Notes under the pieces: generated by a model
The model's database searches: none
The model's input: only the letters and a program-made list of their open reading frames with translations
What the model was told of the DNA's origin: nothing
Source: a virus
IMG/VR virus record: IMGVR_UViG_3300036846_000621
Location: 1-47,778 of that record
DNA: 47,778 nucleotides
Direction: 5' to 3' (one strand)
Program-made: the position numbers and the translations under genes
Shown here: positions 1 to 47,778 of the stretch, piece after piece
Numbering within the stretch: the stretch's first letter is position 1
Layout of the letters: each line of letters opens with the position of its first letter

Positions 1-127
1 ACACAACTATCTCATATCCCGCGAGGCATAGGAGGTACATCGTGGCAACCCGCAGAAAGGCAAAGCCGAAGGTCGAAGTCGAAGAGCTCGAAGAGGACGA
101 GGAGATCGACGAAGACGAGCTCGACCT
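1..127. repeat. Terminal direct repeat, copy 1 (contig circularisation overlap)
   Basis: Bases 1-127 are identical to 47652-47778. An exact overlap of 127 bases at the ends of a contig is the usual sign of a circular or terminally redundant molecule assembled with a k-mer of 127, and not necessarily a biological terminal repeat. The gene starting at 42 and its promoter at 47598-47626 are contiguous once the ends are joined. Confidence 0.95.
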
Positions 128-734
128 CGACGACCTGGCTGACGAAGAGGAGGACGAGGAGATCGATGAGGACGAGGAAGAGGAGGACGACGAAGAAGAG
201 GATGAGGAAGAGGACGACGAAGTCCCCGCCGCGAAGAAGACGAAGAAGGCCCCACCGGTCAAGAAGGCCGCGAAGAAGCCTGTCAAGAAGAACTCGGTCA
301 GCGCACAGGACGTGGCAGAGGCGCTGTCGACCAAGGCGAAGAAGGTCAACGGTCGCGAGCTCAGGGTCTTGCTCAGGCAGAAGGGGCTCAACGAGACCGC
401 CAAGAACGAGCAGGGCCGGTACGAGTGGCCCAGTCTCGCAGCGGCGCTCGAGGCGATGGGCTTCGAGGACCTCGAGGAGGCACGCGAAGCGCTGTTGGAG
501 TCGCGTGACCAGCGCCTCGAGGAGCTGAAGGAGAAGGTCGGGAAGACGCGCAAGACGAAGAAGAAGGTCGAGCCCGAGGACGAGGAAGAAGAGATCGAGG
601 AGGACGATCTCGAAGACCTCGACGAGGAGGACGAGGACGAAGAGGAAGAGGCCCCGCCCCCCAAGCGCACCCGGAAGAAGGCGACGACCACCACGACCAC
701 CACGACGGCGAAGAAATCAACACGCCGCAAGTAG
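42..734 (+). CDS. Acidic/basic low-complexity DNA-binding protein with a central helix-turn-helix-like domain
   Basis: 230 aa, GTG start with an AGGAGG site 6 bases upstream. Visible layout: an Asp/Glu-rich segment (about residues 13-60), a Lys-rich linker, a folded segment (about 88-165), a second acidic run (about 183-208), and a Lys/Arg/Thr tail with eight consecutive Thr. The folded segment has the same pattern of residues as the small proteins at 43157 and 43925 (helix, LRxxLRxK turn, AKN, aromatic residue), so I infer a shared Lsr2-like/winged-helix DNA-binding unit. Alternating acidic and histone-H1-like basic blocks suggest a nucleoid-associated or host-chromatin protein. It is expressed from the strongest promoter seen, across the contig junction, and is followed by a clear terminator. 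Function is not established. Confidence 0.85.
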   Translation: MATRRKAKPKVEVEELEEDEEIDEDELDLDDLADEEEDEEIDEDEEEEDDEEEDEEEDDEVPAAKKTKKAPPVKKAAKKPVKKNSVSAQDVAEALSTKAKKVNGRELRVLLRQKGLNETAKNEQGRYEWPSLAAALEAMGFEDLEEAREALLESRDQRLEELKEKVGKTRKTKKKVEPEDEEEEIEEDDLEDLDEEDEDEEEEAPPPKRTRKKATTTTTTTTAKKSTRRK

Positions 735-745
735 TCACCACAAAG

Positions 746-781
746 GAGGGGGCGATGGGCAACCGTCGTCCCCTCTTTTTT
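746..781 (+). terminator. Rho-independent terminator after the acidic/basic protein gene
   Basis: A 13-bp stem (arms 746-758 and 763-775, two G-U pairs) closed by a GCAA tetraloop and followed by six T. It ends the transcript that begins at the 47598-47626 promoter. Confidence 0.9.
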
Positions 782-836
782 GGCCTGATGAGCACGTACA
801 TCAACCACTGGCGTCTCTGGTCGCGAGGACCGATGT

Positions 837-854
837 GATGTACGTACGTACATC
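837..854. promoter_or_regulatory. 18-bp perfect palindrome, candidate operator
   Basis: GATGTACGTACGTACATC is a perfect palindrome in the 206-bp gap between the terminator and the next gene. Its half-site ACGTACATC also occurs at 793-801 and, near a leftward promoter, at 45659-45667. A repressor or activator site is inferred; no regulator is identified. Confidence 0.5.
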
Positions 855-899
855 GTCGTCATGGTTTCGCGCCCCAGACGCCTATAGACGCCACGGGAC

Positions 900-916
900 A
901 CGACACTTTGTGTCGT
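900..916. promoter_or_regulatory. Inverted repeat ACGACAC-ttt-GTGTCGT upstream of the 941 gene
   Basis: 7-bp perfect arms around a 3-base spacer, 25 bases before the ATG at 941. It could be an operator or a small mRNA hairpin controlling that gene. A TATAGA hexamer lies just upstream (about 882) but no good -35 goes with it. Confidence 0.4.
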
Positions 917-940
917 CGTTACGACGAGTGCGAGGGGAAC

Positions 941-1327
941 ATGAAGAAGACAAGGCACATATTCGAGCGCTACACGATTCGCCACGGTCATGGCCCACAG
1001 ATCAGGTTGGCCAACGGCGTTCAACGCTTGACCATCGAATTCCAACCGGGGTACGTTCGCATCGCCACCAGCAGCCCCTACTCCGGCGAAGTCTACATCA
1101 CTCGCTCGGCGTGGTTTCATCTTCTACGTCGCGCAGTTCCACTGACGCGGAGGTGGGAGAAACATCGGGACTTTGACGTGCCTCAACAAGTGCACGAATC
1201 AGCGGAATGGGAAGCTGCGAACTCGCGGGCTCTTCGTCAACAGAAGAAGACGACGGCGGTCCGCCAGAAGCAACGCTACCTTCGTGCGAAGGAACGGGCA
1301 CAAAAACGGGCCGCCGAGTCGCGCTAA
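941..1327 (+). CDS. Hypothetical protein with basic helical C-terminus
   Basis: 128 aa. The frame is open from a TTG at 908, but the ATG at 941 has a GAGGGGA site just upstream, so I use it. The N-terminal ~75 residues look like a compact mixed fold; the last ~45 are Gln/Arg/Lys-rich and helical (QRYLRAKERAQKRAAES), suggesting nucleic-acid binding. No family recognised. Its last 230 bases overlap, on the other strand, the 3' part of the leftward gene 1571-1098. Either both are used (convergent overlap) or one reading frame is wrong at its end. Confidence 0.6.
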   Translation: MKKTRHIFERYTIRHGHGPQIRLANGVQRLTIEFQPGYVRIATSSPYSGEVYITRSAWFHLLRRAVPLTRRWEKHRDFDVPQQVHESAEWEAANSRALRQQKKTTAVRQKQRYLRAKERAQKRAAESR

Positions 1328-1571
1328 GCTCATCGTACACCACAGATGCATGGATCAGATCCTGATCGACCAGCAAGGTTTGAAGCACCGACTGGACCAC
1401 AGCTGTTTCGTTCGGGAGCATCACCGACGGGATTTCGTCCAAAGTGCGCATCACGGTGACGATCTCCAAGGCAACACTCATTCGGCCGGCCATAAAGACG
1501 CGATCGTTCGGATGTATTCTCAACAGACGACAAAGCAATTGTGTCGGGCGTGCAATGAACTCAGAAGCCAT
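1098..1571 (-). CDS. Hypothetical protein
   Basis: 157 aa, ATG at 1571 preceded by GGAGGGG at 9-base spacing, a convincing ribosome-binding site. The first ~100 residues look like a folded, Leu/Val-rich helical domain (RLLRIHPNDRVFMAGR..., LEIVTVMRTLDEIPSV...); the C-terminal ~55 residues are Ser/Glu/Pro-rich and probably disordered. No family recognised. It lies downstream of the primase-helicase on the same strand, after a 128-bp gap with a hairpin. The 3' half overlaps the opposing gene 941-1327. Confidence 0.6.
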   Translation of the reverse strand: MASEFIARPTQLLCRLLRIHPNDRVFMAGRMSVALEIVTVMRTLDEIPSVMLPNETAVVQSVLQTLLVDQDLIHASVVYDELSATRRPVFVPVPSHEGSVASGGPPSSSSVDEEPASSQLPIPLIRALVEARQSPDVSPTSASVELRDVEDETTPSE

Positions 1572-1607
1572 ATCTCAATACCCCTCCCTGACCTAGTGAC
1601 GAATGAT

Positions 1608-1642
1608 GTGTAACGTACCCTTTATGGGTACTAAAGTTACAC
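1608..1642. other. Interrupted hairpin between primase and the 1571 gene
   Basis: GTGTAAC and GTACCC (1608-1620) pair with GGGTAC (1626-1631) and GTTACAC (1636-1642), leaving a 5-base loop and a 4-base bulge. No T-run follows on either strand, so this is more likely an operator, attenuator or mRNA-processing structure than a simple terminator. The GTTACACAC end also occurs just after the promoter at 3908-3913. Confidence 0.5.
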
Positions 1643-1699
1643 ACCCTTCTTCAAAACTAGCACGTAGTCCACCACTTATTGAAATGCCCATAACGTAGT

Positions 1700-3790
1700 T
1701 TAATCGCCCTGCGAGTCACCATTCTCTGTGGGGTAAAGTGAATACTGAATCCCACTACGCCCACGTCGCGTGGATGTCATTGAGATCCATTTGGAAGTTC
1801 GGCAATACTCGAGGATCGTACCTTTATGCAACCCCGATTCGCTTGAAAGCTGCCGGAGAGTAATTCCCGGCTGTTGACGAATCATGTCACGGATAGCTCT
1901 TTTGTAGTCCTCAACTTCGATCGTCGCCTCAAACTTACCTGATCCACCACGACCAATCTTAAAGGCGAACTCTAGAGATTTCTGTGGTTCAACCGACCGG
2001 AACTCACGGTAAACACGAGTTACGAGCGTGCGTGGGTTCAATGACGGGTCCGGTGAACCCTGCTCCGTGTACAAGCCTGAGTCGACGAACCCGTGTAGGG
2101 TCGCGTTACCCATCAACCGTTGCCCGGGACGTACTGTGGCATACTCAGTCGAAGCGTTTTGTTGGGCCTTTCGGAAGTGGTGGATAATCATCACCGAGCA
2201 CTTGAACTCGTTGCTCAAGTCGAGTACCCACTTCAGATACGGCGCTAACTCGTGGGCCTGATTGAAGTTGACGCCTGCGAGTACGAGATACAACGGGTCA
2301 AGCACCACCAGGCGCGGTCTCTTCTTCTCGCACTCCAGCCACAGTGCGTCTCGGTGTTCTTCGCGCGTCAAGTCCAGACCGTAGTTGTTGAGCAGGGTGA
2401 TCGGTAACTCCTGGGGAAAGGCAATATCTAGTGAGTCGCCGTTCTCCCGCACTTCACCCAACAACCCAAGCATGCCGGCGATCTTTCGCATCCTGTCTTG
2501 CATCAGCCACGGTGCGTTCTCTTCTTGCACGAAGATCACTGGCCCTGGGTCGGTCACCTTGTACTGTGGGTCACCGAAGAGCGGCTGGCCCGACGCGACG
2601 CTCATCGCAATACCGAGTGCTAGTGTTGTCTTCGAGGTCTTGGGCTCACCGCCAAGAATGCCTTGACTACCCGCTGTCCATATCCCCCGTATCAACCATT
2701 TGGGGTCATCCATAGCATCACCCATAAAGGACCAGTAGTCTCGCCACGGTAGTACGAGGCGGGCGTCGTCTCCGGCGTCATACTCAGGATCGGACCCCCG
2801 TTCGCCAGTATCCTCGTCACCTCGTCCCAGATCAGCACTTCCATCGCCAGATCTATCGACGGCTCCCACGCGCTCGCTGTAAGTATCAGCCGGCGTTTGA
2901 TCTCTTCGCGCCTCATTGAGCACCGCCTTCCGAAGCACCCAGTTGATGGCCTTGCGGATCTCGGCCTGCATACGCTCACGCCCAGAGTTCACGTCCCGCC
3001 ACTTATTCCACGGTGCCTGCCACAGCACGTTATAGATCTCGTCAGCGTTCCAGCCAGCCTCAGCCAACCCGCATTGCGCGCGCCACATCACGTTGGACCG
3101 TTGGCCAGTCGACACCTCCTTGGTCAGCAGACTACGCACGCTCGCGGGCATCGCCTTACGCGGGAGAATGATCTTGCCTTCGCGCCCGATACCTTCCCCT
3201 CCAGGGGAGGATTCCTTGACCAACGCCCACACCGACCTCGCATCATACACCAGCTCATTCACCCACAAGAGACGCACTAACGGCGCACCAGCGTACTTGA
3301 AGTTCACTGTGCCTGGAAGTCGCAGCACCTGTGTACGATCCCATCCCCCGTGGTCAGCCCCAAGATGATACGACAACGCGCGGTTCACCTTATCAAACCC
3401 AACTCCAGACACAGCACGTACAAGCTTCCACATAGCCTGATATCGCCCCGGCGACGTCTCCCAAGCAATAGTAGGCATCAGCTCCGTCGGCACCCCGCTC
3501 GGTGATATCTCATCCAAGTCGGCCCACAGCCACCACGAATTCAGCATCTCCCCAAACCGTCGACCTCGAGCGGAGAACAAGGCCGCGGAGAAGTACAAAC
3601 TTTCACCGTCTTTGATACAGTCATCGATTCTGTGGGTCATAAAGCCGTCGACTTCACCGGAGTAATAGTCGTGCCAAGGTATCCAGTACTTGCCGGCTTT
3701 CGAGGGTAGGTCGATCCAGCCTTCGCGGTCGCCCCAGACTATTTCGAGAAAGTCTTCGGCGTCTATTAGCTTAACGTCAAGATCTGCCAC
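1700..3790 (-). CDS. Bifunctional replication protein: RepB-like primase fused to RepA/AAA_25 helicase
   Basis: 696 aa. The N-terminal ~200 residues carry the features of the small-replicon RepB/AEP primase fold: WLWADLDE with paired acidic residues, then a Ser-Pro-Gly-Arg-Tyr-Gln segment, then RTQVLRLPGTVNFK. From about 360 a RecA-fold helicase follows: Walker A GGEPKTSKTT near 375-385, Walker B RLVVLDPLY, then SVMIIHHFRK. The last ~65 residues look like a winged helix. The likely role is origin opening and primer synthesis for the phage polymerase. GTG start at 3790; the AAGGA site overlaps the stop of a seven-codon leader ORF (3828-3805). Transcribed leftward, divergent from the main early operon. 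Confidence 0.85.
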   Translation of the reverse strand: MADLDVKLIDAEDFLEIVWGDREGWIDLPSKAGKYWIPWHDYYSGEVDGFMTHRIDDCIKDGESLYFSAALFSARGRRFGEMLNSWWLWADLDEISPSGVPTELMPTIAWETSPGRYQAMWKLVRAVSGVGFDKVNRALSYHLGADHGGWDRTQVLRLPGTVNFKYAGAPLVRLLWVNELVYDARSVWALVKESSPGGEGIGREGKIILPRKAMPASVRSLLTKEVSTGQRSNVMWRAQCGLAEAGWNADEIYNVLWQAPWNKWRDVNSGRERMQAEIRKAINWVLRKAVLNEARRDQTPADTYSERVGAVDRSGDGSADLGRGDEDTGERGSDPEYDAGDDARLVLPWRDYWSFMGDAMDDPKWLIRGIWTAGSQGILGGEPKTSKTTLALGIAMSVASGQPLFGDPQYKVTDPGPVIFVQEENAPWLMQDRMRKIAGMLGLLGEVRENGDSLDIAFPQELPITLLNNYGLDLTREEHRDALWLECEKKRPRLVVLDPLYLVLAGVNFNQAHELAPYLKWVLDLSNEFKCSVMIIHHFRKAQQNASTEYATVRPGQRLMGNATLHGFVDSGLYTEQGSPDPSLNPRTLVTRVYREFRSVEPQKSLEFAFKIGRGGSGKFEATIEVEDYKRAIRDMIRQQPGITLRQLSSESGLHKGTILEYCRTSKWISMTSTRRGRSGIQYSLYPTENGDSQGD

Positions 3791-3804
3791 GGGATATCAC
3801 GTCC

Positions 3805-3828
3805 TTATGGGTAGAGTTCATCGCTCAT
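3805..3828 (-). CDS. Seven-residue leader peptide MSDELYP before the primase gene
   Basis: ATG at 3828 lies 6 bases after the extended -10 TGATACAAT, so the mRNA should begin at or next to the ATG (leaderless). The ORF is seven codons, and its TAA overlaps TAAGGA, which is the best ribosome-binding site for the GTG of the primase-helicase. This would allow ribosomes loaded without a leader to be delivered to the primase start. Inferred from spacing only. Confidence 0.4.
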   Translation of the reverse strand: MSDELYP

Positions 3829-3834
3829 ATCACC

Positions 3835-3843
3835 ATTGTATCA
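3835..3843 (-). promoter_or_regulatory. Leftward extended -10 promoter for primase-helicase
   Basis: TGATACAAT on the minus strand, inside the 185-bp divergent gap 3791-3975. No strong -35 is seen at 17-18 bp. It belongs to the family of TGaTAnnaT elements seen throughout the window. Confidence 0.6.
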
Positions 3844-3883
3844 CACGCGAGTGGTCTTACCACAGGCGGCGCTGACACATCAC

Positions 3884-3913
3884 ACGACAAGCCCAAACGG
3901 GATTTGATATGAT
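3884..3913 (+). promoter_or_regulatory. Rightward promoter for the 3976 operon
   Basis: ACGACA (4 of 6 to TTGACA), an 18-bp spacer, and extended -10 TGATATGAT ending at 3913. It lies about 60 bases before the first gene of the long rightward operon and faces away from the leftward primase promoter. Confidence 0.65.
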
Positions 3914-3975
3914 CGTTACACACGAACACAACGAGGACTTAAGCTACTATCCTCAAAAAGCACAGGAGACATCTA

Positions 3976-4203
3976 GTGACAAGAATGTCTTATAATCTAT
4001 CGTGGGTGGAGGACTATCTGCACATTAAGGTGACGAGACGTGCACCTGATAGAGTCTTTCTCCCGGGCAAGACGCGAGCGCAGGTGACGAGAGACGTGTT
4101 GTTTCTACTTCACGTTATGGACGTACCCGTGAACAAAGATAGACTGCAGTTTGAGTTGGACAGGGAGATCTGGCAATATGTACCCAAGAGGGAGTGGTAC
4201 TAA
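3976..4203 (+). CDS. Hypothetical small protein, first gene of the main early operon
   Basis: 75 aa, GTG start chosen because AGGAGA lies 6 bases upstream (an ATG three codons later is the alternative). The sequence is Arg/Val-rich with a mixed alpha/beta look and ends in an aromatic, charged tail (KREWY). No family recognised. Confidence 0.7.
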   Translation: MTRMSYNLSWVEDYLHIKVTRRAPDRVFLPGKTRAQVTRDVLFLLHVMDVPVNKDRLQFELDREIWQYVPKREWY

Positions 4204-4228
4204 CAAGTAGGGGTCATAGAGGGGGACT

Positions 4229-4435
4229 ATGAGTGATGAACGGGTAGCGTTAAATAACCAGGCGATCGATCTGTTGATCGTGGTGGGGTTGATAGAATCG
4301 GTGATCGATCGATATCCACAGCACGTGAGGGAGAACTTCACGCAGAAGATTGAGCGATTGACCGAGGAGATGACAGCGATCACCAGCGAGTTCATCGACT
4401 TCGGCGAGGCGTACGATGACGAGGCGGGAGGTTAG
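4229..4435 (+). CDS. Hypothetical small helical protein
   Basis: 68 aa, ATG start after GAGGGGG. An amphipathic helix with a hydrophobic stretch (IDLLIVVGLIESVI) and a Glu-rich C-terminal half suggests a small helical bundle or dimer. No family recognised. Its 3' end overlaps the start of the next candidate frame. Confidence 0.7.
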   Translation: MSDERVALNNQAIDLLIVVGLIESVIDRYPQHVRENFTQKIERLTEEMTAITSEFIDFGEAYDDEAGG

Positions 4436-4634
4436 TCAATGTCTGTACCACCCAGAAAGAAGCGCCGTCAGCGTGGTACTGACGCCCAGGGGGCGGTACA
4501 GCCTACCGATGTGCGCAGAGTGCTTCGCGCAAATACAACCAGACCTCGAGCCAACATCTCTCGGCTCTACGACTCAGGCGAGACTGGCCGCGCGCTCAAT
4601 GGCAGGTACACAGGCAACCCCAGGGTGCAAATAA
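4416..4634 (+). CDS. Candidate small zinc-binding protein in an alternative frame
   Basis: 72 aa in a different frame from the 4439 gene. Near the N-terminus it has CLYHPERSAVSVVLTPRG, then MCAECFAQIQP: a Cys-x2-His ... Cys-x2-Cys set with the spacing typical of small phage treble-clef proteins. The ATG at 4416 has a weak CGAGG site 6 bases before. If this frame is the real one, the downstream protein would start later, for example at the GTG at 4625. The two frames cannot be told apart by eye. Confidence 0.45.
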   Translation: MTRREVSQCLYHPERSAVSVVLTPRGRYSLPMCAECFAQIQPDLEPTSLGSTTQARLAARSMAGTQATPGCK

Positions 4635-5200
4635 TCATTGAGCGGCGGCATCAGCGCCTGCTGCTGGGCATACACAACGACGGCTATTACTATGCACACG
4701 CTCACCGCTGGCGAGTGCCCGGCGGAGTCAGAGATTGTATCGCCCGTCCCTTACTGTGGGGCCAGATCGTCAACAAGTACCCGTGGGCCGTGGTGTGGCG
4801 CAGCCCCAAAGACGGCAAGAAAAAGCGTAAGCTTTTTCAGACCGCCGGTGGCGCCATACACTTCATCGCCACCAAAGCACAATACGTGGACAATCGTGCC
4901 TGCATAGTCTCACGCCAGGTGGGCTATGATATCCCACTCCACTACGTCAATAAAGTACCCCGCCCATGGCGATGGTGTCCTTATTGCATGACCCTGAGAA
5001 AATTCAAGCGCAGCTCCGATCACCAGACATTCTACGCCCTGAGAAAGGAGTGGAGCTCAAGCAAACAAAGGTATGAGTGGAAGGAGAGAAAGTTAGCCCT
5101 ACTTGTCTGTCCCACCTGCGGTTGTACGAACAAGGACGTACATATGCGGCGAAGCAACCAGCCGTACGAGGTCAAGCAGATCAAACAGAAAAGGAGATAG
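4439..5200 (+). CDS. Hypothetical protein with C-terminal zinc ribbon
   Basis: 253 aa as drawn, ATG at 4439 with GGGAGG 7 bases upstream. The body from about residue 62 onward looks well folded (IIIERRHQRLLLGIHNDGYY..., WAVVWRSPKDGKKKRK). It ends with two Cys pairs, CPYC and CPTC, about 45 residues apart, which is a likely zinc ribbon. The first 60 residues overlap the 4416-4634 frame and may not be translated. Possible nucleic-acid-binding role; no family recognised. Confidence 0.7.
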   Translation: MSVPPRKKRRQRGTDAQGAVQPTDVRRVLRANTTRPRANISRLYDSGETGRALNGRYTGNPRVQIIIERRHQRLLLGIHNDGYYYAHAHRWRVPGGVRDCIARPLLWGQIVNKYPWAVVWRSPKDGKKKRKLFQTAGGAIHFIATKAQYVDNRACIVSRQVGYDIPLHYVNKVPRPWRWCPYCMTLRKFKRSSDHQTFYALRKEWSSSKQRYEWKERKLALLVCPTCGCTNKDVHMRRSNQPYEVKQIKQKRR

Positions 5201-5204
5201 CACC

Positions 5205-5435
5205 ATGGCTACTGTGGAATTCAAGGCACGTAAGATTAGCATCACCATCGACGATCCGGACGACGCGCAGGAGTTCTTGAACGGCCTGATCCTAGCCAAG
5301 CAGAACAACAACAGCGCTTACTTTCCACAGCTGATCGCGGGTGTCAACGCCGTGCTGGAGCCGTACCACAAAGCCTTGAGGGCAGAGCATGCTAAGGGCA
5401 TCGGCCCCGACGCAGAGCTAGTTGAGGTCGTATGA
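5205..5435 (+). CDS. Hypothetical small protein
   Basis: 76 aa. ATG at 5205 with AAGGAGAT upstream. An N-terminal beta pair (VEFKARKISITIDDPDDA) is followed by two helices and an acidic end. No family recognised. The stop overlaps the ATG of the next gene (ATGA), so translation is coupled. Confidence 0.75.
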   Translation: MATVEFKARKISITIDDPDDAQEFLNGLILAKQNNNSAYFPQLIAGVNAVLEPYHKALRAEHAKGIGPDAELVEVV

Positions 5436-6121
5436 GCACCGACACCGACAAGCTGATCGCGCAGGCACGGGAGACGGCTGCCCAGGACGAACGTCGAGAA
5501 GCTGATGCCGTGATCGCGCAGAAGGAGTGGGAGCGACAGGAGCAGGTCGAACGCGCAGATGCGGCTGAGGAGCAGATCGTTCGCGAGATAGCTGCTCGCG
5601 ATCACTGGCGAAGGCGCGCTGAGGCGTACCAGAACATTCGAGCGTTGGAGACAGAACGCCGAGAAAGGGCTGAGGCCGACCTGGCACGGGCGCGAGAAGA
5701 GCTAGGTCTCGCGTTGTCCTTCATCCCGGCCGCACGCTGGGAGACGTTCAAGGAGCGTCGCTCTGCTCTCGCGGCCGGAGGCTTCGTCGTGAGCGTCGAC
5801 ACCGACAAGCTGATCGCGCGGCTGCGGTACTACGAGCGCACCAAGGGGCACACCGGGCACGGTGTCTGTTCCGGCGAGGCAGCTTCCGCGCTCGAACAGG
5901 CCCGGGCCGCGAATACCGGCCTGACTGTGCGGGCGACCGAGAACGCCGTCCGACTGGCCGAGGTTATGAAGCAGCGAGACGCGGCTGAGGCCAACCTGGC
6001 GCGGGCGCGGGAAGCGCTCGCCGCAATCCTCACGCGCTGCGAGGACGCGAATCAGCCGTTCTCCCAGCTAGACATTGCGGCTACCGCTCGTGCTGCTTTC
6101 GCGGCCGGGAGCGGCGAATGA
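5432..6121 (+). CDS. Coiled-coil protein made of two fused copies of a repeated module
   Basis: 229 aa, mostly heptad-like Ala/Glu/Arg helix. Residues 3-9 (DTDKLIA) and a following LARAREEL block recur from residue 120 (DTDKLIA ... LARAREAL), and each half ends in an AAGG/AAGSG motif. The duplication is also visible in the DNA (identical 20-mer beginning gacaccgacaag near 5441 and 5798). A well-placed GGAGG site and an in-frame GTG at 5789 remain at the junction, so two tandem paralogues seem to have fused. Function unknown; the third copy is the next gene. Confidence 0.75.
   Translation: MSTDTDKLIAQARETAAQDERREADAVIAQKEWERQEQVERADAAEEQIVREIAARDHWRRRAEAYQNIRALETERRERAEADLARAREELGLALSFIPAARWETFKERRSALAAGGFVVSVDTDKLIARLRYYERTKGHTGHGVCSGEAASALEQARAANTGLTVRATENAVRLAEVMKQRDAAEANLARAREALAAILTRCEDANQPFSQLDIAATARAAFAAGSGE
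5789..6121 (+). CDS. Possible internal in-frame product of the fused coiled-coil gene
   Basis: GTG at 5789 is preceded by GGAGG at a 7-base spacing and begins MSVDTDKLIA, matching the N-terminus of the full-length protein. This looks like the original start of the second module and could still give a 110-aa product alongside the 229-aa form. Not distinguishable without expression data. Confidence 0.4.
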   Translation: MSVDTDKLIARLRYYERTKGHTGHGVCSGEAASALEQARAANTGLTVRATENAVRLAEVMKQRDAAEANLARAREALAAILTRCEDANQPFSQLDIAATARAAFAAGSGE

Positions 6122-6519
6122 GCACCGCGAACGACGTGAGGGAGCGAGCGGCGTTACTGCGCCTGCTCTGGCCCAAGGAGGACAACATGGACGTATTCGA
6201 GCGTGCAGCCGAGGCACTCTGGCAGGCGGGACGCCCCGTTCTAGGTGAGGAGTTGGCGCGCGCCGCAGCCGAGCTTCGTTCGGCGGTCAGTGAGGAACTG
6301 GCCTGGGATCTAAGCGGCATCGGTGCGAAGCGATTAGAGGAGGCGAAGTCCGACCTGGCGCGGGCGCGGGGAACCGTCGAGATGTACCGCGCGAACATCG
6401 ACACGCTCGCCCGCAGTCTTCCTGCCTGCACGTTGAAGCAGATGCTGTTGGAGTTGAACGAGGACGCCCGTGAGGCTCTCGCGTCCGGGAGCGGCGATGA
6501 AGTACCAGCCGAAAACTAA
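6118..6519 (+). CDS. Coiled-coil protein, third copy of the repeated module
   Basis: 133 aa, ATG overlapping the previous stop (ATGA). It shares MST at the start, KSDLARARG in the middle and an ALASGSG end with the two modules of the preceding gene, so all three come from tandem duplication. The DNA around the module ends (ccgggagcggcg at about 6109 and 6485) is nearly identical and supplies the ribosome-binding site of the next gene each time. Function unknown. Confidence 0.75.
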   Translation: MSTANDVRERAALLRLLWPKEDNMDVFERAAEALWQAGRPVLGEELARAAAELRSAVSEELAWDLSGIGAKRLEEAKSDLARARGTVEMYRANIDTLARSLPACTLKQMLLELNEDAREALASGSGDEVPAEN

Positions 6520-7993
6520 GCCCTTCCCCCATCAGTCGCGAGCTACACTGGCGGCAGTGAGAAACCGCAATTACGCCGTGTTCTTCGAGCCCCGCTTAGG
6601 TAAGACGAAGACGGCCCTCGACTACCTAGCTATACTCGCGCTCAAGGGCGAAGTCAAACGCGCGCTCATCATTGCACCACGCATAGCACTAGAGGTGTGG
6701 GCCAGTGAGTTAGAGAAGCACTTCCCTTACTTCTACCATGCCGAGACGTTCACCGAGGAGTGGAATACTACTACTCGTATCTTCGCTGCTGATCCGCCCG
6801 AGGTGCAGTTCTTTCTCGCGGGGCGAGAAGAAACGTTCCGGGCTACTCGTCGGGCCGGGAAACTTGAACGTCCGAAGCAAGACCTACTCAGACTGTGGAG
6901 GCCAGATGCCATCATTATTGATGAGTCTCACGAGTATAAACGACCAGGAGGTCGTGGTGCTCAGGACGCATGGCGGTTCGTGGGACGGTTACGTGATGCC
7001 CGAAGACAGACGAATGGAGGTGGAGAAGATAGCCCACATACCAGGCCGTACGTTCTCCTCCTCACAGGGACTCCTAGCGCGAAGGGGTGGCGTGATCTGT
7101 TTGCCCAATTCCGCATCATGGATCCAAGTATTCTTGGCACGAATGCTAGCTCGTTCGACGAGGAGTACTGTATTTATGGTCAGGGGCCTCGAAAGTACAC
7201 CGTCATCCGCTACAGAAACCTCCCCAAGCTCCAAGCGATCATCGGAGCCCACAGTGTATCGTGCACCGCAGAAGAGGCCCACCTAGCAGGCAAACTAGAA
7301 TTCCAGATCCTACCGACTACATTACCACAGAAGGTGCGCCGACATTATGACGAGCTCGCTGAGCACTTCCTTACAGAGGTCGATGGCCAACTCATTACGG
7401 CGAGTAATGCGGGCGTCAAACGACTTCGCCTGCTCCAGCTTACTAGCGGGCACGTCGGAGACAAACAACTTCATCGAGCTAAAGAGCAGGTCGCTAAGGA
7501 TTGGCTTGCGCTGCTTCGCGAGCAGGGAGAAGGGGTTGTCGTATACTGCCGTTTCACTGCTGAGGTTGATGCCCAAGAGAGGCTGGCCAACGCTGTCGGT
7601 TATGACGTGCGGGTTATTGACGGACGCACAACAAGATCAGCTAGAGCTGACAGCCTACGCTGGTTTCAGGAGAGAAGAGGCACATCAAATACCCACGCAC
7701 CCCTGGCGCTGGTGCTTCAGTACCAGGCTGGTGGTACCAGCATCGAGCTCAGTGCCGCTGCTGAGGTGCTGTTCGTTTCGCTACCCGACGGATGGGTCCA
7801 GTTCTGGCAGGCGCTTAATCGAGTTCGAGGTCCCAATCAGAATCGCCCGGTCCGAGTCACAGCCATATGCGCGCGAGGCACAGTAGACATGAGTGTGCTG
7901 TACGGGCTGAGAAATAAAGAGGACATTCATCGCCTGCTGATGAGGGACCCGAAGCGATTTCTGCGTGGGAACTACACAAATGTGATACAATAA
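6497..7993 (+). CDS. SNF2/DEAD-like superfamily 2 DNA helicase
   Basis: 498 aa from the ATG at 6497 (GGGAG site; overlaps the previous gene by 23 bases). Superfamily 2 motifs are visible: motif I EPRLGKTKTA (Lys36), motif Ia IIAPRIALEVW, motif II DESH, motif III LLTGTPSAKGW, motif V area QYQAGGTSIEL, motif VI QALNRVRGPNQ. Length and layout fit phage SNF2-type helicases found beside replication genes. Likely ATP-driven DNA translocation or remodelling during replication or recombination. Its last codons contain the promoter of the next gene. Confidence 0.9.
   Translation: MKYQPKTKPFPHQSRATLAAVRNRNYAVFFEPRLGKTKTALDYLAILALKGEVKRALIIAPRIALEVWASELEKHFPYFYHAETFTEEWNTTTRIFAADPPEVQFFLAGREETFRATRRAGKLERPKQDLLRLWRPDAIIIDESHEYKRPGGRGAQDAWRFVGRLRDARRQTNGGGEDSPHTRPYVLLLTGTPSAKGWRDLFAQFRIMDPSILGTNASSFDEEYCIYGQGPRKYTVIRYRNLPKLQAIIGAHSVSCTAEEAHLAGKLEFQILPTTLPQKVRRHYDELAEHFLTEVDGQLITASNAGVKRLRLLQLTSGHVGDKQLHRAKEQVAKDWLALLREQGEGVVVYCRFTAEVDAQERLANAVGYDVRVIDGRTTRSARADSLRWFQERRGTSNTHAPLALVLQYQAGGTSIELSAAAEVLFVSLPDGWVQFWQALNRVRGPNQNRPVRVTAICARGTVDMSVLYGLRNKEDIHRLLMRDPKRFLRGNYTNVIQ
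7983..7991 (+). promoter_or_regulatory. Extended -10 promoter embedded in the helicase stop codon
   Basis: TGATACAAT, whose final T is the first base of the helicase TAA stop. The ATG of the endonuclease VII gene begins 7 bases after the hexamer, so the transcript should be leaderless. No -35 seen. Confidence 0.55.
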
Positions 7994-7998
7994 CAAGC

Positions 7999-8298
7999 AT
8001 GAAAGGACATTCGAAGCCAAGGGTGGCATCATATCACTGGCGAAAGTTAGGTGTCACGTGGGAGTACTATGATAAGCAGTTTGAGAAGCAAGGTGGGCGG
8101 TGCGCTATATGCAGACGGACGGAAGATGAGGCTCATTCCACGATGACACGTGAGTATAAGTACTTTATTGTAGACCATGACCATGAGACCGGTGCGTTAC
8201 GTGGGCTCCTATGCAATGCCTGCAACACCCGCATGGGTTGGTTAGAGAAGAATGTCGAAACTGCTGTTGATTACTTGAGGAGGTGGCGATCATCGTAG
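7999..8298 (+). CDS. Endonuclease VII-like HNH/Holliday-junction resolvase
   Basis: 99 aa. Matches the recombination endonuclease VII family: GGRCAICRR, then VDHDHETGALRGLLCN, then ACNTRMG. The two Cys pairs hold zinc and the DHDH is catalytic. The family resolves branched DNA (as T4 gp49 does before packaging), though small versions are also common as free-standing homing-type nucleases. It has its own leaderless-type promoter, unlike its neighbours, which supports either late resolvase timing or a mobile origin. The end overlaps the GTG of the kinase gene. Confidence 0.85.
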   Translation: MKGHSKPRVASYHWRKLGVTWEYYDKQFEKQGGRCAICRRTEDEAHSTMTREYKYFIVDHDHETGALRGLLCNACNTRMGWLEKNVETAVDYLRRWRSS

Positions 8299-8837
8299 TG
8301 CTCGAGGGACCCGACGGTGGTGGCAAAACGACGTTGGCGCACAGTTTGTGTGAGCGGTTCGGGCTGAAGTATTGTCGACCGCCAGAGAATCTATTAAGCT
8401 CTACCACTGGGCCGAGTCCAGGGCTGCACGAGTGGTGGCGTGAGCAGTTGAGAAAGAAGGACAGGAGCGGCGTGTACGACCGATGTTTCTACATCAGCGA
8501 GCCGATCTACACGTCTCTAAGTGGCCGACAACCGCTCGTCGATGGTCCGACCCTCGCGCTAGGGCTGAATGATCTGTGGGTGGAGGGGCCGTTGATGATC
8601 TTCTGCCTGACGGACGAGGTTGCCATGCTGGAGAACACGTACATCGCCGGACGTCCCAGGCTAGCGGACATCAGCGACGATCAACAAAAGCTGAAGGCTG
8701 CTGCCTTTCTGTACTGGGCGGCTTATGGCACGTGGTGCACCGCACACGAGGACACTATACTCTACGATTACAACCTACACGACTTCGCCAAGATCGCGAA
8801 GGCCTACGAGAACTACTCCCGAACGAAGGTGGCTTGA
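8283..8837 (+). CDS. P-loop deoxynucleoside monophosphate kinase (thymidylate kinase-like)
   Basis: 184 aa, GTG start with a GAGGAG site inside the previous gene. P-loop EGPDGGGKTT (residues 8-17), then a YDRCF motif typical of the DR motif of thymidylate/dNMP kinases, then a weak lid region. It should phosphorylate a dNMP at the expense of ATP. It sits directly before a MazG-like hydrolase and two thymidylate-synthase-family genes. In T4 a dNMP kinase does this job for hydroxymethyl-dCMP, and a similar role is plausible here but unproven. Confidence 0.8.
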   Translation: MAIIVVLEGPDGGGKTTLAHSLCERFGLKYCRPPENLLSSTTGPSPGLHEWWREQLRKKDRSGVYDRCFYISEPIYTSLSGRQPLVDGPTLALGLNDLWVEGPLMIFCLTDEVAMLENTYIAGRPRLADISDDQQKLKAAAFLYWAAYGTWCTAHEDTILYDYNLHDFAKIAKAYENYSRTKVA

Positions 8838-9160
8838 TGGGCAGAATCAGAGAACTACAGGTCCAGCACGTTAACTGGCTATCGCACAACTTCCCCGAGC
8901 AGCAAGACCATCAGCCATTACTAGGCATCGTTGAAGAGGTCGGTGAGTTGGCGCACGCACTGCTGAAGTCGGAGCAGGGCATTCGCGGCGGTAACCACAG
9001 GGCTGAGGAGCTGGACGCGATTGGGGACATCTTCATCTACATGCTCAGCTATTGTAACACTCGGGGCATTGACCTCGAGGACGTCATCGAAGGTACGTGG
9101 CGTGCGGTAAGAGAACGTGACTGGGTAGCAGACCCCGCAGGCGGGGGAGCCACGTCATGA
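8837..9160 (+). CDS. MazG-like all-alpha NTP pyrophosphohydrolase
   Basis: 107 aa, ATG overlapping the kinase stop (TGATG). It shows the metal-binding signature of the family: EEVGE (residues 33-37), then EELDAIGD. Members hydrolyse (d)NTPs to monophosphates; the same superfamily includes phage dUTPases and dCTPases. Location in the nucleotide module suggests dNTP-pool control, and a dCTPase role would fit the neighbouring dCMP-type enzymes. Substrate cannot be told from sequence. Confidence 0.8.
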   Translation: MGRIRELQVQHVNWLSHNFPEQQDHQPLLGIVEEVGELAHALLKSEQGIRGGNHRAEELDAIGDIFIYMLSYCNTRGIDLEDVIEGTWRAVRERDWVADPAGGGATS

Positions 9161-9351
9161 CGCAGATTACATTCACCGCTGGCAACACATCAGATCCGCA
9201 GCACCCCTGGAACTTCGGGTGTTGGATCTTCCCCGAGGGCCACCCACTCGCAGCGTACGAACGCGCCGAGTACCAGCGCCTACAGCTTACACGACCACCT
9301 AATCAACTTCAGCTCATGCCCACCCCACAACAGCTAGGAACAAATGATTAG
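9157..9351 (+). CDS. Hypothetical small protein
   Basis: 64 aa, ATG overlapping the previous stop (ATGA). Contains a compact GNTSDPQHPWNFGCWIFP start and a Gln/Pro-rich end. No family recognised; it overlaps the start of the next gene by 8 bases, so it is part of the same translationally coupled unit. Confidence 0.65.
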   Translation: MTQITFTAGNTSDPQHPWNFGCWIFPEGHPLAAYERAEYQRLQLTRPPNQLQLMPTPQQLGTND

Positions 9352-10180
9352 GCACTACGATGACATGTCAGATCTGTGGCGCTTGACAGTGAGGAGAATG
9401 TGGCGTGGAACTCTCGACAACGGAGGGATCAACGTCGTGGGCTCAGCTGATACTATCGCCTACGACAATCTGCTGGTGGCGAATTCGATGGACTTCGACA
9501 TTGATCTGGGTAGAGATCTGTGGCTTAACGGGGCGAGGTGGACAAGACTCGTCCGCCAGTATCTCGATCTCTCGGACACGCGGAGCTTCATCGACCGATC
9601 GGCGGATATCGGTTTGGGGGAAGGCGCCAAAGGCGTGGTTACTCAAATGCCTTGCGCTCCTATTACACGAGAGGCAAAGAAGCACCGGTGGGGAAACTGC
9701 ATGTTGGGTTTCACCTATCGAGGCAATAGACGATACGCTGGTGAAGTTGGGGGACCAACTGTCAGCATGCACTCCCGAGTATCTTACATTGCTTACATCG
9801 GAGGACTGGACCTCGCACTTGCCAGCGTCCTCGCTAGAGAAATTGGCCGACGTATTGAAGTACCCATCACCCAGTTCCAGTTCCGGTGGTATATAGACAG
9901 CCTGCAATTTCACGGATTCAAGAGCCTGCCGTTTCTGTACAAGTCAGAATATATCCACGACCTCGAGCGCCCACCGCTGAGAAAGAAGTACCCGACGATG
10001 AACCTTGTCGGGCGGTGGTGGGATCGTATCGTCGAAAGTGAGGAGACGGGCAAGCCGCTCGACGCTGAGAAGTATGGCCCACTCCGTAGAGTCCGTCGAC
10101 GCTATCGTGAGTACTGTGCTGAGGACTTTCTACCGTCGGTCGTGCTCGACGACCTTACACTAGCCCCATTGTATAGGTAG
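9344..10180 (+). CDS. Divergent thymidylate synthase / dCMP hydroxymethylase-fold protein
   Basis: 278 aa. By eye it aligns with the core of ThyA: a Cys in RWGNC (residue 119) at the catalytic Cys position, a long hairpin, HSR (Arg145) for the phosphate-binding Arg, then a helix with Asp156 eleven residues after that Arg. ThyA enzymes that act on dUMP have Asn there; dCMP hydroxymethylases have Asp. A QFRWYIDSLQFH strand near the end resembles the GDxHxY region. The Asp of the usual RSxD motif is replaced by Tyr, so catalysis may be altered or lost. Similar proteins could be an accessory subunit; the assignment is moderate. Confidence 0.55.
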   Translation: MIRHYDDMSDLWRLTVRRMWRGTLDNGGINVVGSADTIAYDNLLVANSMDFDIDLGRDLWLNGARWTRLVRQYLDLSDTRSFIDRSADIGLGEGAKGVVTQMPCAPITREAKKHRWGNCMLGFTYRGNRRYAGEVGGPTVSMHSRVSYIAYIGGLDLALASVLAREIGRRIEVPITQFQFRWYIDSLQFHGFKSLPFLYKSEYIHDLERPPLRKKYPTMNLVGRWWDRIVESEETGKPLDAEKYGPLRRVRRRYREYCAEDFLPSVVLDDLTLAPLYR

Positions 10181-10191
10181 GAATTTGGTAG

Positions 10192-10237
10192 TTGCGGGAG
10201 GTCATACGTTCGTGTTATCATACGTTTGTACGAACGT
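10192..10237 (+). promoter_or_regulatory. Promoter with overlapping palindromic operator-like repeats
   Basis: TTGCGG (10192-10197), an 18-bp spacer and extended -10 TGTTATCAT (10213-10221). The same stretch has direct repeats CATACGTTCG / CATACGTTTG and a near-perfect 16-bp palindrome ACGTTTGTACGAACGT immediately after the -10. This suggests a promoter controlled by a dimeric repressor, possibly the wHTH protein encoded just downstream. Confidence 0.6.
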
Positions 10238-10287
10238 TGAACCTTGAAAAACTAACCCCGTATCCTACCCAAAGAAGGGGATCCGAA

Positions 10288-10671
10288 ATGCAAAAGGTAA
10301 GTAGGCGTCAGCAGTCGGTGCTCGACGTACTCGACGAGGAGATCCGTGATCTGTCGGAGAAGCTCGCGAAGGTGCAGCCGATGATCGACGAACTCGCGCG
10401 GTTGAAGCGCACGCGGGCGACGCTCCTCAACGAGAGGGGCACCACAGGCAACATCAGCAACGGCACTCGTCTCACGATGGAGGAGGTCGTCGCTGCGCTG
10501 CGCGAGATGGGCGGGGCCGCTGCCCCGATCCCGCTGGCGAATCAGCTGAGCGTGGACGTGAACACGGTGCGCTCACACCTGAACCGCCACAAGGACAGCC
10601 GCTACGCGAAGCTCCCCGATGGTACGTGGGAGTTGATCGGTGAGGGGGCGATCGATAACGACGAGGAGTAG
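10288..10671 (+). CDS. Coiled-coil/winged-helix DNA-binding protein
   Basis: 127 aa from the ATG at 10288 with AGAAGGGGA upstream; an earlier in-frame start is unlikely because it precedes the promoter. The N-terminal ~45 residues form a coiled coil (LDEEIRDLSEKLAKVQPMI). The C-terminal ~60 residues are a winged helix (TMEEVVAALREMG, then LSVDVNTVRSHLNRH as recognition helix, then a hairpin wing). A dimeric transcriptional regulator is likely, and the palindromes at 10205-10237 are candidate autoregulatory sites. Confidence 0.75.
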   Translation: MQKVSRRQQSVLDVLDEEIRDLSEKLAKVQPMIDELARLKRTRATLLNERGTTGNISNGTRLTMEEVVAALREMGGAAAPIPLANQLSVDVNTVRSHLNRHKDSRYAKLPDGTWELIGEGAIDNDEE

Positions 10672-10680
10672 TCATATCAT

Positions 10681-10716
10681 GGGGGTGAGTTGGTGAATAT
10701 ACCCAACTCATCCCCC
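10681..10716 (+). other. mRNA hairpin between regulator and dCMP-type enzyme gene
   Basis: GGGGGTGAGTTGG pairs with CCAACTCA and TCCCCC with one bulged base. No T-run follows, so it is not a standard terminator. It lies 21 bases before the TTG start of the next gene and would mask a possible GTG start at 10690. A translational or processing control element is possible. Confidence 0.55.
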
Positions 10717-10737
10717 TACCCCAGGAGAGGAGGCAAC

Positions 10738-11508
10738 TTGAGTCAGTATGAATATGTGCTCGCGCGCGAGATGGACATGTTGATAGCCCTGCTCAAGAGT
10801 TTGGGTCAGGAGGCAGACTCTGGGCATTGGCAGGGCGTGTCCACAGAAGGGCATCCGGAGATGACGACTATGGAGATCATCAACGCTCAGCTGGTGGCAC
10901 CGATTCCGCCGAACAAGTCGGAATTGGCGGCGGCGTGTCAGCCCAACCTGCCGTGGGCTGAGGACGAGTTTCAAGAGCGCGTGTCAGGCGAGCCACACAA
11001 CCCCCACAGATCGATGGACACATGGCCTTGGTGGCGTGGTCAGATTGACCGCACCATGAGCCACACTTACAGCGAGCGATTCTGGCCGACGTTCGACGAC
11101 GCTAATCAAGTCCGCATGGGCGTTCGCTACGCCTACGGCGACTTGAATGACGTGCTAGACCTGTTGCGTAAGCACCCACATACGCGGCAAGCGACGTTCC
11201 CCATCTTCTTCCCCGAGGACACAGGAGCTGTTCATGGAGGTCGTGTACCCTGTACCCTTCACTATCACTTCCTACTACGGGCAAACAAACTTCATCTGTG
11301 GTACCCAATCCGTAGTTGTGACGCCGTTCGGCACTTTCGTGATGACGTCTACATGGCTGCTCGTCTCTGTCTGTGGGTGCTGCATGAGCTGCAGACACTC
11401 AGGCCTGGCATCGAGTCGTCGCTGTGGGAGTACGTTACCCCCGGGCAGTTATATTTCACCGCCTACTCCTTCCACGTCCACAAAGCCGACGAACACCTAC
11501 TACCATGA
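10738..11508 (+). CDS. Thymidylate synthase-family enzyme, probable dCMP hydroxymethylase
   Basis: 256 aa from the TTG at 10738, chosen because GGAGAGGAGG sits just upstream and the earlier GTG lies inside a hairpin. Clear family motifs: RQATFPIFFPED, then VPCTLHYHF with catalytic Cys172, then IRSCD (Arg192-Asp195) exactly 20 residues after the Cys as in ThyA, then YSFHVH near the C-terminus. Eleven residues after Arg192 is Asp203, where ThyA has the Asn that selects dUMP; T4 dCMP hydroxymethylase has Asp there. I therefore predict a dCMP substrate and a methylene-folate-dependent one-carbon transfer. Confidence 0.75.
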   Translation: MSQYEYVLAREMDMLIALLKSLGQEADSGHWQGVSTEGHPEMTTMEIINAQLVAPIPPNKSELAAACQPNLPWAEDEFQERVSGEPHNPHRSMDTWPWWRGQIDRTMSHTYSERFWPTFDDANQVRMGVRYAYGDLNDVLDLLRKHPHTRQATFPIFFPEDTGAVHGGRVPCTLHYHFLLRANKLHLWYPIRSCDAVRHFRDDVYMAARLCLWVLHELQTLRPGIESSLWEYVTPGQLYFTAYSFHVHKADEHLLP

Positions 11509-11951
11509 CCCGAGAGCTCTTTAAGCATAGAGTCTTTATGTTGATCGCAGCACAGTTGTCAGCCCTGGGCACGTGTGACCGTGCGCAGGTGGGTGCGGTG
11601 ATCGTGCGTGATGGTCGCTGTGTCACCTGGGGCTACAACGGCGCTCCACCAGGCATACCCCACTGCAAGGAGAACAACCACGGGTGGGGCGATATGAGCG
11701 AGACGATAGAACACAAGGTCTCTGGCTGTCGCAATGCGACGCACGCTGAGTTGAACGCCCTTGCATTTGCAGCACGCCAGGGAATCAGTACAGACAATGG
11801 AACGCTGTACGTCACGTTGTCACCTTGTCTTGATTGTGCGCGTGCCCTGGTCGCCGCAGGCATCGTGCGCGTTTTCTACCATGACGCATATCGGGTCACC
11901 GATGGTCTTGATCTCCTCGCTCGAGGGGGGGTGCTTGTAGATTGTTTGTGA
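11505..11951 (+). CDS. Deoxycytidylate (dCMP) deaminase
   Basis: 148 aa from the ATG at 11505 that overlaps the previous stop (ATGA). Zinc motif of the cytidine/dCMP deaminase family: THAE (His80, Glu82) and SPCLDC (Cys108, Cys111). Length and the N-terminal CDRAQVGAVIV segment match ComEB-like dCMP deaminases, which make dUMP for dTMP synthesis and remove dCMP. It acts on the same pool as the enzyme encoded just before, so the two may balance dCMP use. Confidence 0.9.
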   Translation: MTRELFKHRVFMLIAAQLSALGTCDRAQVGAVIVRDGRCVTWGYNGAPPGIPHCKENNHGWGDMSETIEHKVSGCRNATHAELNALAFAARQGISTDNGTLYVTLSPCLDCARALVAAGIVRVFYHDAYRVTDGLDLLARGGVLVDCL

Positions 11952-12301
11952 GTGAAGAAGAACTTCAGTCATGGCGTGAGAGTCAACGGTCATATCGAAA
12001 GGGGCTTCGAAGGCGTAACAAGGTTACTAAGCACATGGAGGTTGATAAGAATGGATGTTGGATTTGGACCGGCAGTGGTGGTAAGTATGGCCAGGTGCGG
12101 TATAAGGGTAGGTCTTATACGGCTCATAGGTTTTCTGCCTTTGTCTTCCTCAACTTCAACTTAACAAGCGAATTAGTGGTGGCCCACAGATGCGATGTGC
12201 CGCGGTGTGTTAATCCGGACCACCTCTTCATAGGCACCTATAAAGATAATACCCAAGATATGCTTAGTAAGGGTAGAGGCCGATGGCAGAAAGATACGTA
12301 A
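11948..12301 (+). CDS. HNH homing-type endonuclease
   Basis: 117 aa from the GTG at 11948; a TTG two codons earlier is an alternative. It has an N-terminal basic helix, CWIWTGSGGKYGQVRYKG (the AP2/NUMOD-like strand pair typical of phage HNH nucleases), YTAHRFSAFVF and then the HNH core VVAHRCDVPRCVNPDHL with a following GTYKDNTQDM. It overlaps the deaminase by 4 bases and the polymerase by 19. A free-standing mobile endonuclease inserted precisely between two replication genes is the simplest reading. Confidence 0.85.
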   Translation: MSEEELQSWRESQRSYRKGLRRRNKVTKHMEVDKNGCWIWTGSGGKYGQVRYKGRSYTAHRFSAFVFLNFNLTSELVVAHRCDVPRCVNPDHLFIGTYKDNTQDMLSKGRGRWQKDT

Positions 12302-14730
12302 GCCCGTTCGACCATCTAATGAACCACAACTGTACTGACTGTAGCCTACATGAAGGAACGGAGAGAGTATGTATAGGCGGTTCTGGCAACCCGAAATCGA
12401 AGATACTCATACTAGGAGAAGCGCCCGGTGAGAACGAAGCAAGAACAGGTAGGGTCTTTTCTGGGCGAGCCGGTCAACTGCTGGACCTCGCGCTTAAAGA
12501 TGCAGGGCTGGAGAGAGACGAGATTTATGTCTCTAACGTGGTCCGCTGTCGACCCGACGACAACCGTCGACCTAGCCGTGTCGAATGGGAAGCTTGTCGT
12601 CAGTATCTGGAGAGAGAGTCAGCCGCATTATCTCCACGTTTCGTTCTCCTCCTTGGAAACACTGCACTACAGGTGGTCGCTCGTAAGTCAGGCATCACTA
12701 CTAAACGCGGTGTTCGCTTGGATATCAAGGATCCAGTTTGGCAGTCTGCGGAGGTCATGGCAACCATCCACCCAGCATTTGTTCTCCGCAACCCCGGACA
12801 AGGTACAGTTTTTTCCGAAGACATTCGCCGATTTGCCCGAATGGTTCATGGAGAGTTTCGCGCGGTTAGTGTCAGACCTCGGATGGTACGAACATCAAAA
12901 GGACTCAAGCTCGTCAAGCGACTCCTCATGGACGCGCCAGAAGGCACGGTCGTAAGCTATGACGTGGAGAACCGCGGAAGGCCTTGGGAACCTGAGTGGG
13001 ACATCGTCTGCTTGGGTGTTTCACTGGACGGCGAGAACACATACGTCATCCCACTTTCTCATCCTCAGTCTCCATTTCGACGACGTTGGCAAGACGTTCT
13101 CCGCTACCTTGCCCCTGCGCTCAATCGACACGGACATAAGTTGGTGGCTCAAAACGGTAAGCACGACAATGCCCAACTTGCCGGAGCCGGAGTTTACCTT
13201 CGCCATCAGTTCGATATTATGTTGGCTGCACATCTACTGGACGAGAACCGACCCAAGAACCTTGGATTTCTCAGTCAAAATGTCATTGGCGCCGACGTCT
13301 ACAAGGGGATGGTTGAGCTCAAACCTGACAAGATTATGGGCGAACCTCTCCGGAAGATCGCAGAATACAATGGCTACGACGTGGGTTATACTCACCAAAT
13401 CTACCACAGAGTGAGAGAAGAACTGTTGGCCCAGCCCCGACTCACCCGTCTATTCATCAAGCTGATGATGCCCGCCTCGCATGTGATCCAAGAAGTCGAA
13501 ACTGCTGGCATGTACGTCGACCGAACCTTGCTGTGGGACCGTATCGAAATCCTCCAAAAGGAGATAGGGGTCCGCAAGGAGGTGCTCAATGAACATCTAC
13601 CGAAGAAGATGCGGGCGAACTTCAACTTCAACAGCACACAGCAACTCGGACGTTGGCTCTTTACTAAGGAGGGGTTGGGGTTATCCCCTCTCGAGAAAAC
13701 CGCGACAGGCCGACCATCCACACGCGAGGCTGTACTTCTTCACTATCACAATCATCCTGCTATTCGTGCTCTGCTGGAGTACCGAACATTGGAGTTGAAG
13801 TGGCTGAGAACTTGCTTGTTACCATGGTCTATGAAGTTGGATACGCGCTCACGCCTCCACACAACGTACAAGCTGTACGGGACGGTAACTGGGAGATTAT
13901 CTGGCGACCTTCAGCAGGTACCGAGGGATTCTTTCATTCGTGGTGTAATCGGTGCTCCTCCGGGGTGGTGCTTCGTCCAAGCGGATTACTCGCAGATAGA
14001 GTTACGCATCGCTGCCCATGTCTCGGGGGAGCAAAGGATGAGAAGAGCGTTCCTAGCTGGCGAGGACCTTCACTTGCTGACGGCGAGCACGTTGACTGGG
14101 AAGTCTGGGCCTTCAGTGACGAAGGAGGAGAGGAAGAAGGCGAAGGCGGTGAACTTCGGGTTCCTCTACGGGATGTATCCGAGGAAGTTTCAGCAATACG
14201 CCTTCGAGAACTACGAACTCGAGGTGAGTCTGAATGAGGCGGAGCTGGCTCGTCAGCAATACTTCGAGATGTTCCCACAGCTGGTGGGTTGGCACGATCG
14301 CCAGCGTCGTGTGGCCCATAACCATCATCGGGTTGTATCTCCCCTGGGTCGCATACGTCACCTACCTGACATTCTTAGCTCTGACAACGGCGTACGCATG
14401 GAGGCTGAGAGGCAAGCGATAAACTCACCCGTGCAGGCTACAGCCTCGGACTTCATGTTGTTCAGCATGGTGATACTGCACCCATTACTCGACCACAGAG
14501 AGGCGTTCATGGTCGGGACACTTCACGACGCGATCTTCTTCCAGGTGAAGGAGGATAAGATCGATAAGTGGCTACCGATCATCAAGGAAACCATGGAGAA
14601 CCTACCACTCAAGAAGACTTTCGGATTCAAGCCAAGCATACCCATCGTGGCAGATGTTGAATATGCCCAGCACTGGACAGGTACGCCCGACGCCAGCGGC
14701 TTGGGTATAGACTACGCGGATGTGATATAA
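12283..14730 (+). CDS. Uracil-DNA glycosylase / DNA polymerase I fusion
   Basis: 815 aa. Residues 1-200 are a family-4 type uracil-DNA glycosylase: Cys17, Cys20, Cys89 and Cys105 for a 4Fe-4S cluster, catalytic GEAPGENE (45-52), FSGRAGQLLD, NVVRCRP, HPAFVLR (163-169). Then a 3'-5' exonuclease domain (DVE near 226, NGKHDNAQ, YNGYDVGY), then a family A polymerase: motif A DYSQIELR (about 567), motif B KKAKAVNFGFLYG (about 620), motif C LHDA (about 746). The usual motif C is HDE; the final acidic residue is Ala here. No 5' nuclease domain. This is the replicative polymerase; the glycosylase probably removes or senses uracil at the fork. Confidence 0.93.
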   Translation: MAERYVSPFDHLMNHNCTDCSLHEGTERVCIGGSGNPKSKILILGEAPGENEARTGRVFSGRAGQLLDLALKDAGLERDEIYVSNVVRCRPDDNRRPSRVEWEACRQYLERESAALSPRFVLLLGNTALQVVARKSGITTKRGVRLDIKDPVWQSAEVMATIHPAFVLRNPGQGTVFSEDIRRFARMVHGEFRAVSVRPRMVRTSKGLKLVKRLLMDAPEGTVVSYDVENRGRPWEPEWDIVCLGVSLDGENTYVIPLSHPQSPFRRRWQDVLRYLAPALNRHGHKLVAQNGKHDNAQLAGAGVYLRHQFDIMLAAHLLDENRPKNLGFLSQNVIGADVYKGMVELKPDKIMGEPLRKIAEYNGYDVGYTHQIYHRVREELLAQPRLTRLFIKLMMPASHVIQEVETAGMYVDRTLLWDRIEILQKEIGVRKEVLNEHLPKKMRANFNFNSTQQLGRWLFTKEGLGLSPLEKTATGRPSTREAVLLHYHNHPAIRALLEYRTLELKWLRTCLLPWSMKLDTRSRLHTTYKLYGTVTGRLSGDLQQVPRDSFIRGVIGAPPGWCFVQADYSQIELRIAAHVSGEQRMRRAFLAGEDLHLLTASTLTGKSGPSVTKEERKKAKAVNFGFLYGMYPRKFQQYAFENYELEVSLNEAELARQQYFEMFPQLVGWHDRQRRVAHNHHRVVSPLGRIRHLPDILSSDNGVRMEAERQAINSPVQATASDFMLFSMVILHPLLDHREAFMVGTLHDAIFFQVKEDKIDKWLPIIKETMENLPLKKTFGFKPSIPIVADVEYAQHWTGTPDASGLGIDYADVI

Positions 14731-14731
14731 T
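14723..14731 (+). promoter_or_regulatory. Extended -10 promoter overlapping the polymerase stop codon
   Basis: TGATATAAT, a perfect extended -10; the TAA inside it is the polymerase stop. The downstream ATG at 14742 is 10 bases away, giving a transcript with almost no leader. Same design as at 7983-7991. Confidence 0.6.
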
Positions 14732-14741
14732 GATACGTACA

Positions 14742-14939
14742 ATGGCTCAAACTCCCAGATACGCCCTCTGTACTCCAAGGGCAGCGGCGAGATATCTTGA
14801 TGTTACCCCCCGTACCATCGCTCGCTGGTGTAGGTCAGGGCAGTTGAGAGCTATTAAGGTGGGTCGTGTGTGGCGTGTTTGTACCCTCGACGGTCGACCC
14901 ATCCTGGAGGTGACACCTCGTGGCGTGGAACCAAAGTAG
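14742..14939 (+). CDS. Small helix-turn-helix protein, excisionase/MerR-like
   Basis: 65 aa from the ATG at 14742; an ATG at 14730 overlaps the promoter and is less likely. CTPRAAARYLDVTPRTIARW is the helix-turn-helix of the HTH_17/excisionase family, followed by a two-strand wing (LRAIKVGRVWRV). There is no integrase here, so a role in transcription or DNA architecture is more likely than excision. It overlaps the next gene by 20 bases. Confidence 0.8.
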   Translation: MAQTPRYALCTPRAAARYLDVTPRTIARWCRSGQLRAIKVGRVWRVCTLDGRPILEVTPRGVEPK

Positions 14940-16020
14940 AGTGAAGATGTTCCGCCGCTGTCAGCGTCAGTACTCGTTTCGCTATGACACGGCGGGGATA
15001 CTAGGACTAGACCCGACACTGGAGATGGTGCCTCGGGTGCACAAAGTACAGCTAGAGCGCGGGACATGGATACACAAACTGCTGGAGGCGCATAATCGTG
15101 AGTGGGCAGGCATCGGAGGACCCAGTTGGCGTCGAGTACATAAGCAACTTACAACTGACTTTGAAGGGCTCTTTGAAGAAGAACGGGAAGAGCTCGGAGA
15201 CCTGCCTAATGAGTGTGAACGCATCTTCCGCGGATATCTACGCAACTGGCGAGGCAGTCGTGATCGCTATACCGTGGCAGAACTCCCAAGTGGAGATCCT
15301 GCAATCGAGTTCGTTGTTGAGGCATCTCTTGAGCGGTGGGGTATTGAGGATCCGTTCAAAGGGCAGATCGACCTCCTCGTCGAAGACCACGACTTAGGTG
15401 GTCTGTGGGTGTGGGATCACAAGTCGGTGAAGAACATACCGAGCGATGATGAGCGGATGATGTCCCCACAGAACTGTATGTACGTGTGGGCGCTGCGTAA
15501 GATGGGGATTGACGTTCGAGGCTTCGTGTACAATTACCTCCGCACAAAGCCCCCATCGATGCCTCGGGTGTTGAAGCGCAACACGCAGTACGGACCTGCC
15601 GGTACGCTCAGCCAGGCAGCACGCATGGACACTGACTATTACACCTACCTCCAATGCATCAAGGACGCTCATGGTGAGCACTGGCGTGAGTGGGCACAAC
15701 GTGTCTACAAGGCTAAGCTGATTCAGCTGAGGGAGCGTGACTGGATGTGGTATCGGCAGGTGCCCATCCCCGTCGAAGACGAGAAGATCCGTCAGGCACT
15801 GGCTGAATTTCTCACCACAGTTCGCGACATTGAGCGGCGGTCCAAGAAGTACCCGCCCCGCAGCTATTTCTACTCCTGTCGCTGGGGCTGTGACTATCAC
15901 CTACCTTGCACGGCAGCGTTTGCCGGGCTGGACATAGCCAACATCATCAAGGAGGACTACACATTCGATGACGAGAGGTACAGCGAAGCTAACCCTAAGT
16001 TCGACCTGCTCCGCGAATAA
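14920..16020 (+). CDS. Cas4/RecB-like PD-(D/E)XK nuclease with Fe-S cluster
   Basis: 366 aa, GTG start with GGAGGT 8 bases upstream. N-terminal SRVKMFRRCQRQYSFRY is the classic Cas4/AddB-type start, carrying the first cluster Cys. The nuclease core follows: GQIDLLVEDHD and WVWDHKSVK (D...ExK-type with Asp, then the DHKS strand). C-terminal CRWGCDYHLPC supplies the remaining three cysteines. Likely a DNA end-processing exonuclease. It lies immediately before a Sak4-like ATPase and an SSB, forming a recombination module. Confidence 0.85.
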   Translation: MAWNQSRVKMFRRCQRQYSFRYDTAGILGLDPTLEMVPRVHKVQLERGTWIHKLLEAHNREWAGIGGPSWRRVHKQLTTDFEGLFEEEREELGDLPNECERIFRGYLRNWRGSRDRYTVAELPSGDPAIEFVVEASLERWGIEDPFKGQIDLLVEDHDLGGLWVWDHKSVKNIPSDDERMMSPQNCMYVWALRKMGIDVRGFVYNYLRTKPPSMPRVLKRNTQYGPAGTLSQAARMDTDYYTYLQCIKDAHGEHWREWAQRVYKAKLIQLRERDWMWYRQVPIPVEDEKIRQALAEFLTTVRDIERRSKKYPPRSYFYSCRWGCDYHLPCTAAFAGLDIANIIKEDYTFDDERYSEANPKFDLLRE

Positions 16021-16829
16021 TGCCTAGGACACGTAGGCCAGGCTCGCGGCCGGCGGATATGGATGCGTTGGTCACACGTATGCAGAAGCGCATCAAGTCA
16101 GCGAGTGATCTACCGCGACAGCAGAAGTTCTTGTTCTACGGTGAGCCGGGTTCACGCAAGACGCGGCTGGCGTCGAGCGCGCCTGAACCCCTCATCATAG
16201 ACGTGAACGACCAGGGCTACGACAGCGTGCGTCGTGACTACGACCCCAAGTACATTCTCCTGGATCGATGGCAGGATATCAACGATGTGTATTGGTTCCT
16301 ACAGTCGGGCGAACATGCCTTTCAGACTGTGGTGGTGGATCACGTCACCAACCTTCAGAACGTATGCCTCAACTTCGTCATCGGCGATGAGACCTCACGA
16401 GATGCAAGTCGTGACCCGGACCTACCGTCGAGGCAAGTGTGGGGTAAAGTCGGTCAGTTGATGAAGACGCAGATCATCAACTTCCGTAACTTGCCTATGA
16501 ACGTAGTCTTCCTAGCCCAGGTCAGGGCGAACGAAATCGAGGGCGCTGACGATGAGACGTTCATCAAGCTGGGGCCTGAAGTGTCACCGTCTGTCCAGAA
16601 GGTCCTCACTGCGTCTGTCGGCACCATCGGTATGTTGACGAAGAAGGACGTGTTCATCAAGGCAAGAGACACCGAGAAGCGCCGCAAAGAAACTCGCACG
16701 CGGCTTATGATCGGAGACAGTGAGCGCTACATCAGCAAGGATCGTAACCACGTGTTCGGCGAGTATATCGACGGGCCCGACCTGACGAGAATGATCGAGA
16801 TGATGTACGAAGACAAGGAGGTCGAGTAA
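16020..16829 (+). CDS. Sak4-like RecA-fold ATPase (AAA_24)
   Basis: 269 aa, ATG overlapping the previous stop (TAATG). Walker A GEPGSRKTRLA near residues 41-51, Walker B TVVVDHVTNL, and an arginine-rich C-terminal half. Length and setting fit phage Sak4 single-strand annealing/recombination ATPases, which work with an adjacent SSB. Likely promotes recombination-dependent replication. Confidence 0.8.
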   Translation: MPRTRRPGSRPADMDALVTRMQKRIKSASDLPRQQKFLFYGEPGSRKTRLASSAPEPLIIDVNDQGYDSVRRDYDPKYILLDRWQDINDVYWFLQSGEHAFQTVVVDHVTNLQNVCLNFVIGDETSRDASRDPDLPSRQVWGKVGQLMKTQIINFRNLPMNVVFLAQVRANEIEGADDETFIKLGPEVSPSVQKVLTASVGTIGMLTKKDVFIKARDTEKRRKETRTRLMIGDSERYISKDRNHVFGEYIDGPDLTRMIEMMYEDKEVE

Positions 16830-17479
16830 TGGCGTCAGAGACACTGCGAATCGACTTCAGCGGAGTGGATAAGGAGATCCGCTCCGGTGGTCGCGCAGCT
16901 CATATCCCCGAAGGAGACTACCTGTTCAAGGTCGTCTCGCACGAACTCCGCAAGTCCGAACGCAGTGGCAGCAGATACATCTCATGGCAGGTTCAATGCA
17001 TGAGCAAGCCCTACGCAGGTAAGACGATTTACCACATCACCTCACTCAAGCACGAGGCGTTGTGGAACCTGCGCAATCTCATCTTCGCCTGCACCGGCAA
17101 GAACTTCGGGGGCAAGGTCGCAAACTTCGCCCCGCGAACGATTTACGGCAAGGTCTTCGCCGGCACCACAGAGGATGACACGTACATCAAGAACGAGGGC
17201 AATGAGAACGAGCGCGAAGTGATGAGGTCAATCCTGGCCGACATTCGCCCCAAGGCTGAGTTGAAGGGGTCGGATGAAGACGAGGACGAAGACACCGAAG
17301 ACGAGGAAGAGTACGAAGACGAAGAGGCTGAGGACGAAGATGAGGACGAAGACGAGGACGAAGTACCTCCGCCGAAGAAGCGCCCCCGAGCCAAGGCTAA
17401 GACGTCATCTAAGCGTCGCACTCGAGACGACGACGAAGAGGACGAAGACCTCGAGGACGTAGACGTAGACGATATCTAA
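16829..17479 (+). CDS. Single-stranded DNA-binding protein with long acidic tail
   Basis: 216 aa. An N-terminal OB-like domain of the DUF669/phage SSB type (GDYLFKVVSHELRKSERSG..., then a SWQVQCM strand) is followed by an Asp/Glu-rich region, a Pro/Lys/Arg segment (PPPKKRPRAKAK) and a final acidic tip. Acidic C-termini of SSBs dock partner proteins. The PPPK-basic block resembles the tail of the 42-734 protein. It directly follows the Sak4-like gene and is the last gene before a terminator. Confidence 0.8.
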   Translation: MASETLRIDFSGVDKEIRSGGRAAHIPEGDYLFKVVSHELRKSERSGSRYISWQVQCMSKPYAGKTIYHITSLKHEALWNLRNLIFACTGKNFGGKVANFAPRTIYGKVFAGTTEDDTYIKNEGNENEREVMRSILADIRPKAELKGSDEDEDEDTEDEEEYEDEEAEDEDEDEDEDEVPPPKKRPRAKAKTSSKRRTRDDDEEDEDLEDVDVDDI

Positions 17480-17496
17480 CCTGCAAGGGTTAGTTA

Positions 17497-17546
17497 GAGG
17501 GCGTCCGGTCGCCTCCCTTCCCGCTGCTGACCGGGCGCCCTTTTTA
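17497..17546 (+). terminator. Rho-independent terminator after the SSB gene
   Basis: A 12-bp stem (GGGCGTCCGGTC, 17499-17510, with GACCGGGCGCCC, 17529-17540, one G-U pair) with an 18-base loop, followed by five T. Confidence 0.85.
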
Positions 17547-17553
17547 TCATGCC

Positions 17554-18177
17554 ATGAGTCAATCAGAAGGCAAGTTAGTTCTCAAGATGCAACGGAGGAT
17601 CCGAAGCCGCGGCGGCATGGTCTTCAAGATTCACGGCGGAGACAACCCCTTCCAGTCAGTTGGTATCCCAGATCTTCTATGTTGCTTCTATGGACGGTTC
17701 GTTGGTCTCGAAGCTAAGATTCCTGGCAATAAACCATCAGCAATACAACGAGCAACTCTACGCCAAATCGAGGCGGCGGGCGGCATCGCTAGGGTGGTTT
17801 ACTCAGTAGAAGATGTAGATAAAGCACTCGACGACGCCATGGACCACGTAGGCCTAGCATGGATTGCAGGGTTCTTTGACGGTGAGGGTTGTATTACTAT
17901 AAGACCCTCACCGTTCCATGATCGTGGTTATGTTAGACTCACGATCACTCAGAAGGATCCTGCCCCCTTGGTGGCAATACAGAAGATCCTAGGTATGGGG
18001 CACTTAACTAAGACACGATCTAACTGCCATAACCTCCAGATCGGTCGGCAACCCCACGTCAAGAGGTTCTTCACCACTGTGGGTCCGTTCATTCGCCTCC
18101 GTCACAGGAGGTTGAAGGTTGAAGAAGCTTGCGATTTTATGGGCATTGATCGCCCTAACTATTACTTCCACGACTAA
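17554..18177 (+). CDS. VRR-NUC nuclease fused to a LAGLIDADG homing endonuclease domain
   Basis: 207 aa. Residues 1-95 are a complete VRR-NUC domain: GGDNPFQSVGIPDLL (catalytic Asp), then GLEAKIPG (ExK), then QIEAAGGIARVVYSVEDV at the normal domain end. A single LAGLIDADG motif WIAGFFDGEG then begins at about residue 100, followed by the typical homing-nuclease core (LTITQKDPAPL..., KRFFTTVGPF). An in-frame ATG at 17839 marks the junction. VRR-NUC proteins act as structure-specific nucleases; one LAGLIDADG motif would need a dimer. No good ribosome-binding site is seen at 17554, right after the terminator. Confidence 0.85.
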   Translation: MSQSEGKLVLKMQRRIRSRGGMVFKIHGGDNPFQSVGIPDLLCCFYGRFVGLEAKIPGNKPSAIQRATLRQIEAAGGIARVVYSVEDVDKALDDAMDHVGLAWIAGFFDGEGCITIRPSPFHDRGYVRLTITQKDPAPLVAIQKILGMGHLTKTRSNCHNLQIGRQPHVKRFFTTVGPFIRLRHRRLKVEEACDFMGIDRPNYYFHD

Positions 18178-18451
18178 GGCTTCACCTATAAGTCCATCAG
18201 CGCTAATGTCTGACTTCATGTGCATCCATAGGTACGAGGGCGCCTGGAATGACCCCAATGCCCCTTACTATGGGGGGCTGCAGATGGACTGGAACTTTAT
18301 GAGCACGTATGGGGGTGATTACCTCCGAGAATGGGGGACAGCTGACCACTGGCCACCCGCGATACAGCTCGCTGTAGCGATTCGTGCGTATCTCTCAGGG
18401 CGAGGGTTTTACCCGTGGCCCAACACTGCGAGACTGTGTGGGCTTGTATAA
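18119..18451 (+). CDS. Secreted RPF-like muralytic protein
   Basis: 110 aa. TTG start set by AGGAGG 7 bases upstream, overlapping the end of the nuclease gene by 59 bases. Residues 1-21 are a Sec signal peptide (KKLAILWALIALTITSTTKA). The mature part matches the resuscitation-promoting factor / transglycosylase-like fold: CIHRYEGAWNDPNAPYYGGL with the catalytic Glu, then MSTYGG. Such domains cleave peptidoglycan and are mostly actinobacterial. It is made with the early operon and away from the lysis cassette, so a role in wall remodelling or host growth state is possible. Confidence 0.75.
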   Translation: MKKLAILWALIALTITSTTKASPISPSALMSDFMCIHRYEGAWNDPNAPYYGGLQMDWNFMSTYGGDYLREWGTADHWPPAIQLAVAIRAYLSGRGFYPWPNTARLCGLV

Positions 18452-18586
18452 CCACCGTCACGCGCGATGAATCACATGCACACAGGCTGTCCGTTCGCTG
18501 TACATCGACTGTACAACGTGCCTACGTGATCTCCTAACAAACGAACGTACGCCCCTCGGGCGGGAAACGAGGGTGAGAGATGCCAA

Positions 18587-18626
18587 ACGAAAGCCCCCTG
18601 TCGTGGCAGAAGCAGGGGGCTTTCGT
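18587..18626 (-). terminator. Strong hairpin at the convergence of early and late transcription
   Basis: 14-bp perfect arms (ACGAAAGCCCCCTG at 18587-18600 and its complement at 18613-18626) with a 12-base loop. Leftward it is followed by a short TTT; rightward there is no T-run. It probably ends late transcription and may hinder early transcription as well. Confidence 0.65.
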
Positions 18627-18656
18627 GAGCGCGAGGTCGAGAGGTATTACCCTCTC

Positions 18657-18665
18657 ATTGTATCA
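18657..18665 (-). promoter_or_regulatory. Leftward extended -10 element in the convergent gap
   Basis: TGATACAAT on the minus strand. RNA starting near 18650 would run about 65 bases to the hairpin at 18626-18587, so a small RNA is possible. No -35 seen; a GAGAGG inverted repeat covers the predicted start. Confidence 0.4.
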
Positions 18666-18721
18666 CACCAGAGAGGATCACCCGGAGGAGATGATCCCCC
18701 CACTGCGCCCCCACGCAGCTC

Positions 18722-18910
18722 TTATTCCTTATGCTCAGGCCACCCACTACCAATCGGTGGATGAGGCGCTGTCACTTGCTCCCCAAAGTCAGACCTTGGC
18801 CTCGCCACTCTCATGTACGCCCGCCGCTCCCAAAACGATAGCGATACCGTAATCGCAGCCAGCAGAAACAGACAGCCAACGCAAAAGGCAACCAAGGTGT
18901 TGGCGCTCAT
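18722..18910 (-). CDS. Single-span membrane protein, lysis cassette
   Basis: 62 aa. One transmembrane helix (NTLVAFCVGCLFLLAAITVSLSF) near the N-terminus is followed by a basic stretch (WERRAYMRVARPR) and a polar tail, so the C-terminus is probably cytoplasmic. ATG overlaps the stop of the two-span protein (ATGA). Likely an antiholin, second holin or small accessory lysis protein; it is the last gene of the late operon. Confidence 0.75.
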   Translation of the reverse strand: MSANTLVAFCVGCLFLLAAITVSLSFWERRAYMRVARPRSDFGEQVTAPHPPIGSGWPEHKE

Positions 18911-19083
18911 TTACCGTTCCCTCCGGGTAGTGAGACGATGATGATGGCGATAGCACCCACGATACCGAGAACTGCGAGCAGGTCAGAAGGCGTGTCCCGA
19001 TTCAGGACAAGTACAACGATCGCGAGCACGAAGGCGACGACCCCACAGAGGATCAGGTAAATCTCACGTTTGGTTGGATTCAA
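18907..19083 (-). CDS. Holin with two transmembrane helices
   Basis: 58 aa. TTG start at 19083 overlapping the endolysin stop (TTGA), with GAGGGTGG upstream. Helix 1 IYLILCGVVAFVLAIVVLVL and helix 2 LLAVLGIVGAIAIIIVSL are joined by a short charged loop, with a basic N-terminus: the usual class II holin shape. Placement directly after the endolysin gene supports the call. Confidence 0.75.
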   Translation of the reverse strand: MNPTKREIYLILCGVVAFVLAIVVLVLNRDTPSDLLAVLGIVGAIAIIIVSLPGGNGK

Positions 19084-19985
19084 CCAGCCACCCTCACAAA
19101 CACCGTGCCTTGGCTGTTCTTGTTGCGCGTGCGGCGCATGACCTCGCCACCGTTGCTGTTGTTGTCCACAGATGTATTGCCCTCGATGGCGGTGAAGGTG
19201 GGAGAGCTGGGCGACCACTTCTCGAAGAGGCCGATGTGGTCGTACTCTCCGTCCCAGTCCCAGTCGAAGCAAACAAGATCACCCGGCTTCGGATCGCTTG
19301 TAATGCTGAGTCCATTGTAGCCAAGTCGCGCGTCACTGACGATATACGGGACGTAGGCATACTCGACCCCCTTGCTAAAGCTCTTACTCGGTGAACCTGA
19401 GAGCTGATCGCACCACGTGACGAACATAGCACACCACGGTCCGATCATGCCGTACCACGACGTGTACTTGCACTGATTGCTGTTGGGCGGACTCTCCTCC
19501 GTGCCGATCTCCGGCAGGCTTTTGTCGAGACGAGCCTGACCAGAAGTCTTCTGTGGCGGAGGCGGTGCGTGGAAACGATCGAAGGCAGCGTTGATGAGCT
19601 CGACGGCACGAGCGTCCATCGCCATTTCCCCAGCGTGGGGCAACCCCTCGGGGATGCGGATTGAGCGTAGGGTGTTGAACGTGGGTTCACCGATCCACCC
19701 AGTGGGCTGCACGTTCTGCTGACGTTGAATGCCAGCGATGCCTGATTCGGTTACGTTTCCTCCTGCCTTGCCGTAGCTGAACTGGTTGCTGAACTGTTGA
19801 TCGAAGGCTTGCCACACCCATCGACCAGCGCGGCTGACTGTTCGCTTGTAGGCTTCGATGTCTGATCCGTCCACTGACGGAGTCTTGCCTTGACCTGCGG
19901 CGTCAGGCGGGTAACAGGAACGTGGGAATCCCTTGACCGCCACCATCGGCGCACCGGGGTACGCCTTTTGCCACCACTCGGTCAT
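19080..19985 (-). CDS. Endolysin with C-terminal CHAP amidase/peptidase domain
   Basis: 301 aa. Residues ~60-115 resemble a peptidoglycan-binding repeat (GIAGIQRQQNVQPTGWIGEP). A linker with a PPPPQK run precedes the CHAP domain (about 165-300): NQCKYTSWYG with the catalytic Cys, GDLVCFDWDWDGEYDHIGLF with the catalytic His, then AIEGNTS. No signal peptide, so export depends on the holin. The start overlaps the stop of a 27-residue membrane protein gene (ATGA). Confidence 0.88.
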   Translation of the reverse strand: MTEWWQKAYPGAPMVAVKGFPRSCYPPDAAGQGKTPSVDGSDIEAYKRTVSRAGRWVWQAFDQQFSNQFSYGKAGGNVTESGIAGIQRQQNVQPTGWIGEPTFNTLRSIRIPEGLPHAGEMAMDARAVELINAAFDRFHAPPPPQKTSGQARLDKSLPEIGTEESPPNSNQCKYTSWYGMIGPWCAMFVTWCDQLSGSPSKSFSKGVEYAYVPYIVSDARLGYNGLSITSDPKPGDLVCFDWDWDGEYDHIGLFEKWSPSSPTFTAIEGNTSVDNNSNGGEVMRRTRNKNSQGTVFVRVAG

Positions 19986-20065
19986 CGACGGGTCAAGAGG
20001 ATGATTGCGTAGAGGGCGATAACCCCTACCTCCACGACTAGGATCCAGGACTGTGTCGTGTTCAC
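19982..20065 (-). CDS. 27-residue membrane protein upstream of the endolysin
   Basis: GTG start at 20065 with AAGGAGG 5 bases upstream; the stop overlaps the endolysin ATG. The product starts MNTTQSW, then has one hydrophobic helix (ILVVEVGVIALYAIILL) and ends TRR. It overlaps both neighbours by 4 bases, exactly like the other genes of this cassette, which is strong support for a real gene. It may be a small holin/antiholin or lysis-timing peptide. Confidence 0.7.
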   Translation of the reverse strand: MNTTQSWILVVEVGVIALYAIILLTRR

Positions 20066-21327
20066 GAGTACCTCCTTGCGCCCATGTAGCCGGTCATGCT
20101 CTTCAGGGGCGTGACCTCGACGTTTGCCCCCGTGTGGGGAGCCTGAATGATATCGCCGTTACCGATGTAGATACCCACATGACCAGGTAGTACGTGGCCG
20201 TTTTGGGTGATGGGGTCACTGCCCCGGAAGAAGATAGCGTCACCGGCTTGTAGGTCGTTGGGGTGTACAACTTGCCCCGAGCCATATTGGGCGTAGGTCG
20301 TGCGGGGGATATTGACGCCCTGCTTAGCGTAGATGTATTGCAACAGCCCCGAACAATCGAACCCCTTCGGTGTCTCACCGCCGTAGACGTAGGGCGTGCC
20401 AAGATACTCATGCGCCAGTGCCACAGCATTAGTGGCTTCAGCACTCGGCTTAGCGCCACCCGTGAAGTCAACGCCCAGTACATCGCTCGACAACTGCTTG
20501 CCCGACATCTTACCCTGTAGTTCGTACGTCTCACCCGCTGGCAACGTGACGTGCTGCATCTTGGTGCTGGTCGTCGGCAATGCCGGCAGCTGAAGCTTCT
20601 GACTGATTTGCTGATCCGTAGCCTTCAACACAGCCAACGTCGCAGGCGTCAGATCCTTGTAAACCTTCGTCAGATCCATCGCCTTATTGATCGTTCTACC
20701 GAAGGCCTCTAGCGGCGATCTGGGGATGCTGATGTTTTGCATCTTGCCAGGCGTCACGGTCGTGACCGGTATGGTTTGATTGATGCTCTTGGTGATCGTC
20801 TGCGGCAGATCAGATGGCTGAGCGTAGGGTGATGGCGTCACTAGCGATGCGCTGCCACCGAAGTTACTTTGATTGCCCATGATCGTCTTTACGTAGTTCT
20901 GCGTTTCGGCGTAGGGCGGAATACCCCCGTACTTCTTGACAGCCCCAGGCCCAGCGTTGTACGCAGCGAGCGCCTGCTGATAGTTACCACCGAAGGTGTT
21001 CAGCTGCTGTTTAAGGTAAGTCGCCGCACCACGCAGGTTCTGTATGGGGTCGGTGATGTTAGTCACGCCCAGCCCCGCAGCTGTAGCGGGCATGAGCTGA
21101 CCCAAGCCCATCGCACCCGCAGCTGACTCAGCTTTGGGGTTGAACCCCGACTCCTGCTGTATGAGCGCGAGAAAGATCGAGGGGTTGAGCCCCTGACTCA
21201 CCGCTGCCTGACGCGCCAACTGCTGTATTTGAGCTGTGGAGTACTCAGCGGGCGTAGCGTTCGGCAAGTTCTGCACATTAGGCGGACCGGGTGTAGCGTT
21301 CGGCAGCTCTTGAATTGTGCTACTCAT
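20062..21327 (-). CDS. Virion-associated lysin: lytic transglycosylase + NlpC/P60
   Basis: 421 aa. N-terminal SLT transglycosylase (about 30-150): IFLALIQQESGFNPKAES with catalytic Glu, AMGLGQLMPATA, YNAGPGAV. A Pro/Thr-rich linker follows. C-terminal NlpC/P60 peptidase (about 305-421): GFDCSGLLQYIY with catalytic Cys, GHVGIYIGNG and QAPHTG for the His residues. It cleaves both glycan and peptide bonds, fitting a structural protein that opens the wall during DNA entry. It is encoded after the large virion proteins and coupled to them (ATGA). Confidence 0.88.
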   Translation of the reverse strand: MSSTIQELPNATPGPPNVQNLPNATPAEYSTAQIQQLARQAAVSQGLNPSIFLALIQQESGFNPKAESAAGAMGLGQLMPATAAGLGVTNITDPIQNLRGAATYLKQQLNTFGGNYQQALAAYNAGPGAVKKYGGIPPYAETQNYVKTIMGNQSNFGGSASLVTPSPYAQPSDLPQTITKSINQTIPVTTVTPGKMQNISIPRSPLEAFGRTINKAMDLTKVYKDLTPATLAVLKATDQQISQKLQLPALPTTSTKMQHVTLPAGETYELQGKMSGKQLSSDVLGVDFTGGAKPSAEATNAVALAHEYLGTPYVYGGETPKGFDCSGLLQYIYAKQGVNIPRTTYAQYGSGQVVHPNDLQAGDAIFFRGSDPITQNGHVLPGHVGIYIGNGDIIQAPHTGANVEVTPLKSMTGYMGARRYS

Positions 21328-24300
21328 GGGTTAGCCTGTGTGATGCTCGGGGGCTTGATCTTCTTTTGTACGCCCTTCCAAACTGCCTCAGCGTGGCCGA
21401 TGCCCGTATTCTTCCACATCATGTTGACCAGCTTCTCGATATCCGTATCCGACCCCAAAGTCTGCTCCATGTGTTGCGCCGCCGCCAGCTCTGCGTGATT
21501 GTAGCCGTGGTCAGCCATCCATCGAAGCGTACCCTGAAACTTATTCACCGGCGGCAACGCCTTCCACGTCTTCGCACCGTGAGCATTAGCGAAGGAGTGC
21601 TGGAAGAGATCACGCTGCTCCACAGCATCAAAGTCACCTTTGATTTTGCTGATCTCCTGCCCGCTGAGAGGCTGACCGTTGTTCGCCTTTTGATACGCAG
21701 CGAGCTGGGCAGGAAAGTCGTACATCTTCGTCTTGTACTGGAACTTGATCTTGTCAGGTACAGACAACGCCTGCTCGTAATCTTTTTGGCCCAGACCTGC
21801 AGTCTGCGTCGGGTTACGCAACTGCTCCCACGGCACACCCGTCAACCTCATCAACGACGGTATGTTGCCTTGAGTAAACGTGCCACCCTTCTTCGAACGT
21901 GCAAGCACCTCACTCACGCCCGCCGGCTTGTAGCGTGATAACATCGCTGAGATAGGTCCAGTGAGGCGTTGATTGCCTCGGAAACTCTGTCCGTATGGAG
22001 TTGCGCCTGTTCCCAATTCAGCAGCGGCCATGGGCACGGGGCCGAGTTGAGACTCGAGGTTTTCGGTCTGAGCCTGATTCAAACCTGGGACTGCCTCAGC
22101 TACTTGCGCGAGCGTCTCAGCGGGGTTCAACCACGAGGTGGGCATGACGTGACCACCGCCAAAGGGCATGTAACTACGCAACCAGGTCGGCGCCATACCA
22201 CCGAGCTTGCGGTAGTACTCGTCGATGGTTTGATTGGCATTCGCCGACAGCTGCGCGTTCACCCTCGCCTGCACCGGATGCTGAAACGGGAAGCGTGCGG
22301 CGTACGTACTCGCCCCGCGTGTCCAACCGTAGGCGGTGAACAACTTCTGAAACGTAGCGCGCTCGGACGGCGTCATCTCCGCATAGTCAATTGCCTCGTG
22401 ACTCGCTCCCTGCATGATCGTCCGGAACTTCACGGGGTCCTTCTTGAGCAACTTCTCCCAGTCATTCACGTTGTGGTACCCAGCGGCGTGGAGCTCGTGA
22501 ATGGCGGACATTCGACGAGCCCACTTATCATCGAGGTTGTGCCAAAACTCAGGCAGCTTGGCATGAATATCCTTCAGCGTCTGTGGAACGTGTTGACCGA
22601 GAGTAGCTGCGAGATTCAAGCCGCCAGCCTCTTGTGAACCCTTCTGCGCGTACGCGACGCCCTTACCAGTGCCCGCGTCGATAGCATCCTTCAATGCCTG
22701 TGAAGCGTGCGGGAAAGCGTACCTCAGGTCCCATGCATTGCGTGCCATCAGTGGGCCAGCCTGAGCAGCGTGGAGTGCACCGTTCTGAATTGCCCACCAC
22801 GCATACGCTGGCGTCGCGAATCGCCCCGACCTGATAATCTGGGTCCCGCGGTCGATGGTGTTAAGCGCTTTCGCTGCTGGCCCCACACCCGGTGTATAGG
22901 GCTTCATCGAGTCGAGGACGTCCTTCGGCACGTATCTGACCAAGTCGGGGTTAGCGTCAGCCCACTCCTGGGAGGCGATCATTTTACTACGACCTGCAGC
23001 CGTATCGAAGTGGTTAGCCAGCGCACGGTCACTTTTCAAGTTCAGGTACGAGTGGCCCTTGAGGTCCTTGGGTGTCAAAAACTCACCGGGCTTAGTCGGC
23101 ATGTCCTCAGGCACGTTCTTGATTGGCACCCACTTACCGTTCCTAGCAGCAGCCTCTTCACCAGAGATACCCGAGTGGAACAACGCCTGCCATCGATCAG
23201 CAAACGCTGTACCTCGAGCGATCCCCACAGCTTGGTCAGCCGGCATGCGAGTCGCCAACGTAGCTGCGCGGATACGAATGTCATCCTCCATATCCTTACG
23301 CGCTAGACGTCCGAACCTCGAGCCAGGGCTGATGCCACTGATCTTGTCTGCTACTTTTGGCAATAGGCCTTGCCCGCCACCAAGTGATCTCTCGAGCAGT
23401 GGGTCAAGCACCTTCGACTGAATCAGCCCGCCCAACGCGGACTTGTACGCTGGCGGTGCAACTCTCAGTGCACCCTCGTTTTGACTGAGAGCGATATCTC
23501 GTGTAGCACGCTCAGGTCCAAATGCCAACGTACGACCAATCTGTGTAGGCACAGACCGACCAGCAGCTGCGGCAAGCTCACTCGCGCGAGCAATATCAGT
23601 AACGGTGCCCGCTGCTCGAGCGTAAAAGAACGGCAGAGTTCCGACGTTCATCAAGAACTCAAACGGGTCCTCTTTGAAGTTCCTGATCGGGTGGGTAATC
23701 GATCGACCGTAACTTTGGGCGAGAGCCTTACCCACCATCTCCTGTTCTCCAATGGGGTGGTCATACGTGCCCTTAGCGTACTGTACGAGGCCAGGACCGA
23801 TACCTGAGAGTGTCTTCTCGTATTCGTCTGCAAGGCGTTGACCCCACCCCAGCACCCCGCTAGCTGGCTGAGTAGGCAGTGCTGACTCTTGACTCAACTT
23901 CCCAAACGCCTGTTGCTGCAGATTGGGCAGATCAGGAGTACCCATCTTCTCCGCTACTCTCAGCGGCAGTACGGCTCCGTGCTGAGCACGAACCTGCTGA
24001 CGACCCAACTCCTGATTGACAACATTCCTGATGGCCGCGAAGTTCTGAGCCATCCCCTTGCTCGACATAGCAGCTGCTGCTACACGTTCGCTCGGCTGAA
24101 GCATCAGCGCCTTCACCGCACCGCTAGCTGTGGCATATTGACGCGGGTCGGCGATGACCTGAATCGCCTTATCCTCCACAGCCTGCTGGTTGACCTCGGC
24201 GCCCTGCACCATCTGATGCATCACGGGGTTGGGCTGTTGCGCGTTCATCTGCTGAATGATGTTGGTTTGCGCAGGGATCGGTACAGTCGCTGGTGCAGCG

Positions 24301-24446
24301 GGTGGCGGTGTTGATCTCGGTTGCACCTTCGGTAGTGAACCGATTGGGCCCAGCGGCGCAAAGGGCGTCCCAGCCGCTTGGTCGTTCATGGCCTGGAGAA
24401 TATTCCCCCCACCCTTGAAGCCTTGACCAAGCCGGGGCGGCGCCAT
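21324..24446 (-). CDS. Large virion protein, probable internal/ejection protein
   Basis: 1040 aa. Gln/Ala/Pro-rich N-terminal ~150 residues; then a long, mainly helical body with Trp/Tyr-rich segments (RFATPAYAWWAIQNGALHAA). No enzymatic motif recognised. Size, position between other large structural proteins and the wall-lysin gene, and the absence of a tape measure suit an ejected internal virion protein of a short-tailed phage. Coupled by a TGATG-type overlap to the 640-aa protein gene before it and by ATGA to the lysin gene after it. Confidence 0.65.
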   Translation of the reverse strand: MAPPRLGQGFKGGGNILQAMNDQAAGTPFAPLGPIGSLPKVQPRSTPPPAAPATVPIPAQTNIIQQMNAQQPNPVMHQMVQGAEVNQQAVEDKAIQVIADPRQYATASGAVKALMLQPSERVAAAAMSSKGMAQNFAAIRNVVNQELGRQQVRAQHGAVLPLRVAEKMGTPDLPNLQQQAFGKLSQESALPTQPASGVLGWGQRLADEYEKTLSGIGPGLVQYAKGTYDHPIGEQEMVGKALAQSYGRSITHPIRNFKEDPFEFLMNVGTLPFFYARAAGTVTDIARASELAAAAGRSVPTQIGRTLAFGPERATRDIALSQNEGALRVAPPAYKSALGGLIQSKVLDPLLERSLGGGQGLLPKVADKISGISPGSRFGRLARKDMEDDIRIRAATLATRMPADQAVGIARGTAFADRWQALFHSGISGEEAAARNGKWVPIKNVPEDMPTKPGEFLTPKDLKGHSYLNLKSDRALANHFDTAAGRSKMIASQEWADANPDLVRYVPKDVLDSMKPYTPGVGPAAKALNTIDRGTQIIRSGRFATPAYAWWAIQNGALHAAQAGPLMARNAWDLRYAFPHASQALKDAIDAGTGKGVAYAQKGSQEAGGLNLAATLGQHVPQTLKDIHAKLPEFWHNLDDKWARRMSAIHELHAAGYHNVNDWEKLLKKDPVKFRTIMQGASHEAIDYAEMTPSERATFQKLFTAYGWTRGASTYAARFPFQHPVQARVNAQLSANANQTIDEYYRKLGGMAPTWLRSYMPFGGGHVMPTSWLNPAETLAQVAEAVPGLNQAQTENLESQLGPVPMAAAELGTGATPYGQSFRGNQRLTGPISAMLSRYKPAGVSEVLARSKKGGTFTQGNIPSLMRLTGVPWEQLRNPTQTAGLGQKDYEQALSVPDKIKFQYKTKMYDFPAQLAAYQKANNGQPLSGQEISKIKGDFDAVEQRDLFQHSFANAHGAKTWKALPPVNKFQGTLRWMADHGYNHAELAAAQHMEQTLGSDTDIEKLVNMMWKNTGIGHAEAVWKGVQKKIKPPSITQANP

Positions 24447-26368
24447 CAGCCAGCCCCATACGGGTTGAAGCTAGTGGATCCAGGATTGTTGGTGTTGGGC
24501 TGATAGCCCGTGGTCGCTTGCGACGCGGCAGCAGGCTTCGTCGCCGCAGTCTTCACCTTGCTACCACTCTTCATACCCAACGAGGTCTGGAGGTAATCGA
24601 TCAGGCGCTGTTTACCAACCTTGACGGGCGATGCCGGGAAGCCGTGTGCCACAGCTAGACTGGTCAGGTCAGGCAGCGACATTTGATTCAGCGTAGCCGT
24701 AGTGTAGTTCGCCGGTTCGCCTGGGCTCCACTTGGGCAGACCCAAATGCAGACGGATGGCGTTGACGACCATGGTCTTGTTGATGCCCGGTGAGGCAGAC
24801 AGGACGTAGCGATACATGGCGTTCGGGTCAGTGATCGACGTACCCGACGTTCCATCCTGTTGAGCGAATTGGGCGGGTGTCATCGAGGACTTCGAGTACG
24901 TATAGTACGCACCCTGGCCGTTGTTCGCCTTGGGGTCGTAGAACACGTTCGCTGGTGGCTTACCCGAGAACAGCCCGCCAGCGGCGTAGTTCTTCGCCTG
25001 GATAGCGAGCGGGTCCTTTGGGTCGAGGTAGTGCTTCTGAGTGACAGTGACTGGCTTGTTCGATGTAGACCCGCCCAACATGGCTTGAATCAGCGAGTTG
25101 GTATTCTTGGCGTTGGCGGTATCGACACGCTCCTGAGCGATCTTGGTGTTCTCCGCCAGCTTAAGTTCGCCCAGTGCGAGCTGACCCGCAGAGATACCCA
25201 ACCGCTCAGCGGTAGCCTTGTCCTCGTTGCTCATGTGATTGATGCGCGCCTGCAAGTCGGACTGCTTGATGCCCAGGCTCGTCCACGTCTGCGCGATCTT
25301 CTGACCCTGTTGACTCAGCTTCTGACCCTGTAGCCACTGATTAAAGGTCGAGTTAATGTCTGCCTGTGTGATCTTCTGACCGGAGGCCCACTCAGCGAAC
25401 GACTCCTTCTTGCCAGCGATCGTGACCATGGCACCTTTGTACCACTGATCGTAGATCTGCTTAGCCGAGGCTAGCGCAGCACTGTTATCCGCCTGATCCA
25501 ACTTGCGGTTTTGGATGGCTACGTTCTGCGCGTCCTTCCACCGAGTTTCGGCAACAGTAGCCTGATCCTTGTAGTAGTTCAATTGATCTGTCAACAGACC
25601 AGGCAACGCATCCGCAATCAGTTTGGACTTCGTGCCCTGAATTTGTGTGATCTGATCCTCGAGCTGCTGCTTTTGCGCAGCGATGGTCTGATTCACGGTC
25701 ACGTGCTGCTGAAGCGCCATCGCCGGTAGCACCTCACCCGAGAACTGATTCGCTTGGTCGGTGCCGATCTGACCCAGCTGCAGCGTGGCAAGACCACCAA
25801 TTTCGCCTGATTGAGCAAGTGCTGCCTGATACGGCGCAAGCGTGTCAGTGAACTGACCCGTCGAAACCGGCCCTCCCGTTTGCTGCGCGAGCTGCTGAGC
25901 CTGCGTGCCGGCATTCTGTGCCTGCGCGTTAAGCTGCGCTCCCGCTGCCTGAAAGATAGCCTGTGAGTCGGACGACGCCTGTTGATTGAACTCCCCAGTC
26001 ATCGCCGCCGCCTGCTGAGAATACGGCAGCAACTGATTGAACTCCTGATCGAGAGCAGCGTTTTGCTGATTACCCAGGTTGGTTTGGTAGTTGACCTGAG
26101 CCTGAAGCGGGTCCACTTGCTGCTGAATTTGAGTGTCCGCCGCTGCTGTCGCTCCCTTTTGTGCCACAGCCTGCATCTGGGCGAGGGACGGGATTGCCAC
26201 GCTGGGCTGAGCTTGAGCCGTCGTCTGACCTGTCGACTTGGCCGTACCCGACGACTTCGTGGAGGTAGTCTTTCCTACGTTAGCCGCCGCCTTAGCAGCA
26301 CCCGCTGAGATTGCCGCACTCAGCTGTGGACTAATGCCAGCAGCCTGTTCTCCTGCGATAACCGGCAT
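24446..26368 (-). CDS. Large Gln/Ala-rich virion protein, probable internal protein
   Basis: 640 aa, ATG with AGGAGG upstream. Long Gln/Ala-rich helical region (QQQVDPLQAQVNYQTNLGNQ and similar) over residues ~80-400, with few charged catalytic-looking residues, then a more compact C-terminal domain ending in Asn/Pro-rich repeats. Composition resembles helical internal core or ejection proteins. No family recognised. Confidence 0.65.
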   Translation of the reverse strand: MPVIAGEQAAGISPQLSAAISAGAAKAAANVGKTTSTKSSGTAKSTGQTTAQAQPSVAIPSLAQMQAVAQKGATAAADTQIQQQVDPLQAQVNYQTNLGNQQNAALDQEFNQLLPYSQQAAAMTGEFNQQASSDSQAIFQAAGAQLNAQAQNAGTQAQQLAQQTGGPVSTGQFTDTLAPYQAALAQSGEIGGLATLQLGQIGTDQANQFSGEVLPAMALQQHVTVNQTIAAQKQQLEDQITQIQGTKSKLIADALPGLLTDQLNYYKDQATVAETRWKDAQNVAIQNRKLDQADNSAALASAKQIYDQWYKGAMVTIAGKKESFAEWASGQKITQADINSTFNQWLQGQKLSQQGQKIAQTWTSLGIKQSDLQARINHMSNEDKATAERLGISAGQLALGELKLAENTKIAQERVDTANAKNTNSLIQAMLGGSTSNKPVTVTQKHYLDPKDPLAIQAKNYAAGGLFSGKPPANVFYDPKANNGQGAYYTYSKSSMTPAQFAQQDGTSGTSITDPNAMYRYVLSASPGINKTMVVNAIRLHLGLPKWSPGEPANYTTATLNQMSLPDLTSLAVAHGFPASPVKVGKQRLIDYLQTSLGMKSGSKVKTAATKPAAASQATTGYQPNTNNPGSTSFNPYGAG

Positions 26369-26376
26369 CGTACCTC

Positions 26377-27273
26377 CTAGTACAACGGCTTGCTTCCGTA
26401 GGTGCCCTTACCTGACTGGTAGTAGATTGAACCGCCACTCGGTGTGTAACTAGCTGGCGGCGCTACAGGCCTAGGTGCGTAGTTCGGACCCTGCCCCATG
26501 TTCGAAGTCCCCGTCGACGATGGCGGTGTCACTGCTGGCGTGTCCGGGATGGTGGGGAAGTTACTGGGATTGATAGTGCCGGTGTCTGTAGTTGCACCCC
26601 CGCCACCAGCGCCTCCACCACCAGTTGGCTGAGCGCTTTGCTGTGCGGCAGCGAGTAGCTGCGCCTGCTGAATCGCCGCCAGGTTACGTGCAGCTGCCGA
26701 TGCGAGGTTCTGTTGGTTCTGGGTGTTGTAGTTGGTCACCAGGTTCTGAGCTTGATTGTACAGATCCCCCAACGAACGCGAGGTGTTCAAGTTGAGCTGA
26801 GCGATACCCTGCTGGGTCGGGTTCTGTGCCTGCGCTAGCTGCTGAGCGCGAATACCCGAGAACAGTGTCCCACCCTGCTGAGCGTTCTGAACGTTAGACT
26901 GCTGCTCGTTGTAGAGGTCGTTGAGATACGACCCCAACTGGATATTCGCATCCTGTGCCACAGTACCCGGGATGACATTACCCGTGTTGGGGTCCATGTA
27001 GCCCAACTGTTGAAGGATAGACGTATACTGCTGGCCGATTTGCGCCCTCAGCGTTGAGTCGTCAGCGAGGTACTGATCGTCAGTGAAGGCGCCGAGCGGC
27101 GACGCTTGCGGAAAACCGAAGTTGAGAGGTAGACCGTACCCCGACGGTACACCAAACGCAGGCAACCCCGCGATCTGCAGATTCGGGTCATCGCTGGTCG
27201 GCGCATTTATCATGCTCGCTCCGCCCGTCCCCGCCTGAAGCTGTGGGTTGGGCGCTAGCATCATGCTACTCAT
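26377..27273 (-). CDS. Gln/Asn-rich virion protein
   Basis: 298 aa. Starts MSSMMLAPNPQ; central region LYNEQQSNVQNAQQGGTLFS and AQNLVTNYNTQNQQNLASAA is a Gln-rich helix; a Gly-rich linker (GGGGAGGGG) and a Pro/Thr/Ser tail end it. It resembles its larger neighbour in composition, so both may form part of the same ejected or tail-interior complex. No family recognised. Confidence 0.65.
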   Translation of the reverse strand: MSSMMLAPNPQLQAGTGGASMINAPTSDDPNLQIAGLPAFGVPSGYGLPLNFGFPQASPLGAFTDDQYLADDSTLRAQIGQQYTSILQQLGYMDPNTGNVIPGTVAQDANIQLGSYLNDLYNEQQSNVQNAQQGGTLFSGIRAQQLAQAQNPTQQGIAQLNLNTSRSLGDLYNQAQNLVTNYNTQNQQNLASAAARNLAAIQQAQLLAAAQQSAQPTGGGGAGGGGATTDTGTINPSNFPTIPDTPAVTPPSSTGTSNMGQGPNYAPRPVAPPASYTPSGGSIYYQSGKGTYGSKPLY

Positions 27274-27496
27274 TTGTCACCTCCCCGGGTGGTGGGCCCG
27301 GCGTTGGTGGCGGCGATACGTTCGACAGGTCGGGCGTGCCAGCGTTTCCCGTGGACGCAGGCATCTGCACCGTGCAGGCGCAGTAGTCCTTGGTCGGGTT
27401 GCCACCGAGAGCAGCAAGAACCTGGGTCGCCGCCGCGTCGGGCGTGTAGGCGAACGAGTCGTCCTGGCCGATGGTGACGACAACGTTGATGTGCAT
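27266..27496 (-). CDS. Hypothetical small structural-operon protein
   Basis: 76 aa. ATG at 27496 with AGGAGG 4 bases upstream. A beta-rich start (MHINVVVTIGQDDSFAYTPD), one CAC pair and a Pro-rich end (PPPTPGPPPGE). The frame stays open far upstream into the fibre gene, but only this start has a ribosome-binding site. Possibly a fibre-associated or virion protein; function unknown. Confidence 0.65.
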   Translation of the reverse strand: MHINVVVTIGQDDSFAYTPDAAATQVLAALGGNPTKDYCACTVQMPASTGNAGTPDLSNVSPPPTPGPPPGEVTNE

Positions 27497-27504
27497 CCTT
27501 CCTC

Positions 27505-29271
27505 CTAACTCACGCAGATGGGGGTGACAGTCCAGGAGCAGGTCTGCCAACTGGCGCTGGCGTCGGGGCCGCTCACGAACGGTGCGACGGTCACGGCGCT
27601 TGCGAAGGAGGCCCGACAGGCGACCGTCATGTTGCCGTAGCCGGAGATGGTGGCATCGGTGCGGCCTCCGGGCAGCGGAATCGTCGGCGTTGTCGCATCG
27701 CCGATGGCGAGTGAGGTCTGGTTGCTTGTCCCATCCCACAAACCCATGTCCCCTCGGATCAGATACACGCCTGGGCGTGGCAGGAGCAACGAGCCGCCGT
27801 TGATGTTCGCCCATAGCCAGCCCCCGGTGTTGCTGAGGCCCGAAAACGCCCCGGGCGCGCAGTAGCCGCTCCACGCCGAGCCGCCGACGAACTCCCACTT
27901 GTAAGCGGACGTCGAGCCGGCGTTGTAGCGGAAGCGCCACACGTAGTAGGGGTCGGCAGCGTTGTTGACGAGCGTGTACTCCACGCCGTCTACTGGGTCG
28001 GCGGGGAAGGCCGTGCCGTAGTTGGAGTCGGGTTGAGCGACGAGCTTCCACGCCGTCCACCCGCCCTGAGCGTTCACGCGCTGCCATATCTCGGTCATCC
28101 AGACGGGGAAGTACAACTGCCTCTGAACTGACGGAGGCGACCCGCCCCGGTCGAGGTGCAAGAGGTAGCCGTAGTTGCGGTTGCTCGATCCGGTTGGCGG
28201 ACAGTTCGCGCCCGCGTTCAGATCCCACCAGCCGTTCTGCGTGATCTGATTGCAGTCGTTGCCGGGCGCAGGTGCGTTGATCGGGCCGATCCGCGCCGGG
28301 AGCATCGCGTCGGTGAGCGGGTAGCTCTGCGCCCACGCCGACCACGCGCTCGCCATGTAGGTGCGGACGTAGACGGTCGGGGCCGCCGTGTCCGAGTAGG
28401 CGTACTGGTAGACGTCGTTCGGGCCGAACGCGATGACGTGGAGGAGCCAGTAGCCGGTGCTCGGCGCGTTCGCCGTGTTCGGACTGACCGCGTACCAGCC
28501 GTTCGACACGACCGCGTTGAGGTCGGAACCCGCGGGAGCTCCGGCCGCGCCGAGGCGGGCGGGCACGGCGGCCGGCTGGATCTGCATCCACGCCCCCCAG
28601 GCCCCGCCGTTCTGCCGCCGCTCCCAGACCTCGTCGCTGTAGAGCGGGTAGTAGACCTGCCGCGAGTAGCCGACCGCGTCCGGCGCCCAGTCGAAGTGCT
28701 GCATGAACCCTTGGGCGCGGTTCGGGTCGACTGAATCGCTCGCCGGCGTGTTCGCGGTGCTGCCCCATGCCCGGTACCAGCCCGCCTGCGTGACGTTGTT
28801 GAAGTCGGTCGGGATCGGGCCGTTGACGCCGAGTCGCGGCGGGAGGTCTGCGTCCGCGATCGGCGCCCATACGGCGGTGCCGCCGGAGCCCTTGATCCAC
28901 TGGCCATTGACGACCGGCGTCGGGACGCCAGCACCAGGCGGGCCAGTCGGTCCCACAGCGCCAGTTGGGCCTTGAGGACCTTGTGGACCTGTAGCGCCGG
29001 TCGAACCCTGAGGACCAGTAGCGCCTTGAGGGCCTTGAATGCCCTGGGGGCCAGTTGGGCCAGTAGGACCGGGTGTACCCGCTGCCCACGTCGGAGCTGC
29101 TCCGTCAGTCGTGACGGTAAGAACCTTGCCCAGCTGACCCGTTGTAGGCGGGTAGCCCCCACTACCACCGTTACTAGAGTACTGCTGGGCAAGCCACTGA
29201 AGATTGTACCAAACCGGCCACCAATCTCCACCTTTGGTGGGGATGATGGGAAAGAAGACGGTACCAGGCAT
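27505..29271 (-). CDS. Tail fibre with collagen-like repeat, pyocin-knob domains and C1q/TNF-like tip
   Basis: 588 aa. N-terminal ~50 residues probably attach to the tail. Residues ~65-115 are a run of Gly-x-y triplets ([16 protein letters not shown] and on), a collagen-like shaft. Three pyocin-knob style units follow, each with an N-x-x-x-Q/V-x-G-W-Y/W signature ([30 protein letters not shown]). The last ~130 residues look like a C1q/TNF-type trimeric tip ([14 protein letters not shown]...). This is the likely receptor-binding protein. The DNA of the knob region is more GC-rich than neighbouring genes, consistent with host-range exchange. Confidence 0.85.
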
Positions 29272-30179
29272 TAAACTTTGATGATCTTCGGGATAACGAT
29301 GTAGGCTTCTGAATCAGGAGCGGTGCCATCGACACCCACACTGCCCGCGATCGGCGGGTTAGTCGTGGGGTTACCGACTGAAATCCCGGTGCCGTTGCCC
29401 GCGATCGAGAGCCCAGTACCCGCCCCCGCAGTCGAGCCCCCAATAGCGGCGTACGCGGTTCCCGAGTCGCGATCGACGTCTGCAGACGGCGAGCCGCCCC
29501 CGGTGTTGACCAGGCCGAGGTTCGTCGTGTCCACGTTGAGGGAACCAGCACCGTGTGCGTGGCCCGGGTCGTTGAGACCATGACCATGGCCGGGGTCATT
29601 AAACGAATGTACGTGAGGTGGTAGCGTGAAGCCACTGCTAGTGTGAGGATGCCTTGGACGACGGTTAGGAAGCAGTGAACCCTCGTTGGCACCAATCAAT
29701 GAAACGTCTGCATGACCTCCAGATTGCGCCCAGCCCACAGCCACACGACCACGAAGGTCAGGCAAGTTGAACGTCTGAGACCCATCACCGGGGCCCCACA
29801 GTGTACCGATGACAGCGTAGAGGGCTGCGTAGGTTGTACGCGATACGGCAGACCCATCACACCACAAGAACCCGGCGGGCAAGGCCTGACCAGCAAAATC
29901 GAGGACCGTGCCGGTGGGTGCAGCAGGACCCCCACCCGTGCCAGTAGAAGGCGTAGCTGGCGCCCAGGCTGAACCACTCCACGTCGGCACCTGACCCGAG
30001 CCCGCCCCAGACTGACCGAGCTGCGATAGCTGAATGCCAGCACCCGCGCCCAGATTAGTCCAGTCGAGCGACCCGTTGATTACCCCGGCAATCGCCTGAA
30101 AGTTAGCGAGGACCTGACCGACATCCTCCGGCTGTCCACCAACAAGGGACCCCGGATTGACGATATTGTAAGCTGTCAT
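29271..30179 (-). CDS. Tail-collar (Phage_Tail_Collar) domain fibre protein
   Basis: 302 aa. N-terminal attachment domain, then a tail-collar domain at ~90-150 ([20 protein letters not shown], then [16 protein letters not shown]). The C-terminal half has [17 protein letters not shown] and [16 protein letters not shown] repeats, which usually bind metal ions along a trimeric needle. Probably a short tail fibre or spike partner of the 588-aa fibre encoded next. Its stop overlaps that gene's start. Confidence 0.85.
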
Positions 30180-31742
30180 CTAATCCCTCATCCCCAGTAG
30201 GAAGGCATCGAATATGAGAGCATAGAGTGACCATGCCCCTGTCGCAAGCTTCAAGTCCTTACTGCCCATCGGCATGACGACCGACCCAGGGTTAACCTCA
30301 CTATCGGTGACACATATAGAGATCACCCGAGCGTAGGCATCTATCGCGAATGTAGCCTCCTTGATGATCGCGTCCGGACCCCAATCGCCGACATTCCAGT
30401 TGCCATCATCCCACAGGATGTTAAAGGCGCTGAAGTCAACAGACTTCGTCAGGTAGATTCCGTTTTCGTAGTTTCTCTTGAGCTGGATGGTAAATTTACC
30501 ATTGCCCACGATTTGCATGCGGCGGAAGTACTTGGTGAAGATGGGGTTGTCGAGATTCATCGGTGCGCCCTCGACCGTGCTCACGTACGTGACCCCGTCA
30601 TCCGTGCCCATGGAGGCATCGAAGGCGTTCATAAACTTATTGGCGGTCGGGTGCCCACCAAACACCGCCTCTGTGGTACCCTGACGTACTGTAGTAAAGG
30701 TCGATACGGGCATTCGGTGCATCGTCCATGGCCCCGGTCCGATGTTGCCGCTGATTTGATAGATGGGCCCCAGTCGTGGATAGTACTCCAGTACGAGGTT
30801 GTTGTAAGACGACCCCACCTCGGGTACGGCCCAACCCGCGCGAGCACCAATGCGGTATGACCACACATTGCTTAAGATACTGAAGTTAAGTACGGCGGGG
30901 TCAAACAGCGGGTCGATCTTGTAACTGATGAGCCTCGCGCTCGAGTCGCCCTGCCACCAGCAGACGCCCAGCCGCGACAAGAAGTACAATTTGTCCTCGA
31001 GATGAATCCATCCGTTGTGGGACTCACTGCCCTTCTCCCAGTCAGCGGTACGGTTCACGAACAACGCGGGATCGGTGATAACCTGAATCCGTCGCCGCTT
31101 GCTGACGATCAGGTAAAGCCCATCGCTCGCGAGCGCGGAAATCGCATCGCCATCGCCATGCAAGATGTCCACATAGTTGGCAGCGGGATAACTCGTCGGA
31201 TCACCTGCCGCCGACGAATACACCCGGTCCGGGTTACTCAGGCTAGCCAACCACAGTGTGTCCTTCCATGAACGGAGGAAACACACACCCGCCGGTGCAG
31301 CGGTAATCTGAGTGTACCCACTACCATCCCACTGCCCCAGTTGCGTGCCCTCAGCAAAGTACACCTTAGAGTTCATCGTCTCGAAGGATGCGGGCTGCGT
31401 TGTACTCAGTCCCGTCGTTAGCTGGATCCACAGAATGGGGTTGGCAGTGACATTGGTCGTGTAGAGCATGATGCCAGACGACGTGTGGATCAGCACCTGA
31501 GGCATTTGATTCGGGCGATAGTAGGTATAGCAAGACAACACCCGATCACTGCTGATACCGAATATGCCACGACTAGACGTGCCAGGCCTTTTAGACAACC
31601 CGCCTGCGCTGTCGTACGTGACATTCTCCGAGCGCCGCAGCTCGTTGGGTTGAAGCTGAGCGAGCTGGTCACGTACGTTAATACCGCCCTGCCAACCCTG
31701 AGTAGCCAACACCAAAGGCTTGAGGGGCGCGACCTCAGGCAT
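30180..31742 (-). CDS. Tail nozzle / stabilisation protein (tail tubular protein B-like)
   Basis: 520 aa. The start GWQGGINVRDQLAQLQPNEL ... GLSKRPGT is the signature of short-tail nozzle proteins, followed by repeated beta-blade-like segments (VYFAEGTQLGQWDGSGYTQI, KLYFLSRLGVCWWQ). The family forms a beta-propeller tube below the adaptor. It follows the adaptor gene, as expected for a podovirus. Confidence 0.8.
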   Translation of the reverse strand: MPEVAPLKPLVLATQGWQGGINVRDQLAQLQPNELRRSENVTYDSAGGLSKRPGTSSRGIFGISSDRVLSCYTYYRPNQMPQVLIHTSSGIMLYTTNVTANPILWIQLTTGLSTTQPASFETMNSKVYFAEGTQLGQWDGSGYTQITAAPAGVCFLRSWKDTLWLASLSNPDRVYSSAAGDPTSYPAANYVDILHGDGDAISALASDGLYLIVSKRRRIQVITDPALFVNRTADWEKGSESHNGWIHLEDKLYFLSRLGVCWWQGDSSARLISYKIDPLFDPAVLNFSILSNVWSYRIGARAGWAVPEVGSSYNNLVLEYYPRLGPIYQISGNIGPGPWTMHRMPVSTFTTVRQGTTEAVFGGHPTANKFMNAFDASMGTDDGVTYVSTVEGAPMNLDNPIFTKYFRRMQIVGNGKFTIQLKRNYENGIYLTKSVDFSAFNILWDDGNWNVGDWGPDAIIKEATFAIDAYARVISICVTDSEVNPGSVVMPMGSKDLKLATGAWSLYALIFDAFLLGMRD

Positions 31743-31959
31743 CGTAACTCTCCAAGTCGTCGAGAATCATGTTCGCGAGGTGTCGCTGAACTACATACTC
31801 GCCCTCAGCTGACGTGACGGTCGGGTCTTCTACGAGGTTGTCAACCTTCCCACGCACCCAGTCCTCGAGGGTTGACCGTGTCTCCTTGGGTTGACCTTTC
31901 CAGTCATCGATCCATCTCTGAACGTCAGCCCGTGTTATGTCCTTCGCCGCTACCACCAC
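31735..31959 (-). CDS. Hypothetical small protein between adaptor and nozzle genes
   Basis: 74 aa, GTG start at 31959 overlapping the adaptor stop by 10 bases; a second GTG is the next codon. Acidic, helical (DVQRWIDDWKGQPKETRSTL, LANMILDDLESYDA). Its 3' end overlaps the nozzle start by 8 bases. Possibly a small tail or assembly factor. Confidence 0.65.
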   Translation of the reverse strand: MVVAAKDITRADVQRWIDDWKGQPKETRSTLEDWVRGKVDNLVEDPTVTSAEGEYVVQRHLANMILDDLESYDA

Positions 31960-32618
31960 TGATCGTCAGGCAGCGTACGCTCCTGAAGCTCCTCCATCGT
32001 CCACACGTCAGCGGCCAGCAGGTCGTTGATAGCAGCATCGACTCTAGCCTGTGCGTCAGCCGCAAGCTGCAATTCGTGCGCTCGGCGATGACACCTGACC
32101 AGCGCCGCATCCAGTATCAACTCGTCGTAGATCTGCGCCATGACCGGAGTGTCTGTGGACTGCACCATGTCGAGAAGATACTGGTAAAAGTAGACGGTGT
32201 AGACCGTCGTCACCTGCGGCGGCGGCAACAGCCAAATCGCATTGTGCCACACGTAGTAGAGATCTGTTGGCCCCTGCGCAGAAGCCTGAGTCAAGTCCTT
32301 GTACAGCCAGCGACGCTTGAAACGACGCTCCTCCTCAGGCTCCAACTTGCGGTTGTAGTTCGCGCTCTTGATGACGACCGTCTCGATGCTGTTGGCGGTA
32401 AGTGGTGCACTACCCGAGATCCCGATTTGATACGTGCCCGGGTCAATGCTGTAATCCCGTTGCGACTCCTCCCACGAGAATGGGAAAGACCTAGCGATGT
32501 AGCGATAGCCGAAGTTGATGTACGTACCCAGGTCAGCATCGGAGAAGGAGTCGAAGCCCCTCGCAATGAGCTGAGATTTGTAGTCTACGAATTGAAGTTT
32601 GCCGTTAACGTCAGGCAT
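31950..32618 (-). CDS. Head-tail adaptor (tail tubular protein A-like)
   Basis: 222 aa. Starts FVDYKSQLIARGFDSFSDAD, then LGTYINFGYRYIARSFPFSW, the helical start seen in short-tail adaptor proteins, with a beta-rich middle (YSIDPGTYQIGISG) and a long helical C-terminus. Position between capsid and nozzle genes supports a ring joining portal and tail. Confidence 0.7.
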   Translation of the reverse strand: MPDVNGKLQFVDYKSQLIARGFDSFSDADLGTYINFGYRYIARSFPFSWEESQRDYSIDPGTYQIGISGSAPLTANSIETVVIKSANYNRKLEPEEERRFKRRWLYKDLTQASAQGPTDLYYVWHNAIWLLPPPQVTTVYTVYFYQYLLDMVQSTDTPVMAQIYDELILDAALVRCHRRAHELQLAADAQARVDAAINDLLAADVWTMEELQERTLPDDQWW

Positions 32619-33054
32619 CGTCTTTCTCCGGGATGAACATCGACTTGGTCAATGGTAGCCTCGGCTCCTTGCCCTCGCGCTTGAGCGCGTGTACAAGATG
32701 AGCACCTGCTTCGCCCAAGTAGCCCATGTACGCACCGTCGCGGGCGATTTGAGCTTCGTCCTGGGCGTGCTCAGCGGCGTCGTACGGATCCTCGAACACC
32801 CTTGATTGACTGTCTGCCTGTTGCAACCGTTCAATGCATCTGGCGTCAAGCTCACTCACCGAAAAGATGAGCCTATCGGTGTGATCCTCACAGTGCTCCA
32901 CAAACACGTACTCACCCTGCTGTGGGTGCAGTTCGATAGTCACACGGTCCCCATACAACTCACGCACTTGGCGGACGATGGAGAGAACATCATCATCCAG
33001 GGTCACCCACCCGTCACGAGCGGTATACCATGTACGCAACGTTCTTAGCTCCAT
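32611..33054 (-). CDS. Hypothetical protein between capsid and adaptor genes
   Basis: 147 aa from ATG 33054, with AGGAGG 6 bases upstream; the longer open frame is not supported. Beta-rich N-terminal half (RDGWVTLDDDVLSIVRQVRE, EYVFVEHCEDHTDRLIF), helical Gln/Glu-rich centre and a basic end. No family recognised; a minor capsid or connector role is plausible from position. Confidence 0.7.
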   Translation of the reverse strand: MELRTLRTWYTARDGWVTLDDDVLSIVRQVRELYGDRVTIELHPQQGEYVFVEHCEDHTDRLIFSVSELDARCIERLQQADSQSRVFEDPYDAAEHAQDEAQIARDGAYMGYLGEAGAHLVHALKREGKEPRLPLTKSMFIPEKDDA

Positions 33055-33133
33055 CGCCCGCCTCCTGCGTCCTAGTCTACCCGGCCCACACGAGAGCGAT
33101 GTGTGGACTGGTATCACCCGTAGATTTCCAGGC
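33055..33133 (-). other. Leader hairpins between capsid and the 33054 gene
   Basis: 79-bp gap after the capsid stop. On the minus strand it can form CCGTAG/CTACGG and CCACAC/GTGTGG hairpins with no T-run. They could reduce read-through or protect the 3' end of the capsid message; nothing else is seen here. Confidence 0.4.
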
Positions 33134-34429
33134 CTACGGGATGTCGTCTGCAAGGTTGTAGACGGCGCCCTGCACCTCGCGCCGCATGCAACCCATGTCA
33201 CAATATTTGTAAAGGGTAGCCTTGTAGGCGTCGAGGTCGGTCGTCTCCACCTTGCGGAGGATCGCCCCATCCCGGTTCATCCAGCGGAAGTCGTTGCCGT
33301 TCAGCTGGACCCACAGCAGGTCTGAGGGGCGGAGGAAGAACATGTACTGCTTCGGGCAGTCGTCGTCAAACGTCAGCGGGAAGCCGTTGTAGTCGATGTA
33401 CTTGAACCCACCGTGCAGGGTCCCAGCATTGGCATCGTTCCAGCGCTTCATCGCCTTGAGCGTGTTGACGTAGCGGCGGCGAATGCCCCGCGTGGTGATC
33501 AGCAGCTCCGTCTCCCAGCCGCGAGCACCGATCTGATCCAGCAACAGCTGGCCCGCGTCCTCGTCGAACGTGGTGTTGTTGCCGTTCAGCTGGTTCGCCT
33601 GCCACCAGGTGTTGGTGGCGACGCTGGCGTCGTTGCCGTGCAGCACGTAGTTCTGGCTCAGGTCGGTGCGGGTGATCTTGATGAGCCCGTTGATCTCCAC
33701 GCCGCCGTTGCCGTTCACCACAGGCACGTGCGTGCCCACAGTGATTGACGCCGACTGGTCTGCGCCGTTGTAAGTGATCGTGCGGGTAGCCGTGTTGATC
33801 GAGGTGATCTTCACGTTCGGCGTCCCGACGATGGCTTGCGAGGCGTAGTTCATGAAGTCGATGTACATGCCCACGCGCAGGTACTGAAGCGAGTCGACCG
33901 TGAAGGTGTTGGTGCCCTTCGCGGTGATATTCGCCAGGATGCCCGAGCCGTCTGCGAACGCCTGGCGGTTCATGTCCTTCCGGAGATCGTTCACCGCACC
34001 AACGGTCTCACCTTCCAGCAGTCGGAGGTATGCCCCGACGCTGCGCTCGGTGACCTCCATCGAGAAGCCGCTGAGCTGGATGGTCTTGTAGAGCTTCTTG
34101 CAGTTGTCCATCAAGTCGTTCCAGCTCTGATACCCCGCCACGGGCAGAACTGCACCCTCGGCGCGAGCTGTACCGGACTCGTTGCGGCCCGTGTGGACGG
34201 CGATGACCCACTGTCGACCGGCGAACTCGACGATCTCCGCGTCCTTCGAGATGCCCGCGTAGTCCATCGTCTCGCCACCTGCGGCATTCGCCGTACCCGA
34301 GCCAGCCTCCAGCTCGGCCGGAGAATACCCGAACAGCAGGATCGCCCGCTGATTGAGCATCTCCCGAACAACAGGCAGGTAGTAGTTCTGCAGGATCGCG
34401 TCAGCGCTTGCTGTGGTTTGCATTGCCAT
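33134..34429 (-). CDS. Major capsid protein (HK97 fold)
   Basis: 431 aa, ATG after a GAGGTGACAT leader. The pattern fits podoviral HK97-type capsid proteins: an early strand/helix (ADAILQNYYLPVVREMLNQR), a Gly-rich E-loop region with GRNESGTARAEG, a long spine-helix region (VTERSVGAYLRLLEGETVGA), and a C-terminal core (RPSDLLWVQLNGNDFRWMNR). It follows the scaffold and a small putative decoration gene. Confidence 0.85.
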   Translation of the reverse strand: MAMQTTASADAILQNYYLPVVREMLNQRAILLFGYSPAELEAGSGTANAAGGETMDYAGISKDAEIVEFAGRQWVIAVHTGRNESGTARAEGAVLPVAGYQSWNDLMDNCKKLYKTIQLSGFSMEVTERSVGAYLRLLEGETVGAVNDLRKDMNRQAFADGSGILANITAKGTNTFTVDSLQYLRVGMYIDFMNYASQAIVGTPNVKITSINTATRTITYNGADQSASITVGTHVPVVNGNGGVEINGLIKITRTDLSQNYVLHGNDASVATNTWWQANQLNGNNTTFDEDAGQLLLDQIGARGWETELLITTRGIRRRYVNTLKAMKRWNDANAGTLHGGFKYIDYNGFPLTFDDDCPKQYMFFLRPSDLLWVQLNGNDFRWMNRDGAILRKVETTDLDAYKATLYKYCDMGCMRREVQGAVYNLADDIP

Positions 34430-34444
34430 CTATGTCACCTCCTG

Positions 34445-34780
34445 TTATCCGTTGCCGTAACCGAGGAACAAGCATCTTGCTACTAGCCCGGTGATGCCTG
34501 CTGCGTTCGCCGGCACTTCGGCGTTTGGGCTACTGCCCACGCCGTTTTGCATGACACGCAGCTTCTGAGTAGCCGGCACCCACTCCAGTGAATAGCCACT
34601 GATCTCCGGCAGCAACGCGAAGATGATACGACCGTTCACCCCAAGGCCAACCTGACCCGGTGTGATGCTGTATCCACCCGTAGCGTAAGAGCCGTCGAAC
34701 GTAATATCCACTGCTCTGAATGACGTTGACCCCCAGGCATCACGGGGTACAGGCGAAACCGGTGCGAAGCCGAGTGCCAT
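34445..34780 (-). CDS. Possible capsid decoration / minor head protein
   Basis: 111 aa. Beta-rich (SFRAVDITFDGSYATGGYSI, GRIIFALLPEISGYSLEW), without membrane or catalytic features. Encoded between scaffold and major capsid, the usual place for a head-decoration protein. No family recognised. Confidence 0.65.
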   Translation of the reverse strand: MALGFAPVSPVPRDAWGSTSFRAVDITFDGSYATGGYSITPGQVGLGVNGRIIFALLPEISGYSLEWVPATQKLRVMQNGVGSSPNAEVPANAAGITGLVARCLFLGYGNG

Positions 34781-34788
34781 TACCCCTC

Positions 34789-35679
34789 CTAAGGCGACGA
34801 TAGGTCGGGGAGACGACCTTCACGAATGTCAGCCTCGATGAGCTTACGCGCCTCAGCCATCGTCTTGGGGACGACTGGCTGACCCGTCGGAAGTCCACTA
34901 GAGGGCACCGCGAGAGGTCCTCCCATTGCTCGTGTTTGATTCACAGCAGCCCCGAGGTTGGCGTCGCGGTCCTCCATGAACGTTGCGCGAGCTGCATCCG
35001 ACATCTCCTCCAGAGTCTGAAAGCGCCTATCAGACCCAGCAGTCGTCTGAATGTAGATCAAACGCTGACGGTCAGTGATTCCCTTGACACCATCCTGCTC
35101 ATCTTGCTGTGTCCAATGGCGAAGCATCACATCGAGGCGATTGCTCACGTCCGCCTGCTGCTCACGTTCTCTCAGCTCACGCACGTAACCCACAGCCTCC
35201 ATGACCTCATCAGGGAGCTTGGCAGCGGGTGCACTGTCGGTGTCGTCCGGCGCGTCTGTCGTCTCCTGAGAAAGGAGCGCCTTCAAAGCGGTCTTCTGGG
35301 GATCAGACAGATTTTGCTGGTCGAGCATGGCAGTGATCGTGCCAATCGGGTCCTGAATGTAGGCCTGTTCGAAGCTCGCCAATCGAACCGCGGAGTCCGG
35401 TTCGATCCCCATAGCTGAGACTTGTTCCCACTGCCTCAACGACTGGAGACGGGTATTAACCTCCTGAAAACGCGAGTACGGGATTGTATCCGGCGGACCA
35501 CTCGTAGACGCAACGTCGGTGTTTAGCGTCCCCGCGGACGGTGTTGCGTCACTTGTGACCGGCGGCTCTCCGGTGCCCACTGCTGGACTCCCGACTTGCT
35601 CCACAGACTGACTTGGATCGATTCCATCAGCCCTCATACGATCCCGGACTGCATTGGTCATCTCTGCACCACTACTCAT
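34789..35679 (-). CDS. Scaffolding protein
   Basis: 296 aa. Disordered Ser/Thr/Pro-rich N-terminus, long acidic helical centre (SRFQEVNTRLQSLRQWEQVS, LPDEVMEAVGYVRELREREQ) and a basic-acidic C-terminal helix. Composition and location just before the capsid gene fit a scaffold protein that is lost on maturation. Confidence 0.75.
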   Translation of the reverse strand: MSSGAEMTNAVRDRMRADGIDPSQSVEQVGSPAVGTGEPPVTSDATPSAGTLNTDVASTSGPPDTIPYSRFQEVNTRLQSLRQWEQVSAMGIEPDSAVRLASFEQAYIQDPIGTITAMLDQQNLSDPQKTALKALLSQETTDAPDDTDSAPAAKLPDEVMEAVGYVRELREREQQADVSNRLDVMLRHWTQQDEQDGVKGITDRQRLIYIQTTAGSDRRFQTLEEMSDAARATFMEDRDANLGAAVNQTRAMGGPLAVPSSGLPTGQPVVPKTMAEARKLIEADIREGRLPDLSSP

Positions 35680-35696
35680 TTCACTCTCCCTACGCT

Positions 35697-35972
35697 TTAC
35701 GTCCTCGACGACGAATCGGGGTTAGCAGAAATGCTCGGACCCATAAGATCAGGTCGCTTTGCCTTCTCGAACTCAGCCATGATCTCCGGGTCCTGTCTCA
35801 CCATCCTCTTGGCTTGGGTCATCGTCCTCGGCTTCGGTGACAAGTCGAGTTCACTCGCCCGTCGAATCGCCTCCTGGATATCCTGCTCCCGGAAGACGCG
35901 GCCAGCGCTGGTGTCGATGCCCTTGCCTTCAAGGAACTTCAGCGCATCGTTGGCGTTGTTGAACTCGTTCAC
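35697..35972 (-). CDS. Hypothetical small helical protein
   Basis: 91 aa, ATG overlapping the preceding stop (ATGA). A helical, charged protein (ANDALKFLEGKGIDTSAGRV, QDIQEAIRRASELDLSPKPR). No family recognised. Part of the head-gene cluster. Confidence 0.65.
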   Translation of the reverse strand: MNEFNNANDALKFLEGKGIDTSAGRVFREQDIQEAIRRASELDLSPKPRTMTQAKRMVRQDPEIMAEFEKAKRPDLMGPSISANPDSSSRT

Positions 35973-36508
35973 GCGAGAGGATGAACCGCCGCGCGACCGC
36001 CAGCGACCTTCACTGACTGGAAGCTGGACAGCGGCACGACGTAAATGCCGCCATACACCGACGCCCTCACCGTCACCGCCGATGACGGGTCAGTGTACTG
36101 ATAGAGCGGTTGGCCGTTGTCGTCGAACGCAGTCGAGGTCGGTGCATCGATGATCGCAGCCGGCGTCCCCACCAGCGCCTGGGGAATCGCGGGGTCGGGG
36201 CCGAGAATCACCCACGACTCGTCCGTGAGCAGCACATGCTCCGTCTCCAGCGGACCCCCTGGAATATCGCGAACGTCCTTACCTGCGAACGGCGCCACCT
36301 CACCCAGCGACACGTCCGCCGGTTCTGTGGTCGCTACGTCGGTGCCAGGCTCCGTGGTCGTACCGGACTGAGCTGCTTCGATGGCGGCGATCTCGTCGCC
36401 CTTCGTCGAGTACGTTGCCGGGTCCAAGCCCAACTCCGTCGCGACCCCGTCGAGCTCGGTGCGGGTCATTGTCTGAAGATCCGCATCCGTGTAGGTCGTT
36501 GTTGACAC
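35969..36508 (-). CDS. SAP/HeH-like protein with beta-rich C-terminus
   Basis: 179 aa from GTG 36508, which has AGGAGG 4 bases upstream; an earlier in-frame start lacks one. The N-terminus YTDADLQTMTRTELDGVATE is a Rho_N/HeH-type helix-extended-helix often found on phage head proteins. A Thr/Glu-rich linker and a beta-rich end (SAVTVRASVYGGIYVVPLSS) follow. Probably a minor head protein. Confidence 0.7.
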   Translation of the reverse strand: MSTTTYTDADLQTMTRTELDGVATELGLDPATYSTKGDEIAAIEAAQSGTTTEPGTDVATTEPADVSLGEVAPFAGKDVRDIPGGPLETEHVLLTDESWVILGPDPAIPQALVGTPAAIIDAPTSTAFDDNGQPLYQYTDPSSAVTVRASVYGGIYVVPLSSFQSVKVAGGRAAVHPLA

Positions 36509-36519
36509 TATGCCTCCTC

Positions 36520-38715
36520 TCATCTACCCGTGGTTTGTCCGTGTTGTCTGACCATGCGCGCGTCCAGCTGCGTCAAGCCGCCACCGATAACGTCAGGCAC
36601 AGCAGTCATCTGACGTGACTCGTTGACGTTACCCGGTAGCGCTTGCTGTCCAGCAGGCGTACCGCCCTGTTGTGCAGGTGCACCCTTGGCAGCCATCTGC
36701 ATTTGCATCTGCTGCTGTTGCTGCTGCGCGAGAAACTGTTGATGCAGCGCCACATGCTCGTCAAACAGCCGCGGTATAGCAGGGTGAGAAATGCTCAGCT
36801 GATCGAACTCCTCATCCATCATTTGCGAGGTGTGACGGTCGATATGCACCTGGTGATTCATCCACGCCTTGACTGGCACAGCAGCGCTCACCGTACGCTG
36901 AATGTCCGCATCATCAGCCTGCTCGTCCAACTTGAACATGCCCATCTGCAGACCATGCAGCATCACATTGTTCTCCCGGTCCGCCTGGGCAATGGACTTG
37001 TCGTTGTTGTCCGGCTCGCCCGCCCCCAAGTCCAATTCCTCCTTAATCTCCTTAGGGTCGGTAAGAATGCCGAGGGACACAAGCTCCAGCGTGTACTGCT
37101 GACGTGCAGCCTTCGACTTGGGCATGGCGCTGCCAGCCTGACACACTACATCCGTGTTGTCCTTGAGGTCAGCACCCTTGAACTTGATGGCATCGAACTT
37201 ACCATCCCGACGATAGAAGCGAATGATCCGTGCCACAGTGTAAAACTGGCTGAATCGGCTCAGCGTGAGGCTGCCCAGTATGGCAGTAGCCTGCTCGGCG
37301 TTCTCAATCGTCGGCCCCAGCTTCGTATCGTCTTCTTCCTGGAGATAGGCTACGGCCACACCGCTTCTCACACCAGTCGGGACGTTGCCTCGGCTTACCT
37401 CGGATTGTCCCGACACGTCAAGTATCTGTTCCCTCAACCCCGCCAACAGCGACTCGACCTGAGGCGGCATAGTCAACCCCTGAATCGGCTGTGGCGGAGG
37501 TACGTTCGGGACGTGGACGTAGCGAACCATGCCACCAGCGACGTTCTTGATCTGGCCCTTGATCTTGTGCTGGGAGGCAAGTAGCCACATCGGATTAGAC
37601 ATAAAGTCCTTGGACTCAATCAACTGAGACGTGGTCTTGTCGATCTCCAAATTCAGCCCACGGATTTGTGTCATGTTGCTATCCGGCCACACGCTCGTAG
37701 CACTCGGAATATGCTCGTAGAAGGTGAACGGCAGCCGCCCATCAGCGTAGGGGAAGCCCGGTGAAAAGTCCAAAATCTTACCCTGACACCACCGCACAAA
37801 CACACCGTTCTTAAGAAACTTACTCTTCCAGTACTCCGGCTGCAGCCAATACGTGTAGATATAGCACCCATTCGCGTTACGGGAGTCGTACGCAGGGTTG
37901 ACAACGCCGATACGGTCCATCATCAGCCGTTCCATCGTACCGAGCATCGTTTGCTCCGGGTTGATGTTAACAGCCGCCCGCCCATACAAGTCCTTCACCA
38001 CGTCTACATCAACAACCTCCTCCGTAATGAGGTCGTTTAGGTTCTGAAAGTCAAGGCTCACTGGGTCCGGCAACAGCTGGAACGGCGAGTAGACCTTATA
38101 CTCGACCTCACCCAACGGCACCCTCTCCTGGGGATATTCGTCCAAATAGCCCTGGTCCACCATCTCCCGAATCTCTTTTTGGCGGTCGGGGTTGAACGTT
38201 GGCTCTGATGTTAAGGGGTCGATCACGAACTCGTAGTGACCCGCGTCCTTGTTGAGGTAATCCCACCCACAGTAGATTGACCCCAGGCCAGTAACGAACA
38301 TCCACCACCACGCCTGGCGCCTCATCGACTGCAACTTGAACTTCCACTCAGCATAGTCGAGAGCGCTCTTAGCCACCTTCGTGGCAGCAATGTCCTCCGG
38401 CTCGTTGCTATTCGCGACAACGTCCATGATCGGACGACTCTTGCTCAGCTTCGACAGCTCCGTGCGCGCCACAGCCAGTGAGTGGTTAACTACGATACGC
38501 GGTTTGCGTTGGCTATTCGCCAGCACGGAATTGGGGTCACGGTCTTCGAAAAGCGCCTTATTCGGGTCGTACCGGGCATGGTGATCTCCCGCCACCATAG
38601 CGATATTGTTCCACCACAAGACCTCGTGCGGGCGGCGCATCATCTTACGATACTCCGTAGCGTCGATAAGCGCGCTCAGCAGCTGTTGCTGTGTGGTAGA
38701 CTCGCCGATTCTCAT
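36520..38715 (-). CDS. Portal protein (P22-like podoviral)
   Basis: 731 aa. N-terminal AMVAGDHHARYDPN and KPRIVVNHSLAVARTELSKL, then a long core with SPFQLLPDPVSLDFQNLNDL and the RGLNLEIDKTTSQLIESKDF helix, typical of large portal proteins. The C-terminal tail has a Gln-run (LAQQQQQQQMQMQMAA), typical of portal barrels. It forms the dodecameric DNA gate. Follows the terminase and two small genes. Confidence 0.9.
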   Translation of the reverse strand: MRIGESTTQQQLLSALIDATEYRKMMRRPHEVLWWNNIAMVAGDHHARYDPNKALFEDRDPNSVLANSQRKPRIVVNHSLAVARTELSKLSKSRPIMDVVANSNEPEDIAATKVAKSALDYAEWKFKLQSMRRQAWWWMFVTGLGSIYCGWDYLNKDAGHYEFVIDPLTSEPTFNPDRQKEIREMVDQGYLDEYPQERVPLGEVEYKVYSPFQLLPDPVSLDFQNLNDLITEEVVDVDVVKDLYGRAAVNINPEQTMLGTMERLMMDRIGVVNPAYDSRNANGCYIYTYWLQPEYWKSKFLKNGVFVRWCQGKILDFSPGFPYADGRLPFTFYEHIPSATSVWPDSNMTQIRGLNLEIDKTTSQLIESKDFMSNPMWLLASQHKIKGQIKNVAGGMVRYVHVPNVPPPQPIQGLTMPPQVESLLAGLREQILDVSGQSEVSRGNVPTGVRSGVAVAYLQEEDDTKLGPTIENAEQATAILGSLTLSRFSQFYTVARIIRFYRRDGKFDAIKFKGADLKDNTDVVCQAGSAMPKSKAARQQYTLELVSLGILTDPKEIKEELDLGAGEPDNNDKSIAQADRENNVMLHGLQMGMFKLDEQADDADIQRTVSAAVPVKAWMNHQVHIDRHTSQMMDEEFDQLSISHPAIPRLFDEHVALHQQFLAQQQQQQMQMQMAAKGAPAQQGGTPAGQQALPGNVNESRQMTAVPDVIGGGLTQLDARMVRQHGQTTGR

Positions 38716-39173
38716 CTATTGTCCTCTCGCGCCGTAAACTCCTCGCCAAAGTCCTCCCGCAGAATTGCCTCCTCCTCGACCTTTGCCCTCAGCTCCTCCA
38801 AGAGTCCATCGTCGTGGGGTATAGGATTGCCGCTAGGAGTGTACGTCATCGTGCCCAACAGACGCTCGTTCTGTTCGAGGTCGTCATCCGGCGCTTCAAA
38901 ACCTCCCACCATCGGCTCTTCACTGTCCTGGTAGGCCTTGAAGAGTTGGAAGTCGAGCGCCATGAAACGATCAAGTAGACTGTCCAGTTGCTTCATATTA
39001 CGGCTGTGGACAGTCTCGAGCGTCTGCAGGGTCTTAGCGTGTGCTGTCATGTACATTTCGGCAGTTTCCCGGGCGCTCTGAAGAGCTCGTAGAGCGATTA
39101 CCCCAATCGCGACGACGAGTAACGAAGGGATAACAATGCCCAAAATTAGAGCAACCCAGGAGACAGTCGTCAT
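38712..39173 (-). CDS. Membrane-anchored coiled-coil protein
   Basis: 153 aa. Transmembrane helix at residues ~6-28 (VALILGIVIPSLLVVAIGVI), a coiled-coil (ETAEMYMTAHAKTLQTLETV), and an acidic C-terminus. ATG overlaps the preceding stop (ATGA). Lying between terminase and portal, it could tether packaging to the membrane, or be a misplaced lysis-type protein; function unknown. Confidence 0.65.
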   Translation of the reverse strand: MTTVSWVALILGIVIPSLLVVAIGVIALRALQSARETAEMYMTAHAKTLQTLETVHSRNMKQLDSLLDRFMALDFQLFKAYQDSEEPMVGGFEAPDDDLEQNERLLGTMTYTPSGNPIPHDDGLLEELRAKVEEEAILREDFGEEFTAREDNR

Positions 39174-39502
39174 GCAGCAGCCCTAGCCTTCCTCATCGCC
39201 ACCCGCTCACGATTACGGCGCATGTCGATCTCCGCCTCCAAATCATGGATCCTCTTCTGATGATCCCTAATCTGACGCTGCAGGTCGGTGTGCGTGTCCG
39301 GCGAAATCCACCCAAAGAGCACCGCCGCCTTACCGACGCAATCGTCACAGAGATACCCCGAATCGCCCCAGTTGTAGTCGATGCCCAGGTTCACGAACGG
39401 TCCGATATTGCCGTACTGGTCCGGCGTGTTACCCCTGCCACAGCCCATGCAGCTGTTCGGGGCCATCACCATACGGTCCACTAAGTGCATCATGCCCATC
39501 AC
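39170..39502 (-). CDS. Hypothetical zinc-finger/coiled-coil protein
   Basis: 110 aa. Cys pairs CMGC and CDDC about 30 residues apart form a likely zinc finger; a long basic coiled coil follows (DLQRQIRDHQKRIHDLEAEI). Encoded between terminase and portal, suggesting a packaging accessory, but no family is recognised. Confidence 0.65.
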   Translation of the reverse strand: MMGMMHLVDRMVMAPNSCMGCGRGNTPDQYGNIGPFVNLGIDYNWGDSGYLCDDCVGKAAVLFGWISPDTHTDLQRQIRDHQKRIHDLEAEIDMRRNRERVAMRKARAAA

Positions 39503-41037
39503 GCGACCTCCTCCAACTTCTTGCGCAGCAGGGGGTTGTAGCCAGTATAGGGACTTCTCGCCGCCGCCTCGGCCAACTCCTCGAGGAAATGCTCCTCCAA
39601 CTCTTTGGCCTCGGCGTACTGTGCCAGCGAGTTGAACCGCCCCACAGCCTCTGTCATGGCGTTTTGACTCTCCTCCGGTAACTCCTCATCAAAGGCCACA
39701 AGGATATGCCCGAGGTTGTCGATGTTGTGGTCGTCCTTCTTGCGCGGTTTCTCCGCCGGCTCCTCCTCAGTGAAGTTCACCCGCTGCGGCTTCCAACGAT
39801 ACTGTGGCAGGTACTGCATCATCTTCTCACAGGTGTTGAAGATGTACAGTCGCGGACTGCCTTTACCAATCTCCTGGCCCGTAGCCTTGCTGTAGACACT
39901 CTGTGGGGGCTCGTCGAACGGGTGCTTATGCCCCCGCTTCGGCCTCAGATACTCGGTGATGCGGGAGATTCTGGCTGAAGGATCTCTGTCTGCAAATTCT
40001 GGATACCATCCGTTGTCGTTCATCAAATCCAGCACGGTGCGACCGTCTGTTTGAGCTCGAATGAGCGCTTCCCGGCCAACCAAGCGTCTCCAAATCTCCT
40101 CATCTGCACCGCCCCAATCGGGGTGGCTCTCCTCCTCGAAGCACGTCGCCGCCCACCACGAGATGTCCTGATTCGCCTCCAGCACCTCTCGGTAGTAGTA
40201 GGCGTTGCCGTTCGAGTCCCGCGCCATCCACGAGAGACAACCCTCATGCCGAATGCCCGGGTCAAAGCACTGCCAGCGCTCCCAGGCTGATGGGATATGG
40301 AAGGGGTCGATAACATGCACATCCGGGTTGAAGTCTACGAAGATCTGCCCCACGAAGACCTCATGGCTGCCCAGCACAAAGCGATCATACCAGTGCTTAG
40401 GCAGACCCTCGAACTGGTCGATGTAGTCCTCCGGCAGATTCGGGTTATCGAACGGCGTAGCCTCGATGCAACGATAGCCGATCTTCCACTTAACGGGCCG
40501 GGTTGGGTCGATGAAGCGCTGCCACAGCCAATTGTGGCCGTTCGGGTTGAACGTCAGCAGCCCCTCGCGGGGTGCCCTCTGTTGTCTAAGGCGGCCATGA
40601 AACTTGAGGAAGATGTCGTAGTCAATCTCCTCAGCCTGATCGATCCAGAACAGCCCCAGGTTATAGTTCTCAATCTTCTTCGGATCGTCCAGCGGCAGCC
40701 CATGAATGATCGACCCATTCACCAGCTCCATGTACAAGTCGCTGCGGTTGTACAGGCGTATCACTTCTCTGGGCACGCCAGCCCACCCACCAGGCGAGTT
40801 ATCCCCATGCACCCACATCTTCCACGTCGTCGCCTTCAACTCAGGCCGCGTCTTACGCGCGATGATGCACTCCGTGCCGGGGTACTCCATAAGCCGAATG
40901 AACGTCTCCGCGCAACCCGCACTCGTCTTACCATTCCCCCACCCCCCACAGAAGCCACGATACTTAGCTTTCAGGCCGTGGAACTGCTGCTGCTTCGGCA
41001 GAGGCTTGTAGTCGAGGGTGATGTTGACAGCGGTCAT
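39499..41037 (-). CDS. terL: Terminase large subunit
   Basis: 512 aa from ATG 41037; a longer frame reaches upstream but runs through the preceding gene and is not supported. ATPase Walker A GGWGNGKTSAG near residue 32, Walker B LGLFWIDQAEE, then LLTFNPNG and a C-terminal RNase H-fold nuclease (CFDPGIRHEGCLSW, DGRTVLDLMN, and DNLGHILVAFDE). It pumps and cuts DNA into the procapsid. Its probable small subunit is about 3.2 kb upstream, on the same strand but beyond an opposing gene island. Confidence 0.93.
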   Translation of the reverse strand: MTAVNITLDYKPLPKQQQFHGLKAKYRGFCGGWGNGKTSAGCAETFIRLMEYPGTECIIARKTRPELKATTWKMWVHGDNSPGGWAGVPREVIRLYNRSDLYMELVNGSIIHGLPLDDPKKIENYNLGLFWIDQAEEIDYDIFLKFHGRLRQQRAPREGLLTFNPNGHNWLWQRFIDPTRPVKWKIGYRCIEATPFDNPNLPEDYIDQFEGLPKHWYDRFVLGSHEVFVGQIFVDFNPDVHVIDPFHIPSAWERWQCFDPGIRHEGCLSWMARDSNGNAYYYREVLEANQDISWWAATCFEEESHPDWGGADEEIWRRLVGREALIRAQTDGRTVLDLMNDNGWYPEFADRDPSARISRITEYLRPKRGHKHPFDEPPQSVYSKATGQEIGKGSPRLYIFNTCEKMMQYLPQYRWKPQRVNFTEEEPAEKPRKKDDHNIDNLGHILVAFDEELPEESQNAMTEAVGRFNSLAQYAEAKELEEHFLEELAEAAARSPYTGYNPLLRKKLEEVA

Positions 41038-41054
41038 GTAGGGTAGGGTTCTCT

Positions 41055-41465
41055 CTAGGTCCAGTTCTCGAGGTGCCAGCTCGCCTGGTTCAGCGTCTGA
41101 GTGCTGGCGTTTTTGTTCTGCCAAATGATGCGGACCCTGCCATACCCACGCACATCGTATTGGCTGGTCGCGAAGACGTTGGGGCCGCTAACGACGTTCG
41201 GCGGCGGAGTGGTAGACGGCGCCAGCACCACAGCTGATAGGGTTACGTTGTCGCCGAGAAAGGGCTGCACGGAGATGGCGAGGTCGCCAATGGCGCTACC
41301 TGTGAGGCTGCCCTCGACCGCCAGCCAGTCACTGCCCGCCACGTCTACATCGTAGGTGAACGTACCGCTTGGATTGAGACTGTTGTTCACCACAACGTCT
41401 TGGTTCAGTCGTCGTGGGACAGCAAGAATCTGCGGCCCGCTTATCTGGTCTGGGATGATGGACAT
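41055..41465 (-). CDS. Hypothetical beta-rich protein
   Basis: 136 aa, all-beta looking (GTFTYDVDVAGSDWLAVEGS, VTLSAVVLAPSTTPPPNVVS, GRVRIIWQNKNASTQTLN). It resembles jelly-roll or head-fibre folds by composition only. No family recognised; first larger gene of the late operon, before terminase. Confidence 0.7.
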   Translation of the reverse strand: MSIIPDQISGPQILAVPRRLNQDVVVNNSLNPSGTFTYDVDVAGSDWLAVEGSLTGSAIGDLAISVQPFLGDNVTLSAVVLAPSTTPPPNVVSGPNVFATSQYDVRGYGRVRIIWQNKNASTQTLNQASWHLENWT

Positions 41466-41467
41466 CG

Positions 41468-41671
41468 CTAGTACCCGCTTGCGCGGGACATGAAGTCCTC
41501 TGGACGAGGCTGGTTGTTTGTGTTACTACCGGCAGGGGCAGTAGCACGAGGTTGCGAGCCCGTACTGCTGCCTTCAGTTGGCGAGAGGTCAGGGCAGCCA
41601 CCGGGTACACCGGGAGTGCCCGTCGGACTCGCAACTGTGCGGTCATCGGAGTCGTAGTCGCTGCTACTCAT
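41468..41671 (-). CDS. Hypothetical disordered small protein
   Basis: 67 aa, Ser/Thr/Gly/Pro-rich (SSSDYDSDDRTVASPTGTPG...), with one Cys. ATG preceded by GAAGGAG. The message before it carries a run of CAACAG repeats (41672-41711), an unstructured translation leader. Function unknown. Confidence 0.55.
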   Translation of the reverse strand: MSSSDYDSDDRTVASPTGTPGVPGGCPDLSPTEGSSTGSQPRATAPAGSNTNNQPRPEDFMSRASGY

Positions 41672-41708
41672 GGTCGCTCCTTCGGTGTTGCTGTTGCTGT
41701 TGCTGTTG

Positions 41709-41879
41709 TTAGGTGCCGAAGCCTTTGGTTGTGCGATTGCGGAAGCCCTTCTTACGGGGCTTGCGGAACACGTTAGTTGGTACGCCTACGGATGAGGACC
41801 AGGGTTTGGGGCCGGCGCTGGGCCACGTTTTGGGCGGCTTCCACCCGGTGAGGTGCGATTTGGTTCTCTTCTGGGCCAC
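41709..41879 (-). CDS. Small basic protein (56 aa)
   Basis: GTG start at 41879 with AGGAGA 6 bases upstream, TAA at 41711-41709. Product begins MAQKRTKSHLTGWKPPKTWP and ends in a Lys/Arg-rich segment (FRKPRKKGFRNRTTKGFG). It shares the MAQK start and basic character with the next gene upstream. A DNA- or capsid-associated small protein is plausible. Confidence 0.65.
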   Translation of the reverse strand: MAQKRTKSHLTGWKPPKTWPSAGPKPWSSSVGVPTNVFRKPRKKGFRNRTTKGFGT

Positions 41880-41892
41880 AGTGTATCTCCTG

Positions 41893-42081
41893 CTACTTCT
41901 TGCCCCAGCTGCGGGCGTTGAGTGCGAAGTTGGCCTTCTTCCTCATCGCGGGGCTCTTACTCTTCTTGAGGCGGCGAAGAGTCGAGGTAGGGATGTTCTT
42001 GCCTTTCTTGGTCTTGGTCGCGGCGCGCAAACTCCCCTGCTTGGAGGGCTTGATGCGAATGCGTGGTTTCTTCTGCGCCAT
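41893..42081 (-). CDS. Small highly basic protein
   Basis: 62 aa, begins MAQKKPRIRIKPSKQG, with about one third Lys/Arg, and ends in ALNARSWGKK. Preceded by an AGGAGCACC site. The density of positive charge suggests DNA or nucleoprotein binding, perhaps inside the head. Separated by 13 bases from the next basic gene. Confidence 0.65.
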   Translation of the reverse strand: MAQKKPRIRIKPSKQGSLRAATKTKKGKNIPTSTLRRLKKSKSPAMRKKANFALNARSWGKK

Positions 42082-42368
42082 CAGGTGCTCCTGTAGTAGT
42101 ACACGTTGAGACTTACGTCCTGCATCGCGGCGATGAGGTGGATGTACTTCAGGTCGCAGTCGAACTCCTCAGGAAACTCGGGGATCAACGGCATCCCCAC
42201 AGAAGGTGATAGGCCTTCACGACCGTCGGCGCTGACCAAGTATCGGACGAGGCCACCTTCCGCCAGTAGGTACACGCGGTGGGCCTCCTCTGGTGGTTGG
42301 AGCGTAACGCCCTTCTTGAGCTGATCCCACTCGTAGCGAGTGTAGGCCAAGGCCCTACCGGTTGGCAC
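42081..42368 (-). CDS. Hypothetical protein
   Basis: 95 aa from GTG 42368; a longer frame exists but would overlap the 42489-42355 gene completely. Begins VPTGRALAYTRYEWDQLKKG, with a conserved-looking PEEAHRVYLLAEGGLVRYLV and a C-terminal beta strand (QDVSLNVYYYRST). No family recognised. Confidence 0.6.
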   Translation of the reverse strand: MPTGRALAYTRYEWDQLKKGVTLQPPEEAHRVYLLAEGGLVRYLVSADGREGLSPSVGMPLIPEFPEEFDCDLKYIHLIAAMQDVSLNVYYYRST

Positions 42369-42489
42369 GACGCGTCTTTCTCTTGCGCTTTGGTAGGGGC
42401 CCCTTGGTATTGAAGTGATGAGCGCGGGTCCAGGCTGCACCCTTCACGGCGAAGGCCCAACGGCGCTGCTGTTGACTGACCGCAGGCAT
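42355..42489 (-). CDS. Small basic protein (44 aa)
   Basis: ATG at 42489 overlapping the stop of the acidic gene (TAATG); TAG at 42357-42355. Product starts MPAVSQQQRRWAFAVKGAAW and ends KRKRKTRRANR. The MPAVSxxQRR start is a pattern I associate with short phage head-gene-cluster proteins of unknown function. Not called by gene-length cutoffs. Confidence 0.65.
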   Translation of the reverse strand: MPAVSQQQRRWAFAVKGAAWTRAHHFNTKGPLPKRKRKTRRANR

Positions 42490-42647
42490 TACTCGTCTTC
42501 GTCGGTCTCTTCGCCGTCGTCGGCCTCTTCCGGCTCGACGATCTTGTCCGCGGTTGGGTCCACCGGCAGATCCTTGAAGGGGTTGGTCTCCACTTCCGGA
42601 GTCTCCTCCTCAGTGGTATCTTCCTCGGGCGGATCGGTGTAGTTCAT
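42489..42647 (-). CDS. Small acidic protein, first gene of the late operon
   Basis: 52 aa from ATG 42647, with AGGAGG 5 bases upstream. Mostly Glu/Asp/Pro/Thr (NYTDPPEEDTTEEETPEVET, ...EPEEADDGEETDEDE). Disordered; perhaps a DNA mimic or a scaffold-like small protein. Function unknown. Confidence 0.6.
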   Translation of the reverse strand: MNYTDPPEEDTTEEETPEVETNPFKDLPVDPTADKIVEPEEADDGEETDEDE

Positions 42648-42851
42648 GGTCGCCTCCTGGTAGTAGGAACTAATCCCCCGGTCATGGGTTGGCAATGGGT
42701 AGCTTTTGCAGAGGTAACCCAAAGCCTCCGGCCCGGGGAATCTTCTTAGGCGGTCACCAACCCGCCGAAAATTGCACGGCCTTCTCGCTGCGCTCCGTGC
42801 GCAAAATCAATCCGACGCATTCCTCCTTCGCACGTCGGCAGGGGGCGTCGC

Positions 42852-42906
42852 GACACAGATATGTGACACGCGCACGAACGAACGTATGACACAGATATGC
42901 GACACG
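42852..42906. repeat. 19-bp direct repeat pair GACACAGATATG[T/C]GACACG
   Basis: Copies at 42852-42870 and 42888-42906 differ at one base and are 36 bp apart. The second overlaps the -35 of a candidate rightward promoter (GCGACA 42899-42904, 18-bp spacer, TACAAT 42923-42928). The repeats look like operator or iteron half-sites. Confidence 0.6.
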
Positions 42907-42958
42907 CCGTATATGCGATGCATACAATATCCGTACAACGCATATGCGTTCGTTCGTG

Positions 42959-42964
42959 TACTAT
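42959..42964 (+). promoter_or_regulatory. TACTAT -10 element before a possible leaderless start
   Basis: TACTAT followed by 6 bases and a GTG at 42971. That GTG is in frame with the Lsr2-like gene at 43157 and would add a 62-residue N-terminal extension. Weak evidence on its own. Confidence 0.35.
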
Positions 42965-43156
42965 GCCCTTGTGAACGCGAACGCGAACCCCGGCACCGAG
43001 TCTCAAACGAACGCGCGTCAGGCGCCCGCCGTCTCGGATGACACGAGGATTCGCACGATCGTCGTTGCCGATCGCACGGGAGCGGATGCATACGCTAACC
43101 GTGCGGTCGGGAGCGATCGCTCCGAAACGACGAACGCCCGAACGGAGGTGAATCAT

Positions 43157-43357
43157 ATGGCCACTGCGAAGTCCTACACTCCGAAGGAACTCGCGAACGA
43201 ATTGGGGATCGATCCCAAGATCCTTCGCGGGTATCTCCGCAAGGAATTCGCGCGAACGCCCGAGGCGAAGAACACCGCATGGGTGATCCCCGCGACCGTC
43301 GCGAATGCCGCACGAAAGCATTTCGCGAAGAACGTCGCCGGGAGCGCGAAGTCCTAG
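43157..43357 (+). CDS. Lsr2-like small helix-turn-helix protein, copy 1
   Basis: 66 aa from ATG 43157 with ACGGAGGTG upstream. Core KSYTPKELANELGIDPKILR, GYLRKEF, AKNTAWVIPA, FAKNVAGSAKS. Nearly the same protein as the 43925 gene, but with clearly different codon choice, rich in CGAACG and TCGCGAA. The frame stays open upstream to a GTG at 42971, so a longer form is possible. Such short proteins resemble the DNA-binding end of Lsr2 and may bind AT-rich or phage DNA. Confidence 0.75.
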   Translation: MATAKSYTPKELANELGIDPKILRGYLRKEFARTPEAKNTAWVIPATVANAARKHFAKNVAGSAKS

Positions 43358-43367
43358 CGTACGAACG

Positions 43368-43416
43368 GGGGAGCGGCCAATCCGGGTCGCTCCCCAAACG
43401 AACGAACGAACGAAAG
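43368..43416 (+). terminator. Hairpin and (ACGA)n repeat after the copy 1 gene
   Basis: GGGGAGCG (43368-43375) pairs with CGCTCCCC (43388-43395). It is not followed by T but by an ACGA tandem repeat (four units, 43398-43414), then GAAAGG and the next ATG. It may end or slow copy 1 transcription, or just separate the two genes. Confidence 0.45.
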
Positions 43417-43423
43417 GTGAAAC

Positions 43424-43657
43424 ATGGAAACCAAAGTCGAGAGAATGGATCGTTTGCGCAGCGAGAAGAATCGCGCGCATACGAACGACGGATTCGACGT
43501 TGTTTGTTCCATCGGACGCGTAACATTCGGGAGCGGAGACGATCATCCGTACGTTGCCGCTATGCGTTTGATCGTCGATCATTCGGATACAGCCCCGGCA
43601 ACGTATACGTTCCCCGGTGCCGCGCCCGATTCGACTGTCACAGTCGAAATCAGCTAA
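43424..43657 (+). CDS. Hypothetical small protein
   Basis: 77 aa, ATG with GAAAGG upstream. Starts METKVERMDRLRSEKNR, then beta-rich (FDVVCSIGRVTFGSGDDHPY) with a hydrophobic end (YTFPGAAPDSTVTVEIS). No family recognised; shares the CGAACG-rich composition of copy 1. Confidence 0.6.
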   Translation: METKVERMDRLRSEKNRAHTNDGFDVVCSIGRVTFGSGDDHPYVAAMRLIVDHSDTAPATYTFPGAAPDSTVTVEIS

Positions 43658-43709
43658 CGAACGTTCGCACGTTGTCAGCGATGACAGCGTGCGGCGTTCA
43701 GCGTCAGCC

Positions 43710-43776
43710 GTGGCCAGCGGCCACTCCGGCCACTTGGACTCGCTCCCGTTGGCTCCTCTTCTGGGCGGAGCCTTTT
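43710..43776 (+). terminator. Hairpin cluster and terminator after the 43424 gene
   Basis: GTGGCC-agc-GGCCAC (43710-43724) is followed by GGCTCC (43751-43756) pairing with GGAGCC (43767-43772) and four T (43773-43776). A ctgggcggagcct 13-mer is repeated at 43761 and again 30 bases on. Confidence 0.7.
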
Positions 43777-43859
43777 GGAACCAGGGCTGGGCGGAGCCTG
43801 TGTGTGTGTAGGTTCCGGCCATAAGTCTTGTTAAGGGTTTGTAAACGTTCTGCCATGGG

Positions 43860-43888
43860 GTGCACGTAGTCACCGTGGTTGATATGAT
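43860..43888 (+). promoter_or_regulatory. Promoter for Lsr2-like copy 2
   Basis: Extended -10 TGATATGAT (43880-43888), with a weak -35. A CTTGTTAA box lies 56 bases upstream of the -10, exactly as at 46336/46392. The 37-base leader before the ATG contains GAAAGGGG. Confidence 0.6.
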
Positions 43889-43924
43889 GTGAGTGTCTGA
43901 ATCAACGACCGAAAGGGGCACCAC

Positions 43925-44152
43925 ATGGCAACGGCAACGAAAAAGTCCTACACGCCGAAGGAGCTCGCTGCCGAAATCGGCATCGACCCGAAGATCCTGC
44001 GCGGTTACCTGCGCAAGAACTTCACCCGCCTCGCTGAGGCCAAGAACACGGCGTGGATCATCGACGCCACCACCGCAGCCGCTGCCCGCAAGGCGTTCGC
44101 CAAGAACGTCGCGGGTTCCGCGAAGGTGCCCACCACCAAGGCGAAGAGTTAA
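43925..44152 (+). CDS. Lsr2-like small helix-turn-helix protein, copy 2
   Basis: 75 aa. Core KKSYTPKELAAEIGIDPKIL, RGYLRKNF, AKNTAWIIDA, FAKNVAGSAKVP, then a Thr/Lys tail. Same fold and near-identical motif spacing as copy 1, but with ordinary GC-rich codons, so one of the pair probably came from elsewhere or evolved in a different background. It also matches the central domain of the 42-734 protein. Probable DNA-binding regulator or architectural protein. Confidence 0.8.
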   Translation: MATATKKSYTPKELAAEIGIDPKILRGYLRKNFTRLAEAKNTAWIIDATTAAAARKAFAKNVAGSAKVPTTKAKS

Positions 44153-44158
44153 CGACGA

Positions 44159-44189
44159 GCGGGGCACCGTGAGGTGCCTCGCTTTTTTT
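44159..44189 (+). terminator. Rho-independent terminator after Lsr2-like copy 2
   Basis: 10-bp stem GCGGGGCACC (44159-44168) with GGTGCCTCGC (44173-44182, one G-U pair), GTGA tetraloop and seven T. Confidence 0.92.
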
Positions 44190-44250
44190 GTTCGGTGGCG
44201 GCCATTCAGCTGCGTTCGCATGCGGCTCCAAGGCTGGGCAGAGTCCACTC

Positions 44251-44685
44251 CTATTCAGGTCGCTGTACGTTGGACAAAACGACGTTGACCGTGGTGACAG
44301 GCGAGTCGTCCTTCACGTGCCGGCCAGTTAGCTCGAGAGCGAAGCGCGCAGCATCGACCCGACCACGACGAGCGCTACGCTTCAACCCATCGAGTATTTC
44401 TGGCGACGAGAGGTCCAATCGTACCACAGCTTGTGAGAAGATGAGGTCACGGAACTTTGGGTCGCTGTGACGCCACCGATTGAGCTTCGTGTAAGCCGAC
44501 TGAAGGTTTCCGGTCGGCGAAAGGTAATCCTTGAGCACTTCCGCGACTTTTCGCGGCTTGAACCCGGCAGCAAGCAACCTGGCCGCGTGAATCCGCACCT
44601 GATCGTGCTCAAACTCCGGTAAACCTTCCGCAAAAACTTGGGATTCCGGCTTTTTGGCGAGAGCCACTGAGTTTGATTCAGCCAT
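44251..44685 (-). CDS. Probable terminase small subunit
   Basis: 144 aa. Helix-rich with a helix-turn-helix-like segment (HAARLLAAGFKPRKVAEVLK), then SAYTKLNRWRHSDPKFRDLI and the RGRVDAARFALELTGRHVKD end that I associate with phage TerS-type proteins. It should recognise the packaging site and load the large subunit. Its ATG is 6 bases after a near-perfect promoter, so it is leaderless. It is on the same strand as, but about 3.2 kb from, the large subunit, with an opposing island between. Confidence 0.7.
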   Translation of the reverse strand: MAESNSVALAKKPESQVFAEGLPEFEHDQVRIHAARLLAAGFKPRKVAEVLKDYLSPTGNLQSAYTKLNRWRHSDPKFRDLIFSQAVVRLDLSSPEILDGLKRSARRGRVDAARFALELTGRHVKDDSPVTTVNVVLSNVQRPE

Positions 44686-44691
44686 GGACCG

Positions 44692-44720
44692 ATGTTATCA
44701 TCTCCGAAGCTATTTGTCAA
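44692..44720 (-). promoter_or_regulatory. Consensus promoter for the TerS-like gene
   Basis: TTGACA, 17-bp spacer, extended -10 TGATAACAT; the ATG follows 6 bases later. One of the two best promoters in the window. Confidence 0.85.
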
Positions 44721-44761
44721 ATGGCACATGCGGTTGAGTTACGGTAGATCTGCATCCACCA

Positions 44762-45034
44762 TCATCCATCCGTTTCCGACACCTCCTCGACGAACTGCCT
44801 CAAACCATCGACGAATCCATCGACGATCTTGACCTGCTTATCAGAGACGTCGGGGAAGCTGTCGTAGGCGACGCAGGTGCAGTCGATGAAGTGAATAACC
44901 GAAGCCATCAAACACCCAACCTGTTCCTGCGTCATGGTCATCAAGATCTCACCGGCCTCGTCGGGCACACGGCAATTGCCAGCGAGGTATTCGTCCCACG
45001 TCGCGTTACGGGGACCGTTGCCATTAGTTGTCAT
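44762..45034 (-). CDS. Hypothetical protein, leftward early gene
   Basis: 90 aa, ATG overlapping the previous stop region. Begins MTTNGNGPRNATWDEYLAGN, then a Cys-containing helix (VGCLMASVIHFIDCTCVAYD) and an acidic helical end (DGFVDGLRQFVEEVSETDG). No family recognised. Last of a five-gene leftward cluster starting at 46124. Confidence 0.65.
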   Translation of the reverse strand: MTTNGNGPRNATWDEYLAGNCRVPDEAGEILMTMTQEQVGCLMASVIHFIDCTCVAYDSFPDVSDKQVKIVDGFVDGLRQFVEEVSETDG

Positions 45035-45395
45035 GATCCTCCATGTATTGGTTCAAGACCTCTTCGGCTGAATAGTCGTAGGGGTGTTTGCCCATCGTGT
45101 CCCACAGACGATCGTGGTAGCGTTCGAGGATGGGCACGAGTTCATCAGCACCCGCGTAAGAGTAATCCTCGGGTTGCGGGTTGTTCATGTGATGCAACCA
45201 CGACTCGACGAGCCTCAACGTATCACGAGCCTCGTCGTCGTGAGCCCCACCCTCGTAGATCTCGAAGAGTTCCGTGATCATCCCGAAGCCCTTAGCGGGT
45301 TGCGTTTCGCGGTATTCGTCAGAGCCGCATTCGTTGCCCGTGAAGTTGTCACGGGACCAAATACGGATTTCGTCGGGGAGCGCTTCAAAGTGCAT
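45024..45395 (-). CDS. Hypothetical protein, leftward early gene
   Basis: 123 aa from ATG 45395, AGGAGGG 5 bases upstream; a longer frame is not supported. Acidic, with many Asp/Glu/Tyr (EIRIWSRDNFTGNECGSDEY, RDTLRLVESWLHHMNNPQPE). No family recognised. Confidence 0.65.
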   Translation of the reverse strand: MHFEALPDEIRIWSRDNFTGNECGSDEYRETQPAKGFGMITELFEIYEGGAHDDEARDTLRLVESWLHHMNNPQPEDYSYAGADELVPILERYHDRLWDTMGKHPYDYSAEEVLNQYMEDHDN

Positions 45396-45396
45396 G

Positions 45397-45621
45397 TTAG
45401 CCCTCCTGGATTTCAAGGAGCGGGTTGCCAGCGGTCTCGGGGTTGCCAGGGACGGGAACAAGCGGGGGATCGAAGTTGCGCGGGTTCGGGAGAAACGTCA
45501 TCAGCGTGTAAATGCCCTCGACAGCATCACGCAAGTCCTCGGAGTTGTCGAGTTCGGGGAGCGTTTCGTCACAGAGAGAGAGAACATTGTAATACCACCA
45601 GGCATAGCCTTGGCGATTCAT
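45397..45621 (-). CDS. Hypothetical protein, possibly with a leaderless extended form
   Basis: 74 aa from ATG 45621 (GAAAGGAAC upstream). An in-frame ATG at 45657, 7 bases after the -10 TACGAT, would add MNETPRNRKEPD in front, giving a leaderless 86-residue isoform. Body MNRQGYAWWYYNVLSLCDET is aromatic and helical. No family recognised. Confidence 0.65.
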   Translation of the reverse strand: MNRQGYAWWYYNVLSLCDETLPELDNSEDLRDAVEGIYTLMTFLPNPRNFDPPLVPVPGNPETAGNPLLEIQEG

Positions 45622-45664
45622 GTCAGGTTCCTTTCGGTTGCGTGGTGTTTCGTTCATCACGTAC

Positions 45665-45673
45665 ATCGTATCA
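45665..45673 (-). promoter_or_regulatory. Leftward extended -10 promoter before MNETPRN leader
   Basis: TGATACGAT on the minus strand (hexamer 45670-45665). A GTAAAAAGTACATCAAC element lies at 45714-45730, about 55 bases upstream, matching a similarly placed element of the next promoter. ACGTACATC, a half-site of the 837-854 palindrome, overlaps the -10 region. Confidence 0.6.
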
Positions 45674-45732
45674 AATCCCGACGCCACACAGCGCCCTGGG
45701 AGCCAATCGGATAGTAAAAAGTACATCAACGT

Positions 45733-45906
45733 TTACTCATCCCACTCATCGCGGTCGGGCTCTTGACGAGCCTCATCCCGTTTGTAGACGAGGACGACAA
45801 GCGCGAGCAAGGCGATGAGCCCGAGGGTGTGTCCGATGTACGGCACCCACAGGCTGAGACCGACAAGGATTGAGAACCCAAGCCCGAATTCGGCGAAGGC
45901 ACGCAT
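45733..45906 (-). CDS. Two-span membrane protein
   Basis: 57 aa from ATG 45906 (overlaps the previous stop by one base, TGATG). Two hydrophobic helices (GFSILVGLSLWVPYI and TLGLIALLALVVLVY) joined by a short loop, with a charged C-terminus (KRDEARQEPDRDEW). Shape resembles a holin or superinfection-exclusion protein; its position in an early leftward cluster favours a host-membrane role over lysis. Confidence 0.65.
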   Translation of the reverse strand: MRAFAEFGLGFSILVGLSLWVPYIGHTLGLIALLALVVLVYKRDEARQEPDRDEWDE

Positions 45907-46124
45907 CAACGCCCCCAGTACACGCCGAGGTACCATGTACGACGACCCAACCCAAACGGTTGGAGCTGCGTCATCAGGATCCACTTGCGGTTGCGATGGA
46001 AGAGCGTGAACGGGCCCCATCGTTTGCACCCTGCGATGTGATTCCATGACGTGAAGCGAACCATCAAGCGCCTCGTGCGGACGAGGTAAATGGAGGGCGG
46101 AGCACCCATCTTGCGGAATAGCAT
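45906..46124 (-). CDS. Hypothetical basic protein, possibly with a leaderless extended form
   Basis: 72 aa from ATG 46124 (GAAAGGAACC upstream). An in-frame ATG at 46160, 6 bases after the -10, would add MNETPTQLKGTD in front, giving a leaderless 84-residue isoform, as in the 45657/45621 pair. Basic, aromatic body (IYLVRTRRLMVRFTSWNHIA). No family recognised. Confidence 0.6.
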   Translation of the reverse strand: MLFRKMGAPPSIYLVRTRRLMVRFTSWNHIAGCKRWGPFTLFHRNRKWILMTQLQPFGLGRRTWYLGVYWGR

Positions 46125-46166
46125 GTCGGTTCCTTTCAGTTGCGTTGGCGTTTCGTTCATCACTAC

Positions 46167-46175
46167 ATCGTATCA
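46167..46175 (-). promoter_or_regulatory. Leftward extended -10 promoter before MNETPTQ leader
   Basis: TGATACGAT (minus strand, hexamer 46172-46167). The GTAAAAAGTCAATCAAC element at 46215-46231 lies about 54 bases upstream. Confidence 0.6.
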
Positions 46176-46388
46176 CGCGGGGTTCTTGCTTGTTCCGCAT
46201 AGGCCATAAGTCTTGTAAAAAGTCAATCAACAGTGGCTCTCCATTTAACCCACGCATCGCGTATATATGTACACACGTCCCCATAGGCCATCGGGAGTTA
46301 TGTGCCTTAGCGCCCTATCAACTACTGGGCCGAGGCTTGTAAAAAGTTATTCTCCTAACCACGGACGGCGCATGAGGTAACGCGGATT
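46176..46388. other. Divergent gap with dispersed repeats
   Basis: About 210 bp between leftward and rightward early clusters. Holds GGCCATAAGTCTTGT (46202-46216; also at 43817-43831) and CTTGTAAAAAGT at 46212 and 46336. No credible gene is seen. Confidence 0.5.
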
Positions 46389-46397
46389 TGATACAAT
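46389..46397 (+). promoter_or_regulatory. Rightward extended -10 promoter before MHDTPRT leader
   Basis: TGATACAAT (46389-46397). The CTTGTAAAA box at 46336 is 56 bases upstream of the hexamer. An ATG begins 7 bases downstream. Confidence 0.65.
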
Positions 46398-46443
46398 CAC
46401 TTTGATGCATGACACACCTCGAACAAGCCGAAGGGAGGTACCG

Positions 46444-46668
46444 ATGAAGCACCACCAAAGACTCGTCCTCGAATCGCTCGCAAGGATCTATCGAATCCTC
46501 GAGCACGAACCGCACGAGAACTACGAGGAGTACGAAGAGACGATAGCAGCGCTGTTCGAGTCGTGGCTCACCGTCGAGGGCATTCGCTATCCCATCATCT
46601 CGAGGTACGAGCTCGAGAATTACCTGAATCTGACCCTCAGAAGTCAACTGAGAGAGGAGGAGTCATGA
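46444..46668 (+). CDS. Hypothetical protein, first gene of the rightward early cluster
   Basis: 74 aa from ATG 46444 with AGGGAGG 5 bases upstream. An in-frame ATG at 46405, 7 bases after the -10, would add MHDTPRTSRREVP in front. Helical, acidic body (HQRLVLESLARIYRILEHEP, ...NYEEYEETIAALFESWLT). No family recognised. Confidence 0.65.
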   Translation: MKHHQRLVLESLARIYRILEHEPHENYEEYEETIAALFESWLTVEGIRYPIISRYELENYLNLTLRSQLREEES

Positions 46669-46847
46669 CGGAAATCGTCAGCATCGAGTTCGTCGAGTAC
46701 GACCCCCAACGCTACGACCTGTTCGGCAAGGTCGTCGCCCGAATCGACGTACGCAGCATGAGCGAAGCCGCAATCACGCTCGAGGTCGATGAGACGTTGG
46801 ATATCATCGGCAGGCACTGCACACCCATCAGGATCGAGGAGGTCTAG
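46665..46847 (+). CDS. Hypothetical small protein
   Basis: 60 aa, ATG overlapping the previous stop (ATGA) after GAGGAGGAG. Beta-rich and acidic (TEIVSIEFVEYDPQRYDLFG, KVVARIDVRSMSEAAITLEV). No family recognised. Confidence 0.65.
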   Translation: MTEIVSIEFVEYDPQRYDLFGKVVARIDVRSMSEAAITLEVDETLDIIGRHCTPIRIEEV

Positions 46848-46849
46848 CA

Positions 46850-47074
46850 ATGGCAACAGTTAACGACCGCAGAACCGTCGACCTCATCATCGAGGGCAAC
46901 GGTTTCTACCCCGAGGACGACATGAGAGTGGTGAGGATCGTGGAGTACAACAACATGTTCAACGGGGGCATCGCATACGGACTCATCTACGAGGGTGAGT
47001 CGCTCGACAGGTACTTCGTGCCCCAATGCCACAACGCCCACACCATCTGGGACTACAAGCCGGAGAGGGTTTGA
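46850..47074 (+). CDS. Hypothetical small protein
   Basis: 74 aa, starts MATVNDRRTVDLIIEGNGFY; beta-rich with an aromatic end (AHTIWDYKPERV). SD GAGGAGG upstream. No family recognised; the stop overlaps the next start. Confidence 0.65.
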   Translation: MATVNDRRTVDLIIEGNGFYPEDDMRVVRIVEYNNMFNGGIAYGLIYEGESLDRYFVPQCHNAHTIWDYKPERV

Positions 47075-47274
47075 TGGGCAAGAAGAAGATTAATCTCAGC
47101 AAGCCGTATCGTTACCTCATCGTCTTCGAGGTCGGTCCGCGTCAGCATCGTCGAGGCAGCGCGATTCACACGTTCTACGCCCCCAACCGCAAGACCGCCG
47201 ACAGATACGCACGCGATTGGGCTCGTCGTCGTCATGCAACCAAGATCACTCATCTATCCGACAGGAGGAAGTAG
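47074..47274 (+). CDS. Hypothetical small basic protein
   Basis: 66 aa from ATG 47074 (TGATG overlap). Begins MGKKKINLSKPYRYLIVFEV; Arg-rich end (DRYARDWARRRHATKITHLS). Likely nucleic-acid-binding by charge; no family recognised. Confidence 0.6.
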   Translation: MGKKKINLSKPYRYLIVFEVGPRQHRRGSAIHTFYAPNRKTADRYARDWARRRHATKITHLSDRRK

Positions 47275-47447
47275 TGACCAAGGGAAAGGATGAAATGAAA
47301 CGCTCACACAAGGCAACCTATCTCTATCGGCTCGGGCGCGTTCGCCTACAGTGCTCGTGTGGTCATGCTGCAACGAAGTGGGTCCCAGATGACACCCCAG
47401 CCCCGGAGTTGCAGTCGATGCTGTCCAAGGCTCATCCACGGCCGTAA
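47274..47447 (+). CDS. Hypothetical small Cys-containing protein
   Basis: 57 aa, GTG 47274 overlapping the previous TAG, ACAGGAGGA upstream. YLYRLGRVRLQCSCGHAATK has two closely spaced Cys and a His, possibly part of a metal site. The end (PELQSMLSKAHPRP) is helical. No family recognised. Confidence 0.6.
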   Translation: MTKGKDEMKRSHKATYLYRLGRVRLQCSCGHAATKWVPDDTPAPELQSMLSKAHPRP

Positions 47448-47451
47448 TGAG

Positions 47452-47601
47452 ATGACCTTCGACGAGATCATTACGCCCAAGGAACAGCTCGAGTGCCTTG
47501 AGGCGTTGAGAGAGATCACGATCAAGCTTTACATCGCACGGGTCGTGATCTTGATGCTGCACGACCTTATAGACGTACGATTCAAGAGTCTTGTGGTTTG
47601 A
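47452..47601 (+). CDS. Hypothetical small helical protein
   Basis: 49 aa from ATG 47452, just after the previous stop. Helical, with a hydrophobic C-terminal half (YIARVVILMLHDLIDVRFKS). The ribosome-binding site is weak, so translation may rely on coupling. It ends where the -35 of the strong promoter begins. Confidence 0.5.
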   Translation: MTFDEIITPKEQLECLEALREITIKLYIARVVILMLHDLIDVRFKSLVV

Positions 47602-47626
47602 CTTTGGCAGCGGGATGTGATATGAT
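47598..47626 (+). promoter_or_regulatory. Strong promoter for the 42-734 gene
   Basis: TTGACT, 17-bp spacer, extended -10 TGATATGAT. The transcription start is expected near 47633, inside the leader hairpin described next. Together with the 44692-44720 promoter, the best consensus match seen. Confidence 0.88.
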
Positions 47627-47686
47627 AGTTGTGTCGGATTCCTCGCGTCCGACACAACTATCTCATATCCCGCGAGGCATAGGAGG
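47624..47686 (+). promoter_or_regulatory. 15-bp inverted repeat and candidate H-type pseudoknot leader
   Basis: GATAGTTGTGTCGGA (47624-47638) is a perfect inverted repeat of TCCGACACAACTATC (47648-47662). In RNA starting near 47631, GTGTCGGA pairs with TCCGACAC; the loop CCTCGCG (47641-47647) can then pair with CGCGAGG (47671-47677). Loop sizes are 2, 0 and 15 bases, a standard H-type pseudoknot. The AGGAGG site begins four bases after stem 2, so folding could control ribosome access. Confidence 0.6.
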
Positions 47687-47778
47687 TACATCGTGGCAAC
47701 CCGCAGAAAGGCAAAGCCGAAGGTCGAAGTCGAAGAGCTCGAAGAGGACGAGGAGATCGACGAAGACGAGCTCGACCT
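47652..47778. repeat. Terminal direct repeat, copy 2
   Basis: Exact copy of bases 1-127; see that entry. The sequence should be joined here and one copy removed. Confidence 0.95.
47693..47778 (+). CDS. 5' fragment of the 42-734 gene, duplicated by contig overlap
   Basis: GTG at 47693 equals the GTG at 42; the first 86 bases of that gene are repeated and cut by the window end. Not a separate gene. Confidence 0.9.
   Translation, partial: MATRRKAKPKVEVEELEEDEEIDEDELD

What the first reader, a model, noticed from the sequence alone, without database searches (positions are those of the whole stretch)
8283..11951. Possible modified-cytosine pathway: kinase, MazG-type hydrolase and dCMP-type ThyA enzyme
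T4 makes hydroxymethylcytosine DNA with a dCMP hydroxymethylase, a dNMP kinase and a dCTPase. Here, in one translationally coupled block, are a P-loop dNMP kinase, a MazG-superfamily hydrolase and a ThyA-family enzyme with Asp203 where ThyA has the Asn that selects dUMP; catalytic Cys172 and Arg192 keep the exact 20-residue spacing. A dCMP deaminase next door would adjust the same pool. The phage may therefore replace or decorate cytosine, which would protect it from host nucleases.
Basis: partly seen in the sequence, partly recalled or inferred. Interest (0 to 1): 0.8.

Follow-up and report, generated by a model that had tools for sequence, protein, structure and literature searches.

The report
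Phage cytosine-modifying operon with paired ThyA-like enzymes
This phage carries a gene block that very probably makes a chemically altered cytosine for its DNA, and next to the recognised enzyme sits a second, previously unannotated enzyme of the same superfamily that travels with it in over 150 phage loci, including the therapeutic phage Muddy.

Summary
The block contains a TMPK-like P-loop kinase (8283-8837), a MazG-type hydrolase (8837-9160), a divergent ThyA (10738-11508) with Cys172, Arg192 and Asp203 at the TS C146/R166/N177 positions, and a dCMP deaminase (11505-11951). Asp203 is invariant in 163/163 relatives, as expected for a cytosine-type enzyme; published work links N177D ThyA to modified-cytosine phage DNA (PMC8670742).

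It is not a T4 gp42 copy: T4's proposed hydroxymethylation signature (D145, S94) is replaced by near-invariant Arg169 and His109.

Gene 9344-10180 (phrog_13667, 'unknown') folds as a second thymidylate-synthase-superfamily protein (AF2 pLDDT 91; all top-50 PDB matches; best MilA, 6e-6). It keeps its own Cys-Arg-Asp triad in 95/95 homologues. A proteobacterial-phage family (phrog_34294, also 'unknown') is homologous (hhalign 8e-15), triad in 55/55. Wherever the contig has room, either family lies beside a D-type ThyA.

Most likely both enzymes act on C5 of a cytosine nucleotide before polymerisation. The product (hydroxymethyl, methyl or other) is not determinable from sequence. The dCMP-type ThyA block is a known kind; the obligate second TS-fold enzyme is the new part.

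The parts
8283..8837 (+). TMPK-like P-loop (d)NMP kinase (GTG start 8283, or GTG 8298 on the TAGTG overlap with the HNH stop)
   Evidence: phrog_761 thymidylate kinase 4.7e-15; family motifs EGPDGxGKTT and YDRxxxSExIY; closest full-length solved relative by profile is SPbeta prophage YorR 2axp/3kb2, 6e-9
8837..9160 (+). MazG / all-alpha NTP pyrophosphohydrolase (candidate dCTPase or dUTPase)
   Evidence: PF03819 1.2e-6 and PF01503 2e-4; PDB profile hits YpjD, MazZ and dCTP pyrophosphatase 1
9157..9351 (+). 64-aa ORF of unknown function, overlapping both neighbours
   Evidence: no Pfam or PHROG match; only one other locus with a homologue at E<=1e-5
9344..10180 (+). second thymidylate-synthase-superfamily protein (phrog_13667), here 'partner': C119, R145, D156 triad
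   Evidence: phrog_13667 2e-35; AF2 pLDDT 91.1, pTM 0.89; Foldseek PDB top 50 all TS superfamily, best MilA 6.2e-6 prob 1.00; BFVD hits include PMBT14 protein 6e-8 and Acj9 gp42 4e-5; triad 95/95
10199..10244 (.). operator-like inverted/direct repeat (TCATACGTTYGT twice; 15-nt inverted arms) upstream of the regulator-like gene
10288..10671 (+). regulator-like (HTH-looking) small protein inserted between partner and ThyA; found in 8 other loci at E<=1e-5
   Evidence: no convincing family match
10681..10715 (+). 13-bp hairpin GGGGGTGAGTTGG / CCAACTCATCCCC upstream of the ThyA ribosome-binding site
   Evidence: (z -1.96)
10738..11508 (+). D-type ThyA: C172 (nucleophile), R192, D203 (cytosine-type residue), R169 at C-3, T173 at the TS H147 position, D195 at the TS D169 position
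   Evidence: phrog_160 4.5e-24; AF2 pLDDT 86.7, best PDB matches phage dCMP hydroxylase AfhB 8e-11 and L. casei TS N229D-dCMP 2e-10; residue counts
11505..11951 (+). dCMP deaminase (start ATG 11505, overlapping the ThyA stop)
   Evidence: phrog_174 2.7e-50; PF00383 1.5e-20
12283..14730 (+). family A DNA polymerase, the next conserved gene of the block (would have to use the modified dCTP)
   Evidence: phrog_17 5e-141; same order in Emalyn, Serbin, FF47, Zuko, Muddy, PMBT14 and P744

Best explanation
The block is a nucleotide-level cytosine-modification pathway. MazG-type hydrolysis of dCTP (inferred) supplies dCMP and removes normal dCTP. The D-type ThyA (10738) attacks C6 of dCMP with Cys172, aided by Asp203 at N3, and adds a one-carbon unit at C5. 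The partner enzyme (9344), a second TS-superfamily protein with its own Cys/Arg/Asp active-site set, acts on the same cytosine nucleotide, either as a second C5 step or as an obligate subunit. The kinase phosphorylates the modified dCMP towards the triphosphate, which the adjacent family A polymerase incorporates. The dCMP deaminase drains remaining dCMP to dUMP/dTMP. Shown: genes, order, predicted fold of both enzymes, triads, obligate pairing. Inferred: substrates, direction of each step, presence of the modified base in DNA, protection from nucleases.
For: ThyA C172/R192/D203 in 163/163 and T/S at the H147 position in 163/163, the two positions (177 and 147) that best separate ThyA of modified-cytosine contigs from normal ThyA (PMC8670742). 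S193 and R150 match TS S167/R126, the deoxyribose-type residues, whereas MilA has Ala/Lys. Profile and fold searches rank cytosine-type enzymes (MilA, AfhB, T4 gp42, TS N229D) at or near the top. Partner: fold, triad 95/95 and 55/55, two PHROG families homologous at 8e-15. Partner profiles searched alone: 96 of 98 and 54 of 55 distinct partners have a ThyA within 2.5 kb on the same strand; of the other three, two lie at contig ends and one has the ThyA about 0.9 kb upstream. Gene order is conserved from Gordonia, Mycobacterium and Streptomyces phages to Serratia, Pseudomonas and Yersinia phages.
Against: No measurement of virion nucleosides for any member was found in the papers read. The TS catalytic Glu (E58; T4 E60) aligns with N70, which is mostly Asn (124/165), and Arg169/His109 replace T4's D145/S94, so the chemistry may differ from both TS and gp42. 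The TS relation of the partner rests on predicted structure (TM 0.41-0.54 to the best PDB hits); sequence profiles alone do not show it. Large phages carry the same ThyA with no detectable partner, so the partner is not needed for ThyA as such.
Confidence: 0.68

Rival explanations
1. Ordinary dTTP-supply module: the deaminase makes dUMP, ThyA makes dTMP, the kinase makes dTDP and MazG is a dUTPase, with no modified base.
For: The genes are annotated thymidylate kinase, dUTPase and thymidylate synthase in public records; the kinase has TMPK-like motifs.
Against: Asp at the N177 position in 163/163 and T/S at H147, both published correlates of modified contigs. Separate ThyX genes occur in 4 of 20 records. 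The second TS-fold enzyme beside it would be unexplained.
Confidence: 0.12
2. T4-type 5-hydroxymethylation of dCMP by ThyA alone; the partner is a catalytically idle TS-fold scaffold or regulator.
For: D203/C172/R192 align with T4 gp42 D179/C148/R168. Large phages carry the ThyA without a detectable partner.
Against: The partner's Cys, Arg and Asp are invariant across two very divergent families, which argues for catalysis. The T4 hydroxymethylation signature (D145, S94) is absent (PMC6400193).
Confidence: 0.25
3. Folate-dependent 5-methylation of dCMP (Xp12-type, 5-methyl-dC) rather than hydroxymethylation.
For: N177D in normal TS is reported to favour dCMP and give 5-methyl-dCMP (cited in PMC8670742). 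AXL_3, a Stenotrophomonas phage with a similar kinase/hydrolase/ThyA/deaminase set, also has Asp there.
Against: AXL_3 ThyA is only 23% identical and has Asp at C-3; the partner is not explained. TS positions L143 and E58 are replaced.
Confidence: 0.2
4. Flavin-dependent 5-hydroxylation of dCMP, as in phage HY126 AfhB.
For: AfhB (9iqu/9iqc) is the best PDB fold match of ThyA (8e-11) and the second best of the partner (8e-6).
Against: ThyA keeps D195 at the pterin-binding TS D169 position (D 159, E 4 of 163), where AfhB has Asn. Only AfhB's PDB titles and part of its sequence were available, not its paper.
Confidence: 0.1

Closest known systems
T4 gp42 dCMP hydroxymethylase (1b49, 6a9b)
   Same: TS superfamily; Cys, Arg and Asp at equivalent positions; FRxD motif; neighbouring pool enzymes
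   Different: 21% identity; D145 to R169, S94 to H109, E60 to N70; second TS-fold enzyme beside it; no glucosyltransferase found among the genes scanned
MilA CMP 5-hydroxymethylase (5jnh, 5b6d)
   Same: best profile match of ThyA (6e-8) and best PDB fold match of the partner (6e-6); Asp at the N177 position
   Different: antibiotic biosynthesis; prefers CMP with Ala176/Lys133 (PMC5175136), where the window ThyA has Ser193/Arg150
AfhB, phage HY126 dCMP hydroxylase (9iqu, 9iqc)
   Same: phage TS-fold enzyme with a dCMP substrate; best PDB fold match of ThyA
   Different: described in the PDB as a flavin-dependent monooxygenase; Asn at the TS D169 position and Glu at C-3
D-type ThyA of MetaGPA 'modified contigs' (PMC8670742)
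   Same: N177D and a changed residue 147; co-occurs with PRA-PH/MazG and deaminase domains
   Different: that study highlights a carbamoyltransferase in the same clusters, absent here; the sections read do not mention the TS-fold partner
phrog_34294 family (Serratia Serbin gp051, PMBT14 gp48, Yersinia P744 ORF027)
   Same: homologue of the partner, same gene position and C-R-D triad; the P744 record calls its copy 'pyrimidine hmase synthase'
   Different: very divergent (not found by tblastn with the window protein); hosts are mostly proteobacteria

Membership tests
Thymidylate synthase superfamily (ThyA 10738) | TS fold | tested here: met
   AF2 pLDDT 86.7; listed Foldseek PDB hits all TS superfamily, 8e-11 to 1e-9
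Thymidylate synthase superfamily (ThyA 10738) | catalytic Cys and phosphate-binding Arg at spacing 20 | tested here: met
   C172 and R192, 163/163
Thymidylate synthase proper (dUMP) | Asn at the N177 position | tested here: not met
   D203, 163/163
Thymidylate synthase proper (dUMP) | catalytic Glu (E58, three residues before a Trp) | tested here: inconclusive
   N70 aligns there; the alignment is distant, and E80 or E/D75 might substitute
T4-type dCMP hydroxymethylase | Asp at the D179 position | tested here: met
   D203 aligns with T4 D179
T4-type dCMP hydroxymethylase | Asp/Glu three before Cys plus Ser two before Tyr96 (signature proposed in PMC6400193) | tested here: not met
   R169 in 161/163; H109 in 148 of 165
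T4-type dCMP hydroxymethylase | conversion of dCMP to hm-dCMP | not testable with these tools
   needs an enzyme assay
Thymidylate synthase superfamily (partner 9344) | TS fold | tested here: met
   AF2 pLDDT 91.1; Foldseek PDB top 50 all TS superfamily, best 6.2e-6 prob 1.00, TM about 0.4-0.5; prediction, not a solved structure
Thymidylate synthase superfamily (partner 9344) | significant sequence-profile similarity to ThyA | tested here: not met
   hhalign E 0.09-0.28, although the expanded-profile alignment puts C, R and D in register
Thymidylate synthase superfamily (partner 9344) | Cys / Arg / Asn-or-Asp triad in the same order on the same elements (Cys before a strand, Arg in the next strand, Asp in the next helix) | tested here: met
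   C119/R145/D156 in 95/95; secondary structure
AfhB-type flavin-dependent dCMP hydroxylase | flavin dependence | not testable with these tools
   only residue D195 versus Asn speaks against it
MazG / dCTPase superfamily | MazG domain above the curated cut-off | tested here: met
   PF03819 29.2 bits versus 22

The most novel reading that the evidence does not exclude
The partner family (phrog_13667 plus phrog_34294) is a new class of TS-superfamily enzyme that works only with a D-type ThyA. It either takes the ThyA product (for example hm-dCMP) through a covalent C6-Cys / exocyclic methylene intermediate to a new C5-substituted cytosine, or forms a hetero-oligomeric pyrimidine C5-transferase with it. 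Many phages, including the therapeutic phage Muddy, would then carry an undescribed cytosine base.
Probability: 0.35. Interest if true: 0.85.

Novelty: new variant of a known kind. Interest (0 to 1): 0.6.

Why it matters
Dozens of sequenced, culturable phages (68 Gordonia records, Muddy, FF47, PMBT14, Serbin) carry this pair under the labels 'thymidylate synthase' and 'hypothetical protein'. If the reading is right, their DNA contains modified cytosine, which would matter for restriction, CRISPR targeting, sequencing and phage engineering, and is testable by one LC-MS run. It gives a concrete catalytic hypothesis to two PHROG families of unknown function and separates a ThyA clade (R169/H109) from T4 gp42.

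Tried and rejected
Partner versus ThyA by sequence profile: not significant; structure was needed. Partner in Pfam: no hit for the window protein and no consistent hit for its 39 aligned members. PDB phmmer of the partner gave only chance hits (ketoacyl synthase, 0.03). Looked for the partner in the large phages with standalone ThyA: none (an empty result without a positive control in those records). Looked for a carbamoyltransferase: none, and saw no glycosyltransferase among the genes scanned. Xp12 accession MT664984 (from memory) is not in the collection. The literature searches found no nucleoside analysis of any member; the AfhB paper is not in the library. A genome-contig scan with the ThyA profile gave only two metagenome-bin contigs, so the window phage's host is unknown. 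Mirror-tree correlation: partner-kinase r 0.84, partner-ThyA 0.61, ThyA-deaminase 0.45; no conclusion drawn, since block inheritance and gene swaps confound it. Rfam: no match in the window.
Full report
WHAT WAS CHECKED. The window is one IMG/VR record. Its first and last 127 bases are identical, so it is probably a complete circularly mapped genome of 47,651 bp. It is a tailed phage: terminase, portal, major head protein, endolysin.

THE GENES. The kinase (8283-8837) has a P-loop and the DR motif of thymidylate-kinase-like enzymes. Its closest full-length solved relative by profile is YorR of prophage SPbeta. The hydrolase (8837-9160) is a MazG protein above the Pfam cut-off, with profile matches to YpjD, MazZ and dCTP pyrophosphatase 1. 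The deaminase (11505-11951) is a dCMP deaminase. Start/stop overlaps couple kinase, MazG, a 64-aa ORF and the 9344 gene. Then come a repeat-containing gap, a regulator-like gene and a 13-bp hairpin; then ThyA, again coupled to the deaminase.

THE D-TYPE ThyA. The enzyme at 10738 is a divergent member of the thymidylate synthase superfamily: phrog_160 4.5e-24; Pfam just under threshold; AF2 model with listed PDB matches all of TS type. Its profile hits the cytosine-type enzymes first: MilA 6e-8, AfhB 6e-7, T4 gp42 2e-5, with ordinary TS below. In 165 distinct relatives (two truncated before the motif), C172, R192 and D203 are invariant in 163/163, T or S stands at the TS His147 position in 163/163, and D (159) or E (4) at the TS Asp169 position. 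Positions 177 and 147 are the top two positions that distinguish ThyA of modified-cytosine contigs from ordinary ThyA in an experimental metagenome study (PMC8670742), and the same study reports co-occurrence with PRA-PH, dCMP deaminase and MafB19-like deaminase domains, all matched here. S193 and R150 are the deoxyribose-type residues by comparison with MilA (PMC5175136). Four of 20 records with this ThyA carry a separate ThyX.

WHERE IT DEPARTS FROM T4 gp42. The T4 structure paper proposes Asp three residues before the catalytic Cys, plus a Ser two before Tyr96, as a signature of hydroxymethylation (PMC6400193). Here these are Arg169 (161/163) and His109 (148 of 165), and the otherwise conserved catalytic Glu aligns with Asn70. 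AXL_3, a Stenotrophomonas phage with a similar pool set, has Asp at both the N177 and C-3 positions; it is a second D-type lineage. So the substrate class is well supported, but the product is not.

Gene 9344-10180 belongs to phrog_13667, function unknown, with no Pfam match. Its AF2 model is confident (pLDDT 91.1, pTM 0.89). All 50 listed PDB matches are TS-superfamily entries, headed by CMP hydroxymethylase MilA (6.2e-6, probability 1.00) and the phage dCMP hydroxylase AfhB (7.8e-6). Against predicted viral proteins it matches a PMBT14 protein (6e-8), several thymidylate synthases and Acinetobacter phage Acj9 gp42 (4e-5). TM-scores to the best PDB hits are modest (0.41-0.54) and sequence profiles alone do not show the link, so this is a prediction, though a consistent one. 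Cys119, Arg145 and Asp156 fall, as in ThyA, just before a strand, inside the next strand, and in the following helix; the expanded-profile alignment with ThyA, although not significant, puts C on C, R on R and D on D.

A SECOND FAMILY AT THE SAME PLACE. In Serratia, Pseudomonas, Yersinia, Brevundimonas and Desulfofustis phages a gene just upstream of ThyA is a different 'unknown' (phrog_34294). It has the same C-26-R-11-D spacing in the Serbin protein and is homologous to phrog_13667 by profile comparison (E 8e-15 with expanded alignments; 1e-5 with the first ones). The Yersinia P744 record already calls its copy 'pyrimidine hmase synthase', so others have glimpsed the relation. The triad is invariant in 95/95 untruncated phrog_13667-type and 55/55 phrog_34294-type sequences.

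OBLIGATE PAIRING. Searching viral contigs with the partner profiles only and then scoring neighbours in all loci held, a ThyA of the A2 profile lies within 2.5 kb on the same strand for 96 of 98 and 54 of 55 distinct partners. Of the three exceptions, two lie at contig ends and one has the ThyA about 0.9 kb upstream. The reverse is not true: large phages (many of 100-430 kb) have the ThyA alone, with no partner match in the whole record. The partner therefore looks like an addition that depends on the ThyA or its product. Among named phages the pair occurs in Gordonia, Mycobacterium (FF47, Muddy), Streptomyces, Microbacterium and Curtobacterium phages.

MECHANISM PROPOSED. MazG trims dCTP to dCMP; ThyA modifies C5 of dCMP; the partner performs a second C5 step or completes the enzyme; the kinase sends the product towards the triphosphate; the family A polymerase uses it; the deaminase diverts unmodified dCMP. 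Shown here: genes, order, predicted folds, conserved active-site residues, pairing. Inferred: every substrate and direction, the presence of a modified base in virion DNA, and protection. The partner's invariant Cys makes an idle scaffold less likely. I put about 0.68 on the pathway reading overall and about 0.35 on the partner being a new catalytic class with a new product. The rivals on the exact chemistry (hydroxymethylation, methylation, hydroxylation) overlap with the pathway reading rather than exclude it, so the stated confidences are not meant to sum to one.

KNOWN VERSUS NEW. A D-type ThyA in a pool-adjusting phage operon is a known kind (T4; MetaGPA). The obligate second TS-fold enzyme, uniting two PHROG families of unknown function, was not described in the papers I could read; the library lacks most subscription journals, so prior description is possible.

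Noticed in passing
window 1-127 and 47652-47778: Exact 127-bp direct repeat at the two contig ends: the genome is probably complete (47,651 bp unique).
   Followed up: yes
window 7999-8298 and 11942-12301: The block is flanked on both sides by small HNH-type nuclease genes (endonuclease VII-like; HNH endonuclease), a homing-like arrangement.
   Followed up: no
window 10681-10715: 13-bp hairpin just upstream of the ThyA ribosome-binding site; no T run, so possibly an RNA processing or translational control element.
   Followed up: partly
window 10199-10244: Paired TCATACGTTYGT boxes with inverted-repeat arms in the gap between partner and regulator-like gene; candidate operator.
   Followed up: no
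window 42-734: Low-complexity protein with long D/E and K/R/T runs at the contig start.
   Followed up: no
L077 (Serratia phage Serbin): Serbin is reported as related to 9g/CAjan-type phages but without their queuosine-type cluster (PMC6509536); it carries the paired TS block instead, suggesting one DNA-modification module may have replaced another.
   Followed up: partly
L022, L035, L026, L040: Phages with a standalone R169/D203-type ThyA; in L022, L035 and L040 a metallophosphoesterase-like gene precedes it.
   Followed up: partly
60 loci: Partner distances correlate best with kinase distances (r 0.84).
   Followed up: no
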